Below are positions 1-56,423 of a stretch of DNA of 56,423 bases, piece after piece; within the stretch, counting starts at the first letter, position 1; each line of letters opens with the position of its first letter. The notes under the pieces were generated by a model. The model was not told where the DNA came from and did no database searches. It saw only the letters and a list, made by a program, of their open reading frames with translations. Source of the stretch: Mariprofundus sp. (GTDB taxonomy: Bacteria > Pseudomonadota > Zetaproteobacteria > Mariprofundales > Mariprofundaceae); NCBI GenBank assembly GCA_021772775.1, contig JAJFLH010000030.1, forward strand, positions 1 through 56,423. Direction: 5' to 3'. Both the position numbers and the translations under genes were made by a program.

Positions 1-286
1 AGTGTGTTTGAGTTACAAATCGTTTCCGTATCACGCCTTACAGCTTCCATTCCCCCCCTAAAAAGGGCCTTCTAAGCCCGAAAGACAGTAGATATTTCAG
101 CACTAATTCAAATGAATTAACAGCTTAGCTTGGTCTGACCCGACTCCACAGGTGAAGTAATTATATATTATGTCCCCGAAACTTGCGGAACTTGTCGGAA
201 CTCGAGTTAGTCTGATCAGGCTTGGATGGAACTATCGATAGAATGCCGCTAATATATCCGAATACAGCCTGAATAAGGAGTCGATC
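1..286. other. Non-coding stretch upstream of the toxin-antitoxin pair
   Basis: No gene-like reading frame is seen. The stretch contains one arm (151-183) of an inverted sequence whose partner lies at 6037-6065. It also has a short tandem motif, CGGAACT, at about 186-202 that could belong to an operator of the downstream autoregulated antitoxin. No convincing -35/-10 pair was found. Confidence 0.4.
151..183 (+). repeat. Left arm of inverted sequence bounding the TA-CRISPR block
   Basis: It begins GGTGA, passes through an A/T-rich stretch and ends in ATGTCCCCGAAACT. The minus strand of 6037-6065 begins GGTGA and ends ATGTCCCCGGAACT. The two copies are inverted relative to each other and enclose the TA genes, the array, the cas genes and the tracrRNA. 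Confidence 0.5.
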
Positions 287-568
287 ATGCATGAATCAAT
301 TATCAGTCTTACCGAGTTCAAATCAGGAGCCAGCCAGCAGATCAAAGCATTGAAAGAGCATTCTGACCCGCTGATTCTGACCCAGAATGGTCGGGCTACT
401 GCCGTGGTAGAAGATTATGCGCAGTACCAGCGCCAACAAAAGTCCCTCGCTCTGTTACGCCTGATGGTTCAAGGTGAAGATGATATTCAACATGGCCGAT
501 TAACACCGCAGTCGGAGGTTTTTGATACGCTTAAAAAACGCCTGAACGCCGAAAAACAACATGATTGA
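287..568 (+). CDS. Antitoxin, Phd/YefM family
   Basis: A 93-residue protein with the Phd/YefM pattern: an N-terminal segment with LTEFKSGASQQI (about residues 8-19), then ILTQNGRATAVV (about 30-41), the DNA-binding fold of antitoxins that neutralise RelE/ParE toxins and repress their own operon. The C-terminal half (about 55-93) is charged and helical, as expected for the toxin-binding tail. The ATG is preceded by AAGGAG at good spacing. The gene overlaps the following toxin gene by 8 bp, the usual translationally coupled order of antitoxin first. Family assignment is confident. The exact subfamily is not resolved, and whether the pair only stabilises the neighbouring CRISPR locus is inference. 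Confidence 0.85.
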   Translation: MHESIISLTEFKSGASQQIKALKEHSDPLILTQNGRATAVVEDYAQYQRQQKSLALLRLMVQGEDDIQHGRLTPQSEVFDTLKKRLNAEKQHD

Positions 569-890
569 ATATAACGTTCTATGGGCGGATGTCGCCCGCG
601 CAGACCTGGATGATATCGCCAACTTTATTGCTGAGGAGGATGGCATTGAAATCGCATTAGAGGTTGTCTTACGTCTGGAGCGCAAAGCTTCAAAACTGGT
701 CAGCATGCCAAAGCGCGGGGTGATCGTTCCCGAACTACTCGACATCGGCGTGCTGCAATATCGCCAGTTGACTGAACGGCCATGGAGAATTCTTTATCGC
801 ATCCTTGGCAACACCGTTCATGTGGTCGCCATCGTGGATAGCCGCCGGGATATGGTCTCATTTCTAATGGAAAGGCTGTTGCGGGTTTGA
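561..890 (+). CDS. Toxin, RelE/ParE family
   Basis: A 109-residue protein with the compact RelE/ParE fold signature: N-terminal VLWADVARADLDDIANFI (two helices), a central loop, then YRQLTERPWRILYRI (about residues 67-81) and a last strand VHVVAIVDSRRD (about 86-97). RelE members cleave mRNA on the ribosome and ParE members poison gyrase. The sequence alone does not decide between them, although the LDDIANFI helix and the absence of an obvious RelE catalytic triad lean towards ParE. It starts inside the end of the antitoxin gene. The CRISPR leader region begins directly after it, so the pair sits on the upstream flank of the array. Confidence 0.85.
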   Translation: MIEYNVLWADVARADLDDIANFIAEEDGIEIALEVVLRLERKASKLVSMPKRGVIVPELLDIGVLQYRQLTERPWRILYRILGNTVHVVAIVDSRRDMVSFLMERLLRV

Positions 891-979
891 TGGCTGTCGG
901 CATGGTTAAAGTGAGTGCATTTAGTAAACCGTCACCGTAATCACCCAATACATATCAAGAAATTCATTCACGTCATCGC
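891..979 (+). promoter_or_regulatory. Putative CRISPR leader
   Basis: This 89-bp non-coding segment lies between the toxin stop and the first repeat. The array is inferred to be transcribed on the plus strand, so this is the expected leader side where new spacers would be added. No clear promoter was found in it, which fits a model in which repeats carry their own promoters. The call rests on position only. Confidence 0.4.
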
Positions 980-1476
980 GTTGTGACTTGGCTTCAGGCA
1001 TCCGTTAGATACAATCACCGCCCATATCAAGACATAACCACATAGGTTGTGACTTGGCTTCAGGCATCCGTTAGATACAATTCCCTCATCGTTTCCAAAA
1101 CAATACGACAGGTTGTGACTTGGCTTCAGGCATCCGTTAGATACAATTAGCTGGTGATCAGCTTCACCGGCTGCGATGTTGTGACTTGGCTTCAGGCATC
1201 CGTTAGATACAATGTTGTCAATCTCGAACTTTTCACCAGTGAGTTGTGACTTGGCTTCAGGCATCCGTTAGATACAATCGTATTACCCCACTCAATGGAA
1301 GCCATTTTGTTGTGACTTGGCTTCAGGCATCCGTTAGATACAATGCAGCATTCATAATGGTGACGTCATAGCCCGTTGTGACTTGGCTTCAGGCATCCGT
1401 TAGATACAATATCCGAGATGTTGTTTGACTCTTTAATTGTGTTGTGACTTGGCTTCAGGCATCCGTTAGATACAAT
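980..1476 (+). CRISPR. Type II-C CRISPR array, 8 repeats and 7 spacers
   Basis: Eight identical 36-bp repeats start at 980, 1046, 1112, 1178, 1243, 1309, 1375 and 1441. Each begins GTTGTGACTTGGCTTC and ends CGTTAGATACAAT. Six spacers are 30 bp and one (1214-1242) is 29 bp. The GTTGT...ACAAT ends match the Neisseria-type II-C repeat, which fixes the crRNA sense as the plus strand. Each repeat ends in TACAAT, a good -10 box, with TTGGCT 16 bp upstream as a -35-like hexamer, so each spacer could have its own start site as known in Neisseria meningitidis. No repeat is degenerate, so the array shows no decay at either end. Spacer origins cannot be read without a search. Confidence 0.97.
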
Positions 1477-1496
1477 AGTTCATACATAAACAGTTG

Positions 1497-1525
1497 AAAG
1501 GTTGGAGAAATCCAACCTTTCTTGT
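1497..1525 (+). terminator. Terminator after the CRISPR array
   Basis: A perfect 10-bp stem (AAAGGTTGGA with TCCAACCTTT) encloses a GAAA tetraloop at 1507-1510 and is followed by CTTGTTCT. It lies between the last repeat and the convergent cas2 stop, so it may stop transcription from both sides. Confidence 0.8.
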
Positions 1526-1538
1526 TCTGAAAATAAGG

Positions 1539-1877
1539 CTAAAACATCTCAATTTGCGCAGGCCCCTGCTCTGTTTTTTTACGTCGTTTGCCATAAAACA
1601 CCTCCATTCTTCCAAATTGTTTATCTGTAATCTGGATCAACCGTACTTCACCATCTGGAGGCAATGATTTTTTCACACGTTCAAAATGCACAACTGCATT
1701 CTCTTCACTGGCACAATGTCGAATGTAGACAGAATATTGCATCATACCAAAACCATCCTTTAAAAGCATTTTGCGAAACTGTGTATAATGCTTACGTGCA
1801 GCCTTGGTATCGGTGGGTAGATCAAACATCGCGACAATCCACACCGAACGGAATCCTCCAAAAACCGTAATGGTCAA
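1539..1877 (-). CDS. cas2: CRISPR-associated endoribonuclease/integration subunit Cas2
   Basis: A 112-residue Cas2 with the first-strand motif VWIVAMFDLPT (Asp19 is the conserved metal-site position), followed by ARKHYTQFRKMLLKDGF and MMQYSVYIRHC, typical of type II Cas2. Cas2 dimers bridge two Cas1 dimers in the spacer integration complex. The start codon overlaps the cas1 stop (ATGA), and the gene ends 19 bp from the terminator of the convergent array. The residues before the first strand (MTITVFGGFRS) are longer than usual, but the overlap with cas1 supports this start. Together with cas1 and cas9, and with no csn2 or cas4, it defines a II-C locus. Confidence 0.95.
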   Translation of the reverse strand: MTITVFGGFRSVWIVAMFDLPTDTKAARKHYTQFRKMLLKDGFGMMQYSVYIRHCASEENAVVHFERVKKSLPPDGEVRLIQITDKQFGRMEVFYGKRRKKTEQGPAQIEMF

Positions 1878-2764
1878 GAATCAAATGCTGGAATCAGCAG
1901 ACATGGATCTTCCCCTGCCAATGATCGCAGTAGATTGGCCGATAAGAGATGCAATGCATTCATCAATGGACGACTTTCCCCTGACAAAAACACATCCTGA
2001 GACAGTACACCCAGCAATGCCTGTTTAATCTCAGGCGTCATGCTGTTTTCTCCCGCTTGCCAATGCTTACAAACTTCCCAGTCAATTAACGGCCGAAATG
2101 GCTCCATCACATCATCAGCAAGCGGATATGCGTTGTAGCGGTTATGGTGATGTAACCCGAAGGATGGGTGCATCCCTCCTCCACATAAAGCGCGGGCAAC
2201 AGCGGCCCTGAGCACCGTATAACCATAGTTAAGCATACCATTGGGAGGCAAACCATCGCGCCTGCGCCGGAAGTCTGGGCCAAACAGCGATTTCCAGTAG
2301 CGGGCAGCAGCCTGTGCCTCGTGGTTTTCCGTATCACCCGACTTCACCTTCTCAGCCAGAAAGCGAAGCCCCTCACCACCCTCTTTTTCACACTGATCCA
2401 GACACCATGCCTGATTCCTTATCTTGGCCTGTACAACCTGTTTCCAGAGTCTTTTCTTTGTCGGCACTTTAGCTGCCACCTGCACGCGAAACCGTTCGGA
2501 CTGCAGTGAGTTAGTATCTAATGGCAATAGCAGACCATTGGGATGATGATTCTTACCACAGATCACCACAGCCACATTGTTTGCCAACAATTCATTCAGT
2601 GCCGCATGACTGTAGGTACAACCAGGATGATCGACAATAAGCACCCCCATATCCTCAATGGGAACTGAGCCAACCACTTCACCTTCACGTTTTAATATCA
2701 GCTGCTTATTTTTCACTGAGAGATATACAGGTGCAGTGGATATTTCGATAATGCGCTTAATCAT
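1874..2764 (-). CDS. cas1: CRISPR-associated integrase Cas1
   Basis: A 296-residue type II Cas1. The N-terminal beta domain covers about residues 1-85 (MIKRIIEISTAPVYLSVKN, with VLIVDHPGCTYSHAAL). The C-terminal helical catalytic domain shows the expected metal ligands: Glu149 in HEAQAAARYW, the His cluster 205-207 in LHHHNRYNAYPLADD, and Glu221 in MEPFRP. It catalyses integration of new spacers at the leader-proximal repeat as a complex with Cas2. Its start lies 8 bp inside the cas9 gene and its stop overlaps the cas2 start, so the three genes form one coupled operon. Confidence 0.97.
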   Translation of the reverse strand: MIKRIIEISTAPVYLSVKNKQLILKREGEVVGSVPIEDMGVLIVDHPGCTYSHAALNELLANNVAVVICGKNHHPNGLLLPLDTNSLQSERFRVQVAAKVPTKKRLWKQVVQAKIRNQAWCLDQCEKEGGEGLRFLAEKVKSGDTENHEAQAAARYWKSLFGPDFRRRRDGLPPNGMLNYGYTVLRAAVARALCGGGMHPSFGLHHHNRYNAYPLADDVMEPFRPLIDWEVCKHWQAGENSMTPEIKQALLGVLSQDVFLSGESRPLMNALHLLSANLLRSLAGEDPCLLIPAFDS

Positions 2765-5700
2765 TGGAAGGGTAGATGCGCCCTAACGGATCAACAACAA
2801 TTTTTTGCCCTTTAAATGTATTTGGGTACGCCGATAAAAGGGTAGATTTATCACTGATATTCGCAGCAGTATGTTTACGTAAAAAAATTTGAGTTGCCGC
2901 ATTCATCTTCTGCACCCTGTACACTTCAAATGCATCTTCACCTGCTGGGACTTTCACCAGTTCATTGATTGAAAGAGACATTACAAAACGTTGACCTTCT
3001 TCCAGTTTCCGCTGAATCACAGACTCACCACGCCTTGCCCGCTGTGCCGCTTCAAACATTGAAACCACTACGCCACCGCGTTTTTGATTACCTTTTTTAT
3101 CCTCATATTCATAGATAACCATGTGATGATTACTGCCCTCTTGAACACCTCGATAAGGATGTTTCTGCCTATTCTTCAACATGCGCATTTTGGAAAACGG
3201 TTTATGTAAACGAACCCGCTTGATCGGTTGACCCGTTGCCATAAGAGGCGGATTGGCTTCAGCCTCTTTGAGGGCCTTCTTCACATCTGCCGAATCTTTA
3301 GGATCAAACCCTTTACTCAATACATACGAACAAATAGCGGCTCGAATCCTTTCATCACCAATTTGTGTGATCTCTTTGTGCGAAAGTGTTGATACAGGCT
3401 TCCTAACAGCATACATCTTTTGTTGTTTCTTATCTGTGAACTTCAATGCACCATAGGCTGTTTCTTCGTGAAGTGCGCCACGGATTTTGCGCATCACCCT
3501 GTGTGAAATAACGATTGATTGAATCTCTTCTTCAACATCATGTCGGAAGCTATCCCAAGGCACGGGAAACTGCTCAATGCTCAATTTGTCTAATCGACCA
3601 TATTTACTGGCAGCACTCATCGCCTTCAAAGCTTTTGGAGTCGAAAGCGCTGTAACTACAGCATCAACGGCATGGTGGCGATGGTCTTCGCGGGTCTTTT
3701 CCCCCGAATCATGCAATATTTTATTTAACCCCCATAAATGCCGCAAAGTTGAAGTCATCTGCCCTTTCCCTACCTGCACATGGTATTTGCCTACCAACTG
3801 TTCCAGATAGGCTGAAACTTCACGACTGATATAACGGGTATCATTAAGCTGGCGTTCAATAAATGAATTCAGATCAATGCTTTTCTGCCGGAACTTATTG
3901 AATTTCTTATAACCAAACTGGCCTGAAAACTTACGTACCCGCGCTAGCATGGTATGAAACCGATCTTTATCGGCATGATAAGCCTCATATGGTGTCTGAT
4001 TACCTTTGATTTTATTTTCTGAGCTGAAACACAAGGTTTTATTGATATATGAATCATCCAAAGTGCGCGAATAGGGTAGAATATGCTCAATCTCAATTTC
4101 AGATGAAAACAGCATGGCTGCTGAAATCGTTTGATTGGTATAAGGACAAGTGTGGTTGCACTCTTCCCATAAACGATACTTTATCACGTCATCACGAGAT
4201 GGATGGGCAATGCCATACTCCTTTTCCAGACGAGTGCGGATTTCTTCATTCCGTTTACGGTTCTTTTTATTCTGGAAACTTGCTTCTTTGCGCTGTTTGG
4301 CTGAAGTCTTTAAATCACGCGCCATTTCAATACGGATTCTTGCAGGTTTCCCATATTCCCGAACAATCGCATTGACCACCTTACGCACTTCATACAATGC
4401 TTTTTGCACAATCGGATTGCGCAGCTGCGGCGGCTCACCAAGTTGCGACACAATTGTATCATCCATCTGGTCACGCCGCTGATACCCGGCGGCTTCAACA
4501 GCATCTGAATATTTCAAACCCTGTTCCAAATATGGCAAGAGCTTCTTTATCGCTTTTTGAGAAAGGTGAAAATAACTGTCTTCTAGTTTGATAGCCATGA
4601 CTTTCGCTGTGCTCTCATCATCCAAACCTAATAATTTGCAGTGACGATGAATGATGGCGTCCTCTTCAATGAACAACAGGTCATGGATAAGAGCATCACG
4701 CTGCTCCAGCGACAATATGTCATACTTCTTTTTCAACACACTGCGTAATGAGTATTCCGTGGCATTACCCTTGAGTTTATCCCGTCCTCCTTCCTCTATA
4801 TTGAAACGGATATGTTCCCACGGATCGTCACCTTTGCTAAAAAGAAGTTTGCGGATAGCGCTGAAGTTCATTGTTTTCTTTCGCTGTAGTGCATTAATTA
4901 ACTTATCACGCAAATCCAAGTCTTCCGAAAGCTGCCACTCGTTATCTCCATCAATCACCTTCAGGTTATTGATTTCCGATAACATACGAAATTGCTGGGC
5001 ATACCATGAGCCTTTCGAACTGCGCTTCTTACCTGACCAGACCAACTCCCCTTCTCTTCCTATCACTTGTCGCTTCTCAAATTCACACAAACCAATAAGG
5101 AATTTCTGCACTTTCAAGGGGCGTTGATAGAAGGAGATATTATGAATACTTTTCTTTAGTTCATCGGTAAGAACGTCTGGGTAAAATGTGGCCTGCCTGC
5201 TCCAGAGCAGTTCAAACTCATTTTCATACATCGAGCGTTTGGTATACCTGCATCTAATGCGCTGTTCGCGCGGATCAATTGATGCCAGATATTCACCAAG
5301 GGTGCGACATTCACTGTCATCTATCTGCTGTTGCAGTTCAGAAAGAGCCGTTGCAACTTTACCATCGCTCTCTCCAGCCTTTCGGTTACTCTTAAAGCCT
5401 CGCCGTTGATTGATGTGATAAAATACTCGCCCCAGTTCATGTAAAGATAATTTCTCGTCTAATCCCCTGGCACGTAAATCATACGGATTGAGCTTCATAA
5501 CTGTCTCTGCTGCTTCAGGCGATTTGGGGAACAATCCAGTCTGTTCAAGCAGATTTCTTAAAATATAGCGTCGCTGATTACGTCTCTTGTGAAGCTTGCG
5601 TGCGCCGCGAGCAGCCCTGCGTTGAGCATTCTTTGACAGTTCAGCCCCCGTAGTTGAGCGATCAACTCCTTCCTGAAATATACGGACACCTGCATCAATT

Positions 5701-5795
5701 ATATCAGTAAAATCGTTTCCTGTTTCCGTTTTCGATTCCAATAGCGCCCAGCCAATAGAGTTGCTGCCTAAGTCCAACCCAAGAATTTTTGCCAT
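2757..5795 (-). CDS. cas9: Type II-C RNA-guided DNA endonuclease Cas9 (compact, 1012 aa)
   Basis: An intact 1012-residue Cas9, in the small II-C size class. RuvC-I is at residues 1-20 with Asp8 in LGLDLGSNSIGWA. The arginine-rich bridge helix is at about 55-80. RuvC-II is at IRIEMARDLK (Glu490). HNH is at about 540-605 with EIEHILPYS (His571) and SSENKIKGNQ (Asn594), preceded by CNHTC, a possible zinc knuckle. RuvC-III is at HHAVDA (His708, Asp711). The C-terminal about 290 residues hold the wedge and PAM-interacting region. All nuclease residues are present, so an active enzyme is expected. The ATG is preceded by GGAGGGG. The gene is first in cas9-cas1-cas2 and divergent from the tracrRNA. 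The PAM cannot be read from the sequence. Confidence 0.97.
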   Translation of the reverse strand: MAKILGLDLGSNSIGWALLESKTETGNDFTDIIDAGVRIFQEGVDRSTTGAELSKNAQRRAARGARKLHKRRNQRRYILRNLLEQTGLFPKSPEAAETVMKLNPYDLRARGLDEKLSLHELGRVFYHINQRRGFKSNRKAGESDGKVATALSELQQQIDDSECRTLGEYLASIDPREQRIRCRYTKRSMYENEFELLWSRQATFYPDVLTDELKKSIHNISFYQRPLKVQKFLIGLCEFEKRQVIGREGELVWSGKKRSSKGSWYAQQFRMLSEINNLKVIDGDNEWQLSEDLDLRDKLINALQRKKTMNFSAIRKLLFSKGDDPWEHIRFNIEEGGRDKLKGNATEYSLRSVLKKKYDILSLEQRDALIHDLLFIEEDAIIHRHCKLLGLDDESTAKVMAIKLEDSYFHLSQKAIKKLLPYLEQGLKYSDAVEAAGYQRRDQMDDTIVSQLGEPPQLRNPIVQKALYEVRKVVNAIVREYGKPARIRIEMARDLKTSAKQRKEASFQNKKNRKRNEEIRTRLEKEYGIAHPSRDDVIKYRLWEECNHTCPYTNQTISAAMLFSSEIEIEHILPYSRTLDDSYINKTLCFSSENKIKGNQTPYEAYHADKDRFHTMLARVRKFSGQFGYKKFNKFRQKSIDLNSFIERQLNDTRYISREVSAYLEQLVGKYHVQVGKGQMTSTLRHLWGLNKILHDSGEKTREDHRHHAVDAVVTALSTPKALKAMSAASKYGRLDKLSIEQFPVPWDSFRHDVEEEIQSIVISHRVMRKIRGALHEETAYGALKFTDKKQQKMYAVRKPVSTLSHKEITQIGDERIRAAICSYVLSKGFDPKDSADVKKALKEAEANPPLMATGQPIKRVRLHKPFSKMRMLKNRQKHPYRGVQEGSNHHMVIYEYEDKKGNQKRGGVVVSMFEAAQRARRGESVIQRKLEEGQRFVMSLSINELVKVPAGEDAFEVYRVQKMNAATQIFLRKHTAANISDKSTLLSAYPNTFKGQKIVVDPLGRIYPSND

Positions 5796-5815
5796 CTACC
5801 CCTCCAAACTAATCA

Positions 5816-5845
5816 TTGCTATTTTCACTACTTTTGAAATATAGT
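5816..5845 (+). promoter_or_regulatory. Putative tracrRNA promoter
   Basis: TTGCTA (5816-5821) and TATAGT (5840-5845) are 18 bp apart on the plus strand. The predicted start falls at about 5852, the first base of the anti-repeat. The element lies in the short gap upstream of cas9, inside the predicted cas9 mRNA leader on the other strand. Confidence 0.6.
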
Positions 5846-5851
5846 TCTTCC

Positions 5852-5857
5852 ATTGTA
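5852..5857 (-). promoter_or_regulatory. Putative -10 box for the cas operon inside the anti-repeat
   Basis: On the minus strand the 5' end of the anti-repeat reads GATACAAT, the same TACAAT -10 box found at the end of every CRISPR repeat, pointing at cas9 about 55 bp away. No good -35 hexamer is visible on this copy, so its strength is uncertain. Confidence 0.4.
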
Positions 5858-5943
5858 TCTAACGGATGCCTCGAAGTCTTTTCATAACAAGAGAAATCGC
5901 AGGCAATGCTCGTTTTGATTCACATCTTCTCGAGTAACCTATC

Positions 5944-5967
5944 GCCCCCGGAAACGGGGGCTTTTTT
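5944..5967 (+). terminator. Intrinsic terminator of the tracrRNA
   Basis: GCCCCCG (5944-5950), GAAA loop, CGGGGGC (5955-5961), followed by six T residues. This is a perfect 7-bp GC stem, and it also serves as the terminal hairpin of the tracrRNA. Confidence 0.93.
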
Positions 5968-5978
5968 ATTCGACACCC

Positions 5979-6035
5979 ACAACATTTGGGATCAGCTCTC
6001 GTTTCGCGCATCAAACACCCAGCTCCACTGTGATT
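5979..6035 (-). repeat. Direct repeat copy A with a decayed nuclease-gene 3' end
   Basis: The segment CAACATTTGGG...CAGCTCTC...TTTC.CGCAT recurs at 6669-6700. On the minus strand, copy A reads codons for I-T-V-E-L-G-V-stop just upstream of this block. The nuclease gene at 6699-7670 ends I-T-V-E-L-V-T-stop just upstream of copy B. Most codon differences in the shared I-T-V-E-L are synonymous, so A looks like the tail of a diverged second copy of that gene. Confidence 0.6.
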
Positions 6036-6036
6036 G

Positions 6037-6065
6037 AGTTCCGGGGACATATTATTTAACTCACC
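6037..6065 (-). repeat. Right arm of inverted sequence bounding the TA-CRISPR block
   Basis: The minus strand begins GGTGA and ends ATGTCCCCGGAACT. It is the partner of 151-183, which has the same ends in the opposite orientation. ATGTCCCCGGAAC-like strings are often seen beside REP-associated transposases in proteobacteria (recollection, not searched). No transposase is present here. Confidence 0.5.
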
Positions 6066-6067
6066 AT

Positions 6068-6613
6068 TCACATCATCCATCCCCCCCCCTCTCCTTCTTT
6101 TGCACCATGCACAAAACCGATGGGCCGTTTCTTGGTCTCTGGCGGCTCCATTAATTCTCGAATGGCATCAAAAACAACTGCAAACTGTTTGTCGTATTTC
6201 AGTTCAATTTTTTGAAGCCTGCGCGCCAAAGCTTTGTGATCGGCGGTCATCTGCCGTAGCTCCACAAAGGTGCGCATGATCTCAATATTTACCTGTACCG
6301 CCTGTTTACTTCTGAGAACACTGGAAAGCATTGCCACGCCCTGTTCAGTGAAGGCATAGGGAGGCGTTCTGCGTCCGCCCCTTCCCTTTGAGGTCACAAA
6401 TTGTGACCTCAAACGTTTGAATTCATCACTACTCAGCTGAAACATGAAATCTTCCGGGAATCGATTAATATTACGTTTCACTGCCTGTATCAGCACCTTG
6501 GTTTCCACGCCATAGAGTTCTGCCAGATCGGCATCCAGCATCACCCTCTCCTTTCGCATAAGAAGGATGGAGCGTTGAATTCTCTGCATGGGAATCAGGC
6601 CATCCCCACTCAA
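6068..6613 (-). CDS. ORF6N-domain (KilA-N-like) DNA-binding protein
   Basis: A 181-residue protein with an ORF6N domain over about residues 9-100: [30 protein letters not shown], then [18 protein letters not shown] and NIEIMRTF. This domain is common in phage and accessory-region proteins and is thought to bind DNA. A helical, charged tail (about 105-155) may form a coiled coil, and the C-terminus is glycine-rich. The start is a TTG at 6613 with AAAGGG 7 nt upstream. The internal ATG at residue 9 has poorer spacing. The gene sits between direct repeats (5979-6035 and 6669-6720), next to the tracrRNA terminator, so it is probably a later insertion. Its target and any link to CRISPR are unknown. 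Confidence 0.8.
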
Positions 6614-6668
6614 ATCATTGCCCTTTCAACTTCAACGGTTCTACAACTGAGTTCAACATCTCTATAAA

Positions 6669-6700
6669 CAACATTTGGGGCAGCTCTCATTTCACGCATT
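6669..6700 (-). repeat. Direct repeat copy B
   Basis: CAACATTTGGGGCAGCTCTC and the following TTTCACGCAT match copy A (5979-6013) with a few changes. The block lies immediately after the stop codon of the nuclease gene and before the ORF6N gene. Confidence 0.6.
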
Positions 6701-7670
6701 ATGTAACTAACTCCACAGTAATCGGATAGTGATCCGAATAACCGTCCCGATCTTCGCCTTTCTTAGTAGAGGGGCGACTGAATTTACGTGGTTTGCCGCT
6801 TGAGGCTTTCATGATCTCTGGCTTGAATATCTGTACACTCTCTTTGACCACGCGCAGATCACTGGCGGTCTTCAGCATGCCGTAGCTGACCAGAAACTGA
6901 TCGAGCATATTCCAGTCACTGCCATAGAGATAGGAACCGGGATCATGGCCCTGCATCAGCGGCCACATCAGATTGAGCATGTGGCCGGACTTGGAGTAAC
7001 GCACCCTGCCCGGATCTCTTGTGCCGAGTAGATACTCCTGCATGGAGCGGTTAAACGGTTCATCATTGAAATCGCCCATCGAAATCACCGGCAGGTTTTT
7101 ATCGCCGCCCTGCTTCTGATCCAGTAAGCTGGAGATGATGTAGGCATGTGTTTCTCCGGCCAGCATTCTGAATGGCTCGGATGCATACTGACCGGCACTG
7201 CGGGCGGGCCAGTGGTTGGCTACCGCAACAAACTCAGCGCCTGTGGCATTCACCTTCAACCTGCTCCAGAAGATATCGCGGGTTGCTGATCGTTTAATGA
7301 CCACCTGATGATCTGCCTCTACAACAGTTAATATATTGGCATCAACGATAAAAGAGGTGTCGATGCCACGCGCATCATGCGACTCATGCGCCACAACCCG
7401 GTAATTCCGGCCTGGAATATGGATGGCTTGGGCAAGCAGCGTCATGACAGCTTCATTCTCGACTTCGCAGACGCCCAGCAGTGCGGGGCCATCACCGTCA
7501 AACATCAACTCGATCACCCGCGCTAACTGAGCGATTTTTCTATCTCGAACATTTTCATTCCAGCCTCTGAGTTCTCTGTGCAGGGTTGATTTGAGCTTGG
7601 CATCTCGCGCAGCTGTTTCAGCATCGAACAAGTTCTCCAGATTCCACCAGGCAATGTTTATATTTGTCAT
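6699..7670 (-). CDS. Endonuclease/exonuclease/phosphatase family protein
   Basis: A 323-residue cytoplasmic protein with the motifs of the DNase I-like metallohydrolase fold in order: WWNLENLFD (Asn10), CEVENE (Glu69/Glu71), NHWPAR (His153), MGDFND (Asp200, Asn202) and YSDHYPI (Asp313, His314). These are the metal and phosphate-handling residues of the family, so an active hydrolase is expected. The substrate (DNA, RNA, nucleotide or phospholipid head group) is not evident. The start ATG has GGAGGGG upstream. There is no signal peptide. It is transcribed toward the CRISPR locus. Its 3' end is duplicated in decayed form at 5979-6035. A defence role is possible from position alone, not from the sequence. 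Confidence 0.85.
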   Translation of the reverse strand: MTNINIAWWNLENLFDAETAARDAKLKSTLHRELRGWNENVRDRKIAQLARVIELMFDGDGPALLGVCEVENEAVMTLLAQAIHIPGRNYRVVAHESHDARGIDTSFIVDANILTVVEADHQVVIKRSATRDIFWSRLKVNATGAEFVAVANHWPARSAGQYASEPFRMLAGETHAYIISSLLDQKQGGDKNLPVISMGDFNDEPFNRSMQEYLLGTRDPGRVRYSKSGHMLNLMWPLMQGHDPGSYLYGSDWNMLDQFLVSYGMLKTASDLRVVKESVQIFKPEIMKASSGKPRKFSRPSTKKGEDRDGYSDHYPITVELVT

Positions 7671-7686
7671 TTGCCCCTCCTCTGCT

Positions 7687-7739
7687 CATCGAAGCGCACC
7701 ATTCTACAGCACGGATAGACCATTCATCATCAATAGTGA
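7687..7739 (+). repeat. 54-bp direct repeat, copy 1
   Basis: It starts CATCGAAGCGCACCAT and ends CATCATCAATAGTGA. It matches copy 2 at 7971-8024 at most positions, 284 bp apart in the same orientation. Confidence 0.75.
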
Positions 7740-7970
7740 CTCGGTACGTCCGTGTACCTCGCCCTTACGGGCATGCCTGCGGCACGTCCAAACCTACTAT
7801 CCTGTAGATTTGTGATTCGATCATCCATCTACCTCGCCCGTTCGGGCAAACAATGCATTAAAGCCTATCGCACAGCGGGAATGCCGCTGTTTGCTCCTGT
7901 TGGCTTGTGATTCCGTACATCCGTGTAGTTCAATCATGAAAACTTGTTGATAGTTTACTTAGTCCACTTC

Positions 7971-8024
7971 CATCGAAGCGCACCATGCTACAGCATGCAT
8001 ACATCATTTCATCATCAATATTGA
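7971..8024 (+). repeat. 54-bp direct repeat, copy 2
   Basis: It starts CATCGAAGCGCACCAT and ends CATCATCAATATTGA. Its 3' end continues into a long palindrome (8005-8034) that copy 1 lacks. Confidence 0.75.
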
Positions 8025-8034
8025 TGATAAAATG
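8005..8034. repeat. 30-nt near-perfect palindrome
   Basis: ATCATCAAT/ATTGATGAT (8011-8028) is perfect. CATTTC and AAAATG extend it with one mismatch. It is followed by a T-rich stretch, so it could be an operator or a weak terminator. Confidence 0.45.
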
Positions 8035-8277
8035 CATTTATTTTGTTTAAAGTGAATATTTATTTGTTGATCGGGCGTGAAAATCGACCCCAATCTGATG
8101 AATGGAGATGAATCGCTGTAAAAAACGGTTAAGCCTGATAAATAGATAGCGGCAAAAGATCATCGTAAGTGATGATCATCAACGGCAGAGACAGGTCGAT
8201 TACTTTGATCAATATGCACATGCATCAGAGTCAGATACAGTTCCGCTGATATCTTTAACATAAGAGAAGAGAACACT

Positions 8278-9090
8278 ATGACAGAGCATCAGCCTACAGT
8301 TACCTTAGCATCACTGACTTCAATACTAGAACGAGCCGGTAGAGAGATCATTCTACCGGCTTATCATAGCTCTATTCAGACATTGAAAAAGGCTGATGGC
8401 TCCATTGTCACCGAAACCGATCTGGCATGTCAGCGTTTTATTGAAGATGAATTAATCAAACTCGATAGCAGCATCGCTTTTCTGGGTGAAGAGATGAGCG
8501 AAGCTGAACAGTTGGAGTGTCTGCGAAGCAGTCAGGGACGTTATTGGTGTCTGGACCCTCTCGATGGTACGACCAACTTCGTAGCCTCGTTTCCCGGCTT
8601 TGCTATCTCACTCGCACTGATCGAATCCGGTGTGCCAAAGCTGGCTTGCATTTATGATCCTGTAAGAGAGGAGATGTTCAGTGCAGCTCGCCATCTTGGC
8701 GCATCACTCAATGGACAAACCATGCAGTGCTCATCCCAGAACAATCTTAGCGAAGCAGTAGGTTATATCGACTTCAAACGGCTGGATCGCAACACCGCCA
8801 TCCCGCTTGCATGCGATCGTATCTACCGTAGCCAACGCAATATTGGCAGCTGTGCGCTGGAGTGGGCATGGCTGGCAGCTGGACGTGGGCACCTGATTAT
8901 ACATGGTGGTGAAAAGATTTGGGATTTTGCGGCAGGCAGCCTGATTGTGCAGGAAGCCGGCGGCATAGCTGGCGATTTTCAGGGTGGCTCTCTATTCCCC
9001 TGTCAGAAGCTATCCTCACCAATTCTCGCCGCCTGTAACAGCGAAATTCAAGCAAAAATCCAGCCTAAGCTGAATGCGATAAAGCTATAA
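8278..9090 (+). CDS. Inositol monophosphatase family phosphatase
   Basis: A 270-residue member of the lithium-sensitive phosphatase family. The metal-binding motifs are present: GEE (Glu71/Glu72), DPLDGTTNF (Asp93, Asp96, Gly97, Thr98) and WDFAAGSLI (Trp215, Asp216). Family members hydrolyse inositol phosphate, histidinol phosphate (HisN type), 3'-phosphoadenosine 5'-phosphate (CysQ) or fructose 1,6-bisphosphate, and the substrate cannot be fixed by eye. It lies just upstream of the class II fructose bisphosphatase and on the same strand, separated by 113 bp, so a sugar-phosphate role is plausible. There is no signal peptide, and the length is normal for the family. Confidence 0.85.
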   Translation: MTEHQPTVTLASLTSILERAGREIILPAYHSSIQTLKKADGSIVTETDLACQRFIEDELIKLDSSIAFLGEEMSEAEQLECLRSSQGRYWCLDPLDGTTNFVASFPGFAISLALIESGVPKLACIYDPVREEMFSAARHLGASLNGQTMQCSSQNNLSEAVGYIDFKRLDRNTAIPLACDRIYRSQRNIGSCALEWAWLAAGRGHLIIHGGEKIWDFAAGSLIVQEAGGIAGDFQGGSLFPCQKLSSPILAACNSEIQAKIQPKLNAIKL

Positions 9091-9203
9091 AATAAATACT
9101 ATTTTGCACCAAACCGCTCTCAGGGTCGCATTCTATCGACAAATCCGCTAGTGTGCGGCTGCGAAAAAAACAAGCTAGCATCAAAACCTGAGGGGGAACG
9201 CGC

Positions 9204-10157
9204 ATGAACACTGTTTGCGATCTAAAAATTGAATTGGTAGAAGTATGTGAGGCTGCTGCCCGCGCCTGCGCACCATTTGTTGGCTCCGGCCAAAAAGATG
9301 AAGGTGATGGCCTTGCTGTTGATGCTATGCGTAAGCGCATTAACGAAGTAAAAATGAAAGGTGTTGTTGTCATTGGTGAAGGCGCCAAAGATGAAGCTCC
9401 TGCACTATATGATGATGAACCAGTTGGCACAGGTGAAGGTATCGGTGTCGATATCGCTGTTGACCCTATTGAAGGCACTAACCTATTCGCCAAAGACGCA
9501 TCTGGCTCTATTGTAACACTAGCGGCAGCCCCAGAAGGCTCTATGTACCGCCCTGGCTCTTGCTTCTACATGGAAAAACAGGTTTATCCAAAAGCTGCAC
9601 GCGGCAAAATCGACCCAACAGCATCTGTTGAAGTTCGTTTGACCCAGCTGGCAGAAGCACTGCAAAAAGATATCACAGAAATCACTGTATTTGTTTTGGA
9701 CAAACCACGTCATCAGCAGATGCTAAAAGAGATCTATGCTTGTGGCGCTAAAGTTCGCCTGGCAACAGATGGCGATGTAAACGGTGCGATTCAGGCTGTT
9801 CTTAACATGGGCTCTGATGCTCTGTTTGGCATTGGCGGCACACCAGAAGGTATCGTAACAGCATGTGCTGCACGTGCCATGGGCGCTGAGATGTTTGGCC
9901 GTATGGCTCCACAGAAGGATTTTGAAATTGAACTGTGCAAAAAAGAGGGTATCGATACAGAAACGTATCTGACTCGTGACGAGTTAATCACTTCTGATGA
10001 CTGCATGTTCATAGCTACTGGCCTGACCAGCGGCGAATATGTTGACCATGTAAAAGTTGGCAATGATGTAGATGGCAAATACATGGTAACAGATACTGTG
10101 ATTCTTTCTGGCTCAGTGGGTAATATCCGCCGAGTTCAAACTACTTTACACATTTAA
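9204..10157 (+). CDS. glpX: Class II fructose-1,6-bisphosphatase
   Basis: A 317-residue GlpX-type phosphatase with IGEGAKDEAP (about residues 57-66) and VDIAVDPIEGTN (about 82-93), the metal-binding and phosphate motifs of class II enzymes, plus GIGGTPEGI toward the middle. It removes the C1 phosphate of fructose 1,6-bisphosphate. In autotrophs this type often also acts on sedoheptulose 1,7-bisphosphate, which would suit the Calvin-cycle setting (inference). The start ATG follows a GGGGGAA ribosome site. The transketolase gene lies 142 bp downstream behind its own promoter. Codon use is strongly biased like that of the neighbouring enzymes, suggesting high expression. Confidence 0.95.
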   Translation: MNTVCDLKIELVEVCEAAARACAPFVGSGQKDEGDGLAVDAMRKRINEVKMKGVVVIGEGAKDEAPALYDDEPVGTGEGIGVDIAVDPIEGTNLFAKDASGSIVTLAAAPEGSMYRPGSCFYMEKQVYPKAARGKIDPTASVEVRLTQLAEALQKDITEITVFVLDKPRHQQMLKEIYACGAKVRLATDGDVNGAIQAVLNMGSDALFGIGGTPEGIVTACAARAMGAEMFGRMAPQKDFEIELCKKEGIDTETYLTRDELITSDDCMFIATGLTSGEYVDHVKVGNDVDGKYMVTDTVILSGSVGNIRRVQTTLHI

Positions 10158-10228
10158 GTATCACAATAAGTTTTAGAAAAACGCAACACCCATAAGGCAT
10201 TCTTATGGAAAAAGTAATAAGTAATGAT

Positions 10229-10256
10229 TTGGCAATCGCTAATATATTTATATAGT
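10229..10256 (+). promoter_or_regulatory. Putative promoter of the transketolase-GAPDH unit
   Basis: TTGGCA (10229-10234) and TATAGT (10251-10256) are 16 bp apart, about 45 bp before the transketolase start. A hairpin CCATAAG/CTTATGG (10190-10208) lies upstream, after the glpX stop. Confidence 0.65.
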
Positions 10257-10299
10257 GCTGCCTCCGTACTCACAAAACCTATAAGGGGATTTAAATCAC

Positions 10300-12285
10300 A
10301 TGAGCAATCGTAGACATTTGGCCAACGCCGTACGCGCACTAGCAATGGATGGCGTACAAAAAGCAAATTCCGGACATCCGGGCGCACCAATGGGCATGGC
10401 GGACATCGCTGAAGTCCTATGGAATGATTACATGAAGCACAACCCAACCAATACAAACTGGGCTGATCGCGATCGCTTCATCCTCTCCAATGGTCATGGC
10501 TCTATGCTGATTTACTCCCTTCTTCACCTGACCGGTTATGATCTGGGCATCGACGATCTGAAACAGTTCCGTCAGCTACACTCTCGCACACCTGGTCATC
10601 CAGAGTATGGTTATGCTCCTGGCGTTGAAACAACTACTGGCCCATTGGGTCAGGGTATCACCAACGGTGTCGGCATGGCTCTGGCTGAAAAGACTCTTGC
10701 TGCACAGTTCAACAAACCAGGTCACGAAATCGTTGACCACAACACATATGTCTTCCTTGGCGATGGCTGTCTGATGGAAGGCATCTCACATGAAGCATGT
10801 TCTTTGGCTGGCACTTTGGGTCTGGGCAAACTTGTTGCATTCTGGGATGACAACGGCATCTCTATTGATGGTGAAGTTGAAGGCTGGTTCACAGACGATA
10901 CTGCAGGCCGTTTCGAATCATATGGCTGGCAGGTTATTCGTGGTGTTGATGGCCACGATGCTGATGAAATTAAACAGGCTATCGAAACTGCTAAAGCAGA
11001 AACTGGTAAACCAACCATGATCTGCTGTAAAACTATCATCGGTTTTGGCTCTCCAAACAAAGCTGGCTCACATGATTGTCATGGTGCTGCACTTGGTGAT
11101 GAAGAGATCGCTCTGGTTCGTAAAGAATTGGGTTGGGACTCTGCTCCATTCGAAATTCCTGCTGACGTATATGCTGGCTGGGACGCTAAAGAGAGTGGCG
11201 CTGCTGCTGAAAGCGATTGGAACGACCGTTTCGACGCATATGCTGCTGCATTCCCTGCTGAAGCTGCTGAATACAAACGCCGCATCAACAGTGAACTATC
11301 TGCTGACTGGGATGCTGGTGCTGATGCATTTATTGCTGAAGTTGCAGCTGAAGGTGCAACCATCGCATCTCGTAAAGCTTCTCAGAATGCCATCGAAGCT
11401 CTGGCAAAAATCACACCTGAATTCTTGGGTGGTTCTGCCGACCTGGCTGGCTCTAACCTGACGCTATGGTCTGGTGCTAAACCAGTTTGCGAAAACGATG
11501 ACGGCAACTACGTCAACTACGGTGTTCGTGAATTCGGCATGACTGCAATGATCAACGGTATCTCTCTGCATGGTGGCTTTGTTGCTTATGGCGCAACCTT
11601 CCTGATGTTCTCTGAATATGCGCGTAATGCACTGCGTATGGCTGCATTGATGAAAGTTCAGAACATTGAAGTTTATACACATGACTCCATTGGTCTTGGT
11701 GAAGATGGCCCTACGCATCAGCCTGTTGAACAGACTGCAACTTTGCGCATGATCCCTAATATGGACGTATGGCGCCCATGTGATGCAGTTGAATCTGCTG
11801 TATCATGGAAAGTAGCAATCAAAAACACTACTGGCCCATCATCTTTGATCTTCTCACGTCAGAATCTGCCTCATCAGGATCGTAACGCTGAACAGATCAA
11901 ACTGATTGAACGCGGTGGCTATATCCTGAAAGATTGTGAAGGAACACCTGATGCAATCATTATCGCTACTGGTTCTGAAGTATCTTTAGCTATGGAAGCA
12001 GCTACTGCCATCACCGATAAGAAAGTTCGTGTTGTTTCTATGCCTTCTACAAACGCATTTGATCAACAGGATGCAGACTACAGAGAGTCTGTATTGCCAG
12101 CATCTGTATCTGCACGTGTAGCTGTTGAAGCTGGTGTAACTGGTTTCTGGGCGAAATACACAGGCTTGAACGGTAAAGTAGTCGGTATCGATACATTTGG
12201 CGAATCAGCACCAGCTGGTGAATTGTTCAAAATGTTTGGCATTACCACTGAAGCGGTTATCGCTGCAGTGAACGAAGTAGCTTAA
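10300..12285 (+). CDS. tkt: Transketolase
   Basis: A 661-residue full-length transketolase. The N-terminal thiamine pyrophosphate domain has SGHPGAPMG (His26), GHGSML (65-70) and the GDG...N cofactor motif (GDGCLMEG, 154-161, to WDDNGISID, 182-190). The pyrimidine domain follows with REFGM and EYARNALR, and the C-terminal domain is complete. It moves two-carbon units between sugar phosphates in the pentose phosphate and Calvin cycles. The GAPDH gene follows 30 bp after its stop with its own strong ribosome site, so the two are co-transcribed. It could equally be named cbbT. No RuBisCO gene is in the window. Confidence 0.97.
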
Positions 12286-12300
12286 TTAAAAATTGAATAG

Positions 12301-13320
<1,020 letters not shown>

Positions 13321-13328
13321 TGAAACAT

Positions 13329-13355
13329 AACGTGGGAGCTTTTAGCTCCCACGTT
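13329..13355 (+). terminator. Hairpin between gap and pgk (terminator or attenuator)
   Basis: A perfect 12-bp stem, AACGTGGGAGCT/AGCTCCCACGTT, has a TTT loop. The run after it (TGTCATTG) is not a good T-tract, so it may only partly terminate or may stabilise the upstream mRNA 3' end. Confidence 0.7.
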
Positions 13356-13487
13356 TGTCATTGCCCGTTTGCATGCAACACCGATGTAAGCTGGCAACGA
13401 CAAACGTCCAAACGTTGTTGATAAATCACTATCATAGCCATGTCATCTTATCGACTAAGGTTATGATTCATACCAAAGGAGTAGAGA

Positions 13488-14666
13488 ATGTCTGTAATTA
13501 AAATGACCGACCTTGAGCTGGCCGGCAAACGTGTATTAATCCGCGAAGACCTGAATGTGCCAATTAAAGATGGTAAGGTAACTTCCGATGCCCGTATCCG
13601 CGCATCCATGCCGACTATTACACATGCTGCTAACGCTGGCGGTAAAGTCATGCTGATGTCTCACGTTGGTCGCCCGACCGAAGGTGAATTTAGCGAAGAG
13701 AATTCTCTACAGCCTGTTGCCGATCATATCTCTGGTCTTCTAGGTAAACCTGTTCGTCTGATCCGTGACTACCTTGATGGTGGCTTTGATGTTGCTGATG
13801 GTGAAGTTGTACTACTGGAAAATGTACGCTTCAATGCTGGCGAAAAGAAAAATGACGAAACACTGTCTAAAAAATATGCTGCACTTTGCGACATCTATGT
13901 CATGGACGCATTCGGCACAGCTCACCGCGCACAGGCCTCTACTCACGGCGCAGGTACTTACGCACCAGTAGCATGTGCTGGCCCACTATTGGCTGGTGAA
14001 TTGGAAGCACTTGGTAAAGCACTGGATAATCCAGCCCGCCCAATGGTTGCTATCGTTGGTGGCTCTAAAGTCTCTACCAAGCTAACCGTACTTGAATCTC
14101 TTTCTACCAAAGTAGATCAGCTGGTTGTTGGTGGTGGTATCGCCAATACATTCATCGCTGCTGCAGGCCTGCCCGTTGGTAAGTCTCTCTATGAAGCCGA
14201 TTTGATTGACACCTGTAAAAAACTGACTGCTGATGCAGTAGCAAACGGCGGCAGCATCCCAGTTCCTACTGATATTGTTTGCGCTAAAAAATTCGCACCT
14301 GATGCAGAAGCAACGCTGAAAGGCGCTTCAGAAGCTACAGATGACGACATGATTTTTGATATCGGCCCAGATTCTGCTGCAGAACTGGCTGAAATCATCA
14401 AGAATGCCGGCACCATCGTTTGGAATGGTCCTGTTGGCGTATTTGAATTCGATCAATTTGGTGAAGGCACCAAGGCTATCTCTCTGGCTATCGCTGAATC
14501 TGATGCATTCTCAATTGCTGGAGGTGGTGACACATTGGCTGCTGTTGATAAATATGGCATTGCAGACAAAGTATCTTATATCTCCACAGGCGGCGGAGCT
14601 TTCCTTGAATTTTTGGAAGGTAAAGATCTACCAGCCGTAACTATGCTAGAAGGACGTGCCGCTTAA
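13488..14666 (+). CDS. pgk: Phosphoglycerate kinase
   Basis: A 392-residue phosphoglycerate kinase. The N-terminal substrate domain shows [19 protein letters not shown] (about residues 18-37) and [11 protein letters not shown]. The C-terminal nucleotide domain has [10 protein letters not shown] and the GGGDTLAAV and STGGGAFLE motifs. It interconverts 3-phosphoglycerate plus ATP with 1,3-bisphosphoglycerate, the step before GAPDH in carbon fixation. The ATG is preceded by AAAGGAG. Its TAA is immediately followed by the GTG of the pyruvate kinase gene, with no gap, so pgk and pyk translation is coupled. Confidence 0.97.
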
Positions 14667-16130
14667 GTGACTGAATTCCGTAGAACAAAAATTGTAGCAA
14701 CACTTGGTCCAGCCTCCGAATCTCCGGAGATGCTGGGCAAGTTAATTAAAGCCGGCGTGAATGTTGTACGTCTGAACTTTTCACACGGCACAGCAGCTGA
14801 ACACCAAATGCGTGCAACAAATGTACGTGCTGCAGCCAAAGACAATGGCGTATGCGTTGGTATCCTGGCAGACATGCAGGGTCCAAAAATTCGCTGCGGT
14901 AAATTTAAAACCGGCAAAACCATGCTCACGCCTGGTCAGAAGTTTATTCTTGATGCTGATCTTGGCCTTGATGATGGTGATGATGAACGTGTTGGCCTGA
15001 CCTATAAAGAGTTGGTCGGTGATGTTGTACCGGGCGCACGTCTACTGCTCAATGACGGCTTGCTTGTCATGGATGTTGATGACGTTATCGGACAGGCAAT
15101 CCACTGCACTGTTGTTATTGGTGGTGTACTCTCTAACAACAAAGGCATCAATCGTGCTGGTGGTGGTCTTTCTGCATCCGCATTAACGGAAAAAGATAAA
15201 ATAGACATCAAGACTGCTTGTGCAATTGGTGTTGACTATATCGCTATCTCTTTCCCACGTCATGGTGCTGATATGGAGTATGCTCGCTCTTTGGTTCGCG
15301 CTGAAGGCAGTAATGCTGGCATGGTTGCCAAAGTTGAACGTGCTGAAGCTGTTTTACCGGAAAACCTGAGCTCTATCCTGGAAGCATCTGATGTGGTCAT
15401 GGTTGCTCGTGGTGATCTCGGTGTAGAAATTGGTGATGCTGCTGTACCACCGGTTCAAAAGCGTATTTTGCGCGAAGCACCTAAACACAACACCGCCGTT
15501 ATCGTAGCTACACAGATGATGGAGTCGATGTGTGAAAACCCGATCCCAACCCGTGCAGAAGTTAATGACTGTGCCAATGCAGTACTTGATGGCACCGATG
15601 CAGTGATGCTATCCGGTGAATCTGCAGCAGGTAAGTATCCATTAGAAGCTGTACTTGCGATGCATCGCACCTGTCTCGAAACTGAGAAACAGAGTGTACT
15701 GCCTTCTTCGTCAACACGTGACCCACGTTTCCCTCCACATTCGGTCGATGAATGTATTGCACGTCAGGCCATGGAAACATCGCACATGATGCCTATCAGT
15801 GCTATCGCGTCATTTACACAGAGTGGCAACACTGTGCTGTACATGTCACGTCATCTGACCAAGTCACCTATTTTCGCTTTAACACCGTCAGCTGAAACCG
15901 CTGGCCGTGTGACCCTGTTCCGTAACGTTATTCCAAAACCGGTATCAGGTGATTATGGCGAAAAAGATGCACCACAAGCGACTCGCGATGTCATGAGCAT
16001 GATGCTTTATGATAAACTGGTCACCAAAGACGACCTGGTCATCATGACACTGGGCACACCAATGGGTGAAGCCGGCGGCACCAACACGATGAAAATCGTG
16101 CGTGTAGGTGAAGTGTTTAAAGACGCTTAA
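14667..16130 (+). CDS. pyk: Pyruvate kinase
   Basis: A 487-residue pyruvate kinase starting with GTG directly after the pgk stop codon. Motifs include [10 protein letters not shown] (residues 6-15), [20 protein letters not shown], the metal and phosphoenolpyruvate site around [11 protein letters not shown], and the family signature region ATQMMESM. The C-terminal regulatory domain is present. It makes ATP and pyruvate from phosphoenolpyruvate. In an autotroph it would supply pyruvate from fixed carbon for amino acid synthesis (the window also has citramalate synthase). No separate ribosome site is needed if it is coupled to pgk. Confidence 0.96.
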
Positions 16131-16146
16131 AACAGACAAACTTTTC

Positions 16147-16182
16147 GGTTCATACGAACCAGATTTTTGGGCATAGTTGCCC
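16147..16182 (+). promoter_or_regulatory. Two tandem hairpins in the pyk-fba gap
   Basis: GGTTC/GAACC with loop ATAC (16147-16160) is followed by ATTTTT and then GGGCA/TGCCC (16169-16182). These may tune read-through or mRNA stability between pyk and the aldolase gene. A strong AAGGAG ribosome site follows. Confidence 0.4.
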
Positions 16183-16204
16183 GCTAAAACACAAGGAGAA
16201 AGAA

Positions 16205-17242
16205 ATGGCTTTAATTTCATTACGTCAATTACTGGATCACGCAGCTGAAAACAGCTACGGCATGCCAGCATTCAATGTAAACAACATGGAGCAGGTTCAT
16301 GCAATCATGGAAGCTGCTAACGAAGTAGACTCACCAGTCATCATGCAGGGTTCTGCTGGTGCACGTGGTTATGCTGGCGAGCCTTTCCTGCGCCACATGA
16401 TTGATGCTGCTATTGAACAGTACCCACATATCCCAGTTGTAATGCATCAGGATCACGGTTCTGAGCCAGCTGTATGCTTGCGCTCAATCCAGTCTGGCTT
16501 CTCATCAGTAATGATGGATGGCTCTCTGGAAGCTGATTGCAAAACACCTGCTTCTTTTGAATACAATGTAAACGTCACCAAAAATGTCGTAGACATGGCT
16601 CACGCTGGTGGTGTTTCTGTTGAAGGCGAACTCGGTTGCCTGGGTTCATTGGAAACTGGCGAAATGGGTGAAGAAGACGGCCATGGCGCTGAAGGCAAAC
16701 TGGACATGGAACAGTTGCTGACAGGTGTTGATGAAGCGGTTGATTTCGTTAAAGCAACCAACGTTGATGCTTTGGCTATCGCCATTGGTACTTCTCACGG
16801 CGCTTACAAGTTCACCAAGCCACCTACAGGCGAAGTACTGCGTATTGACCGTATTGCTGAAATCCACGCTGCACTGCCAAACACTCACTTGGTAATGCAC
16901 GGTTCTTCTTCAGTTCCTCAGGACTGGTTGGCAATCATCAATGAATATGGTGGCGAAATGGGCGAAACTTATGGTGTGCCTGTTGAAGAGATCGTTGAAG
17001 GCATCAAAAATGGTGTAACTAAAGTAAACATCGATACAGACCTTCGTATGGCTTCTACTGGTGCAGTTCGTCGTCACCTGAAAGAAAACCCATCTAACTT
17101 CGATCCACGCAAATTCTACAAAGCAGCTAAAGATGCAATGAAAGATATCTGTATCGCTCGTTTTGAAGCATTTGGTTCAGCTGGTCAGGCCTCTTCAATC
17201 AAAGTTAAATCTTTGGAAGAGATGATTGGTTTCTATAAATAA
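16205..17242 (+). CDS. cbbA: Fructose-bisphosphate aldolase, class II, Calvin-cycle subtype
   Basis: A 345-residue class II (zinc) aldolase. The N-terminus [20 protein letters not shown] and the spacing of motifs match the Calvin-cycle subtype rather than the E. coli FbaA type. Zinc and active-site residues are seen in MHQDHGS (His81, Asp83, His84), HGSSSVP and the phosphate-binding KVNIDTDLR. It condenses dihydroxyacetone phosphate with glyceraldehyde 3-phosphate, or with erythrose 4-phosphate in the Calvin cycle. It is the last gene of the cluster and is followed by a strong terminator. The subtype call is from remembered family patterns; the class II call is firm. Confidence 0.93.
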
Positions 17243-17268
17243 ACTGAAGATCTGAACACTATCTTCGC

Positions 17269-17301
17269 AAAAAAGGCGGACCTTCGGGTTCGCCTTTTTT
17301 T
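17269..17301 (+). terminator. Terminator of the Calvin/glycolysis cluster
   Basis: An AAAAAAGGCG arm, a TTCG tetraloop flanked by ACC/GGT, then CGCCTTTTTT. It is a canonical intrinsic terminator 27 bp after the aldolase stop. Confidence 0.93.
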
Positions 17302-17338
17302 ATTTACCTCTCAAATCAAAATAGATCCATGATGGCAA

Positions 17339-17366
17339 TTGACATCCCTCCTGTGCCTCTTATAAT
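17339..17366 (+). promoter_or_regulatory. Consensus sigma-70 promoter of rplM-rpsI
   Basis: TTGACA (17339-17344) and TATAAT (17361-17366) both match consensus exactly, with 16 bp between them. The predicted start is near 17373, giving a leader of about 70 nt before rplM. Confidence 0.88.
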
Positions 17367-17445
17367 GCACCGCCTTTGCAGGGCATAAGCACCGATTGAA
17401 ATAATTGGGATAGATGTCAGAACCATTGCAAATACGGAGAGATTT

Positions 17446-17877
17446 ATGTCTACCTGGACTGTTCGCCCCGGCGATATTGAACGCAAATGGCTTGTTGTCG
17501 ATGCCACTGATCTTATACTTGGTCGTTTAGCTACAGAGCTAGCTACTGTACTGCGCGGCAAACATCGCCCGGAGTATTCACCGCATGCAGATTGTGGCGA
17601 CCACGTGATTGTCATCAATGCTGAAAAAATTCGTGTGACCGGCAACAAAGAAAGTGCCAAAGTTTATTATCATCACACTCGTTTTGCTGGCGGCCTAAAA
17701 AGCATCACGCTAGAGAAGCAACGTGAGAAACATCCGGAACGCATCATTGAATTGGCTGTAAAAGGCATGATGCCAAAAGGCCCTCTGGGCCGTTCCATGC
17801 TGAAAAAGCTTAAGGTTTATGCTGGTGGTGAACATCCACACACAGCACAACAGCCTGAAGCAATGAAATTGAATTAA
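17446..17877 (+). CDS. rplM: 50S ribosomal protein L13
   Basis: A 143-residue L13 with the usual start [21 protein letters not shown], the central [23 protein letters not shown] split by normal family residues, and the conserved [22 protein letters not shown] near the C-terminus. It is an early assembly protein of the large ribosomal subunit. The ATG follows GGAG. It is followed after 12 bp by rpsI, the conserved bacterial operon pair, and preceded by a consensus promoter. Confidence 0.98.
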
Positions 17878-17889
17878 AGGACTGATACC

Positions 17890-18282
17890 ATGGCAGAAAC
17901 AGTTTATCGCGGCACAGGTCGCCGCAAACGTAGTATAGCTCGAGTGATGATCAATGCCGGTGCAGGTCGCATCATGGTTAATGGTCGTGAATTGGATAAC
18001 TACTTCCCAGTTGAAATCATTCGTCAGCAGGCAATCTTACCACTGAGTGAAGCTCAGTTATCTGGCCGCATTGATGTACGCGTCAATGTATCTGGTGGTG
18101 GCATTTCCGGTCAGGCAGGCGCTATTCGCCACGGCTTGGCTCGTGCCCTATTGGAATATGATGCAGGCCTACGTCCAGCACTGAAAGAAGCTGGTTTCCT
18201 GACTCGTGACTCACGTAAAGTTGAACGTAAGAAGGCTGGTCTTAAAAAGGCTCGTCGCGCTCCACAGTTCTCCAAACGTTAA
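17890..18282 (+). CDS. rpsI: 30S ribosomal protein S9
   Basis: A 130-residue S9 with [16 protein letters not shown] at the start, [19 protein letters not shown] in the middle, and the basic tail [12 protein letters not shown] whose final Arg reaches the ribosomal P site. It is the second gene of the L13-S9 operon and ends before a strong terminator. Confidence 0.98.
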
Positions 18283-18313
18283 GATCAAAATATCGGGTTT
18301 CAACACCCACACG

Positions 18314-18346
18314 AAAAGGGAAGGCACTATGCCTTCCCTTTTTTTT
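18314..18346 (+). terminator. Terminator of rplM-rpsI
   Basis: AAAAGGGAAGGC, an ACTAT loop, then GCCTTCCC followed by a run of T residues. A strong 12-bp stem. Confidence 0.95.
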
Positions 18347-18509
18347 GCTCCGTTCAAACATGCATAGTAGTTCAGTATCTATTTCATGAAATCATGTCAT
18401 CTGATATGAAGTAGATGACAAGCTGATTATGCGAACGCAAACTACGCCGTAAAAACAGATTGATTCATCCATGTCTATCTATGATAAAACATCAACAGGA
18501 GATATCTCA

Positions 18510-19079
18510 ATGAAAAAATTACTTGCATTAACTCTATTAATATTTGTGCCATTCAGCGCCTATGCACAATGGAACTTAAGCGACAACAACTCATTCATTA
18601 ACTTTATCTCCATAAAAAAATCCAGCATTGGTGAAGTCCATACCTTTAAGAAAATATCAGGCGTTATTAAAAACGACACGGCCACCGTTGATATTGACTT
18701 AAGTAGCGTCGAAACAAACATTGCCATTCGTAATGATCGCATGAAAAGCATGTTGTTTAATGTTGCTAACTTTTCCACAGCATCGATCTCTTCCAAAATC
18801 ATAGAAGAACAACTCACCAACATGAAGAGTGGAGACATACGCCAATCCAAAGTGGACTTCACTGTTAAACTACATGGCGTCACAAAACTAATTCAGGTTG
18901 ACGTTCAACTCGTAAAGCTAACAGATCACAGCATTCTAGTTACATCCACATCACCCTTTATCCTTAAAGCTTCAGATTTCAATCTATCACAGGGCATTGA
19001 TGCCCTGCGCAACATCGCCAAACTTCCCTCAATTAGCACTGCTGTTCCAGTCTCCTTCAGCTTAATGTTCACCCGGTAA
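18510..19079 (+). CDS. Exported YceI-like protein
   Basis: A 189-residue protein with a signal peptide (MKKLLALTLLIFVPFSAYA, cleavage after residue 19) and a YceI-like lipocalin fold pattern: mature WNLSDNNSFINFISIKKSSIGEVHTFKKISG, then TATVDIDLSSVETNIAIRNDRMKSMLFNV split over normal loops, and the later VDFTVKLHGVTK. YceI proteins bind isoprenoid-type lipids in the periplasm. The start is taken at 18510, where AGGAGA precedes the ATG and the signal peptide begins. An in-frame ATG 39 bp upstream would add residues before the signal. The gene is preceded by the rpsI terminator and stands alone. The ligand is unknown. Confidence 0.82.
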   Translation: MKKLLALTLLIFVPFSAYAQWNLSDNNSFINFISIKKSSIGEVHTFKKISGVIKNDTATVDIDLSSVETNIAIRNDRMKSMLFNVANFSTASISSKIIEEQLTNMKSGDIRQSKVDFTVKLHGVTKLIQVDVQLVKLTDHSILVTSTSPFILKASDFNLSQGIDALRNIAKLPSISTAVPVSFSLMFTR

Positions 19080-19348
19080 AGCTTAAAACATTCACATCCA
19101 CTGCAGCAATCAAGCAGATAGCAAGATTGAAAATCTCTATCCGCTTGATCAATACATTATACTGCACACCGATCACTCCAGCTCGCCATACCCAAGCTTT
19201 ACCAAGCTGACTCTATAGCAGTAAATTAAGCGACAAAGAAAAGACTCTTGTTCAACGTCATCGGCAGCTCTAATCCACATGGTTGGCAAGCTGTCAGTAA
19301 GCGATAGGCTTACCGCCCGACTGCTATTGAAACACTGGAGATTCCAAC

Positions 19349-19855
19349 TTGAGCACACCAATGTATGAACCTGATCGCTTCCGTAGCCCCGAATATCTGG
19401 CGGTACTTGATGATAAAGCAGCTGATGCTGTATTCAATATAGCTAGCGACAAACTGGAAATAATGCGTAAATCTGCTGAAGCAGGTTATCCATTGGAGAT
19501 TTGTGGTCTGCTTGTAGGCAGCTTAAACGATGCCGGATGGGTCATCCATGATATCCGTCCAGTCGCCAACCTTAATGAAGAGCGTGCTGCAGACCGCTTC
19601 CAACTTGATCCCGCTGGATATCAAGCTATCGACCGTGAACTGCGCGGCACAGGTGTGGAGATCATCGGTGTTTACCACTCTCATCCAGACTGCCCGGCCA
19701 AACCCTCCCCCACCGATCTGGAGAGCGCCTGGGAAGGTTTTGCATACCCCATCATCAGTGTTTGCGATGGCAAAGCCGTGGATATCTGCTGCTGGTCCGT
19801 CAATGACTCAGCTGCTGCTTTTCAAAACATTGAGATTAAGGAAATAGCATCATGA
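19349..19855 (+). CDS. JAMM/MPN metallopeptidase-like protein (Mov34/M67 family)
   Basis: A 168-residue protein with the JAMM zinc motif: a glutamate in YPLEICGLLVG (about residue 51), then VYHSHPDCPAKPSPTDLESA (His-Ser-His-Pro, Ser and Asp ligands, about 109-128). Bacterial members cleave ubiquitin-like or sulfur-carrier fusions, or trim C-terminal tails such as in cysteine biosynthesis (Mec). The partner is not visible here. The start is a TTG with GGAG 8 nt upstream; the downstream ATG at residue 5 is an alternative. It overlaps the next gene (TPR lipoprotein) by 4 bp, so it belongs to the same operon as lolB and ispE. Confidence 0.85.
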   Translation: MSTPMYEPDRFRSPEYLAVLDDKAADAVFNIASDKLEIMRKSAEAGYPLEICGLLVGSLNDAGWVIHDIRPVANLNEERAADRFQLDPAGYQAIDRELRGTGVEIIGVYHSHPDCPAKPSPTDLESAWEGFAYPIISVCDGKAVDICCWSVNDSAAAFQNIEIKEIAS

Positions 19856-21576
19856 TTATCCGTATCATTCCGCTATTATTGTGCGCGAGTTTTATACTCA
19901 CTGCATGTGGAAACAACAGACAAGCCCCCCAGCTACACGTCGCTAAACCCGCAGTAAAACATCAGTTCAATATTCGCAGCATGCAACCCGACTTTCTCTT
20001 TCTTGCAGCTCAGGATGCCATTGAGGATGGACAACGCGCCTTGGCGATTCAACTGCTTACAGCCTTAGTACAAAAAGACCCTCATGCCATTCATCCACGC
20101 TTCCAGCTGCTTGAGTTACTCATTGATTCAGAACAATACGATCAAGCCATTCAGATTATCACAACATTATCACAACATCAGTCCCTGTCCGATCAACAGC
20201 GTGAACACCTGGAATTGGCTACGATTCGACTTGATATCTTCCAGCAACAAAGCGACACCGCACTACTGAAGCTTGAGAGCTTTCTCAAAACCCATCCTGC
20301 TCACCTCGCAGCCCGAAACATGCAAATCAAGTTACTCTCCAGCCAGGGCCGCGACGATGAAGCACTGACAGCACTCGATAGCGCCATAAAAGCCGAAGAC
20401 CTCGCCGGATTTCGCCTTTTACAGGCGCAACTGCTCATCAAACTGAAACGTTTCAGCGCAGCAAAAACTGCTCTCACAGCGATGCGCAAATTATCGCCTC
20501 ATCTCGATACTCCTGTACTCGTCCTGAGCTCCATCGCCGTAAAAGAAAAGAAAATTGATGATGCAGAATCTATGCTTCGAGACTTCCTGAAGCAGCATCC
20601 GGATGCATCCCGTATTTCACAAGCTTTGGCACAACTGTTGGTTAAAGAAAAACGCTCTGTAGAAGCCATATTAGTATATCGTGATGCAGTAGCCCACTCT
20701 GCTAATAACCCTGACATTCTGCGCGCGTTAGGCATGCTCTATTTTCGCCACCAAAACTACACTGAGGCCGAAACGGTTTTCCGCCAACTGGTTGATCTGA
20801 AACCTGATGATATAAGCCTTTTTCATCTTGCGGCCAGCCTCGAAGCGCTAGAACGAATACCTGAAGCCAGTCTGATTTATCAAAAAATTGATCCTGCAGC
20901 ATCTCTTGCAGCAGAAGCCCAGCTACGCCTGGCAGCCATAAACGTCATGAACGATAATATCCCACTGGCTGTTAAACGCTTAAAAAGCATATTGAGCAGT
21001 AACGCCATGCATTTGGATGCTCTGATGATGTTATCGACTATCCGACTTAGTCAAAACAAACTTGAACAACTCATCGAAGAGACCGATGCGGTCTTAGCCA
21101 TGCCCAAACTACCGCCACAGCTGCTGTTTAATCGCGCCGTTGCATTTGAAACCCTTAAACAATACGAACAGGTTGAAGTTATGCTTAGCCGCCTAATTCA
21201 AACAACCCCAAGTCATGCTGAAGCGATGAACTTTCTGGGCTACACCTACGCGGTTCAAGGCATTAAACTGGGTAAAGCTGAAGCTCTGATCCACCGAGCC
21301 CTACTGCTCAAGCCCGATAATGGTTACTACCTCGATTCATTAGCCTGGGTCTATTACAAAAATGGTAATTTCAGCAAAGCTATTGATACACAATTAAAAG
21401 CACTTGAACAGGTTCCAGAAGACTCTGTCATGAGAGAGCATTATGGTGATATGCTATGGCAGCATGGTGATAAAGAAGCAGCGCGCCAAGCCTGGCAAAA
21501 GGCAATTGAATTAAACAGTGCACACAAACGATTCTTAAAAAACAAAATCGCTAACGGACTCACGCCCTCTCAATGA
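19852..21576 (+). CDS. TPR-repeat lipoprotein
   Basis: A 574-residue protein with a lipoprotein signal (LLCASFILTACGN, lipid-carrying Cys at about residue 19) followed by TPR-like helix pairs along its whole length, for example PHAIHPRFQLLELLIDSE, PDILRALGMLYFRHQNYTEA and PDNGYYLDSLAWVYYKNGNF. The last two repeats (about 470-555) are the most canonical. It is probably anchored to the outer membrane and acts as a scaffold for protein contacts. Similar large TPR lipoproteins are found before lolB in other proteobacteria. The start codon overlaps the previous stop (ATGA), and the stop overlaps the lolB start. No enzyme motif is seen. Confidence 0.85.
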   Translation: MIIRIIPLLLCASFILTACGNNRQAPQLHVAKPAVKHQFNIRSMQPDFLFLAAQDAIEDGQRALAIQLLTALVQKDPHAIHPRFQLLELLIDSEQYDQAIQIITTLSQHQSLSDQQREHLELATIRLDIFQQQSDTALLKLESFLKTHPAHLAARNMQIKLLSSQGRDDEALTALDSAIKAEDLAGFRLLQAQLLIKLKRFSAAKTALTAMRKLSPHLDTPVLVLSSIAVKEKKIDDAESMLRDFLKQHPDASRISQALAQLLVKEKRSVEAILVYRDAVAHSANNPDILRALGMLYFRHQNYTEAETVFRQLVDLKPDDISLFHLAASLEALERIPEASLIYQKIDPAASLAAEAQLRLAAINVMNDNIPLAVKRLKSILSSNAMHLDALMMLSTIRLSQNKLEQLIEETDAVLAMPKLPPQLLFNRAVAFETLKQYEQVEVMLSRLIQTTPSHAEAMNFLGYTYAVQGIKLGKAEALIHRALLLKPDNGYYLDSLAWVYYKNGNFSKAIDTQLKALEQVPEDSVMREHYGDMLWQHGDKEAARQAWQKAIELNSAHKRFLKNKIANGLTPSQ

Positions 21577-22127
21577 GCAGACTTCACCACTCAAAAACAG
21601 GCCAAAGCATCGGCTTGGCACTGCTATTACTGCTCAGTGCCTGCTCATGGAATATGCCCGCACCACAACAGACGGTGAGTAAACCACAAAGTAATGCAAT
21701 TGGCCCCTACCCCAATTTTTCTGGACGCCTTATTGTCATTGATCCATCACGACGCTGGCAGGTCTCAGTCGACTGGCAAGCAAAGCAAGCGGCTTCAGGA
21801 AAACTGCGCCTCAGCCACGCATTCAGCAGCACCGTTGTTGATTTCCGCTGGACAGACTCATACATGGAGATCAGAGACAGCAAGTTCCCCTATTGGCGCC
21901 ATATTGAACAGCAGGAATTAACTGAGCACGGCATCATGCTTCCCCCAACCCAGCTGGCCAGCATTCTGCTCGGTGATATCCCATCTCATTTTCATCAAAA
22001 AAAACAGAACACTTGGGAAAGCATGAATGCCGGCTACCTGATCCGATTACACTGGCAGTCAGAGTCACGCAAACTCACTATCAGCGATATGAAACATGGT
22101 CGAATCGCCAAGTTAATCATTCAATAA
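21573..22127 (+). CDS. lolB: Outer-membrane lipoprotein insertion protein LolB-like
   Basis: A 184-residue lipoprotein with signal LALLLLLSACS (lipidated Cys near residue 24) and the LolB pattern: FSGRLIVIDPSRRWQVSVDWQ split over family loops, GKLRLSHAFSSTVVDFRW, and a weakly conserved C-terminal half. LolB accepts lipoproteins from LolA and inserts them into the inner leaflet of the outer membrane. It is short and divergent, but its position directly before ispE and prs is the classic gammaproteobacterial location and supports the call. The stop lies 2 bp from the ispE start. Confidence 0.78.
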   Translation: MSRLHHSKTGQSIGLALLLLLSACSWNMPAPQQTVSKPQSNAIGPYPNFSGRLIVIDPSRRWQVSVDWQAKQAASGKLRLSHAFSSTVVDFRWTDSYMEIRDSKFPYWRHIEQQELTEHGIMLPPTQLASILLGDIPSHFHQKKQNTWESMNAGYLIRLHWQSESRKLTISDMKHGRIAKLIIQ

Positions 22128-22129
22128 AT

Positions 22130-22981
22130 ATGCTCACACTTACTGCACCTGCGAAAATAAACCTCTATCTGCATATTACAGCCATTGATAAACATGGTAT
22201 GCATGAACTCGATACTGCCTTTGCCTATACTGAGGCCTGCGATCTGCTCAGCTTTGAAACTCATGATCAACTGCAAGTCAGTTGCTCAAAAGCCCACCTG
22301 AGCGGCAAGAAGAACCTTGTCCATCAACTGCTGCAGGCATTCAGAGACAAACACGGCATCACACAGGGATTAAAAGTACATATCGACAAACACATTCCCG
22401 AACAAGCAGGTCTTGGCGGAGGCTCATCGGATGCTGCAACCGCACTTATGGCTGCCAACAAACTCTGGCACCTCAATGCCAGCACCGAAAAACTCATTGA
22501 ATTTGCCACCCCTTTCGGAGCTGATATCGGCTGTTTTCTATATGGTAAAGCCAGTTTAGCGACTGGAATCGGCGCTACACTGAAAGCCTACCCACACACT
22601 CTACCCTCTCAATTTTTACTACTTGCACGCCCGGATAGTGGCTTATCTACTGCCGATGTGTTCCGTCATTTTGATAGCACGTTGACCACCCCCTTTCGGC
22701 TGGATACTATGCGCCGCGATTCACCTAGCATTGGGGAAAATGATCTCGAAGCTAGCGCTTGTAAGCTGAATCCGACGGTGGCGCAATTGCTTGTTGAGTT
22801 GCGCAAGAAATCGGATAGAGCATGGATGAGTGGCAGCGGTTCTACATGTGTAGCCCTGTTCGACACGCATCAACAGGCATTAAAGATGTCAGAGGCACTG
22901 CAAACAGAAGGTCTGGCAAGTTGGACACATATAGGTAATATCCGCGATATTCATCCGATGGTGTCTGATAAAGTTACATAG
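22130..22981 (+). CDS. ispE: 4-diphosphocytidyl-2-C-methyl-D-erythritol kinase
   Basis: A 283-residue GHMP kinase. The N-terminus LTLTAPAKINLYLHI and the ATP-binding motif PEQAGLGGGSSDAATAL (about residues 86-102) identify IspE, which phosphorylates the diphosphocytidyl intermediate of the non-mevalonate isoprenoid pathway. The C-terminal WMSGSGSTCVALF is also conserved. I place the start at the ATG at 22130. A longer in-frame extension exists but runs through lolB and does not look like IspE. tRNA-Gln and prs follow in the same direction with short gaps. Confidence 0.95.
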   Translation: MLTLTAPAKINLYLHITAIDKHGMHELDTAFAYTEACDLLSFETHDQLQVSCSKAHLSGKKNLVHQLLQAFRDKHGITQGLKVHIDKHIPEQAGLGGGSSDAATALMAANKLWHLNASTEKLIEFATPFGADIGCFLYGKASLATGIGATLKAYPHTLPSQFLLLARPDSGLSTADVFRHFDSTLTTPFRLDTMRRDSPSIGENDLEASACKLNPTVAQLLVELRKKSDRAWMSGSGSTCVALFDTHQQALKMSEALQTEGLASWTHIGNIRDIHPMVSDKVT

Positions 22982-22993
22982 TTTAATAGTCAC

Positions 22994-23068
22994 TGGGACG
23001 TGGCCAAGCGGTAAGGCAACGGGTTTTGATCCCGTCATGCGTAGGTTCGAATCCTGCCGTCCCAGCCA
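22994..23068 (+). tRNA. tRNA-Gln (anticodon TTG)
   Basis: A 75-nt cloverleaf with the CCA end encoded. The acceptor TGGGACG pairs with CGTCCCA. The anticodon stem ACGGG/CCCGT holds the loop TTTTGAT with anticodon TTG. The T arm has GGTTCGAATCC. It begins 12 bp after the ispE stop, in a conserved ispE-tRNA-prs arrangement, so it is probably processed from a shared transcript. Confidence 0.97.
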
Positions 23069-23114
23069 ATTTATGATGACAGGTGGGTAACACCGTCATC
23101 AACAGGAGCGTCAC

Positions 23115-24062
23115 ATGTTCCATGAAAAACTTCGGCTTTTTTCAGGCACCTCCAATCCACCGCTTTCAGAAGCTATCTGTGAGCATATCGGGCAACCATT
23201 AGGCGATCTTCACTTTCAACGCTTTTCAGATGGTGAGATTTTCATACAGGTACAGGAAACCATCCGTGGGCAGGATGCCTTCTTCATTCAAAGCACCAGC
23301 AAACCAGCTAACGCTAACCTCATGGAGCTGCTCATCTTCATTGATGCCGCCAAACGTGCCTCAGCCCGCAACATCTGTGCTGTGATTCCCTACTTCGGTT
23401 ATGCCCGTCAGGATCGCAAGAGTGCAGGACGTACACCAATCTCCGCCAAACTGGTAGCCGATCTGATTTCTCGTGCCGGTGCAACTCGTGTGCTGACATT
23501 AGATCTGCATGCCGCTCAGATTCAAGGTTTCTTTGACATTCCTGTAGATAATATCTTTGCTATTCCACTGTTCAGCAAGGATATTGAAAAAAAGGCTGAA
23601 CTTGATGATATCATGATTGTATCACCTGATGTTGGTGGCGTAGTACGCGCTCGTGCTTTGGCCAATCGCCTGCATGTCGATATGGCTATTGTGGATAAAC
23701 GCCGCCCCGCCCCAAATGTTGCCAAAGTCATGAATATTATTGGTGATGTGAGTGGTAAACACTGTATTCTGGTTGATGATATGGTGGATACAGCTGGCAC
23801 CCTCTGTGGCGCAGCTGAGGCCCTGCTTGAACAGGGTGCCACCAAAGTCAGCGCCTACGCTTCTCACGGTGTACTCTCCGGCCCTGCCGCTGAGCGACTG
23901 GCATCATCTAAGCTGCATGAGCTAGTGATCACTGACAGTATTTTGCAGCCCGAAGAAGTTCTCGCAACAGGTAAAGTACGCATTCTCTCTATCTCCAGCT
24001 TGATGGGTGAAGCGATAACCCGCATCTATGATGCGCGTTCAATCTCAAGCCTGTACGAATAA
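23115..24062 (+). CDS. prs: Ribose-phosphate pyrophosphokinase
   Basis: A 315-residue PRPP synthetase. Motifs include FSGTSNPPL at the N-terminus, FSDGEIFIQV, VIPYFGYARQDRK, DLHAAQIQGFFDIPVDN (divalent cation site) and the PRPP-binding loop ILVDDMVDTAGT. It makes PRPP from ribose 5-phosphate and ATP for nucleotide, histidine and tryptophan synthesis. The gene follows ispE and tRNA-Gln. The ATG is preceded by CAGGAG. No clear intrinsic terminator was found after it, only a 9-bp hairpin at 24095-24116 without a T-tract. Confidence 0.97.
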   Translation: MFHEKLRLFSGTSNPPLSEAICEHIGQPLGDLHFQRFSDGEIFIQVQETIRGQDAFFIQSTSKPANANLMELLIFIDAAKRASARNICAVIPYFGYARQDRKSAGRTPISAKLVADLISRAGATRVLTLDLHAAQIQGFFDIPVDNIFAIPLFSKDIEKKAELDDIMIVSPDVGGVVRARALANRLHVDMAIVDKRRPAPNVAKVMNIIGDVSGKHCILVDDMVDTAGTLCGAAEALLEQGATKVSAYASHGVLSGPAAERLASSKLHELVITDSILQPEEVLATGKVRILSISSLMGEAITRIYDARSISSLYE

Positions 24063-24184
24063 AAAAAGAGCTCATAACTGAACCATAATTCAGTATTTTC
24101 ACCGCAAGGTGAAAATAACAACAGGTGTAATCCTCATCTCTGGCACTACGGTTAGGACTTTTTTTTATCATTGTATTGATTTCT

Positions 24185-24238
24185 TTGCGCTAAGGTAAAT
24201 GACGCTTGCGTCAGAGAGAGTGCCCTGGGGTAACTCTG
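24185..24238 (+). repeat. Dispersed intergenic module, copy 1
   Basis: It shares TGCGC.AAGGT.AATG, CTTGCG.CAGAGA and CTGGGGTA with 51115-51169. It interrupts a CTTTGCG...CTTTGCGGTAAATGC repeat. Confidence 0.65.
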
Positions 24239-24583
24239 CTTCCTTTGCGGTAAATGCTTTTGAACTATTTTATGCAATCGCCCTGCCTTATGCCCCCTGC
24301 TGTCCCATAAAATATTCAACACAGCCTTGAAAAACATTACCAAACAAGAGATTCCGCTATTTCGTGGCGCATTCGACATGACAGTACTTGATCCCTTCGC
24401 GTCATTCTCGCGAAGGCGGGACAATAAGGCGGAGCCGTTTGGACGGATGAAAGCGTCCGTAGGGAGAGGCGCAAAGCGCCCTTTTCAACATCTCTATGGA
24501 GACCCAATCAAGCAGGGCATGACAAAACAACTTAAATGGGACAGCTGTGAACCAAACCCCTTTTATTCGCAAAAATAATCAAT

Positions 24584-24611
24584 AAAAAAGGCGACCCGAA
24601 GGCCGCCTTTT
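24584..24611 (-). terminator. Terminator of the cytochrome c gene
   Basis: An AAAAGGCG/CGCCTTTT stem with one mismatch and a CGAA loop. Read on the minus strand it ends in CGCCTTTTTTATT. Confidence 0.88.
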
Positions 24612-24634
24612 AAAAACTAACTTTGTAAAATGAA

Positions 24635-25015
24635 TTACAGAGATTTCAACTTAGCAATAACTTCGTCCTGCTTAGCTGGGTCACAGATTTTCTGTGGTGG
24701 CATTTTGGTTTTAGCTTTAGGATCACCAGTAAGTACTTTTACAGCTTTCTTGGAGTCACAGATCCAATCGCGCATATTGTTTTCATCCCAAGTCCAAGCC
24801 TGTGTAGCCAAAGCTTTAGAGTATTTCATCTTAGGCATGACACCAGCTTTACGTCCCATAACAGTCTGCAGACCAGGACCAACTTTTTTCTTATCACTGA
24901 AGTTATGACAAGCTTTACACTTACCCCAAGCAGCAGCCTGTGCAGCCATTGGAGCCAGAGCCATAGTACCCATAACAAATGCTGCAGAAGCAACAACCAT
25001 CAATAATTTTTTCAT
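24635..25015 (-). CDS. Periplasmic class I monoheme cytochrome c
   Basis: A 126-residue exported cytochrome with an N-terminal signal peptide (about residues 1-28, ending AAQA). The heme attachment motif CKACH lies near the new N-terminus (about residues 33-37). A likely distal Met ligand is in KTKMPPQK (Met105) near the C-terminus, the usual class I pattern. Additional cysteines (in DWICDSKK and KICDPAK) are unusual and might form a disulfide. A strong ribosome site (GGAGG) and a TTGACA promoter point to high expression. It is a soluble electron carrier. A role in iron oxidation is speculative. It is a single-gene unit. Confidence 0.9.
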   Translation of the reverse strand: MKKLLMVVASAAFVMGTMALAPMAAQAAAWGKCKACHNFSDKKKVGPGLQTVMGRKAGVMPKMKYSKALATQAWTWDENNMRDWICDSKKAVKVLTGDPKAKTKMPPQKICDPAKQDEVIAKLKSL

Positions 25016-25046
25016 TTAATTCCTCCTCTCGAAATATGGAAGCGAC

Positions 25047-25075
25047 TTGCTACGCACGCCAGCTTACGGTGTCAA
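25047..25075 (-). promoter_or_regulatory. Putative promoter of the cytochrome c gene
   Basis: On the minus strand TTGACA (25070-25075) is followed after 17 bp by TAGCAA (25047-25052). The -35 is perfect and the -10 is weak, which could mean an activator is needed. Confidence 0.55.
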
Positions 25076-25114
25076 CTCTATTTCCAGCCAGCATAGAAAC
25101 ACAGAGGAAATAAA

Positions 25115-25128
25115 TCCCCCATGGGGGA
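25115..25128 (-). terminator. Palindrome after clpB, possible terminator
   Basis: TCCCCCATGGGGGA is a perfect 14-bp palindrome. On the minus strand it is followed by TTTATTTCC. The loop would be very small, so termination efficiency is uncertain. Confidence 0.5.
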
Positions 25129-25160
25129 AACCATCCCCCCCTCTCTATTCCCCACCTTGA

Positions 25161-27755
25161 TTAAGTACTACCCTGAACCGTCAGCAGATCATGATTCATT
25201 TCAACATGAATAGAATCACCAGCTTGATCTGCGATCAATAAACGCGCAATTGGAGTCTCCAATTGCTCCTGTATAAAGCGTTTCAAAGGTCTTGCTCCAA
25301 ATACCGGATCATAACCTTTCTGCCCCAGCCACTGCACCGCCGCATCCGAGATCTCAAGTAACACCTGCTGCTCAGACAAACGCTGAATCAACTCAGCCAG
25401 AAACAGCTTCACAATATTAGCCACAACAGCTTGTGTAAGCGGCTTAAACAGCACTGTATCATCTAAGCGATTAAGGAATTCAGGTCTGAAATGCTCCCTG
25501 AGCGCCGAAATCACATGGGCACTGACTGCATCATCCACCTCTCCTTCATCGTCGATACCGTCGAGCATATATTCAGAACCGATATTACTGGTCATGATAA
25601 TAATTGTATTCTGGAAATTTACTGTACGACCATGACTATCGGTCAGACGACCATCATCCAGCAGTTGCAACAGCACATTGAACACATCCGGATGTGCTTT
25701 CTCAACCTCATCCAACAGCAACACACAATAGGGCTTACGACGCACCGCCTCAGTCAACTGCCCCCCCTGCTCAAAACCTACATAACCCGGAGGTGCACCG
25801 AGCAGACGTGATACGGCATGTTTCTCCATATATTCGGACATATCAATACGCACCATATTCTCTTCACTATCAAACAGAGTACGTGCCACTGTGCGCGCCA
25901 GCTCGGTTTTACCTACGCCAGTGGGTCCTAAAAACAGAAATGATCCAATCGGCTTCTGTTGATCACGAATACCCGCACGCGCCCGTAGCACCGCATCAGC
26001 CACCGCTTTGACCGCTTCATTCTGACCAATCACCCGCTGCTGCAACACAGACTCCAGCCGCAGCAATTTTTGGCGCTCCCCCTCCAATAGGCGGGTCATC
26101 TGAATGCCTGTCCAGCGCGCCACCACCTCAGCAATCTCCTCTTCACTCACCTCTTCACTAATCAAACCTTCGCGCTCTTTAACCACCAGCTCAAGTTGTG
26201 CAAGCTGCTTCTCCAACTCAGGTAGCCTGCCATAACGCAGCGTGGCCGTTTTCTCCAGATCATAGCGACGCTCGGCCGATTCAATGTCGAGTTTTGTTTG
26301 CTCGATCTTCTCCCGCAACGTCTGTACTTGTCCCATCGCGCCCTTTTCTTGCTCCCAACGCGCCCGCATCACATCACGCTGTTCTTGCAGATCAACCAAC
26401 TCCTTACGCAAGGCAGACAAGCGCTTTTGACTCGCTTCATCTTTTTCCTTCTTCAGCGCTGTCTCTTCAATTTCTAGGCGCATAGTTTTACGGGACAGTG
26501 CATCAAGCTCAGCAGGCATCGAATCCATTTCGGTACGAATGGAGGCACACGCTTCATCCACCAGGTCGATGGCTTTGTCAGGCAAAAAACGATCAGAAAT
26601 ATAACGATCCGACAGCGTTGCCGCCGCCACCAGCGCCGCATCTGAGATGCGAACACCATGATGCAGCTCAAAACGTTCGCGGATTCCTCTTAGAATCGAA
26701 ATCGTATCGGCAACATCGGGGGCATCGACAAGCACAGGCTGAAAACGGCGCTCTAAAGCCGCATCCTTTTCAATATACAAACGGTGCTCATTCAATGTTG
26801 TTGCACCAATACAGTGCAGTTCACCACGCGCCAGCATCGGCTTGAGCATATTGCCCGCATCACTACTGCCTTCAGTCTTCCCGGCTCCGACAATGCTATG
26901 TAACTCATCAATAAATAGCAGTGTACGCCCTTCAGAGGCTTTGATCTCCTGCAATACCGCTTTAAGACGCTCCTCAAATTCACCACGGTATTTCGCGCCT
27001 GCCATAAGCGATGTCATATCCAATGAAAACAGAGTCCGATTTTTCAATCCTTCCGGCACATCACCAGAAACAATGCGCTGCGCCAAACCTTCAGCAATAG
27101 CTGTCTTACCCACACCCGGTTCACCAATCAGCACAGGATTGTTCTTGGTTTTGCGAGACAGAATACGAATCACTGAACGAATCTCCGTATCTCGCCCAAT
27201 CACCGGGTCAAGCTTGCCTGCTCGTGCCAGCTCCACCAGATCACAGCCATATTTTTTCAGGGCTTCATATTGGGATTCGGGCGAATCCGTTGTCACCCTT
27301 TGATTTCCACGTACTATGTTTACAGTTTCAAGAAATGAGTCGCGCGTGATTCCCTGCGCTTTAAACAACTTACCCGCATCACTGCCATCAGCCTCATCGA
27401 TAAAACCCAACAGGACATGTTCAACTGAGATGAAGTCATCATGCATCTGCTCAGCTTCATCACCAGCTCGCGCCAACAAACTTTGCAAACGCTGTGTAAT
27501 ATAGACCTTATCGATTTCAAAACTTTGGCCGCTTACCTTCGGACGTTTAGCTAACGATTGTTGAATTTTAGTTTTGAATAGATTGAGATCTTTACCTGCC
27601 TGTTCAAGCAGACGCGGCGCAAGACCATCATTTTGAACCAACAACTCTACCAGCAAATGCTCACCATCAACCTGTTGATGCGACAACCGCGCTGCCAATG
27701 TCTGACTCGCAGCCAAGGCTTCATTCAATTTTTGGGTCATTCGGCTCAAATCCAT
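25161..27755 (-). CDS. clpB: ATP-dependent disaggregase ClpB
   Basis: A full-length 864-residue ClpB. The N-domain covers about residues 1-150. The first AAA+ module has Walker A GEPGVGKT (211-218) and LLFIDELHSIVGAG. The middle coiled-coil domain (about 405-525, rich in Glu, Lys, Arg and Leu) marks ClpB rather than ClpA or ClpC. The second AAA+ module has GPTGVGKTELA and LLLDEVEKAHPDVF. It extracts proteins from aggregates with DnaK. The ATG is preceded by TGGAGCG. It lies only 37 bp downstream of a hybrid sensor kinase gene on the same strand, so it may be read partly from that operon. No heat-shock promoter was recognised in this gap. Confidence 0.97.
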   Translation of the reverse strand: MDLSRMTQKLNEALAASQTLAARLSHQQVDGEHLLVELLVQNDGLAPRLLEQAGKDLNLFKTKIQQSLAKRPKVSGQSFEIDKVYITQRLQSLLARAGDEAEQMHDDFISVEHVLLGFIDEADGSDAGKLFKAQGITRDSFLETVNIVRGNQRVTTDSPESQYEALKKYGCDLVELARAGKLDPVIGRDTEIRSVIRILSRKTKNNPVLIGEPGVGKTAIAEGLAQRIVSGDVPEGLKNRTLFSLDMTSLMAGAKYRGEFEERLKAVLQEIKASEGRTLLFIDELHSIVGAGKTEGSSDAGNMLKPMLARGELHCIGATTLNEHRLYIEKDAALERRFQPVLVDAPDVADTISILRGIRERFELHHGVRISDAALVAAATLSDRYISDRFLPDKAIDLVDEACASIRTEMDSMPAELDALSRKTMRLEIEETALKKEKDEASQKRLSALRKELVDLQEQRDVMRARWEQEKGAMGQVQTLREKIEQTKLDIESAERRYDLEKTATLRYGRLPELEKQLAQLELVVKEREGLISEEVSEEEIAEVVARWTGIQMTRLLEGERQKLLRLESVLQQRVIGQNEAVKAVADAVLRARAGIRDQQKPIGSFLFLGPTGVGKTELARTVARTLFDSEENMVRIDMSEYMEKHAVSRLLGAPPGYVGFEQGGQLTEAVRRKPYCVLLLDEVEKAHPDVFNVLLQLLDDGRLTDSHGRTVNFQNTIIIMTSNIGSEYMLDGIDDEGEVDDAVSAHVISALREHFRPEFLNRLDDTVLFKPLTQAVVANIVKLFLAELIQRLSEQQVLLEISDAAVQWLGQKGYDPVFGARPLKRFIQEQLETPIARLLIADQAGDSIHVEMNHDLLTVQGST

Positions 27756-27792
27756 ATCAACGCTCCATAGCTTACTATATGGGGGTGAAAGC

Positions 27793-30453
27793 TCAGGAGT
27801 TCAAGTCAGGTTCACCATTCACATTGAGCCCTGCAACACCCAGGCGTGATACCTCAGATAAGAGTGTACTTCTCGAATATGGTTTTTTCACAAAACCAGC
27901 TAGCCCATGACGTTTAAGGCGTTCAACCGCTTCAGTATCTAAAAAACCACTACTTAAAACGATGTTTGCATCAGGATTAATGGCGCGAATAGCATGAAAT
28001 GCCTGTTCTCCATCCATTTCCGGCATCGTCAAATCCATCAACACCAGACTAATCTCATCCGCATATTGACGAAATATCTGCAAAGCCTGTTCTCCATTAT
28101 TTGCTGTTATCACCCGAACACCTTCTCTCTCAAGCAGACGCCTGGCAACATCTCGCACTGCATCTTCATCATCGACCAGCAGCACTGCACCCTGCATATC
28201 CGGCTCTACTCTCACATCCAAAACAGGTCGTTTCGGCTGTGGTTTTTCCGCTACAAACAGAGGCAGGTAAACGGTGAATTTAGAGCCCTTATCCAGCTCA
28301 CTGTGGAGTGCCAGTGTACCACCGTGACTGCGCACAATACCCAACAAAGCAGCCAAACCTAGTCCTGTACCTGTCTCCTTGGTGGTGAAAAAAGGATCAA
28401 AAATACGCAACTGCGTATCTTCATCCATACCACAACCTGAATCCTTCACCTCGACATAGACATACATACCTTCTTGTAAATCATTGGCCATATACATGCT
28501 GGAAAAATCCAATTCGGCAAGATTACACACCCCGGTGTGCAGATAGACACTGCCTGCATTGCCATGCATTGATTCAGAGGCATTCGTCATCAAATTCATC
28601 ACCAGCTGCGTTAACTGATTACGATCACCATATACATCAGGTAACGCCTCCATCAAGTCGAGGGTCAATGTGATCTTTTTACCAATCACCGTACTCAGCA
28701 ACTCAGAGACTTCTTGAATCAGCACATTGAAATTCTGGTGCCCCATAGTCAAACGCCCCTGACCAGAATAGGCTAACATCTGTTTCACCAGATCAGCACC
28801 ACGTCGTGCCGATATAAATATCTTGTCCAGATATTGGCGCATTTCACCCTGAGCCGATGATTCAAGCATCGCCAACTCAGCATTGCCCATCACCCCAACC
28901 AGCATATTGTTGAAATCGTGTGCAATCCCCCCTGCCAACACACCAATGCTTTCCATTTTCTGAGCCTGTTGCAGTTGACCAGTCAGCTCCTGGCTCTCCA
29001 TCTCAGCTTTTTTACGCTCTGTAATATTGCGGACATTGCCTTCAATACCCTCTACTTTATCCTGCTTATCACGGAAATATTGTGAATTGACTTCAGCCCA
29101 TAATCGCGAGCCATCTTTATGCTTTAAACAGATCTCAAAATGCTGCAGGTCGCCACCGCTAGCCTGCAAAGCCTGAAGAAACAGATCACGACCACTTTTC
29201 TCATAATACAAAAAGTTTAAAGGCTTACCGATCAACTCATCACGTTTGTAGCCCAATTGACGCTCACAAGCCAGAGATACCCAAATCACTTTCCCTTCGA
29301 TATTGGCGCGATAATACGCATCCTGCATATGATCGAGAATATCTTTATACTCATGTGTAATTTGATCCAACGCCTGTGTTCGTTTGCGGATGCCTTGCCG
29401 CAGTTGTAAACTATAAAGATAGAGAAATAGCACCAACACAGCCAATGATGCTAAAGCAATCCAATAGCGATATTGCCAAAGCCTTTCCCGAATAGGTGAT
29501 TCCGGTTGATAGATAAAACCATCCCAATCTATCACTGCATAAGTATGACCTAAACTTTCAAACATCGTGGCAATATATTGCCAGCGTTTCAAATTAGAGT
29601 AGCCGATAGGTACAACTTTCGAGATCATCAAATCAGCTATCGCTTTGGCTTCGTTACTTAAATGGGCGACAGATTTATGCTGGCTATCGTACTTCTCTTT
29701 GATCAAAGCAATAATCTCTTGCTGATGAGCAAGTGCATATTCCCAACCTTTGATCGAAGCACGACGAAAAGCTGCTGCCCGCTCCGGATTGGATTGTATC
29801 TCAGCTTCTGTTGTCAGCAGTGTATCACCATAGAAATCAATACCATAATCTCTGGGGAAAAACATTTTAAACGCAATCCCTTGCTGCTTGAGTAAAAAGA
29901 AGTCACTGCAACTGTAACCCGAAAAAGCATCTGAACGACCTTCAAGCAGATCTTCAATACGACCAATAGGAAGGCGTTCATAATCAGCCTTAGTCAGTCC
30001 CATCTGACTCAGCATCGCCTGCACTTCTATGGCCAAAAAACCCGCTCGCATCATCACACGTTTAGCGCGCAGATCATCCAGGTCTTTGATATCGGGGCGT
30101 GTATATATGACTTGGGGGGAGTGCTGAAAGATGCTTGCCAAAACCACCACTGGTTTGGCTTCTGCGCGTGATAACAAAACACCCACATCACCCACCGCAT
30201 ATTGCACATCACCAGCCAACATTTTCTGCAAAGGGCTTTGCTCCGGTCCACCCTCAATCAGCTCAACATGAAGCCCTTCATCTGCATAATAACCTTTTTC
30301 AAGTGCGGCGTAATAACCCGCGAACTGAAACTGATGTTTCCATTTCAATTGAAGACGGACAACATCATCCTGATCAACATCCGCAGCCTGAGAGGGTGCC
30401 ACTACTGATACCCAGACAACAGACAAAAAACAGATACTAATCAGCCACTTCAT
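27793..30453 (-). CDS. Hybrid sensor histidine kinase with NMT1/THI5-like periplasmic sensor
   Basis: An 886-residue membrane protein. A signal peptide (1-24) is followed by an NMT1/THI5-like solute-binding domain (about 30-310; KWKHQFQFAGYYAALEKGYY). Next come one membrane helix (331-349), a PAS domain (about 365-485), a HisKA segment with phospho-acceptor His512 (GGIAHDFNNML), an ATPase domain with MNLMTNASESM and GTGLGLAALLGIV, and a C-terminal receiver with Asp807 (VLMDLTMPEMDG). The binding domain resembles those that carry pyrimidine-type thiamine precursors, but the ligand here is unknown. It follows a small exported protein by 14 bp and precedes clpB. There is no output domain, so it needs a partner regulator. 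Confidence 0.9.
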   Translation of the reverse strand: MKWLISICFLSVVWVSVVAPSQAADVDQDDVVRLQLKWKHQFQFAGYYAALEKGYYADEGLHVELIEGGPEQSPLQKMLAGDVQYAVGDVGVLLSRAEAKPVVVLASIFQHSPQVIYTRPDIKDLDDLRAKRVMMRAGFLAIEVQAMLSQMGLTKADYERLPIGRIEDLLEGRSDAFSGYSCSDFFLLKQQGIAFKMFFPRDYGIDFYGDTLLTTEAEIQSNPERAAAFRRASIKGWEYALAHQQEIIALIKEKYDSQHKSVAHLSNEAKAIADLMISKVVPIGYSNLKRWQYIATMFESLGHTYAVIDWDGFIYQPESPIRERLWQYRYWIALASLAVLVLFLYLYSLQLRQGIRKRTQALDQITHEYKDILDHMQDAYYRANIEGKVIWVSLACERQLGYKRDELIGKPLNFLYYEKSGRDLFLQALQASGGDLQHFEICLKHKDGSRLWAEVNSQYFRDKQDKVEGIEGNVRNITERKKAEMESQELTGQLQQAQKMESIGVLAGGIAHDFNNMLVGVMGNAELAMLESSAQGEMRQYLDKIFISARRGADLVKQMLAYSGQGRLTMGHQNFNVLIQEVSELLSTVIGKKITLTLDLMEALPDVYGDRNQLTQLVMNLMTNASESMHGNAGSVYLHTGVCNLAELDFSSMYMANDLQEGMYVYVEVKDSGCGMDEDTQLRIFDPFFTTKETGTGLGLAALLGIVRSHGGTLALHSELDKGSKFTVYLPLFVAEKPQPKRPVLDVRVEPDMQGAVLLVDDEDAVRDVARRLLEREGVRVITANNGEQALQIFRQYADEISLVLMDLTMPEMDGEQAFHAIRAINPDANIVLSSGFLDTEAVERLKRHGLAGFVKKPYSRSTLLSEVSRLGVAGLNVNGEPDLNS

Positions 30454-30467
30454 GGCTAGAGCTTATC

Positions 30468-30902
30468 TTAACGAGCCGGAAGTTCCACCACAAAAACTGA
30501 GACCTTGGCCACTGCAACCGGATTAGAATTCGACACTTCAACAATCAAATCATCCTGGCCTGATATATTATCAAAACGCGTTTGAAACTCATGGCCACCA
30601 ACACGATAACTTCGCTGTTGCACCTGTGTTGCTTCCACATCGCCCTTAACCCGGACAATGCGAAATGTCAGTGGTCCAACTGCATCTGAAATCATTGTGA
30701 CCTCAAAATAACCTTTCCTGTCCGGCATATCAAAGAACTCGCGCGATTTTTGAAACGGAGGCACATTGGCATCACGGTAATAGAGATACTCTTCATCAAA
30801 CTCAACCGCCTGCAGCGAGGAGACGCCTGTAAAAACCGACGATAAAATAACCAATAACAGAAGAGGCAACTTCGGCCTGATGAATCGAACTTTAATACTC
30901 AT
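30468..30902 (-). CDS. Small exported protein of unknown function
   Basis: A 144-residue protein with a signal peptide (about residues 1-32, LPLLLLVILSSVFTGVSSLQA) and a mature beta-rich region such as GYFEVTMISDAVGPLTFRIV and DDLIVEVSNSNPVAVAKVSV. I do not recognise the family. The start overlaps the stop of the sigma-54 type regulator (4 bp), and the stop lies 14 bp from the hybrid kinase start, so it is made together with two signalling proteins. A periplasmic accessory or sensor role is inferred from context only. No cysteine for lipidation is present. Confidence 0.75.
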   Translation of the reverse strand: MSIKVRFIRPKLPLLLLVILSSVFTGVSSLQAVEFDEEYLYYRDANVPPFQKSREFFDMPDRKGYFEVTMISDAVGPLTFRIVRVKGDVEATQVQQRSYRVGGHEFQTRFDNISGQDDLIVEVSNSNPVAVAKVSVFVVELPAR

Positions 30903-32311
30903 GGACTTTCATGTGCCTCAATATCATATTTATCACACAGATAACGCATTTTATCCTTGGCCCGATCACCAAAACCAAGCCAGCGACCGGCTCTCGCTTT
31001 GATATGCTGATTCCGTTCCAACGCCACTTCCACCAATTTCATTTCAAAAGCAGCCACCGCTTTTTCGGCTCTGATGCCGGAATCAGGCAACTGCTGCAGC
31101 CACTGCTCCAGTGGATCAGCATCTTCATTGACCAGCTGAGGCCCCATCAGCGAAGGAATAGACTCTACCTTATCTCCAGTTGCCAATACGATTGCTCGCT
31201 CAATTACATTCTCCAGCTCGCGCACATTGCCCGGCCAGCTATAACGCTCCAACTGCTCCAACACATGATCAGACAAAGGCTGCATGCGTTTTCCGCACAT
31301 CGCCGCTTTGCGCAATAAAATTGCATCCGACAATAATGGCAGATCTTCGATATGGTCACGCATTGCTGGCACCCTGACTTCCACCACTTGAATGCGATAA
31401 TAAAAATCATCGCGCAACGCACCTTCCTGAACTTTTTGTTCCAAATTTTCCCGACTTGAACATATCAAACGCACATCCGACTGGATAATAGCTTCCCCGC
31501 CCAGACGAGAAAATTCTCCCAACTCCAAAGCTCGAAGTAACTTGCCCTGCACCGATAATGGTAAACCAGCCACCTCATCAAGAAACAGAGTACCTCCGCT
31601 GGCACGCTCAAACCAACCAAGTTTACGTTTCACCGCACCAGCAAATGCCCCCTTCTCATAACCAAACAGTTCAGATTCCAGCAACTCAGCTGACATCGCC
31701 GCACAATTGATCGCAATGAAAGGCTGTTTTGCGCGCTGACTGGCAGCATGCAATTGCCGCGCCACCAGCTCCTTACCGGTCCCTGTTTCACCACGAATCA
31801 ACACGGTCGATGGTGCCGACGCCACTTGTGAAACCAATGCACGCAGTGCCTGCATGGCTGGCGATTCACCCAATAGGTCACTGTTAACCCGCGTATCGAG
31901 TGCACGCTGCATCTCCTGCTCTCGTATTGCCTGCCAATGCGCCTGCATACTTCGGTCAATCGTTCCTTTGACCTCATCCGGATCAAACGGTTTACCAAAA
32001 AAGTCCAGTGCTCCTAAGGACTGCGCTCGTTGTGCCAATGCACGTTCATCGTGCCCGGTAATCACAACAACCGGCGTATCTGGACTCTCTGCGCGTATTT
32101 TTTTCAGATAAGCCATACCGATTTCAGGATTATCCGGCTCAGGTGGCAAGGCAAGGTCCAACACTACCAAATCAACCCGGTTAGCCGACAGAGCATCATC
32201 GGCTCCATCCAGATCTCCAGCTTCCAGGATCTGATACGACTCTTTCAACAGCAGCTTTAAATTCAGCCGATTGATATCATTATCATCCACGACCAACACG
32301 GTTTGTTTCAT
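30899..32311 (-). CDS. Sigma-54-type response regulator (PrsR/NtrC-like) with variant GAFAGA motif
   Basis: A 470-residue regulator. The receiver domain covers 1-120 with Asp52 (VVLDLALP) and Lys107. The AAA+ domain covers about 145-385 with Walker A GETGTGKE (174-181) and Walker B TLFLDEVAG. The C-terminal Fis-like helix-turn-helix is at about 425-465. The sigma-54 contact loop reads EKGAFAGA (221-226) instead of GAFTGA; the codon is GCT where Thr would be ACT. In NtrC and PspF this Thr contacts sigma-54. It overlaps the upstream kinase gene by 4 bp, so the two form a pair. Resemblance to PrsR of PEP-CTERM exopolysaccharide systems is by eye. Confidence 0.88.
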   Translation of the reverse strand: MKQTVLVVDDNDINRLNLKLLLKESYQILEAGDLDGADDALSANRVDLVVLDLALPPEPDNPEIGMAYLKKIRAESPDTPVVVITGHDERALAQRAQSLGALDFFGKPFDPDEVKGTIDRSMQAHWQAIREQEMQRALDTRVNSDLLGESPAMQALRALVSQVASAPSTVLIRGETGTGKELVARQLHAASQRAKQPFIAINCAAMSAELLESELFGYEKGAFAGAVKRKLGWFERASGGTLFLDEVAGLPLSVQGKLLRALELGEFSRLGGEAIIQSDVRLICSSRENLEQKVQEGALRDDFYYRIQVVEVRVPAMRDHIEDLPLLSDAILLRKAAMCGKRMQPLSDHVLEQLERYSWPGNVRELENVIERAIVLATGDKVESIPSLMGPQLVNEDADPLEQWLQQLPDSGIRAEKAVAAFEMKLVEVALERNQHIKARAGRWLGFGDRAKDKMRYLCDKYDIEAHESP

Positions 32312-33714
32312 GACTGAGGCTCCTTGAGTGGTTTCTCTTCCTGCTTATGCTGCCATAAAGGTAGCCGCACAATGAAGGTGGAACCTTTGCCCACACCTCC
32401 ACTTTCTGCCGTAATGGTTCCACCATGAGCTTCAACAATGCGGCGACTCAAATAGAGACCAACACCAAGCCCATTACTTTTACTGGTGGCAAAAAGACGA
32501 AATAGCCGTTGCTGAATAAACTCTTGCTTCATACCGCAGCCTTGATCGCCCACACGAATCTCTGCCCATGATTCAGCTGCGCTATCATTTAGAACCACGT
32601 CCACTAATCGCGTCTCAATCGTAATAACGCCCTGCCCCTGCATCGCTTGCACAGCATTATCATAGAGGTTCTCAAATACCCCCTGTAACATATCGGCATC
32701 ACCTGCCACAGCACTAGCAAGAGCATGCTGCTGTTTTAGCTGCAGGGATTCAGGCCACAAACGATCACGCACACTGGCTTGCAACAAAAACACCAAATCA
32801 AGCGGTGCAATGGCTGGGTTCATGGGCACATTGGGATCAGAGATACGCTGCATCAAGGTCTGCATACGCCCGGTCACCTTACGAATAGCCACCAGCATGC
32901 GCTGCACATCGTCATCATCCAACTTACCTGAACCCAGATGATGCGCTAAAAAAGAGAGATCATGCAGGCGGTTTTTCAAATCATGTGAATGCAATTGCCG
33001 TGTGACACGCGACAGCGAATCAAGCCGGGCCGCTTCTGATTGCAAATGTGTTAAACGCGCATGCTCCAGACTCATGGCTGAAAACTTCGCCAATGACTCC
33101 AAACTATCACGCTCTTCCGCATCCATTGGCCGGCCATCTTGTCTGGGCCCTAACCACAACCAGCTTTCACCATTGGCTGCGGGCAATTTCAAACACAAAG
33201 CATAATCAGGGTGTGTATCACTATGGTGTTGTTTTTCAATGAAGGGAGCATTGGCAGGATAAGAGAACCAGCGACCATCAGCCAATTGACGTTCATCGAG
33301 TGCAGCAAAACGACGATGGCTAACATTACAAATACGCTCCAACAGAGCTGCTTCAACATCTTGAATCGGCAATTGCGCCAAATCACCGGCTCCCAATTGT
33401 CTGATCGCTGCCAAAGTATCAAGTTGATGGCGAAAGAAGATACGATCCAGCGCACGCAGCATAGCCTGCACCAAAGGGGCGTAGCCAAAAGCAGCTGAAA
33501 TAGCAGCAATCACCATGGCCCAAACAGAAACCGGTCGGCCACTTAAAACATAGACGGCCGATTCTGCCAGCATCAAGACCAGCACAAACACAGCAATGGC
33601 CACCAAAGTGGCTGATAAATAGGCGAATGAATGTACCAGACGTCTGAAATTAAAGATCAGACGCAATGAGGATCTAACAGGATCAGTAATTAGCCAGCTC
33701 CAAACGCTCTCCAC
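32308..33714 (-). CDS. Membrane histidine kinase, PrsK-like
   Basis: A 468-residue kinase with two membrane helices (about residues 30-52 and 64-86), a GAF-like region (about 100-215), and the phospho-acceptor motif LHSHDLKNRLHDL (His244), the HDLKN form seen in PrsK kinases. The ATPase domain has VFENLYDNAVQAM, GDQGCGM and GVGLYLSRRIVEAHGG. It is shorter than typical PrsK, which has more N-terminal membrane helices, so its sensor may be reduced. The ATG lies 32 bp inside dapA. A TTG at 33666 would avoid this overlap. The stop overlaps the regulator gene start, so the two are co-translated. Confidence 0.85.
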   Translation of the reverse strand: MESVWSWLITDPVRSSLRLIFNFRRLVHSFAYLSATLVAIAVFVLVLMLAESAVYVLSGRPVSVWAMVIAAISAAFGYAPLVQAMLRALDRIFFRHQLDTLAAIRQLGAGDLAQLPIQDVEAALLERICNVSHRRFAALDERQLADGRWFSYPANAPFIEKQHHSDTHPDYALCLKLPAANGESWLWLGPRQDGRPMDAEERDSLESLAKFSAMSLEHARLTHLQSEAARLDSLSRVTRQLHSHDLKNRLHDLSFLAHHLGSGKLDDDDVQRMLVAIRKVTGRMQTLMQRISDPNVPMNPAIAPLDLVFLLQASVRDRLWPESLQLKQQHALASAVAGDADMLQGVFENLYDNAVQAMQGQGVITIETRLVDVVLNDSAAESWAEIRVGDQGCGMKQEFIQQRLFRLFATSKSNGLGVGLYLSRRIVEAHGGTITAESGGVGKGSTFIVRLPLWQHKQEEKPLKEPQS

Positions 33715-34594
33715 CTAACGCCGCACCGGCTTCAAAATCTCGCATGACCTGAGACAACTGCTGTAACAGATCCCCCTCCAGTGGCAACAGAGGAAGACGC
33801 AGTTCATTTTCACACCAACCCAGCAGATGACAAGCGGCTTTTACGGGAATCGGATTTGACTCCACAAACAGCATTCTATTCAGTGATCGCATAGCAAACT
33901 GAGTCCGACGCGCTGCATCCAGATCTCCAGCACGCATCGCTTCGGTCAAGGCTTTCATTGTTTTTGGTACAATATTGGCAACTACTGAAATCACACCATG
34001 TCCACCCAGAGCCATAAAAGGCATGACACTGGCATCATCACCCGAATAGAACTCCATGCGTCCATCACATGCTGCCAGCGTATGCATCAACTGCTCCATA
34101 TCCGCTGTCGCATCTTTGATCGCAATAATATTCGACACATGAGACAAACGACCCACCGTTTCAGGCAGTATGTTCGAATTGGTACGTCCAGGCACATTGT
34201 AAATGACTTGAGGCAGATGCACTGCATCCGCAACAGCTTTGTAGTGCTGGAAAATGCCTTCCTGAGTTGGCTTGTTGTAATAGGGCGAAATCAACAGTGC
34301 TGCGTCTGCCCCTAGTGATTTAGCCGCCTCAGTCAACGCAACCGACTCAGCTGTATTATTACTACCCGTACCGGCAATCACTGGTACCCGACCAGCCACC
34401 TGATCCACAGCAATGGCAATAATCTGCTTGTGCTCTTCATACGAAAGCGTTGCAGCTTCACCCGTCGTACCGGCTGGCACCACACCATCAACACCTGCTT
34501 CAACCTGTCGCTCCAGATGCGCCCGAAATGATTCTTCATCAATGAGACCATTTGAAAAGGGGGTGACCAAAGCGGTCATTGTACCATGAAACAT
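33683..34594 (-). CDS. dapA: 4-hydroxy-tetrahydrodipicolinate synthase
   Basis: A 303-residue TIM-barrel enzyme with GTTGEAATLSYEEH, YYNKPTQEGIF, VIYNVPGRTN and the Schiff-base lysine in IIAIKDATAD, all DapA signatures. It condenses pyruvate with aspartate semialdehyde in lysine and diaminopimelate synthesis. I place the start at the ATG at 34594, with AAGGAG 7 nt upstream and the usual MFHGTMTALVTPF start; a longer in-frame extension lacks a ribosome site. It is the first gene of a minus-strand run whose later members are signalling proteins, an unusual pairing. Confidence 0.96.
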   Translation of the reverse strand: MFHGTMTALVTPFSNGLIDEESFRAHLERQVEAGVDGVVPAGTTGEAATLSYEEHKQIIAIAVDQVAGRVPVIAGTGSNNTAESVALTEAAKSLGADAALLISPYYNKPTQEGIFQHYKAVADAVHLPQVIYNVPGRTNSNILPETVGRLSHVSNIIAIKDATADMEQLMHTLAACDGRMEFYSGDDASVMPFMALGGHGVISVVANIVPKTMKALTEAMRAGDLDAARRTQFAMRSLNRMLFVESNPIPVKAACHLLGWCENELRLPLLPLEGDLLQQLSQVMRDFEAGAALGGERLELANY

Positions 34595-34758
34595 GCGTGT
34601 CTCCTTGTTCGCCATTAAAAGCTTATGCGCTGAACTATAACCACAAGAGATCATCGAGAAAGTTTTAATTATTCCTTCTAAAGTCTATGCTGATTTATTC
34701 GCTGACGACCAGAAATCACAAAACAATTGTTCGGAATAATGGAATCAGAGCAGTAAAG

Positions 34759-35691
34759 CTATTTTAACAATCTCCAGTTATCCGGCCAAAGCGCCTTCAA
34801 TTCAATCGGTTTACCTGTGACGGGATGCTCAAAACGCAAACGCCATGCATGCAGCATAAGGCCTTTGCTTCCACTCGCCCGGTATGCAGCCAGCTCTTCT
34901 TTCTCTGCATATTTAGTATCACCCAGGATCGCATGGCCTTCATTGAGCAACTGCACACGCAATTGATGGGTACGCCCACTATGAGGCGAGAGAGCCAACA
35001 TCGCATATTCGAATCCACTGCGATTAAGCTCCATCATCACCTGAAAATCAGTCACCGACTCTTTGCCTTCATCGCTATCAATCACCATGCGCTCGCCACC
35101 ACGAACCACACCCTTAGCAAGGTGAGAGGTCATACGCCCGGCATGTGCAAAAGGATGCCCCGCAACCAGCGCAAAATAAGTCTTTTGCATATCCCGCCGG
35201 CGAAACAGCTCTGTCAGGCGACGTAGAGCCTCCAGATTTTTGGCCATCAATAACACACCTGAAGTATCTCGATCAAGCCTGTGCGCCAGCCGCAGATCAG
35301 CCAAACCACGCTGCTCTTTCAACGCTTCAATCAAACCCGCATCGTGACCCGAACCACCGTGAACCACGAGACCCGCCGGCTTATTCACCACCAACAAATA
35401 CTCATCTTCAAACAACACTTCTAATTCACTCACTTTTCGCAGCAGTGAAGCAGGTATTACACCACTCTCCTGCTGTTCAGGCTCTCTCAGACTGGCTGGC
35501 AAATAGACCTCATCACCAGTTGCAACCCGCGACTCCGGTTTACAGCGTTTTTTATTCAATCGCACATTACCTTTTCGAATCAGGCGCAAAATGAGTGAGC
35601 GTCTCGAGCTCCCCAAATGTCGAACTAGCACTCGATCCAAACGACTACAGTCTTCATTATCATCTATCGTTAAAACACTGTTTTCTTGCAT
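34759..35691 (-). CDS. rluC: 23S rRNA pseudouridine synthase RluC-like
   Basis: A 310-residue RluA-family synthase. The N-terminal S4 RNA-binding domain (about residues 10-65, RLDRVLVRHLGSSRRSLILRLIRKG split over loops) is followed by the catalytic domain with VNKPAGLVVHGG and the active-site motif RLAHRLDRDTSGVLLMAK (catalytic Asp). It isomerises uridines in 23S rRNA. The ATG at 35691 is chosen. A TTG 12 bp upstream is an alternative. It is divergent from rne, as in gammaproteobacteria, which supports RluC over other family members. Confidence 0.9.
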   Translation of the reverse strand: MQENSVLTIDDNEDCSRLDRVLVRHLGSSRRSLILRLIRKGNVRLNKKRCKPESRVATGDEVYLPASLREPEQQESGVIPASLLRKVSELEVLFEDEYLLVVNKPAGLVVHGGSGHDAGLIEALKEQRGLADLRLAHRLDRDTSGVLLMAKNLEALRRLTELFRRRDMQKTYFALVAGHPFAHAGRMTSHLAKGVVRGGERMVIDSDEGKESVTDFQVMMELNRSGFEYAMLALSPHSGRTHQLRVQLLNEGHAILGDTKYAEKEELAAYRASGSKGLMLHAWRLRFEHPVTGKPIELKALWPDNWRLLK

Positions 35692-35703
35692 TTTTCTTGC
35701 CAA

Positions 35704-36167
35704 ACCACCTTAACCCGATAGACTCACCTGCATATGTAGTGAGCTCCGTGTTTCCCTGCATCGCAGTAAACCCTCAACGCAGTTGCAATGGTAATGATTT
35801 GTATCCGGGAATCCCAGCCTCCAGTATATTGAAAGATACACCGAGAGATAACAGGGGACTTTTTTAATCCCGCGCCGTTGAACCGATATCGGTTCAACGA
35901 GACCATCAACGCGAAGTGTTTATGTCGATGTCCCTAACGTTGAGCCTGCATAAATAAAACTGCGTTTGAAAACTTGTACTGATACCTCAACAAAATGCTG
36001 ACAGCTCGGGGTAAGAGTCAACAACTAGCGATGTATAAGACACGACTACTGCCGTGGACATCCAATTTTATCAGGATGATATACATAAGCCTAAGCCACT
36101 ATTCTTATGAATAGTTTTGTTGTCGATGTTATATCGACGGGTTACTCAAGCGCCACAAGGAATAGGC
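35704..36167 (+). promoter_or_regulatory. Long intergenic leader between rluC and rne with hairpins
   Basis: A 464-bp gap between divergent genes. It holds a perfect 24-bp palindrome (35876-35899), a hairpin ACTATTC-TTAT-GAATAGT (36098-36115) followed by TTTTG, and a hairpin GTCGAT/ATCGAC (36122-36138) just before the rne ribosome site. In E. coli the long rne leader with hairpins lets RNase E degrade its own mRNA. The same is possible here but unproven. No gene was seen. Confidence 0.5.
35876..35899. repeat. Perfect 24-bp palindrome in the rluC-rne gap
   Basis: The arm CGTTGAACCGAT is followed by its exact inverted complement. It could be a repressor operator or an RNA hairpin with an AUAU loop. 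Confidence 0.75.
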
Positions 36168-38339
36168 GTGACTGCAAAAAAACTCATGCTCATCAATGCT
36201 TTACACGAAGAAGAAAGTCGTGTGGCCATTATTGAAGACGGTTATCTTCATGAGCTCGATATTGAATCTGCCCACAAGGCATTAACCAAAAGCAACATTT
36301 ACAGAGGCAAAGTAACCAAGGTCGAAGCTAGCCTTCAAGCCGCTTTCGTTGAATACGGCTCCGCCCGTCAGGGTTTCTTATCCATGAACGAAATCCACCC
36401 TGACTACTGGAAAGAGGGCGTCGACAAATCGGCAAACCCTCGCAATCTGTCCATCCAGGATATCCTCTCGCCCAAACAGGAAATTCTTGTACAGGTCGTT
36501 AAAGAGGAGCGTGGTAATAAGGGTGCTGCACTGACTACCAACATCTCGCTGGCTGGTCGTTATCTGGTACTTAGCCCTAACACAGTACGTGGTGGCATCT
36601 CCCGTAAACTCTCTGATGAAGATCGTCGTTCGATGAAAGAGATACTCAAGCAGCTGGAAGTTCCAGATGATATGGGACTGATTATTCGCACCGCTGGTAA
36701 AGATCAAACATTGGAAGCTCTGCAACGCGATTATCAGTATTTGCGTCGTTTGTGGGATGAAATTCGTATCACCAGTGAAACCACCCCCTCACCCGCCCTG
36801 ATCTATCTCGATGGTGATTTAGCTACTCGCGCTATCCGCGACCATTTCTCTGATGATATTCAGGAAATTTGGGTAGATAATCACGAAGTTTACACACGCA
36901 CCAAAGCCTTTGTTCACGCGGTCATTCCGGGCAAAGAAAAGTTAGTTAAACTATACCGTGGTAAAAAGCCTCTGTTTCGTCTGCATAACATTGAAGGGCA
37001 GTGTGAAGAGACCCACCAGCGCGAAATCCGTTTACCCTCCGGCGGCTCAATTGTACTCGACCCAACCGAGGCTCTGACAGCTATCGATGTCAACTCAGCC
37101 CGAGCTACCAAGGGTAAACATATTGATGACACTGCATTGGCCATTAATCTGGAAGCAGCTGAAGAAGTAGCTCGCCAGCTACGCATCCGTGACATCGGTG
37201 GACTGGTTGTTATCGATTTCATTGATATGGCCAACCGCAAACATGGCCAACAAGTTGAAGATCTACTGCGCAAGGCTTGCAAAGGCGATAAAGCCCGTAT
37301 CCAGTTTGCGCGCATCTCTCGCTTCGGCTTATTGGAAATGTCACGTCAACGCCTGCACCCATCAGTGCGCGAATCAACTACAGAAGGCTGCCCACGCTGT
37401 CAGGGCCGTGGTTCAATTCGAACTGTAGACTCTATGGCTCTGCAAATGCTTACTCGCATGGAAGACTGGTCTGAGCGTGGTAAACGCCCGACACTTATTG
37501 TGCAGGTTCCATCCGATACCGGTGAATATCTGATGAACAACAAACGGGCTAATATTGCACGCATTGAAGAAGCCTATGATATTCAGATCACACTACAGAT
37601 TCGCCCTGAACTGGATATCCCTCACTACCGCATTGAGCGGCAGTGGAATGAAAACAACCAGCAACGCATAGAAGTGCTCGAAGATACAGGCAAACGCATC
37701 AAACCACCTCGTGCCAATAATAAGCTTAAACCCGTTAAACCTGTCGTAGGCATCCCTACACCTGTGCCGGAAGCTGTTGCTGTCGAGGAACCGAAGAAAG
37801 ATGGCCCGTTACAATCATTGATTAAACTGTTCACAGGAAGCTTAAAGAAAGCTCAACCGAAACCGGTCGAAAAAGAGAAAGAAGAGCAGCCGAAAGTCGA
37901 ACAGCCCAACAAACGTCCGCGTCGTGGTGGGCGCAATCGTAACCGCTCTGCAGCCGATCAAACGAATGCAGCTAAGACAAACAACAATCAACCGGCGGCT
38001 CCACAAAAACAGAAACAAGCAAAAAAACCACAACAGAAGAGTGAAGATAAAGCAAAAGAAGCGATTCCTGTTCCAAACAGTAGTGGTGAAGCAGAAACAA
38101 CTGCGACAAAACCACGCCGTCGTAGACGTAGACGCAGGCGCCCAACGGGTAATGGCGATAATGCAGCAACACAAAATAGTGCATCGCCGGATAATGCTTC
38201 AGTAGCTCCTGCACAGGCAAAAGCCCCAAGCCCTAAACCGGCTACGGCTCCTGCACAGGCATCAGCACCGAGTCCTAAACCGGCTACTACTGCACAGACA
38301 TCAACACCTAGCCCTAAATCGGCCACAGTCGGCGAGTGA
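36168..38339 (+). CDS. rne: Ribonuclease E/G family endoribonuclease
   Basis: A 723-residue protein. The N-terminal catalytic half has KKLMLINALHEEESRVAII at the start, an S1 RNA-binding domain (about 40-130), the DNase I-like domain with TAIDVNSARATKG and GLVVIDFIDM (the catalytic Asp pair), and the zinc link CPRCQGRG that joins subunits. The C-terminal about 200 residues are disordered and basic, with nine consecutive Arg and a threefold repeat of an AP-A-SPKPAT unit. The start is the GTG at 36168, with AAGGA 6 nt upstream. The length and basic tail fit RNase E rather than RNase G. It overlaps rluD by 4 bp. Confidence 0.92.
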   Translation: MTAKKLMLINALHEEESRVAIIEDGYLHELDIESAHKALTKSNIYRGKVTKVEASLQAAFVEYGSARQGFLSMNEIHPDYWKEGVDKSANPRNLSIQDILSPKQEILVQVVKEERGNKGAALTTNISLAGRYLVLSPNTVRGGISRKLSDEDRRSMKEILKQLEVPDDMGLIIRTAGKDQTLEALQRDYQYLRRLWDEIRITSETTPSPALIYLDGDLATRAIRDHFSDDIQEIWVDNHEVYTRTKAFVHAVIPGKEKLVKLYRGKKPLFRLHNIEGQCEETHQREIRLPSGGSIVLDPTEALTAIDVNSARATKGKHIDDTALAINLEAAEEVARQLRIRDIGGLVVIDFIDMANRKHGQQVEDLLRKACKGDKARIQFARISRFGLLEMSRQRLHPSVRESTTEGCPRCQGRGSIRTVDSMALQMLTRMEDWSERGKRPTLIVQVPSDTGEYLMNNKRANIARIEEAYDIQITLQIRPELDIPHYRIERQWNENNQQRIEVLEDTGKRIKPPRANNKLKPVKPVVGIPTPVPEAVAVEEPKKDGPLQSLIKLFTGSLKKAQPKPVEKEKEEQPKVEQPNKRPRRGGRNRNRSAADQTNAAKTNNNQPAAPQKQKQAKKPQQKSEDKAKEAIPVPNSSGEAETTATKPRRRRRRRRRPTGNGDNAATQNSASPDNASVAPAQAKAPSPKPATAPAQASAPSPKPATTAQTSTPSPKSATVGE

Positions 38340-39310
38340 ACAAGCCAACTACGGATAACATCCTGAGCTTCAGCATTGATGAAGCTCAGGATGGAAAACG
38401 CATCGATGCTGCCCTGACCTCACTGAGTGGACTAAGCCGGAACCATATTCAGCAACTGTTAAAAAGTGGACAAGTGCGAAATACATCTGGAAAAGTTACC
38501 AAGCAAGCCTCGCTGCGCGTCTTCGAAGGCGATGCATACCTAGTGCATATCCCGCCACTGGAAACACTGAACCTCGAGCCTGAAGATATTCCACTCGATA
38601 TTTTATATGAAGATGAACATATTATTATCGTCAACAAGGCAGCCGGCATGGTCGTACATCCCGCCCATGGCCATGATCGCGGCACACTGGTACATGCACT
38701 ACTACACCATTGCGACTCACTCTCGGGCATCAATGGTATGCAACGTCCGGGCATTGTTCACCGACTCGATAAAGACACTTCCGGTAGTCTGGTTGTGGCT
38801 AAAAGTGAAATGGCTCATCGCCAACTCAGTGATATGTTTGCAGAACATAACCTCAAGCGTCAATACATTGCATGGAGTAGGGGCACTCCGCGCTGGCAGC
38901 AAATGTCTATTGAGTTGCCCATTGCCAGACATCCCCAACATCGCCAGAAAATGGCCGTTAATCCTAATGGCAAGGAAGCCATTACACATGCGCGAGTTGA
39001 ACAACTACTTGGCCCGTTCACGCAGCTTCGTTTAACACTGCATACTGGTCGCACACATCAAATTCGTGTGCATTTATCCCATGAACATCTGCCTATCCTG
39101 GGGGACCCAGTCTATGCACGCAGCTATAACCCTGGCTCTAATATCCCTCAGCCTAGTCACGGCGCTATTTTAGCCCTCAAACGGCAAGCCCTGCACGCCG
39201 AGTTACTAGAATTCGAACACCCTATCAGCGGCGAAGCATTAAGCTTTCGAGCCCCATTGCCTGATGATTTGAAACTACTATCCAATTCCCTCAAAGAGAA
39301 CTATGGCTAA
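38336..39310 (+). CDS. rluD: 23S rRNA pseudouridine synthase RluD
   Basis: A 324-residue RluA-family synthase with an N-terminal S4 domain (KRIDAALTSLSGLSRNHIQQLL split over loops), VNKAAGMVVHPAHGH, the catalytic motif RPGIVHRLDKDTSG and the later LHTGRTHQIRVHL. RluD modifies helix 69 of 23S rRNA. The start is a GTG overlapping the rne stop (GTGA). The stop overlaps the pgeF start by 8 bp. RluD with PgeF and BamD nearby is a conserved proteobacterial set. Confidence 0.93.
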   Translation: MNKPTTDNILSFSIDEAQDGKRIDAALTSLSGLSRNHIQQLLKSGQVRNTSGKVTKQASLRVFEGDAYLVHIPPLETLNLEPEDIPLDILYEDEHIIIVNKAAGMVVHPAHGHDRGTLVHALLHHCDSLSGINGMQRPGIVHRLDKDTSGSLVVAKSEMAHRQLSDMFAEHNLKRQYIAWSRGTPRWQQMSIELPIARHPQHRQKMAVNPNGKEAITHARVEQLLGPFTQLRLTLHTGRTHQIRVHLSHEHLPILGDPVYARSYNPGSNIPQPSHGAILALKRQALHAELLEFEHPISGEALSFRAPLPDDLKLLSNSLKENYG

Positions 39311-40070
39311 AGCTTCTCCTATTCAACCAGAATGGATCGAATCTACTCTTTTCGCCCAGCATCATATCCGTGCTATTTTCACATTACGACGCGGAGGCAT
39401 CAGCCAGCCCCCTTTTGATAGCCAGAACTTCGGCATAGGGCTTGGCGACCCCGATGCCAACATCAACGAAAACCTTCGTACATTCATTCGAGCTTCAGCA
39501 CTCCCCAGTACACCCCATCAAGCTATTCAAATACATCAAACTTCCACACTATGGTGCAATGGCTCCGGCAGCTCACACCCAAATGAAGCTGATATCTTAT
39601 TGAGTGACCAGCCAGATACACCACTGGCTGTTCGCACTGCTGACTGCCTTCCTATTCTGCTGGCTGACCCAAACACCGGCATCACTGCTGCAGCCCATGC
39701 CGGCTGGCGAGGCACAGCATCAAACGTAGCCGAACACGCGATACAGAACATGTGTGAGCGTGGTGCAAAAAAAGCAGATATTTTAGCCTCGCTTGGCCCA
39801 TGCATCGGCCCATGCTGTTTCCAGATTGGCGAAGAAGCAGCGACAGCCCTGAAAAATTGCACCCCATCAGCTTCAGAGTTCGTAGATAATTGCGCAGACT
39901 TGCGCCAAATCAACCGCTTACAGCTGCTTCAATGTGGTCTAACCGATACAAATATTGAACTCATCAATGCCTGCACAGCATGTGATAATAAGCGTTTTTT
40001 CTCCTTTCGACGCGATGCTGGTCAAACCGGTCGTCACATTGCCGTTGTCGCCATCGCATCCAAACCGTAA
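39303..40070 (+). CDS. pgeF: Laccase-domain purine nucleosidase/peptidoglycan editing protein PgeF (YfiH)
   Basis: A 255-residue protein of the multicopper-oxidase-like YfiH family. Signatures are FTLRRGGISQPPFDSQNFG split over loops, IHQTSTLWCNG, ADCLPILL, AAHAGWRGTASN and LGPCIGPCCFQIGEE, which contain the His and Cys residues of the zinc site. Members act on purine nucleosides and in E. coli edit peptidoglycan precursors. It is tightly coupled to rluD. The length is normal. The biochemical role in this organism is inferred from the family. Confidence 0.9.
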   Translation: MAKASPIQPEWIESTLFAQHHIRAIFTLRRGGISQPPFDSQNFGIGLGDPDANINENLRTFIRASALPSTPHQAIQIHQTSTLWCNGSGSSHPNEADILLSDQPDTPLAVRTADCLPILLADPNTGITAAAHAGWRGTASNVAEHAIQNMCERGAKKADILASLGPCIGPCCFQIGEEAATALKNCTPSASEFVDNCADLRQINRLQLLQCGLTDTNIELINACTACDNKRFFSFRRDAGQTGRHIAVVAIASKP

Positions 40071-40079
40071 ACTGCGCCA

Positions 40080-40814
40080 ATGAATTTAACACCTACACTA
40101 CTTGCCCTGTGCATCATTGCCCTGATCAGTGGCTGCGCCTCCAATAAAGACGATGTGTTTATCGACAATGCTAAAACAGAGTATGAAGCGGCAAAAAGGC
40201 TTGTAAACACCGATAATTTTAATGTTGCCTCGGATAGACTTGGAAAGTTCAGCTCCAATTATCCCTATAGTAAACTTACTGTTCCGGCTGAGTTGTTGCG
40301 TATTTATGCCGCCTATAAAGGTAATGAGTATGTTTTATCCGAAACCCTGAGCTCAACCTTCATTGACCGACATCCCAAACATGACAATGTTGATTATGCT
40401 AAATACATGTTGGCCATGAGTTATTACAAACAACGCTCTTCAGCTGAAAAAGATATCACTATGTTCAAATCCTCGATTGTGGCTTTTACACGACTACTCA
40501 AAGAGCATCCGCAAAGCGCATACGCCAAGAAAGGTGAGGATCGCCTACAGTCTTTGCATAATGCACTGGGCAAACATGAGCTAACGATTGGTAAGTATTA
40601 TTTCGACCGAAATCGTTTTGTTGCGTCAACCAATCGATTTCAGGAAGTAGTTCGACTATATCAAACCACGCCATCCATCGAAGAGGCTCTTTATTACCTC
40701 TCTGCATCCTATTCCAAAATGGGACTCAAAGCAGATGCCCGGCAAACCGCCAAACTTCTCAGGCATAATCATCCAGATAGCTCATGGAGTTCAAAGGTCA
40801 AAGAGCACCTCTGA
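40080..40814 (+). CDS. bamD: Outer-membrane assembly lipoprotein BamD
   Basis: A 244-residue lipoprotein with signal LCIIALISGCASN (lipidated Cys about 20) and TPR-like helices. The pattern of YEAAKRLVNTDNFNVASDRLGKF, SNYPYSKLTVPAELL and LKEHPQSAYAKKGEDRL matches BamD (YfiO), which with BamA folds outer-membrane proteins. It is 9 bp after pgeF, and in E. coli bamD also neighbours rluD and yfiH. The DxxxxYPxS-like motif after the second helix pair is retained. Confidence 0.9.
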   Translation: MNLTPTLLALCIIALISGCASNKDDVFIDNAKTEYEAAKRLVNTDNFNVASDRLGKFSSNYPYSKLTVPAELLRIYAAYKGNEYVLSETLSSTFIDRHPKHDNVDYAKYMLAMSYYKQRSSAEKDITMFKSSIVAFTRLLKEHPQSAYAKKGEDRLQSLHNALGKHELTIGKYYFDRNRFVASTNRFQEVVRLYQTTPSIEEALYYLSASYSKMGLKADARQTAKLLRHNHPDSSWSSKVKEHL

Positions 40815-40862
40815 TCCCACGATCTAATAACACTATCTCCCGTTCTAGCAGGATTTTCATCG

Positions 40863-41288
40863 ATGTTGCGCTCACTCTCACCAGCCCTACTTCATCAATT
40901 AGTAGTTATCATCCTTATAAGCTTAACTGCCTGCAGTAATCAGGACAGAAGCGAAATCAATACCGTGCTCGATGCTCGCGATATCGCCGTAAGTACGCAT
41001 AACATTAAAGATTATGACGCACTGTTGCTTCCCGGCTACCTGGATCATTCAGGACAAAGTGAATTTGATATTGTCAGCAAAATGAACAAACTATTCGCTC
41101 AATTTGAAAAAATAGAGATGAAATCCAGTAACCGTGTCATTCGAATTTTCGACAGTAACTATGCCGAATGTGAACAGAGTTATTTACTCCGTGTTAAAGC
41201 AGACAACACCTGGCGGCAACTGGACCAGCGCGAACGCATCACCCTGAGTAAAACAACCAACGGCTGGAAAATTAGTGGCGGACTGTAG
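40863..41288 (+). CDS. Small NTF2-like lipoprotein, function unknown
   Basis: A 141-residue protein with a lipoprotein signal (VVIILISLTACSN, Cys about 25). The mature part (NTVLDARDIAVSTHNIKDYDALLLPGYLDHSG split, then FEKIEMKSSNRVIRIF and RERITLSKTTNGWKISGGL) has the helix-then-curved-sheet pattern and Trp-Lys-Ile ending of SnoaL/NTF2-like proteins that measure ligand or act as accessory lipoproteins. The call is from overall pattern and is not certain. It follows bamD by 48 bp and may belong to the same transcript. No catalytic motif is seen. Confidence 0.6.
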   Translation: MLRSLSPALLHQLVVIILISLTACSNQDRSEINTVLDARDIAVSTHNIKDYDALLLPGYLDHSGQSEFDIVSKMNKLFAQFEKIEMKSSNRVIRIFDSNYAECEQSYLLRVKADNTWRQLDQRERITLSKTTNGWKISGGL

Positions 41289-41325
41289 CTTTACCGTAAC
41301 GCACGCAAAACCACTCTCTGAAGAA

Positions 41326-41351
41326 ACAAAAAGAGAGCTCCTAAGAGCCCC
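41326..41351 (-). terminator. Terminator of the FadL-family gene
   Basis: On the minus strand, GGGCTC-TTAG-GAGCTC (one G-U pair) is followed by TCTTTTTG. It lies between two convergent genes. Confidence 0.7.
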
Positions 41352-41381
41352 CTTTTCATCACACAACCATGCTCACTCGCA

Positions 41382-42665
41382 TTAGAATTTATAAGAGAGT
41401 GAAGCCGCCAAAATATGAACATTTGTGCTATACGTACCATTTTTCACCGTATTCGGTGCACCAGCAGGTGTAGCAGGTGAAGCCGTCTGATCACGCTTCA
41501 TAAAATAGACATAAGCATAAGCAAGATCCATTGTCGCACTCGTATTAAGGTCATAACTATAACCTAATGAAAATATATGCCTGTCGTTACCTGGAACGGA
41601 TGGACTGAAATCCACATCCTTGATCGGTGTTGGATCAAAAACATAACCCAAACGGGCCCGCATTGTTGGACTATAGGTCCACTCTGCACCAGCTCTAATG
41701 GCTGTGGTTGCTTTCCAGTTTTGCGGTAGATGTGTAGCGCCGGTTACATCTGCTAGGACAAGCCCTTGCAAGGTTGAAACTGCAGCACGATACGCTGCAC
41801 TAGCATAGGTAATATCAACATTTTTATAAGTCGTCCAGTTCACCCAGTCCACATCGACACTGAGCAACCATGCATCATTGGCTTTAAATGCCAGTCCCAC
41901 ATTCACTTGATCAGGCAAGGTTAATTTGGTCGCGCCTGCGCTTGTTGTACCACCCAAGGCCAACAGCGTTGATTTAGCACGTGCAACACCATCAATCTGG
42001 ATGGCCACCCTACTTCGATAGGTCACACCGAAACTAAAGGCATCTGTTTTATAGAGCAGTGAGGCATTGCCACCCCAACCATCACCATTACCATTCAAAT
42101 CCTGAAGCGTATTATTTAAATCAACATTGCTCACATAAGCATAATCCCCGCCCACGGCCATGGAGAAGTTATTATTAAACTTAAAAGCCACACTTGGGTT
42201 AACCATCACCATCTGTATTCTTGAAAAGGTATTCTTGGTACTGAATGGCGATGTCGTAGGCCAATTCGTTTCCAAACCGAACGGTGCATTTACACTGATA
42301 GAAGCCCCAAGACCGGAAGCTTCTGACATATAGGTATAATAGGCATGCGGAACAAAGAACGTTTTATCTTTGGCTTTTGTATTATTGGTAATCGGAGCGC
42401 CACCGACGCCTTTTGTCGACGTATTCGAGGTGAATTTACTACCATAAATAATCAGCGCATCACTGCCTAGCATCAACTGAGTGCCATCGGTAAATGCTAC
42501 ACCGGCTGGATTATGCCAGGCAGCTGAAGCATCATCGGCCACAGCCGTAAAAGCACTGCCCATACCTGAAGAGCGGGTAGCCATCTCTCCAATCATAAAA
42601 CCGCCAGCCTGAGCCGCCTGTAACCATGCAAACAACATCACAAATAGAATAATAAATCGTTTCAT
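41382..42665 (-). CDS. FadL/OmpP1 family outer-membrane porin
   Basis: A 427-residue beta-barrel protein with a signal peptide (MKRFIILFVMLFAWLQAAQA) and the FadL hallmark mature N-terminus GGFMIGEMATRSSGMGSAFTAVADDASAAWHNPAG split over the plug region. Alternating hydrophobic strands follow, and the C-terminus ends in LAASLSYKF, with a terminal Phe recognised by the Bam machinery. Family members import long-chain fatty acids or hydrophobic compounds through the outer membrane. The substrate is unknown. It stands alone between bamD-side and pilin genes. Confidence 0.92.
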   Translation of the reverse strand: MKRFIILFVMLFAWLQAAQAGGFMIGEMATRSSGMGSAFTAVADDASAAWHNPAGVAFTDGTQLMLGSDALIIYGSKFTSNTSTKGVGGAPITNNTKAKDKTFFVPHAYYTYMSEASGLGASISVNAPFGLETNWPTTSPFSTKNTFSRIQMVMVNPSVAFKFNNNFSMAVGGDYAYVSNVDLNNTLQDLNGNGDGWGGNASLLYKTDAFSFGVTYRSRVAIQIDGVARAKSTLLALGGTTSAGATKLTLPDQVNVGLAFKANDAWLLSVDVDWVNWTTYKNVDITYASAAYRAAVSTLQGLVLADVTGATHLPQNWKATTAIRAGAEWTYSPTMRARLGYVFDPTPIKDVDFSPSVPGNDRHIFSLGYSYDLNTSATMDLAYAYVYFMKRDQTASPATPAGAPNTVKNGTYSTNVHILAASLSYKF

Positions 42666-42799
42666 TATCCCCCTCCTTCCCCAGTAGTGATATAGACCTA
42701 GCTAGCATAGACGATGAGTGCCGTTATGCAAACAAACGATCCTATCTACAGAGCTTATAGCGGGTGTAAAATTACAGGAAACGGACTAAATCTGAGTTA

Positions 42800-43738
42800 T
42801 CATGGAAGTACTGCGCGAATCAGATGCGATGCTTTCCCATTCACATATCCAATCGCATAAGCCGCTATGCCATAATCACTTACCCATGTGGGCGTATTAG
42901 CCTCACAAGCTTGTGGAGTTATACCCATAGGAAGGGCTGTACATGGACAATTGGGCAAAGTTCCATCATTACAATCCGTTAGCACCGAACTACCCAAAGC
43001 AGGAGTCAGAGGATAAATTTCTATATCCCGATTTGTATTGTTCGCATCAACAGCAGTTAACCAGACAATTGCTCCATTGAGTGGAATATCTTCTCCAACT
43101 ACTGGTGGATCAGCATGTGGCAGCGGTGGAATCGATGGTGTCACCACACCATCTGAAGCAATATCCAATTTGATATAACGCGGTAATTTCGCGCTGATGT
43201 TAAACATCGATGGCTGCTTTCGGTTTGTATCACCGGGCGACAGACTTACATCCAGACAATTGGAGAAATTAAGATAACTTTCCATACAGAGGTAACGGTT
43301 AGCCATAGGCGAGTTGTCAAAATACATCACCTGACCGGATATATATGCAGCGCTGGTATCATCTGCACTGCTACCAGCCACACCGGTAGGGCCCGGATCC
43401 CATTTATAATCTAGTTCTGTAAAATCTCCAACTGCATTTGCATTTGTAGGCACAGCAGGCTCACCAAAAGGAGCCGCCACATAGCTACCTGCAAAGCTGT
43501 GATTATCAAACTCCGCATCATTTGCTTTTGCCCAGAACATATAATGAATCGCGGTTTCTGTGTAATAATAGGCTTCTGTAGAACTCTGCGCCGCAGCACT
43601 GATCTGTGTACCTGAACGACTGGCGTAATACATCGCTACTGACATCAGCGTCAGCAGACTTAACATGATCAACGATGTTACCAGTACAAAGCCGGAATCC
43701 GATACATGGTCCTGTTTATGTTCAAATAACTCACCCAT
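42800..43738 (-). CDS. Minor pilin assembly protein PilX-like
   Basis: A 312-residue protein with one N-terminal membrane helix (SGFVLVTSLIMLSLLTLMSV split, about residues 14-38) of the PilX type: no typical GFTLIE prepilin box, then a long mature region. PilX-type proteins help prime type IV pilus fibres. The start at the ATG at 43738 is chosen, with GAGG 8 nt upstream; another ATG 18 bp before it lies inside pilW. It is the last gene of a fimT-pilV-pilW-pilX run. The large domain (about 40-312) is low in known motifs and contains several cysteines. Confidence 0.8.
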   Translation of the reverse strand: MGELFEHKQDHVSDSGFVLVTSLIMLSLLTLMSVAMYYASRSGTQISAAAQSSTEAYYYTETAIHYMFWAKANDAEFDNHSFAGSYVAAPFGEPAVPTNANAVGDFTELDYKWDPGPTGVAGSSADDTSAAYISGQVMYFDNSPMANRYLCMESYLNFSNCLDVSLSPGDTNRKQPSMFNISAKLPRYIKLDIASDGVVTPSIPPLPHADPPVVGEDIPLNGAIVWLTAVDANNTNRDIEIYPLTPALGSSVLTDCNDGTLPNCPCTALPMGITPQACEANTPTWVSDYGIAAYAIGYVNGKASHLIRAVLP

Positions 43739-43740
43739 CT

Positions 43741-44403
43741 CTAATTCCTCGGCCATGTTTTGAACGACAACGACAATGTTTTACTCTGCTTCTGTTCGTT
43801 GCTATAAGTCGATTGCAAAGTTACGTCAACCTCACCAGCTGAAATGGTAACACTCATTCCATTGGCCACATCCATATCACGCATCAACTCCTGAAACTGA
43901 AATACGCAAGGATCCGGTTTAAGCCAATAAATCCGGTCATTGGCAGTGCGCTGATACTGAAATACACCTGTATTTCCATCAATCGTCTGATAGGTCAGTG
44001 TTTTACTGGTTGCATCCCAATAGGGATAAGAAGGAAAACTAACAGGGTAATTAGCGGGCAGGCTTACAGTTTTAACGTTCGGTGCATCACATACACCGAC
44101 TGGCTTGCGAGCCCCTGCACCTAAGTCGACGGGAAATGATGGCACAGGTGTCGTAGCTGCAACAGAGCCTCTTAAACCCGCCTGCATCAAATGTGAAGCC
44201 AGATAGAGGTCTCCCATTACTTCGGTCTGTGAAGAGATCACTCTAGAAATGTTACTATTGGACATCAATATCATTGTAATGCCTGCGATGATCAACAAAC
44301 CCATCGACATACTGATGAGCATCTCAATCAAGGTAAACCCTTGCTCAGCTCGTTGCCTTTGAGTTCTGATATTCGCCATGCATAGCCTTACCACATTCAT
44401 CAT
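43741..44403 (-). CDS. Minor pilin PilW-like
   Basis: A 220-residue prepilin with the leader and helix QGFTLIEMLISMSMGLLIIAG (cleavage after the Gly, Glu5 conserved). PilW-type minor pilins form the pilus tip complex with PilV, PilX and FimT. The annotated ATG overlaps the pilV stop (ATGATGA). An internal ATG at residue 9 with AAGG upstream is an equally good start. The mature domain has Cys residues that could form the usual disulfide. Confidence 0.82.
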   Translation of the reverse strand: MMNVVRLCMANIRTQRQRAEQGFTLIEMLISMSMGLLIIAGITMILMSNSNISRVISSQTEVMGDLYLASHLMQAGLRGSVAATTPVPSFPVDLGAGARKPVGVCDAPNVKTVSLPANYPVSFPSYPYWDATSKTLTYQTIDGNTGVFQYQRTANDRIYWLKPDPCVFQFQELMRDMDVANGMSVTISAGEVDVTLQSTYSNEQKQSKTLSLSFKTWPRN

Positions 44404-44888
44404 TTCAACTCCGACAAATGCGTTAAATAGATCGAATGTGATTTTCCTTTATTCGTCCATGATACCGTCACTAACTTGGTTTGTGGCGTAGTATTATAAG
44501 CAGCACTGACGAAGTTTTGGAATGTTCCTAAATTACCAGCCAGTGGACCATTCACCTGCACCTGGGAGGTTTGAATCGTATAGGCAATACCGATACCAGT
44601 CGTCGGTGTACAGGTCACACTAAGCGGATAATTAGGAGCACCACCATTTTTCGACGTTAAGTTACAGTTCGCCGCAATCACTGGCGCATAATCATTGGCA
44701 TCATGTTGCCAGAACTCCAACACCTGCTCTGCCAAATGTACTGCTGTGATCCTTTCGCGAGAAACCTGTCCACTGCCAACTGTTGAGATCGTAAAACTGC
44801 CAAGTGACAAGACTGCAACCGAAACAATGACCAGCGCCACCAGCACTTCTATCAACGTAAACCCTGTCATTCTGTTTCTCATGTTCAT
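44400..44888 (-). CDS. Minor pilin PilV-like
   Basis: A 162-residue prepilin with TGFTLIEVLVALVIVSVAVL (cleavage after Gly, conserved Glu5). The region after the helix (about 35-75) has the PilV pattern of long loops and cysteines. It overlaps its neighbours by 4 bp on both sides, so the four minor pilin genes are translated as a coupled unit. Its role in a type IV pilus tip is inferred from the family. Confidence 0.85.
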   Translation of the reverse strand: MNMRNRMTGFTLIEVLVALVIVSVAVLSLGSFTISTVGSGQVSRERITAVHLAEQVLEFWQHDANDYAPVIAANCNLTSKNGGAPNYPLSVTCTPTTGIGIAYTIQTSQVQVNGPLAGNLGTFQNFVSAAYNTTPQTKLVTVSWTNKGKSHSIYLTHLSELK

Positions 44889-45400
44889 TTTATATACGCC
44901 CTGCCAATAACATTGACTGTGATCTTTTTCGTATAACTCCCCACAGTCAGTGTCGTACTGCTATTACCCTGTTCAAATGTTCCACGGCTGGTGAACGTAC
45001 GGATCGTCGACGGAGAAACAGCAAGATTATTCGAAAACTGACTAAAACCAATCGATTCATTCTTACACCGACCACATGTGCTATCTGCCGTAGTATCCGC
45101 ATCAAAGGTATAGGCAGAAGAGGAGAAAGTGATACTCACACTGCGATTTTCCGCCACAGCCATGACTCTGGCCTGTTTCATATGCGACAAGAGTGCCTGA
45201 GCAGCATTACGCACCGACTGTTTCTCTCGCCAATCGGCAAAAGCAGGAATACCGATGGCCGAAACAATGCCTATAATAGCCATCACTACGAACACTTCGA
45301 TTAGCGAGAAACCCTGCTGACGATTCAATAAAGATGATCGCTGCAAAACTCCAGCTTGCTTGCTTTGATTGCTTCCGTTTAGATTCGGCTTAATGCGCAT
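44885..45400 (-). CDS. Minor pilin FimT/GspH-like
   Basis: A 171-residue prepilin with QGFSLIEVFVVMAIIGIVSA (cleavage after Gly) and the GspH/FimT follow-on WREKQSVRNAAQALLSHMKQARVMAVAENRSV split over loops, the signature of this family. It is the first gene of the minor pilin set. I place the start at the ATG at 45400, with AAGGGA about 5 nt upstream. A longer frame extends 21 codons into the divergent penicillin-binding gene and lacks support. The start codon shares the palindrome ATGCGCAT with the divergent start at 45393. Confidence 0.85.
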   Translation of the reverse strand: MRIKPNLNGSNQSKQAGVLQRSSLLNRQQGFSLIEVFVVMAIIGIVSAIGIPAFADWREKQSVRNAAQALLSHMKQARVMAVAENRSVSITFSSSAYTFDADTTADSTCGRCKNESIGFSQFSNNLAVSPSTIRTFTSRGTFEQGNSSTTLTVGSYTKKITVNVIGRAYIK

Positions 45401-47795
45401 TTTATCCCTTATCGCCAAAATCATAATCTCCTTAAGTGTCCTCATGGCTTTGACCGTCACCATAGGTTATATGCTTTTCTCCAACAAGCTACCAAAATTG
45501 AGTGCTCTTTCTGAATATCAGCCGCCTTTGGTATCCCGAGTCTACAATACTGATGGCGAACTGCTGGCCGAATATGCCGATGAACACCGTATTCTTGCGC
45601 CATTCAAAGATATACCTAAAAAGTTGAAAAACGCCTTTCTGGCCGCTGAAGATCAACAGTTTTACGAACATCCTGGCATCAATCCGGCCCGCATAGCCTC
45701 TGCTGCACTGGCTAACCTGAAAGCTGGCCATACTGTTCAGGGGGGATCAACAATCACCCAACAGGTGGCTAAAAACTTTTTACTCACATCTGAAAAATCG
45801 TACACACGAAAAATTCGTGAAGCGATCCTAGCCTACCGCATCGAACAGGCTTTCTCTAAAGATGATATTCTTTATCTCTACCTCAACCATATTTATCTCG
45901 GACGTGGCTCCTACGGTGTTGCCTCCGCCGCATGGCGTTATTTCCATAAGAGCCTTGATGAGTTAACACTGGCTGAATGCGCCACCTTGGCTGGCTTGCC
46001 CAAGTCACCCGGCAGGTATGCCCCCCATATCAACCCTAAAAAAGCCTTACAACGGCGTAATACTGTGCTCGATCTGATGCAGAGAAATGGTATGGCGACA
46101 TTGAATGCAGTGGCCCGCGCCAAACGGGAAGTCCTTAATCTCAAGCCAATAGTGACATCCAAACTCTCCGATGCTTATGCTGATCAGGTATATCGAGAAC
46201 TCTCAGGTCGATTTGGTGTCAACACGCTGCGCCGCCAGGGACTGACGATTGTTATCCCATATGACAAAGAAGCACAGGATGCTGCCGTTAAAGCTGTGCG
46301 TCGTAATGTACTGGATGTAGAACACCGTCAGGATTACCGTTATCCCGTTCATCACCCAGAGAGTGCCTGGCCAGCACTGTTGGCTGAATGGCGCAAAACT
46401 TCCGGTGCAAATCCTCCCCCACCTTCAAGCCATGCTTTAATTCCTGCTCTGGTTGAGGCGGTCGATGAAAAAGGCAATATCACAGTCAATGATGGCAACC
46501 GCTTATGGCAATTAAAAAAGCCCAAATGGCGTTGGAAATCGATCAAGAAATATGAAAAAGGCGGCTTAAGTGAGGAGGCTATCGCTGCTCTAAAACTACG
46601 ACCTCGCACATGGATTCCGGGTGATGAAGTTCGTTTGCAGGGTCTACGTAAACCTGGAGTCCGTTTATCCCAGGAACCTTCGGTTGAGTCAGCTCTGTAT
46701 GCTATCGACCTTGAACGCGGCACCGTCTTAGCACGTGTTGGTGGATACAATTATAAGACCAGTGGATTTGACCGTATCGAAAAAGCCATGCGTCAGCCGG
46801 GCAGTGCTTTTAAGCCACTGCTCTACGCCTCAGCTCTGGCCACTGGCTCTACTGCGGCAACGATCGTGATGGATACACCTGTGGTCTTTGATAATCGTCG
46901 GGGTGATGACTACTGGCGCCCTGAAAATTACAAAAACAAATTTGCCGGGCCTGTACCGCTGCGCAATGCACTGGAGCATTCACGTAACCTTGCTTCGATT
47001 AAAATATTGCAGAATGTCGGCATCAGGCGCTTTCTGGAAGATCTGGAGCGATATCCATTGGGCCGCACCTTTCCGTCTCAATTGGCCCTGGCTTTAGGCG
47101 CTACAGAAATAACGCCTGAAGCTTTAACTGAATCTTATATTTTGCTGGCCGATCAAGGTCGTAAATGGAAACCGATTGCAGTACAACAGGTACAGGATCG
47201 TACTGGCAAAACATTGCACCGTGCAGTGGCTGGTAAACGTTGTCAGGTATGTCATGTTGATCCTGTCATGAGCGTGAATGAATCCATGCGACCAGCGCAA
47301 CAGATACTCGATCCGATTGATGCATTCCTGATCACTAATATCATGAAAGGTGTAGTCGAAAATGGAACAGGACGACGTGCCCGCGCCCTACAGCGCCCTT
47401 CTGCCGGCAAAACAGGAACCACCAACAAACAGGTTGATGCCTGGTATATGGGTTATACACCACAAGTGCTGACTGCTGTGTGGACAGGCCGAGATATCCC
47501 GACAACCATGGGGCGCTATGAAACCGGCTCCAGGGCTGCACTACCGGCTTGGTTAGATGCCATGCAATCCTTTCACAAGCACAAAAAGATACATGATTTT
47601 ATTCCACCAGAAGGCGTCGAATGGGTTGCCATTGATAGAAAAACAGGACTGCTACCCGGCCCTGAGAGCGAAGATATATTTCTTGAAGCATTCCGCGCAG
47701 ATACCGCTCCCACCAAAGAGTCCCCCTCCAAAACCAAATACAGTGGAGAGCAGGACAGTAATAAAGAACCTGGATTTTTCGAACTGGGTTTGTAA
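45393..47795 (+). CDS. mrcA: Class A penicillin-binding protein (PBP1A-type)
   Basis: An 800-residue bifunctional enzyme: one N-terminal membrane helix (about residues 5-28), the GT51 glycosyltransferase domain with AAEDQQFYEHPGINPARI split, QGGSTITQQVAKNFLL and LYLNHIYLG, an inserted domain, then the transpeptidase domain with RQPGSAFKPLLYA (Ser of SxxK), HSRN and KTGTTN. It polymerises and cross-links peptidoglycan. The ATG at 45393 is chosen; a TTG 24 bp upstream is possible. It is divergent from fimT. The neighbouring minor pilin operon resembles the Pseudomonas layout, where ponA sits by pil genes. Confidence 0.95.
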   Translation: MRILSLIAKIIISLSVLMALTVTIGYMLFSNKLPKLSALSEYQPPLVSRVYNTDGELLAEYADEHRILAPFKDIPKKLKNAFLAAEDQQFYEHPGINPARIASAALANLKAGHTVQGGSTITQQVAKNFLLTSEKSYTRKIREAILAYRIEQAFSKDDILYLYLNHIYLGRGSYGVASAAWRYFHKSLDELTLAECATLAGLPKSPGRYAPHINPKKALQRRNTVLDLMQRNGMATLNAVARAKREVLNLKPIVTSKLSDAYADQVYRELSGRFGVNTLRRQGLTIVIPYDKEAQDAAVKAVRRNVLDVEHRQDYRYPVHHPESAWPALLAEWRKTSGANPPPPSSHALIPALVEAVDEKGNITVNDGNRLWQLKKPKWRWKSIKKYEKGGLSEEAIAALKLRPRTWIPGDEVRLQGLRKPGVRLSQEPSVESALYAIDLERGTVLARVGGYNYKTSGFDRIEKAMRQPGSAFKPLLYASALATGSTAATIVMDTPVVFDNRRGDDYWRPENYKNKFAGPVPLRNALEHSRNLASIKILQNVGIRRFLEDLERYPLGRTFPSQLALALGATEITPEALTESYILLADQGRKWKPIAVQQVQDRTGKTLHRAVAGKRCQVCHVDPVMSVNESMRPAQQILDPIDAFLITNIMKGVVENGTGRRARALQRPSAGKTGTTNKQVDAWYMGYTPQVLTAVWTGRDIPTTMGRYETGSRAALPAWLDAMQSFHKHKKIHDFIPPEGVEWVAIDRKTGLLPGPESEDIFLEAFRADTAPTKESPSKTKYSGEQDSNKEPGFFELGL

Positions 47796-47860
47796 TCAGT
47801 GAGGTGTCAGGTGTGATGAATTCAGATATGACCCATTAGCACACTCTTACTCCTTACTCT

Positions 47861-49528
47861 TCACTTCTGACAGCTGCTTTCCGCATTCTCTGCTTCCGGT
47901 GGTGGCACATTGTCCCTTACCAGTTTGTATTCAATCGCATCATTGAGTGCGCGGTAAGCCGCTTCCAACACATCAGTAGAGACACCGACCGTACTCCATT
48001 TATGCTGTCCATCTGAAGATTCAACCAGCACACGTACCGCAGCTTCGGTGGCTTCTTTCGTAGTCAATACACGTACTTTAAAGTCCGTCAAAAACATCGT
48101 TTCCAAACTCGGGTAGGCATCGACCAAAGCAGCGCGAAGTGCTCTGTCCATCGCATTGACCGGCCCATTACCCAGTGCTGCTGCATGTATCATCTTTCCG
48201 GCAACACGAACCTGCACAGTTGCTTCTGACTCGGTATCCATATGATGGCCGCGTTTTTCATCATACACACGAAAGCGTACCAACTCAAAATGGCGTTTAA
48301 AGCGTCGCATCGAACGGTGTAACAACAGTTGGAATGAGGCATCAGCACCTTCAAAAGCGTAACCGCTGGCTTCCAAAGCTTTGATGCGTTGTAAGGCCTC
48401 GGCTACAGCTGGATCACCCGGAGTCAAAACAAAATCTGGCTCCAGCTCCTGTAGTTTACTCAAAATATTACTGCGACCGGCCTGATCGGAGACCAGAATA
48501 CGTGGTTCATTACCGACCAGCAGAGGATCCATATGTTCATACAGATTACTCTGCTTGCGAATGGCGGAAACATGGATACCGCCTTTATGGGCAAATGCAT
48601 TCTGGCCAACAAAGGGTTGATGCAGCCATGGCAAACGATTGGCCATCTCATTGACAAACTGCGACAGCGAGGAGAGCTGAGTCAAATCTTCCGCTGATAC
48701 ACCACAGTCCACCCCTACTTTCAACTGCAGCACTGGGATAATCGATACAAGGTTCGCATTGCCACAACGCTCGCCTATACCATTGATGGTACCCTGCACA
48801 TGGCTAGCACCAGCCCGCACAGCAGCCACAGAGTTGGCCACACTCATCTCGCAATCGTTATGGGCATGCATGCCAATCACCTGGTCAGTTAGATGTTGTT
48901 TGACCTGTGAGACGACTTCAAAGACTTGAAATGGAATTGAACCACCATTGGTATCACACAGCACCACCGCATCGGCCCCACCTTCAGTCGCTGCATCCAG
49001 CACTTGCATGGCATACGTCTCATTGGCCGCAAAACCATCAAAGAAATGTTCAGCATCAAAAAACACGGTCTCGAAATGCTGTTTTAGAAACGCAACCGAC
49101 TCACGTACCAGAGAGAGGTTCTCCTGCAACGAGATACCCAGTGCCTTGGTGACATGAATATCCCAACTCTTACCAAAGATACAAACAGCATCAGCGCCGC
49201 TTTCCAGCAATCGATTCAAACCACGATCATCCTGCACAGCCTGGCCGGGACGTGCAGTGCATCCAAAAGCCACCAGCTTACTGCGATTCCAGTCGCGCGC
49301 TTTCATCAGCTCAAAAAAGAGATCATCTTTAGGACTGGCTCCCGGCCAACCACCCTCAATCCACTCTATGCCAAATTCTGCCAAACGATTGGCAATACGT
49401 TTTTTATCTTCAACTGAAAAGCTGATGCCAGCAGTCTGAGCACCATCGCGCAGCGTAGTATCAAATAATTCCACCTTGTCAGGCAGCGTTCGGCGAATAT
49501 CGATTTGGGAGGGAAAATTAGGCTTCAT
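47861..49528 (-). CDS. cimA: (R)-citramalate synthase
   Basis: A 555-residue enzyme of the DRE-TIM metallolyase family: VELFDTTLRDGAQTAG (metal-binding Asp), IGMHAHNDCEMSVANS (HxH ligands), INGIGERCGNANL, HKGGIHVSAIRK, and a C-terminal regulatory LeuA-dimer domain with VRVLVESSDGQHKWSTVGVS split. The combination with GVSVEDKK-like early motifs fits CimA, which condenses pyruvate and acetyl-CoA to citramalate for isoleucine synthesis, rather than 2-isopropylmalate synthase. It is a single gene convergent with the penicillin-binding protein gene. The assignment to CimA rather than homocitrate synthase is from pattern only. Confidence 0.88.
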   Translation of the reverse strand: MKPNFPSQIDIRRTLPDKVELFDTTLRDGAQTAGISFSVEDKKRIANRLAEFGIEWIEGGWPGASPKDDLFFELMKARDWNRSKLVAFGCTARPGQAVQDDRGLNRLLESGADAVCIFGKSWDIHVTKALGISLQENLSLVRESVAFLKQHFETVFFDAEHFFDGFAANETYAMQVLDAATEGGADAVVLCDTNGGSIPFQVFEVVSQVKQHLTDQVIGMHAHNDCEMSVANSVAAVRAGASHVQGTINGIGERCGNANLVSIIPVLQLKVGVDCGVSAEDLTQLSSLSQFVNEMANRLPWLHQPFVGQNAFAHKGGIHVSAIRKQSNLYEHMDPLLVGNEPRILVSDQAGRSNILSKLQELEPDFVLTPGDPAVAEALQRIKALEASGYAFEGADASFQLLLHRSMRRFKRHFELVRFRVYDEKRGHHMDTESEATVQVRVAGKMIHAAALGNGPVNAMDRALRAALVDAYPSLETMFLTDFKVRVLTTKEATEAAVRVLVESSDGQHKWSTVGVSTDVLEAAYRALNDAIEYKLVRDNVPPPEAENAESSCQK

Positions 49529-49635
49529 GATTAGCTCGGCATTTTACCCCTGACAAAGAAAAATGATACAGGTTTCATTCATCCTGAAATTGTGCTGAAA
49601 TCCGAGATTGAGAACAGTAATCAAGGGGCTAACAA

Positions 49636-50652
49636 ATGCGCGCAATAGTGATGACCGAAGCCGGTTCCAGCGATATATTAAAACTCGCAGATATGGAGAA
49701 ACCATGCTGTGCTGACAATGAAGTTTTGGTGCAAGTCATGGCCGCAGGTATTAACCCTGTAGACACCAAAGTTCGCAATAACGGCCCGATGATTAAAGCT
49801 GGCCTACCGGCTATATTGGGCTGTGATGGTGCGGGTATCGTTGAACAGATCGGTGCTGATGTGACCCATTTTGAAGTCGGAGATGCCGTCTATTACTGTT
49901 ATGGTGGCCTGGGGCAACAAGCGGGCAATTATGCCGAACACATTGCTGTACCCGAAGCCTATGTGGCGATGAAGCCGGATTGCATTGATTTTATTGATGC
50001 TGCCGCAGCTCCATTGGTACTGATCACAGCTTGGGAAGCCCTGTTTGATCGGGCCCGCATTCAGAGCGCTCAGAAGATATTCATTCATGCAGGTGCCGGT
50101 GGTGTGGGCCATGTCGCTATCCAGCTGGCCAAACTGGCTGGTTGTGAAGTTGCCACCACGGTCAGTAACAGTGAAAAAACTGATCTGGTAAAACAACTCG
50201 GTGCTGATTTGGTCATCAACTACAAAGAAGAGGATGTCAGTGAAGCACTCTTGAAATGGACAGATGATTTGGGAGTTGATGTCGCATTTGATACCGTAGG
50301 TGGTAATGCATTCAATCAACTGGTCAGTGCCACTCGTATTTATGGTGACATCGTTACTATTTTGCAAGTTCCCGGCGATGCCGACTGGAAAACCATTCGC
50401 CTGCGTAATCTGCGTATTTCTCAAGAACTGATGCTCACACCCATGCTCTTGGGCCTGGAAGAAGCAGCCGAACATCATGGTGACATTCTAGACCAATGCA
50501 CGCAGTTTTTTGATCAACAGAAGCTCTCCCTGTGTGTCTCGGATAGCCTACCTCTGGAACAAGCAGCAGAAGCACATCGCATGATTGAATCGGGATCCGT
50601 GGTTGGCAAGCTGGTTTTGGAAGTCCATCAAGGCGACATCGAAGATGAGTGA
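49636..50652 (+). CDS. Zinc-independent quinone oxidoreductase (MDR family)
   Basis: A 338-residue medium-chain dehydrogenase/reductase of the quinone reductase type: MRAIVMTEAGSSDILKL at the start, GHVAIQLAKLAGCEVATTV after the nucleotide motif HAGAGGVGH (about residues 151-159), and VDVAFDTVGG later. The zinc ligand cysteines of alcohol dehydrogenases are absent, in line with NADPH:quinone reductases. The ATG is preceded by AAGGGG. It forms a two-gene unit with the small membrane protein that follows 16 bp later. Substrate unknown. Confidence 0.88.
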   Translation: MRAIVMTEAGSSDILKLADMEKPCCADNEVLVQVMAAGINPVDTKVRNNGPMIKAGLPAILGCDGAGIVEQIGADVTHFEVGDAVYYCYGGLGQQAGNYAEHIAVPEAYVAMKPDCIDFIDAAAAPLVLITAWEALFDRARIQSAQKIFIHAGAGGVGHVAIQLAKLAGCEVATTVSNSEKTDLVKQLGADLVINYKEEDVSEALLKWTDDLGVDVAFDTVGGNAFNQLVSATRIYGDIVTILQVPGDADWKTIRLRNLRISQELMLTPMLLGLEEAAEHHGDILDQCTQFFDQQKLSLCVSDSLPLEQAAEAHRMIESGSVVGKLVLEVHQGDIEDE

Positions 50653-50668
50653 GTCGTAAATCAGTCTC

Positions 50669-51004
50669 ATGTCAGATGATCAGACCGAAAGCGCTATAAA
50701 AGTAACCCGTTTAGTTTATGTATTACAAGCAGCATCATTTCTTTTGGCCATTACATTTATTGCGGCACTCATCGTCAATTATTTGAAAAAAGATGATGTG
50801 GCGGAGACATGGTTAAGTTCCCATTTCCGCTGGCAGGTCAGAACATTCTGGTTCGCACTATTATGGACAGGTTTCGGTTTTATCACGCTGATCATGGGAG
50901 TCGGTTATTTTATTCTGATCGGTGTTGGCATCTGGACCATTTATCGCATCGCCAAAGGGTGGTTGGCTTTGCAAGATCATAAACCGATGTATCTCGAAGA
51001 GTGA
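50669..51004 (+). CDS. Small membrane protein, DUF4870-like
   Basis: A 111-residue protein with three predicted membrane helices (about residues 18-38, 59-74 and 74-94; segments ASFLLAITFIAALIV, TFWFALLWTGFGFITLIMG split, and YFILIGVGIWTIYRIA). This is the size and helix pattern of DUF4870-like proteins. It follows the quinone oxidoreductase gene by 16 bp, so co-expression is likely. No function can be proposed. Confidence 0.7.
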   Translation: MSDDQTESAIKVTRLVYVLQAASFLLAITFIAALIVNYLKKDDVAETWLSSHFRWQVRTFWFALLWTGFGFITLIMGVGYFILIGVGIWTIYRIAKGWLALQDHKPMYLEE

Positions 51005-51013
51005 AAAGAAAAA

Positions 51014-51169
51014 TTTAGCCACAGATGCACGCAGATAAACGCCGATAGAGTCAAAAGCTATTAAAGGTATTGGATTAGCGGCGAATTTATTATTTCCAGT
51101 CCAATCCGTGTTTATCTGCGCCAAGGTGAATGCTACTTGCGGCAGAGAAGGTACTCTGGGGTAGCATCT
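51014..51169. repeat. Interrupted inverted repeat with dispersed module, copy 2
   Basis: The left arm CACAGATGCACGCAGATAAA (about 51014-51033) has its inverse in TTTATCTGCG...CATCTGTG, but the right arm is split by about 45 bp. The inserted part (51121-51163) matches the module at 24185-24238. Confidence 0.65.
51115..51169 (+). repeat. Dispersed intergenic module, copy 2 (module only)
   Basis: TCTGCGCCAAGGT.AATG, CTTGCG.CAGAGA and CTGGGGTA match copy 1 at about three quarters of positions. Confidence 0.65.
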
Positions 51170-51178
51170 GTGATTGTG

Positions 51179-53269
51179 TCACACCTTCGGTTTCGGTCTG
51201 CCCCAGCTATCTCTGGCAATCTCATAGATCATCACCGATTTGTCTTTACCCTTCACTTTCACATGTTCCAAGGGCCTGACATGCACGCCATCAAAACTGC
51301 CTTGTGGCATGGTGATTGAGTAGGTGCCATCTTCAGCTTCAACCAGATGCGGTTTTATGCTCTCTAATGTGAATTCCGTAATAATAAGATGATCATTGTA
51401 GTTTCGCGTAATCGCTTCTACGCGCGCGCCCAGATTCACCGTATCGCCAATAATGGTGTAATCCATCTTCTTACCTTCACAGCCGATATTACCCACAACC
51501 ACATTGCCTGAATTCAGACCCACGCCAATATCGAGTGGTTCCAGGCCACGCCTGACCCAGTCCTCCTTCATTTCGGTTATCTTATCCATCATGCCCATAC
51601 TGCAGCAGAAGGCGAGTACTGCATGATTCTTCTGTTTACCCGGTGCGCCCCAAAAGGCCATGATCTCATCACCAACGAATTTATCCAGCGTACCATCCCA
51701 TGTAAAAATCACATCGGTCATTTCAGAAAGGAATTCATTCAGTGATGCAATCACCTGATCAGGTGTACGTGACTCACAAAAAGTTGTAAAGCTACGTACA
51801 TCGGAGAACAGTACTGTCACCTCTCTATTCGTACCTCCCAGTAAAGCCAGCTCAGGGTTTTCAAGTAACTGATCCACTACCTTCTTGGTTGTATAGGACG
51901 AGAACATATGGCGTATCTGTCTGGATTTAATCTCCTCTCTGAAGAATCGGTAACCAGTGATGGTGGTGTACAGGAGTATCATCGTTGCCACCGGCACCAG
52001 CAGGTCAACCCATAAGCGGTGATAAACAAACAGGTATTGCGTGCCCAGCAGATAAAGAGCCATCAATACAGTCTGCCATACTGCACTCACCCATGCCTGA
52101 GTTCTTGGTAACATAATGACCAAAAATAGCGTCGAGATAAATATAAACGCGACAGTGAGAAGCTTGGTTAACTCCTCGCGCACCATAAAATTACTGTTCA
52201 AAATATTTTCAATCACTGCAGCCTGTTTCTCAACACCAGGAATACGAGAATAGGGTGTCACATGAATATCGGTTGTACCCAGTGCGGTCAAACCAAGCAT
52301 GACTATTTTATCTTTGAGCACATTGGCATCAATATTGCCCTGCATCACATCATAAGCTGAAACTGTTTTAAAGGTACGAGCATGGCCCATGAAGTTTATC
52401 AGCACACGCCCATTCGCATCGGTCGACATTACACGCTCATCGAGCACCACAGCACTTCCAGCCAAAAGCTGCATACGCTGCCTCTCCAGGCCCAAATAAT
52501 GGCGTGCTATTTCCAATCCAAATGAGGGCAGATATAACTCATCATCTTCACTCTCCCCCATTTTAACATAGAGGGGTTCCCAGCGAATTACGCCATCCCG
52601 ATCATAACTGGTAAACACATGGCCCAGACTGGCCACACCATCGAGCACATCATCAACAGGTAAGAGCGAGCGCTGTGCTAGAAATGGCCGTTGATAAGCC
52701 TCTTTCTTTACCATCATAAAGGAGAAATCATACAGTGCATCTGCTGGTAACTCTTGCGATTTACCGTTCTGATTATCCATGAGCAGACCAAGGGCCAATA
52801 CAGCATGACCGTAATCTAACAACACCTTACCCAATAACTGATCGGGAGAGACTTGCGACTGCAAGCGCTGAAAAATAGCTGTCAGATCATCATCCAATAC
52901 GTTTTTCTGTTTCAACACATCTTGAATCTGCTGCAAAGAGCGCTCATCCGGAGATAGTTCCGCTTCACTGAACAGCACATCTACACCGATCACCGCAGGT
53001 TGCTGGTCGGCCATCTGCTGCATCAGTTCAGCTAAAGTCGCACGCGGCCAAGGCCAGCGGCCAATCTGCTTCAGACTCTTCTCATCAATACCGACGATAA
53101 CAATTTCAGGGCCAGGTTCTCTATCGCCACGAAGAAGAAAACGGAAGTCATAGGTTTTGTTTTCCAGAAACTGCACAATCAACGGTGGATTAAACACAGC
53201 ATAACATGCCGGCAATAAAATCAGCAATGCGATGAACCAATAGACACCATATGATTTATGTTTTGCGAT
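51179..53269 (-). CDS. CHASE2-domain class III adenylate/guanylate cyclase
   Basis: About 690 residues. An N-terminal membrane helix is followed by a CHASE2 extracytoplasmic sensor (GDREPGPEIVIVGIDEKSL, RWPWPR, VIGVDVLFSE), three membrane helices (TVAFIFISTLFLVIM, VLMALYLLGTQYLF, LVPVATMILLYTTI) and a class III cyclase domain with VLFSDVRSFTTF, FVGDEIMAFWG and NSGNVVVGNIG. It makes cAMP or cGMP in response to a periplasmic signal. The first conventional start in frame is a TTG at 53227, but no ribosome site precedes it and it cuts the first helix. GGAGG (53278-53282) stands 8 nt before an in-frame ATC at 53269, so that codon may be the true start. The stop is at 51179. Confidence 0.85.
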   Translation of the reverse strand: MAKHKSYGVYWFIALLILLPACYAVFNPPLIVQFLENKTYDFRFLLRGDREPGPEIVIVGIDEKSLKQIGRWPWPRATLAELMQQMADQQPAVIGVDVLFSEAELSPDERSLQQIQDVLKQKNVLDDDLTAIFQRLQSQVSPDQLLGKVLLDYGHAVLALGLLMDNQNGKSQELPADALYDFSFMMVKKEAYQRPFLAQRSLLPVDDVLDGVASLGHVFTSYDRDGVIRWEPLYVKMGESEDDELYLPSFGLEIARHYLGLERQRMQLLAGSAVVLDERVMSTDANGRVLINFMGHARTFKTVSAYDVMQGNIDANVLKDKIVMLGLTALGTTDIHVTPYSRIPGVEKQAAVIENILNSNFMVREELTKLLTVAFIFISTLFLVIMLPRTQAWVSAVWQTVLMALYLLGTQYLFVYHRLWVDLLVPVATMILLYTTITGYRFFREEIKSRQIRHMFSSYTTKKVVDQLLENPELALLGGTNREVTVLFSDVRSFTTFCESRTPDQVIASLNEFLSEMTDVIFTWDGTLDKFVGDEIMAFWGAPGKQKNHAVLAFCCSMGMMDKITEMKEDWVRRGLEPLDIGVGLNSGNVVVGNIGCEGKKMDYTIIGDTVNLGARVEAITRNYNDHLIITEFTLESIKPHLVEAEDGTYSITMPQGSFDGVHVRPLEHVKVKGKDKSVMIYEIARDSWGRPKPKV

Positions 53270-53371
53270 AAGAACTTCCTCCCCTATCGTTTTGTTTAAC
53301 CAGTATAGCTAACGGTTCTGATTATGTAACAAGCATCTCAACGACAGGTCTAAAAGGAGAACAGCGCACAA

Positions 53372-53899
53372 TCAGAGCCCGCCGCGCACCAGCCGCAAGT
53401 GAAGTGTAGTGGTTGCCTTAGTGGTAACAGCATCTTGTCCATCATTAAAGCTTTTGCCCATCATATTACCCTGAACAGGGTTATATAACGTTGTTGACCA
53501 ATAGGAATTAGCCACCGCCGTGGCTGGAAAGATGGTGGCATCAATAGAAGGCACAGAGCATTGATGCTCTACAATCAGATCTAACTCCTTGATATTTGGC
53601 ATACGCCAATCGGTAAGGCCTGCAAAACCACCACCATTATTCAATGTTTCTGCAGCCTGTAGAGCCGCCTGCCAAGTGTATTGAGTAGCAGTACCTGTTG
53701 CACACGTGTTCACCCCGCTCAAACCTTCTGTGCACTGCTTCCACATCAGACCAGTTCTATTGTGGGTAATCGTACCGTCATTATTATTGGTAAAATCAGT
53801 TGCAGGTGCAGTAGCTGCTAACGAGGCAGTTAAACAGACAGCATCTGCCACAGCAGAGAACATCACAATACTACATAATATCATGATCATTTTTTTCAT
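53372..53899 (-). CDS. Exported DUF1566 (Lcl-type C-terminal) protein
   Basis: A 175-residue protein with a signal peptide (MKKMIMILCSIVMFSAVADA) and one DUF1566 domain: DGTITHNRTGLMWKQC, LTDWRMPNIKELDLIV, then YWSTT and LRLVRGGL. This domain is found in secreted and surface proteins, including some that bind host or matrix molecules. Its molecular role is poorly known. The start has GGAGG 7 nt upstream. It is a paralogue of the C-terminal domain of the next protein (53964-56423), 64 bp away on the same strand. Confidence 0.85.
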   Translation of the reverse strand: MKKMIMILCSIVMFSAVADAVCLTASLAATAPATDFTNNNDGTITHNRTGLMWKQCTEGLSGVNTCATGTATQYTWQAALQAAETLNNGGGFAGLTDWRMPNIKELDLIVEHQCSVPSIDATIFPATAVANSYWSTTLYNPVQGNMMGKSFNDGQDAVTTKATTTLHLRLVRGGL

Positions 53900-53963
53900 G
53901 TCTCGTCCTCCTTTTCAGTAACACCAAATAAATAACAGCTCTGCATATCATTTATCATAGAAA

Positions 53964-56423
53964 TCATGGTGCACCACGCACAAGGCGCAGCCTATATGGC
54001 CCAGTCTTTGGACGAGATGATGATGCGCCATCGTTAAAATTCACATCAAACATATTCGCCGTATTATTCAGAAGCGTAGAAGAAGTCCAATATACATTTG
54101 CTACGGTATTCGGGAAGTAAGCCGTATCTATCAAAGGAGCTGTTCCGGCACCATAATTGACTATAGAGCGTAGCTCTTGAACATTAGGAACACGCCAGTC
54201 GGCAAAACCACACATAGCAGCAGTATTCACCTCAGCCACAAATTTTTCTGTATCGCAATTACCCACAGAATTACATGTTGCGCCAGCTCCGGCATCTGCC
54301 GTACCAGCATTTCCACCGTTCGTCGTCGTAGTCGAGTTGAACCATGAATAAGTGTTATTCGCATCATGAATACCACCACCTGCCGCTGTTGTTTTCACTT
54401 CCCAAACCAGACCAGTGACATTGTCCTGCACACATTCCCAGGCGGGATCACTTGCTGCCAAGGCTGCTCCTGCTGCATCCAGCTTGGTGAATGAGAAACC
54501 AAGATAACCATCTGCATTACTATTCTTTGCAGGATTAACATCACGCCCCACATCAGCATCCTGTACGGGGAAGGCGGCCTGTGTGGTAAGCAAGTTATTG
54601 TTCGCAGCATCACTCCAAAGGCTGACACCCGTATCATTAATTTCACCAGCATCATCATTTGTGATTGTACCTGTTGCAGCAACTGATGTGACCGGCACTG
54701 CTGCGGCCGTGATAATCACTCTCACTGCATTACTGATCGTCAGACTTAAGGTTTCATCAGGTTCAAACGCTGTATCTGCATTTACCAGCACTGTGATCGT
54801 ACCTGTGGTAGCCCCTGCTGCGATGGTCAGAGTGGCAGTCGCTGCTGTATAATCACTGGCCGAGAGCGCTGTTGCATCTGCAGTTACATAATCCACACTC
54901 ACCGTTTGTGTTGAAGCCGCAGCCATGGTGACGGTGAAGTTCAAATTGGTCGTTCCACCACCACTACCCTCAACTACTGTGGCATCTGCAACACTGATCG
55001 TTGTATACGCGACCCAGTTCACCGTACCTAAAGTGCCTAGTACCTTCTCAGCTCCCGCAGCCAGGTTCGTACCGTTAATCGTGACCGTATTACCAGTACC
55101 ACTACCGCCAATATGATTACCAAGGTTCAAAGCCGGAGAGTTGGTGAAGTCCAGGTTATTAAATGTCACGGTTGCACCGCTAAAGTTAAGCCTTAATACA
55201 TCAGAATCCGCCCACTGGCTGCTGAACGAAACATTATCAAACTTAGTAGGCGCTATGCCACCAATGCCCAACACCGCAAGATTGGTCACAGTCATACCAT
55301 CTACATTCACACCACCGTTCAGGTTCATGCCAAATCCGCTACCATTGATCACCGACGTAACCCCGGCAGGAGAACTAAACAGGCCATTAACCGTTAAGCC
55401 AGCATCCACTGTAATCGTGCCCGAATGTGCTATCGCAGCATTGATGACACTGCCAACAGTACCGGAATTAATCATCAACCCTGTGTTGTTGATAGCCCCT
55501 GGTGCTGTGACCGTCAACGTTGGAACGCCAGCGCTTGATATTAAATCAATCGTACCGGCATTGGTGAATCCATTGGCAAAGACCAGTGTTGTTCCTGTGC
55601 CTGAGCTTGTGAGCGTCAGTGTCGCACCGGCATTATTGGCAAAAGCACTATTGATGGAAACTGTTGCTCCATTTCCAGCTACCGTGATGGTACCGTTATT
55701 AATCAACGTACCTGCACCCGAAACCGTTCCAACCAGATCCAGAGTAATTCCACCAGAAGCAAGAGTGAAATCGGATGCCACAACCAGACCTGATGAAGCA
55801 TTTGTTCTCAACGTACCTGTACCTGTCAATGTGGTATTGGTACCAACCGTCATGGCACTGTTTGAACCCATCATCATGCGAGAACCGGTTGGTATATTCA
55901 GTGTACCATTTGTCGTATCAACATTGGCTCCGATCTGAGCAAATTGTCCGGTTGTGGACTGAATAGTACCGGTATTGGTCACACTACCCGTTGTAACACT
56001 TAACGCCGTTACAGCATTAGTACTATCCAGTGTGATCGTTCCTGCATTGGTGAATCCACTCGCAACGGTTAATGAATTACCATTATTAAGCGTCAATGTG
56101 GCGCCTGAATTATTGGCAAAGGTACCACTAAACGTACTGGAGCCATTTACTGTTATCGTACCTGTGTTGGTGATGGCTGCATTGATTGTTCTTGCTGCAC
56201 CGCCTGTACCCGATGTAGTAATTGTTCCTGTATTGGTTAAAACACCAGAGGTAACTGCAAGGGTTAAGACGCTGTTTGCGTTATTCTGCAGATCAATCGT
56301 ACCCGCATTGGTAAAGCTATTGGCAACGGTTAGTGTTACTGCTGTACCTGTAACTGTAAGTGTGGAACCTGCATTATTGGCAAATGTGCCACTGAACGTA
56401 CTGGTACCTGAGACCAAAATTGT
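53964..56423 (-). CDS. Large repetitive surface protein with Calx-beta and DUF1566 domains (5' end outside window)
   Basis: At least 819 residues remain, and the frame is open at the window edge, so the true start is beyond it. The visible N-terminal about 430 residues are tandem repeats of a Thr/Ala/Asn/Gly-rich unit such as FTNAGTIDL with FANNAGATLTL, resembling autotransporter-like beta-helix repeats. A Calx-beta domain follows (about 470-590; ISVADATVVEGSGGG, SDYTAATATLTIAAG, FEPDETLSLTI). The protein ends in a DUF1566 domain (GLVWEVKT, FADWRVPNVQELRSIV, YWTSS, LRLVRGAP). It is probably secreted or surface-attached. No membrane anchor is visible at the C-terminus. Confidence 0.85.
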   Translation of the reverse strand, partial: TILVSGTSTFSGTFANNAGSTLTVTGTAVTLTVANSFTNAGTIDLQNNANSVLTLAVTSGVLTNTGTITTSGTGGAARTINAAITNTGTITVNGSSTFSGTFANNSGATLTLNNGNSLTVASGFTNAGTITLDSTNAVTALSVTTGSVTNTGTIQSTTGQFAQIGANVDTTNGTLNIPTGSRMMMGSNSAMTVGTNTTLTGTGTLRTNASSGLVVASDFTLASGGITLDLVGTVSGAGTLINNGTITVAGNGATVSINSAFANNAGATLTLTSSGTGTTLVFANGFTNAGTIDLISSAGVPTLTVTAPGAINNTGLMINSGTVGSVINAAIAHSGTITVDAGLTVNGLFSSPAGVTSVINGSGFGMNLNGGVNVDGMTVTNLAVLGIGGIAPTKFDNVSFSSQWADSDVLRLNFSGATVTFNNLDFTNSPALNLGNHIGGSGTGNTVTINGTNLAAGAEKVLGTLGTVNWVAYTTISVADATVVEGSGGGTTNLNFTVTMAAASTQTVSVDYVTADATALSASDYTAATATLTIAAGATTGTITVLVNADTAFEPDETLSLTISNAVRVIITAAAVPVTSVAATGTITNDDAGEINDTGVSLWSDAANNNLLTTQAAFPVQDADVGRDVNPAKNSNADGYLGFSFTKLDAAGAALAASDPAWECVQDNVTGLVWEVKTTAAGGGIHDANNTYSWFNSTTTTNGGNAGTADAGAGATCNSVGNCDTEKFVAEVNTAAMCGFADWRVPNVQELRSIVNYGAGTAPLIDTAYFPNTVANVYWTSSTLLNNTANMFDVNFNDGASSSRPKTGPYRLRLVRGAP

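Follow-up and report, generated by a model that had tools for sequence, protein, structure and literature searches.

The CRISPR array of this Mariprofundus sp. raises the question of where its guide RNAs begin. Each repeat ends in a TACAAT box that resembles a bacterial -10 element, and the original prediction proposed that every repeat carries its own promoter, in the mode described for Neisseria, and that crRNAs would need no processing by RNase III. The window analysed (the whole stretch of 56,423 nt) was examined for the gene content and orientation of the locus, and its repeat was compared with those of other type II systems.

Organisation of the locus and sense of the crRNA

The locus (Table 1) is a complete type II-C CRISPR-Cas9 system, with cas9, cas1 and cas2 genes, a tracrRNA and a compact Cas9 (1012 aa) that carries HNH_4 and RuvC_III domains. 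The cas genes form a minimal minus-strand operon, cas9-cas1-cas2, followed by the array with nothing between, and neither csn2 nor cas4 is present at the locus. The nearest relatives of the Cas9 protein, full length or partial, are 70–75% identical (73–75% in two related genomes) and come from the same genus or family, which points to a Mariprofundaceae-like zetaproteobacterium, an iron-oxidiser-like bacterium, as host; they include those of the orthologous loci of related Zetaproteobacteria (G021/L039, G050, G070 and G064). The repeat, GTTGTGACTTGGCTTCAGGCATCCGTTAGATACAAT, is the same in 8/8 copies, starting at nt 980, 1046, 1112, 1178, 1243, 1309, 1375 and 1441 (repeat-to-repeat spacing 66, 66, 66, 65, 66, 66 and 66 nt). 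Six spacers are 30 nt long and one is 29 nt, the latter (nt 1214–1242) lying between repeats 4 and 5. The array was compared with phage genomes for spacer targets, with zero matches. The first 16 nt of the repeat gave eight single matches to viral contigs.

Table 1. Features of the type II-C locus and its surroundings.
Feature	Position (nt)	Strand	Remarks
5' flank, parE-like gene to repeat 1	891–979	+	best matrix score 6.8 vs 10.1 in repeats
CRISPR array	980–1476	+	8 identical 36-nt repeats, 7 spacers
TTGGCT, -35-like hexamer	988–993 (repeat 1)	+	repeat positions 9–14 in all repeats
TACAAT, -10-like box	1010–1015 (repeat 1)	+	repeat positions 31–36
3' flank, array to cas2	1477–1538	+	conserved with L039
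11-bp hairpin past last repeat	1496–1521		terminator-like on both strands
cas2	1539–1877	-	PF09827, TIGR01573
cas1, type II	1874–2764	-	TIGR03639, 283 bits
cas9, 1012 aa	2757–5795	-	TIGR01865, 723 bits
tracrRNA promoter, TTGCTA-18-TATAGT	5816–5845	+	TTGC kept in five orthologues
tracrRNA, divergent, upstream of cas9	5852–5961	+	fold z = -4.3
Anti-repeat	5852–5888	+	pairs with whole repeat

The tracrRNA is conserved in an alignment with four to five orthologues and ends in a terminator, a G+C-rich hairpin (nt 5944–5961) followed by T6; an Rfam search returned nothing at or above the gathering score. The repeat:anti-repeat duplex consists of 7 bp, a 3x3 internal loop and 26 bp (-50.7 kcal/mol), and in L039 an A-to-G change in the anti-repeat is matched by a T-to-C change in the repeat. 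Since the divergent tracrRNA fixes the orientation, the crRNA sense is the plus strand, and the assumption made on this point by the original prediction is borne out. Genes for RNase III and for a housekeeping sigma factor are both present. On the minus strand, the anti-repeat (nt 5852–5857) reads GATACAAT, which faces cas9 57 nt downstream and is kept in five orthologues; a TTG is absent from the -35 place. This could be a weak cas9 promoter or a mere reflection of tracrRNA pairing. The locus is bordered by a gene for an ORF6N-domain (phage antirepressor-like) protein just past the tracrRNA, upstream of cas9 (nt 6068–6613), and by genes for a Phd/YefM antitoxin and a ParE-like toxin directly upstream of the array on the same strand (nt 287–890). 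The II-C locus of F. columnare also has parDE genes inside (PMC8092290).

The boxes of the repeat and their known counterparts

In 8/8 repeats, TTGGCT at positions 9–14 and TACAAT at 31–36 are separated by 16 bp and the spacer follows directly, exactly as had been described (the TACAAT copies of repeats 2–8 end at nt 1081, 1147, 1213, 1278, 1344, 1410 and 1476). The two hexamers match TTGACA at 4/6 and TATAAT at 5/6 positions. The bases ahead of the second box are A28, G29 and A30, and the last nine nucleotides of the repeat, AGATACAAT, do not form an extended -10 element (TGnTAnnnT); the earlier remark that the TG is absent was correct in that the T is missing, though the G is present. A consensus scan of 1.2 kb (nt 700–1900) returned nine promoter-like sites, compared with 2.5 ± 1.6 in shuffled sequences; eight are the repeats and one lies elsewhere. 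As the copies are identical, the eight count as one observation. Of dinucleotide-shuffled repeats, 0.8% contained a pair of such hexamers (at least 5/6 and at least 4/6 matches, spacing 15–19) at any position and 0.28% had one at the 3' end. Scored with a simple sigma-70 weight matrix, the repeat site reached 10.13, equal to the tracrRNA promoter (10.19), and ranked among the top 0.025% of positions in the window, a group of roughly 28 sites of which 8 are the repeats.

Neisseria meningitidis has a similar II-C system, with the same gene order, a convergent array, a tracrRNA beside cas9 and a 36-nt repeat of the form GTTGT...TACAAT whose -10 box forms its 3' terminus. Transcription of Neisseria II-C arrays begins within the spacer and yields 24-nt guides, the length also predicted here. 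The start sites of the N. meningitidis array were reportedly measured by Zhang et al. in 2013 (Mol Cell), whereas those of the present array are predicted from sequence. The Neisseria repeat carries TGCTACAAT, an extended -10 element without a TTG, while the repeat described here combines its own box with TTGGCT at 16 bp. The two repeats had been called unrelated; their sequences do differ, but both have the GTTGT...TACAAT frame and, within the TG motif, the G. In the orthologous L039 repeat two positions differ, and TTGGCT and TACAAT are both kept.

The minimal II-C system of Campylobacter jejuni is also alike in its -10 box (GGTAAAAT) at the repeat end and in its tracrRNA pairing, and it too lacks the T of the TG motif, which provides a precedent for the array here (PMC3656092). 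Its repeat promoters have been measured; they start transcription inside the spacers, at position 5, and so define where the crRNA begins; its 3' end is produced by RNase III together with tracrRNA (PMC3656092). It differs in repeat sequence, and the RNase III-dependent 3' processing shown there is for the present array deduced by analogy (PMC3656092). In Clostridium cellulolyticum the array is likewise transcribed opposite to the cas genes and the repeat end is promoter-like, but with an extended -10; crRNAs arise from every spacer, with guides of 23–26 nt, and were observed in E. coli (PMC7038990). Reports of repeat promoters in II-C systems date back to 2013, and the literature regards such promoters as general to II-C (PMC12080349, PMC8092290), so that the array described here is a further example of a known mechanism.

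Conservation of the repeat end

The collection of Cas9 relatives covered named genomes as well as whole-genome sets, and the arrays of these relatives were oriented by geometry, with the crRNA sense opposite to cas9. An independent test using tracrRNA agreed with this orientation in 65 of the 74 cases where it was possible; of the nine disagreements, the flavobacterial loci and one other (L245) were re-oriented. There were 119 distinct consensus repeats, and the 115 that are 36 nt long were clustered at under 75% identity across positions 1–30, ignoring the box, to give 65 clusters (64 non-flavobacterial), a sample that may contain a few loci outside II-C, which have large Cas9 proteins. TAnnnT was found at positions 31–36 in 59/64 non-flavobacterial clusters and in five or fewer at any other offset. 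Over the 65 clusters, column counts were 63 for T31, 64 for A32, 54 for A34, 60 for T36 and 51 for G29. In a sigma-70 -10 element the most important positions are the counterparts of T31, A32 and T36, and G29 is equivalent to the G of an extended -10. A TTG at 8–10 or 9–11 was seen in 37/64 clusters (about 58%) and was absent from about 42%. When TTG at either 8 or 9 was counted, the trade-off between TTG and extended TG that would be expected of promoters was only suggestive (odds ratio 0.33, p = 0.06); it was not significant with TTG at 9 alone, and it was given no weight. By this comparison the shared core is the -10 box, not the extended TG or the TTG; a promoter per repeat in the Neisseria mode is well supported by this comparison, although the TTG does not behave as an essential -35. 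In one II-A control, the plasmid locus L252 with csn2, the repeat ends in GAAATGC and lacks TAnnnT.

Decayed repeats at the 5' end of the array, where the copies are oldest, are the II-C pattern. In arrays whose 5' end is complete, mutations were found in the first repeat in 48/89, and a mutated repeat at the 3' end was found in 3/107, one of which is a run of N, leaving two real cases. TAnnnT was retained in 42/43 mutated first repeats, among them every one of the 22 that carry at least five mutations (under uniform mutation 10.8 would be expected), and positions 31–36 had received 7 mutations compared with 42 expected. Positions 17–30 are spared about as much, however, so that segment 17–36 is spared as a whole, and crossing-over between repeats gives the same gradient; sparing of the box was accordingly set aside as specific evidence. 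Because repeat recombination could cause the gradient, box retention in the oldest repeats is consistent with promoter function but not decisive. The same 5' clustering was described by Feussner et al., who remarked that the extra repeat may need to remain a promoter (PMC12080349). Mutated oldest repeats do not spare the TTG, which survives in 16/25, and given this retention its status as a protected -35 is unsupported. Whether TTGGCT serves as a -35 is uncertain, and the case for a promoter is carried by the -10 half. T9 and T10 of the hexamer fall in the internal loop of the crRNA:tracrRNA duplex, where demands of the RNA or of Cas9 may account for their retention.

Predicted transcription of the array and alternative explanations

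Judged by its sequence and that of its relatives, the 36-nt II-C repeat very probably doubles as a sigma-70 promoter, one for each guide RNA. Each repeat would recruit RNA polymerase, with transcription beginning near nt 7 of the spacer to give a guide of about 24 nt per transcript (23 for the 29-nt spacer); the transcript would run into the next repeat and pair there with tracrRNA, the duplex would be cut by RNase III to produce the crRNA 3' end, and transcripts that continue would end at the hairpin beyond the array. In this scheme the activity of the promoter, the point of initiation and the trimming by RNase III are all predictions. Processing of the 3' end by RNase III is likely, because the gene is present and a 26-bp repeat:anti-repeat duplex is available. 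The claim that no RNase III is needed is retained for the 5' ends only, 3' ends being RNase III-made in C. jejuni (PMC3656092). With this repeat, a zetaproteobacterial lineage is added to the small set of II-C arrays in which crRNA transcription is believed to begin internally. If promoter activity is confirmed, every spacer would be an independent transcription unit, spacer order would be less important for expression, and one repeat-spacer unit could act as a self-contained guide cassette.

The flanks of the array fit transcription that starts inside it and ends after it, as the 3' hairpin is conserved while the 5' flanks are dissimilar. The hairpin is kept in L039 with compensatory stem changes (GAAAGGTTGGAGAAATCCAACCTTTC / GAAAGACTGGAGAAATCCGGTCTTTC), and the 3' flank is probably the leader (spacer-acquisition) side, based on conservation with L039 and on the polarity of II-C arrays, which grow at the last repeat (PMC12080349). 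The predicted promoter of the last repeat would yield an RNA of about 45 nt (nt 1483–1530) ending at the hairpin, possibly a small leader RNA. At the other end, an extraneous-crRNA hairpin was considered and rejected, its fold being not above shuffles (z = +1.4).

Transcription from outside, as a single precursor cut by RNase III and tracrRNA in the manner of II-A, e.g. by read-through from the parDE-like operon, would be compatible with the RNase III gene, with the long repeat:anti-repeat duplex and with the lack of a detectable terminator between the parE-like gene and repeat 1. It is very unlikely, however, given that no promoter-like site above background was found in nt 891–979 by matrix or consensus scan, that this flank has no evident similarity to that of L039, so that no external promoter is conserved, and that decayed repeats accumulate at the 5' end (48/89, compared with two real cases at the 3' end). 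A different explanation of the conserved TAnnnT end is that it is a recognition sequence of the Cas1-Cas2 integrase, with its likeness to a promoter secondary. In II-C, the last repeat has its 3' end next to the leader, where new spacers enter, for which reason that end could be fixed for integration; the polarity of II-C arrays (PMC12080349) and the position of the conserved flank here, on the 3' side, agree with this, and the coincidence of the box with the repeat end used for integration counts against reading it as a promoter. Nevertheless, the information pattern (T, A, A and T at positions 1, 2, 4 and 6, with a G two bases earlier) is that of a -10 element, and the II-C repeats of Bacteroidota end in GATATT, TTACAAC or CACAGG even though cas1 and cas2 are part of the Persicobacter locus. 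The TAnnnT of the mutated oldest repeats (42/43) is found at the non-integration end, an observation with which repeat recombination is also compatible. Integration is unlikely to be the primary reason for the box, and integration and promoter functions may coexist.

That the box is due to chance, or is a by-product of dyad symmetry in the repeat or of tracrRNA pairing, is extremely improbable. In its favour, the ends of type II repeats are palindromic in part, and in about 90% of loci the tracrRNA duplex takes in positions 31–32. TA occurs at 31–32 in 63/65 clusters, however, and at 5–6 in only 10/65, the i / 37-i symmetry being poor. Pairing maintains complementarity rather than sequence, as is seen at positions 17–28, which are paired in 92–100% of 52 loci yet mostly carry 0.1–0.5 bits (T26, 0.85); positions 31–32 carry 1.8–1.9 bits, and position 36 carries 1.6 bits although it is paired in only 48%. 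Chance is countered by the presence of TAnnnT in independent II-C repeats (59/64 clusters).

The promoter reading of the repeat may extend to hosts with a different sigma factor. The main sigma factor of Bacteroidota reads TAnnTTTG / TTTG and not -10/-35 boxes (PMC7366714), and the type II repeats of the sampled Bacteroidota lack a terminal TAnnnT. Two sampled repeats (L253, L256) and a published one (PMC5609589) have TTG at 2–4 and TAnnTTT(G/C) at 24–31, the spacing of Bacteroidota promoters. Written as TTG-N19-TAnnTTT(G/C), at repeat positions 2–31, this arrangement was found in Prevotella nigrescens and Persicobacter, and in the Bacteroides uniformis repeat as printed (PMC5609589). It was not clearly shown in flavobacterial repeats and L102, and for this reason a repeat promoter of the Bacteroidota host type stays a lead, possibly a new one. 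A general selection of II-C repeats as promoters in the sigma grammar of their hosts, TAnnnT at 31–36 where the host has an ordinary sigma-70 and TTG-N19-TAnnTTT(G/C) in part of the Bacteroidota, is a tentative and somewhat doubtful proposal; if true, the horizontal spread of II-C systems would need the repeat to be re-written.

Follow-up and report, generated by a model that had tools for sequence, protein, structure and literature searches.

The locus described here, from an iron-oxidizing marine bacterium, raises the question from where a type II-C CRISPR-Cas system transcribes its tracrRNA and its cas operon, and whether one short segment in front of cas9 can serve both. The initial annotation had proposed face-to-face overlapping promoters, with an anti-repeat that kept the promoter of the repeat for cas9, and with RNA polymerase at one promoter blocking the other, which would balance protein and guide levels. 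The window, i.e., the whole stretch of 56,423 nucleotides that was analyzed, is contig 23 of a 3.12-Mb genome, and the nearest named relatives of its CRISPR locus are Mariprofundaceae genomes. The array and the cas operon comprise the following elements:

980 to 1476, plus strand: CRISPR array with 8 identical 36-nt repeats, from the sequence
1539 to 1877, minus strand: cas2, from an open reading frame and a family match
1874 to 2764, minus strand: cas1, from an open reading frame and a family match
2757 to 5795, minus strand: cas9, 1012 amino acids, TIGR01865
5799 to 5805, minus strand: probable cas9 ribosome-binding site GGAGGGG, from the sequence

From the array to cas9, the open reading frames on the cas strand are cas2, cas1, and cas9; csn2 and cas4 were looked for in the window and were absent. 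From the sequence, the array is predicted to read opposite to the cas operon, with a -10-like box in each repeat, as is characteristic of type II-C. With Cas9 accompanied by cas1 and cas2 only, the locus is of type II-C. Its Cas9 scored 163.9 bits with the Cas9d model, below the cut-off of 375. Each array repeat contains TTGGCT-16-TACAAT with a predicted start 7 nt past the repeat end, and this repeat promoter ranked within the top 0.014% of window positions with a sigma70 matrix. The promoter matrices used throughout are rough, and their scores serve to rank sites only. The arrangement resembles the II-C systems of C. jejuni and N. meningitidis, in which crRNA promoters reside in the repeats, with cas9-cas1-cas2, an array opposite to cas9, a -10 box ending the repeats, and a tracrRNA. 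C. jejuni repeats end in GGTAAAAT, resembling an extended -10 (PMC3656092), whereas the window repeat has G at -14 but A at -15, plus the -35-like TTGGCT. The metagenomic II-C system EH CRISPR-Cas9 shares the order cas9-cas1-cas2-array, and its tracrRNA, too, is predicted in front of cas9, equipped with a separate promoter and a terminator; the available part of that report discusses no cas9 start from the anti-repeat (PMC10281378).

Inverted repeats of 23 nt (87%) of the TTCCGGGGACATA type are found at 161-183 and 6037-6059. They enclose a unit of 5.9 kb with a Phd/ParE-type toxin-antitoxin pair (287-890), the array, the cas genes, and the tracrRNA. Genome-wide, allowing up to 2 mismatches, this motif occurs in the two window copies and once on contig C2, and the exact motif was found in none of the loci fetched from other genomes. 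The inverted repeats are possibly the borders of a mobile cassette.

Upstream of cas9, the plus strand carries the tracrRNA gene and its promoter:

5816 to 5821, plus strand: tracrRNA promoter -35, TTGCTA, with TTGC invariant in five Mariprofundaceae loci
5840 to 5845, plus strand: tracrRNA promoter -10, TATAGT, 18 nt past the -35, from sequence scan and conservation
5852 to 5888, plus strand: anti-repeat, a full-length repeat copy in the opposite orientation, perfect over its first 20 nt
5852 to 5967, plus strand: tracrRNA gene with predicted start at 5852, from anti-repeat, promoter, and terminator; expression predicted
5944 to 5961, plus strand: intrinsic terminator of the tracrRNA, followed by T6, from the sequence

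Anti-repeat, promoter, and terminator, which together mark a tracrRNA gene, were all found in the sequence. The computed repeat:tracrRNA duplex reaches -50.4 kcal/mol with pairing along the whole repeat, interrupted by one bulged base and, across from repeat positions 8-10, by a 3x3 internal loop. Six nucleotides (TCTTCC) separate TATAGT from A5852, the first base of the anti-repeat and predicted plus-strand +1. A consensus scan of 5700-6100 yielded 2 promoter-like sites, both on the plus strand (0.5 +/- 0.6 in shuffles), and none on the minus strand. With the sigma70 matrix, the plus-strand promoter was within the top 0.03% of window positions.

Five Mariprofundaceae loci were compared, namely the window and L024, L025, L026, and L036. 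Their Cas9 proteins are 75% (L024) and 73% (L025) identical to that of the window over the full length, and 69% (L026) and 63% (L036) over partial genes. All four relatives have TTGCNN-18-TANNNT-6-ATTGTATCT, as does the window, so that 5/5 loci share TTGC, a spacer of 18 nt, and a gap of 6 nt; T-12, A-11, and T-7 of the tracrRNA -10 are invariant, and its middle bases vary. From the start codon of cas9 up to the anti-repeat, all five loci agree in TTGC, in the three -10 bases T, A, and T, and in eight isolated positions (alignment columns T8, C10, C12, C13, A22, A23, C42, and C61), while most columns that separate the promoter elements from the cas9 ATG vary. The tracrRNA promoter TTGCTA-18-TATAGT of the initial annotation, with its start at the first base of the anti-repeat (predicted +1 at 5852), was conserved in this way in all five loci, and we regard a sigma70-type promoter starting the tracrRNA at this base as very highly probable.

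On the opposite strand, three elements face cas9:

5857 to 5852, minus strand: cas9-facing -10-like box TACAAT of the repeat type, with G at -14 (5859)
5874 to 5880, minus strand: -35 place for this box, AGACTT (16-nt spacer) or, at the better spacing of 17, AAGACT
5845, minus strand: predicted cas9-operon start, an A opposite T-7 of the tracrRNA -10, inferred from spacing

The box is the end of the repeat copy within the anti-repeat, and the repeat-type -10 is intact there. A -10 of this type aimed at cas9 with a predicted +1 at 5845 was recovered as first described, and of the wider claim that the anti-repeat kept the promoter of the repeat one half stood: the TACAAT -10 was kept, the TTGGCT -35 was lost, and AGACTT or AAGACT stands in its place. 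The other strand of the anti-repeat would therefore offer the repeat -10 (TACAAT, G at -14) without a -35. A transcript from 5845 would have a leader of 50 nt to the cas9 ATG (5795). The rough scores were 9.1 for the tracrRNA side versus 6.6 for the cas9-facing box, which was within the top 0.28% of window positions with the sigma70 matrix. By arithmetic, such a score is expected about 0.5 times among 170 scanned positions, so the score alone is within chance. Conservation across the five loci is the stronger evidence for both predicted boxes. In the aligned stretch 5790-5975, which reaches from the cas9 start past the tracrRNA terminator, the only TANNNT common to the five loci are 5840-5845 on the plus and 5857 to 5852 on the minus strand. 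TACAAT was present in 5/5 loci, 55-60 nt from the cas9 ATG. With this matrix it was the top cas9-sense candidate in 4/5 Mariprofundaceae loci, one of these (L024) with a tie, and in a scoring of 58 loci it was the top candidate in the window, L024, and L025; in L026, the leader site TATGCT outscores it (7.2 versus 6.6). In the lineage of the window, the box is the best single cas9-promoter candidate, with roughly even odds. That it serves as cas9 start is a tentative prediction, which we hold at slightly less than even probability.

The strongest competing explanation, itself somewhat short of an even chance, sees the box as a relic of pairing, with cas9 transcribed from another weak promoter in the leader or by read-through across the tracrRNA gene. 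Pairing with the repeat suffices to conserve the box, and its conservation is confounded for this reason. Indeed, the whole 20-nt anti-repeat segment containing the box is conserved; a single base varies, in L025, 4 nt upstream of the box, and has a matching change in the L025 repeat, the outcome expected from pairing alone. Read-through is compatible with the window, as a gene running in the direction of cas9 has its end at 6068 and no minus-strand terminator was detected by the consensus scan of 5700-6100. Against a relic, no second cas9-sense TANNNT is common to the five Mariprofundaceae loci within the aligned interval, and the alternative TATATT/TATAAT at 5843 to 5838 is missing from L024 and L025. 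An ORF6N/Rha-like gene (6068-6613) was observed directly upstream of cas9 in the same direction, a possible source of read-through.

If the box is active, the bare -10 would act as a weak start of the cas9 operon at about 5845, and both promoters would form a bidirectional promoter, with the start base pair of either one at the -7 of the other. The predicted starts at 5852 (plus) and 5845 (minus) lie 7 bp apart; the promoter elements face each other and the RNAs diverge. A5852 is +1 of the plus and -7 of the minus promoter, and 5845 is -7 of the plus and +1 of the minus promoter, which bears out the opposed, overlapping elements proposed at the outset, with -10/+1 positions shared reciprocally. 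Such starts, 7-25 bp apart with overlap of -10 and +1, define the bidirectional promoters of Warman, Grainger and colleagues, whose usual form has starts 18 bp apart and one shared -10 (PMC10268837). Unlike this form, the window has two -10 boxes, predicted starts 7 bp apart, and a tracrRNA as one of the RNAs. Its control region would belong to the 7-25-bp class if the minus-strand start is real, the class resting on mapped starts and the window on predicted ones. A link of a tracrRNA locus to cas expression is also known from the autorepression of type II-A cas operons by tracr-L, a longer RNA guiding Cas9 to Pcas (PMC11417352); unlike tracr-L, the window tracrRNA has its predicted start at the anti-repeat and would be without a 5' leader. 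Taken as a whole, a divergent tracrRNA/cas9 control region with the box as weak cas9 start is the best explanation of the sequence, to which we give a little under an even chance of being right.

Two polymerases could not occupy both promoters together, and with each start at the -10 of the other, physical exclusion would result if both promoters fire. Abundant tracrRNA and modest cas9 expression are expected from the better elements on the tracrRNA side, and the scores of the two sides make a dampening of cas9 by the tracrRNA promoter the likely direction. In E. coli, none of the five bidirectional promoters tested was basally active enough for the two directions to compete, and a substantial rise in one direction repressed the other (PMC12825309). 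These published tests argue against balancing at basal activity. We doubt that occlusion is physiologically relevant, and the active balancing of guide and Cas9 by polymerase competition, as initially proposed, is unsupported. The box could also fire only as a pervasive by-product of many bacterial promoters, without contributing to the dosage of cas9. Divergent starts at distances of 7-25 bp are frequent at promoters of E. coli and Salmonella (PMC12825309, PMC10268837). The divergent RNA of the window would, however, be the mRNA of the sole effector, whose leader and ribosome-binding site are usable, and we consider a mere by-product improbable.

Type II-C loci were also surveyed. Sources were 397 genomes of the phylum of the window, which we take to be Pseudomonadota, 37 of them with a Cas9 match, as well as 369 genomes of one class (27 matches) and 386 of another (57 matches), with partly overlapping genomes; Cas9 loci from the genome collection were also taken. 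Loci were classed as II-C by Cas9 match and array direction, with cas9 starts assigned by script. Of the fetched regions, 7/34 and 21/70 gave no array. A repeat was available for 85 loci and a usable cas9-facing anti-repeat copy for 64, comprising 62 from the phylum of the window, L029 (Nitrospirae MAG), and L075 (Bacteroidota MAG). The 21 loci left out had a weak anti-repeat (15), the best match on the other strand (3), or a short repeat (3). L027 did not enter, as its repeat consensus was truncated, nor did L026 and L036, for which an array was not detected; the L024 repeat is a single copy. Part-model Cas9 matches were left out (G030:C129, G444:C51, G637, G471, G892, G825:C104, G1061 twice, G1058, and G769), as were plasmid Cas9s, with E up to 1e-100 and all <60% identical. 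The viral contigs scanned contained no Cas9 relative.

Repeats ended in TANNNT in 59/64 usable loci. Over the 64 repeat ends, T was found at -12 in 63, A at -11 in 63, T at -7 in 59, and G at -14 in 53, with -10 variable, a pattern that marks a -10 box. At the appropriate distance, a -35-like element scored 1.83 on average versus -0.17 in shuffles. Bacteroidetes-type repeats lacked the TANNNT ending. In C. jejuni, every spacer has a mapped start site and every repeat a -10 box (PMC3656092), and repeat-borne promoters are stated for type II-C (PMC12080349). Our survey extends the C. jejuni mapping over many genera. The best tracrRNA -10 ended 4-8 nt before the anti-repeat in 28/63 loci (chance 5 of 31 scanned places; p ~1e-7), and a predicted tracrRNA start at the anti-repeat edge is accordingly common. 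Spacers integrate at repeat ends, and TANNNT there could be an integration signal with no promoter in repeats or anti-repeat. II-C arrays acquire at the last repeat (PMC12080349), and a promoter was not detected in the repeats of Riemerella (PMC5006608), which like the Bacteroidetes-type ending would suit such a signal, but the mark is one-stranded (57/62 repeat ends versus 2/62 at the mirrored place), 0/300 shuffles reach the score of the rightly spaced -35-like element, and C. jejuni starts map inside spacers (PMC3656092), so that this reading is very improbable.

The anti-repeat copies differ from their repeats in a defined pattern. Internally, differences peak at positions 8-10 (34, 35, and 33 of 63) and fall to 0-8 of 63 copies at positions 16-28. 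Copy ends also differ often, with 54, 33, 31, and 36 of 63 at positions 1-4, at which local alignments frequently end, and 31 at position 36. Positions 8-10 overlap the start of the -35; in the window, TTGGCT is repeat positions 9-14. TTG stood at the -35 place in 26/62 repeats versus 2/62 copies. The -35 score of the copies was at shuffle level (185/300 shuffles reach it), and was below that of the repeat in 49/63 loci and equal in 7. The internal duplex loop thus appears to cost the copy its -35. As a pattern predicted from sequence, repeats carrying a -35/-10 pair and anti-repeat copies without the -35 are general in the 64 usable II-C loci.

The fate of the -10 varied, with the box intact in, e.g., L029, L133, and L214 and broken in, e.g., L113, L118, and L139. 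The box was intact in 23/64 copies (16 with the sequence of the repeat, 7 with other middle bases) and broken in 19/64, at T-7 in 15, T-12 in 3, and both in 1; in three of the 15 (L128, L163, and L168), this T is already missing from the repeat. In 6/64 the box end was lost and TA kept, in 15/64 the tail was lost, and 1/64 (L130) was unreadable. As the box is not intact in 41/64 usable loci, it is not a general cas9 promoter, and cas9 must start otherwise in most surveyed loci, which favors the pairing relic. So does the finding that the best cas9-sense candidate lies in the leader in 25/58 loci versus 12.9 expected by position count, and that the box, without a -35, is the best candidate in only 5/58. 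In the Neisseria-type L113, unlike the window, the anti-repeat box is 110 nt from cas9 and broken at T-12 (GACAAT), with TTGTAT-18-TATATT present in the leader; the N. meningitidis cas9 promoter is drawn with its own -35 and -10 (PMC13431127).

By repeat cluster (33 in total), the box was intact throughout in 12, in none of the loci in 18, and mixed in 3. The repeat-similarity cluster of the window (75%, loci within 220 nt) had it in 6/6. Within the Cas9 clade of the window, picked post hoc, 11/13 usable loci kept the box versus 12/51 elsewhere. Among loci with a Cas9 about 38-43% identical, the anti-repeat tail was lost in L027, L028, L031, and L032, the box was broken in L147 and L149, and L030 gave a weak anti-repeat match only. 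With the clade widened by L147, L027, L028, and L030-L032, retention was 11/19 versus 12/50 (Fisher p = 0.011, kinship ignored). As judged from sequence, the box is mostly retained in the Cas9 clade of the window. Retention was not significantly related to the distance from the ATG, counted by hand and leaving out L130 (12/26 intact at 55-72 nt versus 11/37 elsewhere, p = 0.20), nor to a tracrRNA -10 at 4-8 nt (13/23 intact-box loci versus 15/40 others, p = 0.19).

Protection of promoter-critical bases in the copies was considered and rejected, as the A-11 signal is weak and T-7 behaves oppositely. A-11 differs in 8/63 copies versus 18 at -12 and 16 at -10 (6, 16, and 17, respectively, with alignment mapping), and one locus per cluster gave p = 0.13 and 0.04 for this contrast. 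T-7 differs in 31/63 copies, the most of any position beyond 10; it was kept despite changed -9/-8 in 7/15 (p = 0.08), confounded by its pairing with the tracrRNA +1 A. L147 as a possible control, with a broken-box copy directed away from cas9, was also discarded: its true anti-repeat, located 417-450 nt upstream of cas9, points toward cas9, and the box in it is broken (TACAGA, by eye). Beside it, 288-323 nt upstream of cas9, lies a lone near-perfect CRISPR repeat on the other strand. A genome match of 5804-5832 on contig C3 overlaps an apparent coding-gene start (by eye) and was dismissed as coincidence.

Further arrangements were observed. In 11/40 loci without intact box (L127, L131, L136, L140, L176, L179, L184, L185, L190, L203, and L209; some scores weak), the best tracrRNA -10 lies within the place of the last repeat bases (offset -3 to -6), and the tracrRNA promoter may have taken over the anti-repeat end there. 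In L115-L119, L146, and L150, the anti-repeat copy ends 7-30 nt before the script-set cas9 ATG, a spacing at which part of the tracrRNA promoter would fall into the coding sequence of cas9, and a cas9 promoter, if any, would lie within the anti-repeat or beyond it. In L028, in front of cas9 at 8001, the tracrRNA 5' end contains AGACAAGACT...AGTCTTGTCT (by eye); self-folding of this anti-repeat, as self-inhibition or a guide-like form, is possible.

The transcription of cas9 is described in few of the type II-C species we met, e.g., N. meningitidis (PMC13431127). A literature search, with subscription journals mostly outside its scope, retrieved no statement of a -35-loss rule or of an anti-repeat cas9 promoter in the text available. 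The comparison yields a testable rule: repeats carry -35 and -10, copies lack the -35, and survival of the -10 varies by lineage. Should cas9 start from the opposite strand of the anti-repeat, a single short segment would combine the tracrRNA 5' end, the tracrRNA start, and the cas9 promoter, and the level of cas9 would be tied to that of the guide by sequence. More broadly, the loop of the crRNA:tracrRNA duplex might strip the -35 and leave a bare -10 at cas9, which some lineages, that of the window included, kept as a weak start locked to the tracrRNA promoter and others broke, often at T-7 or T-12. We regard this as rather unlikely; if true, the structure of the guide RNA would set the wiring of cas9 expression.
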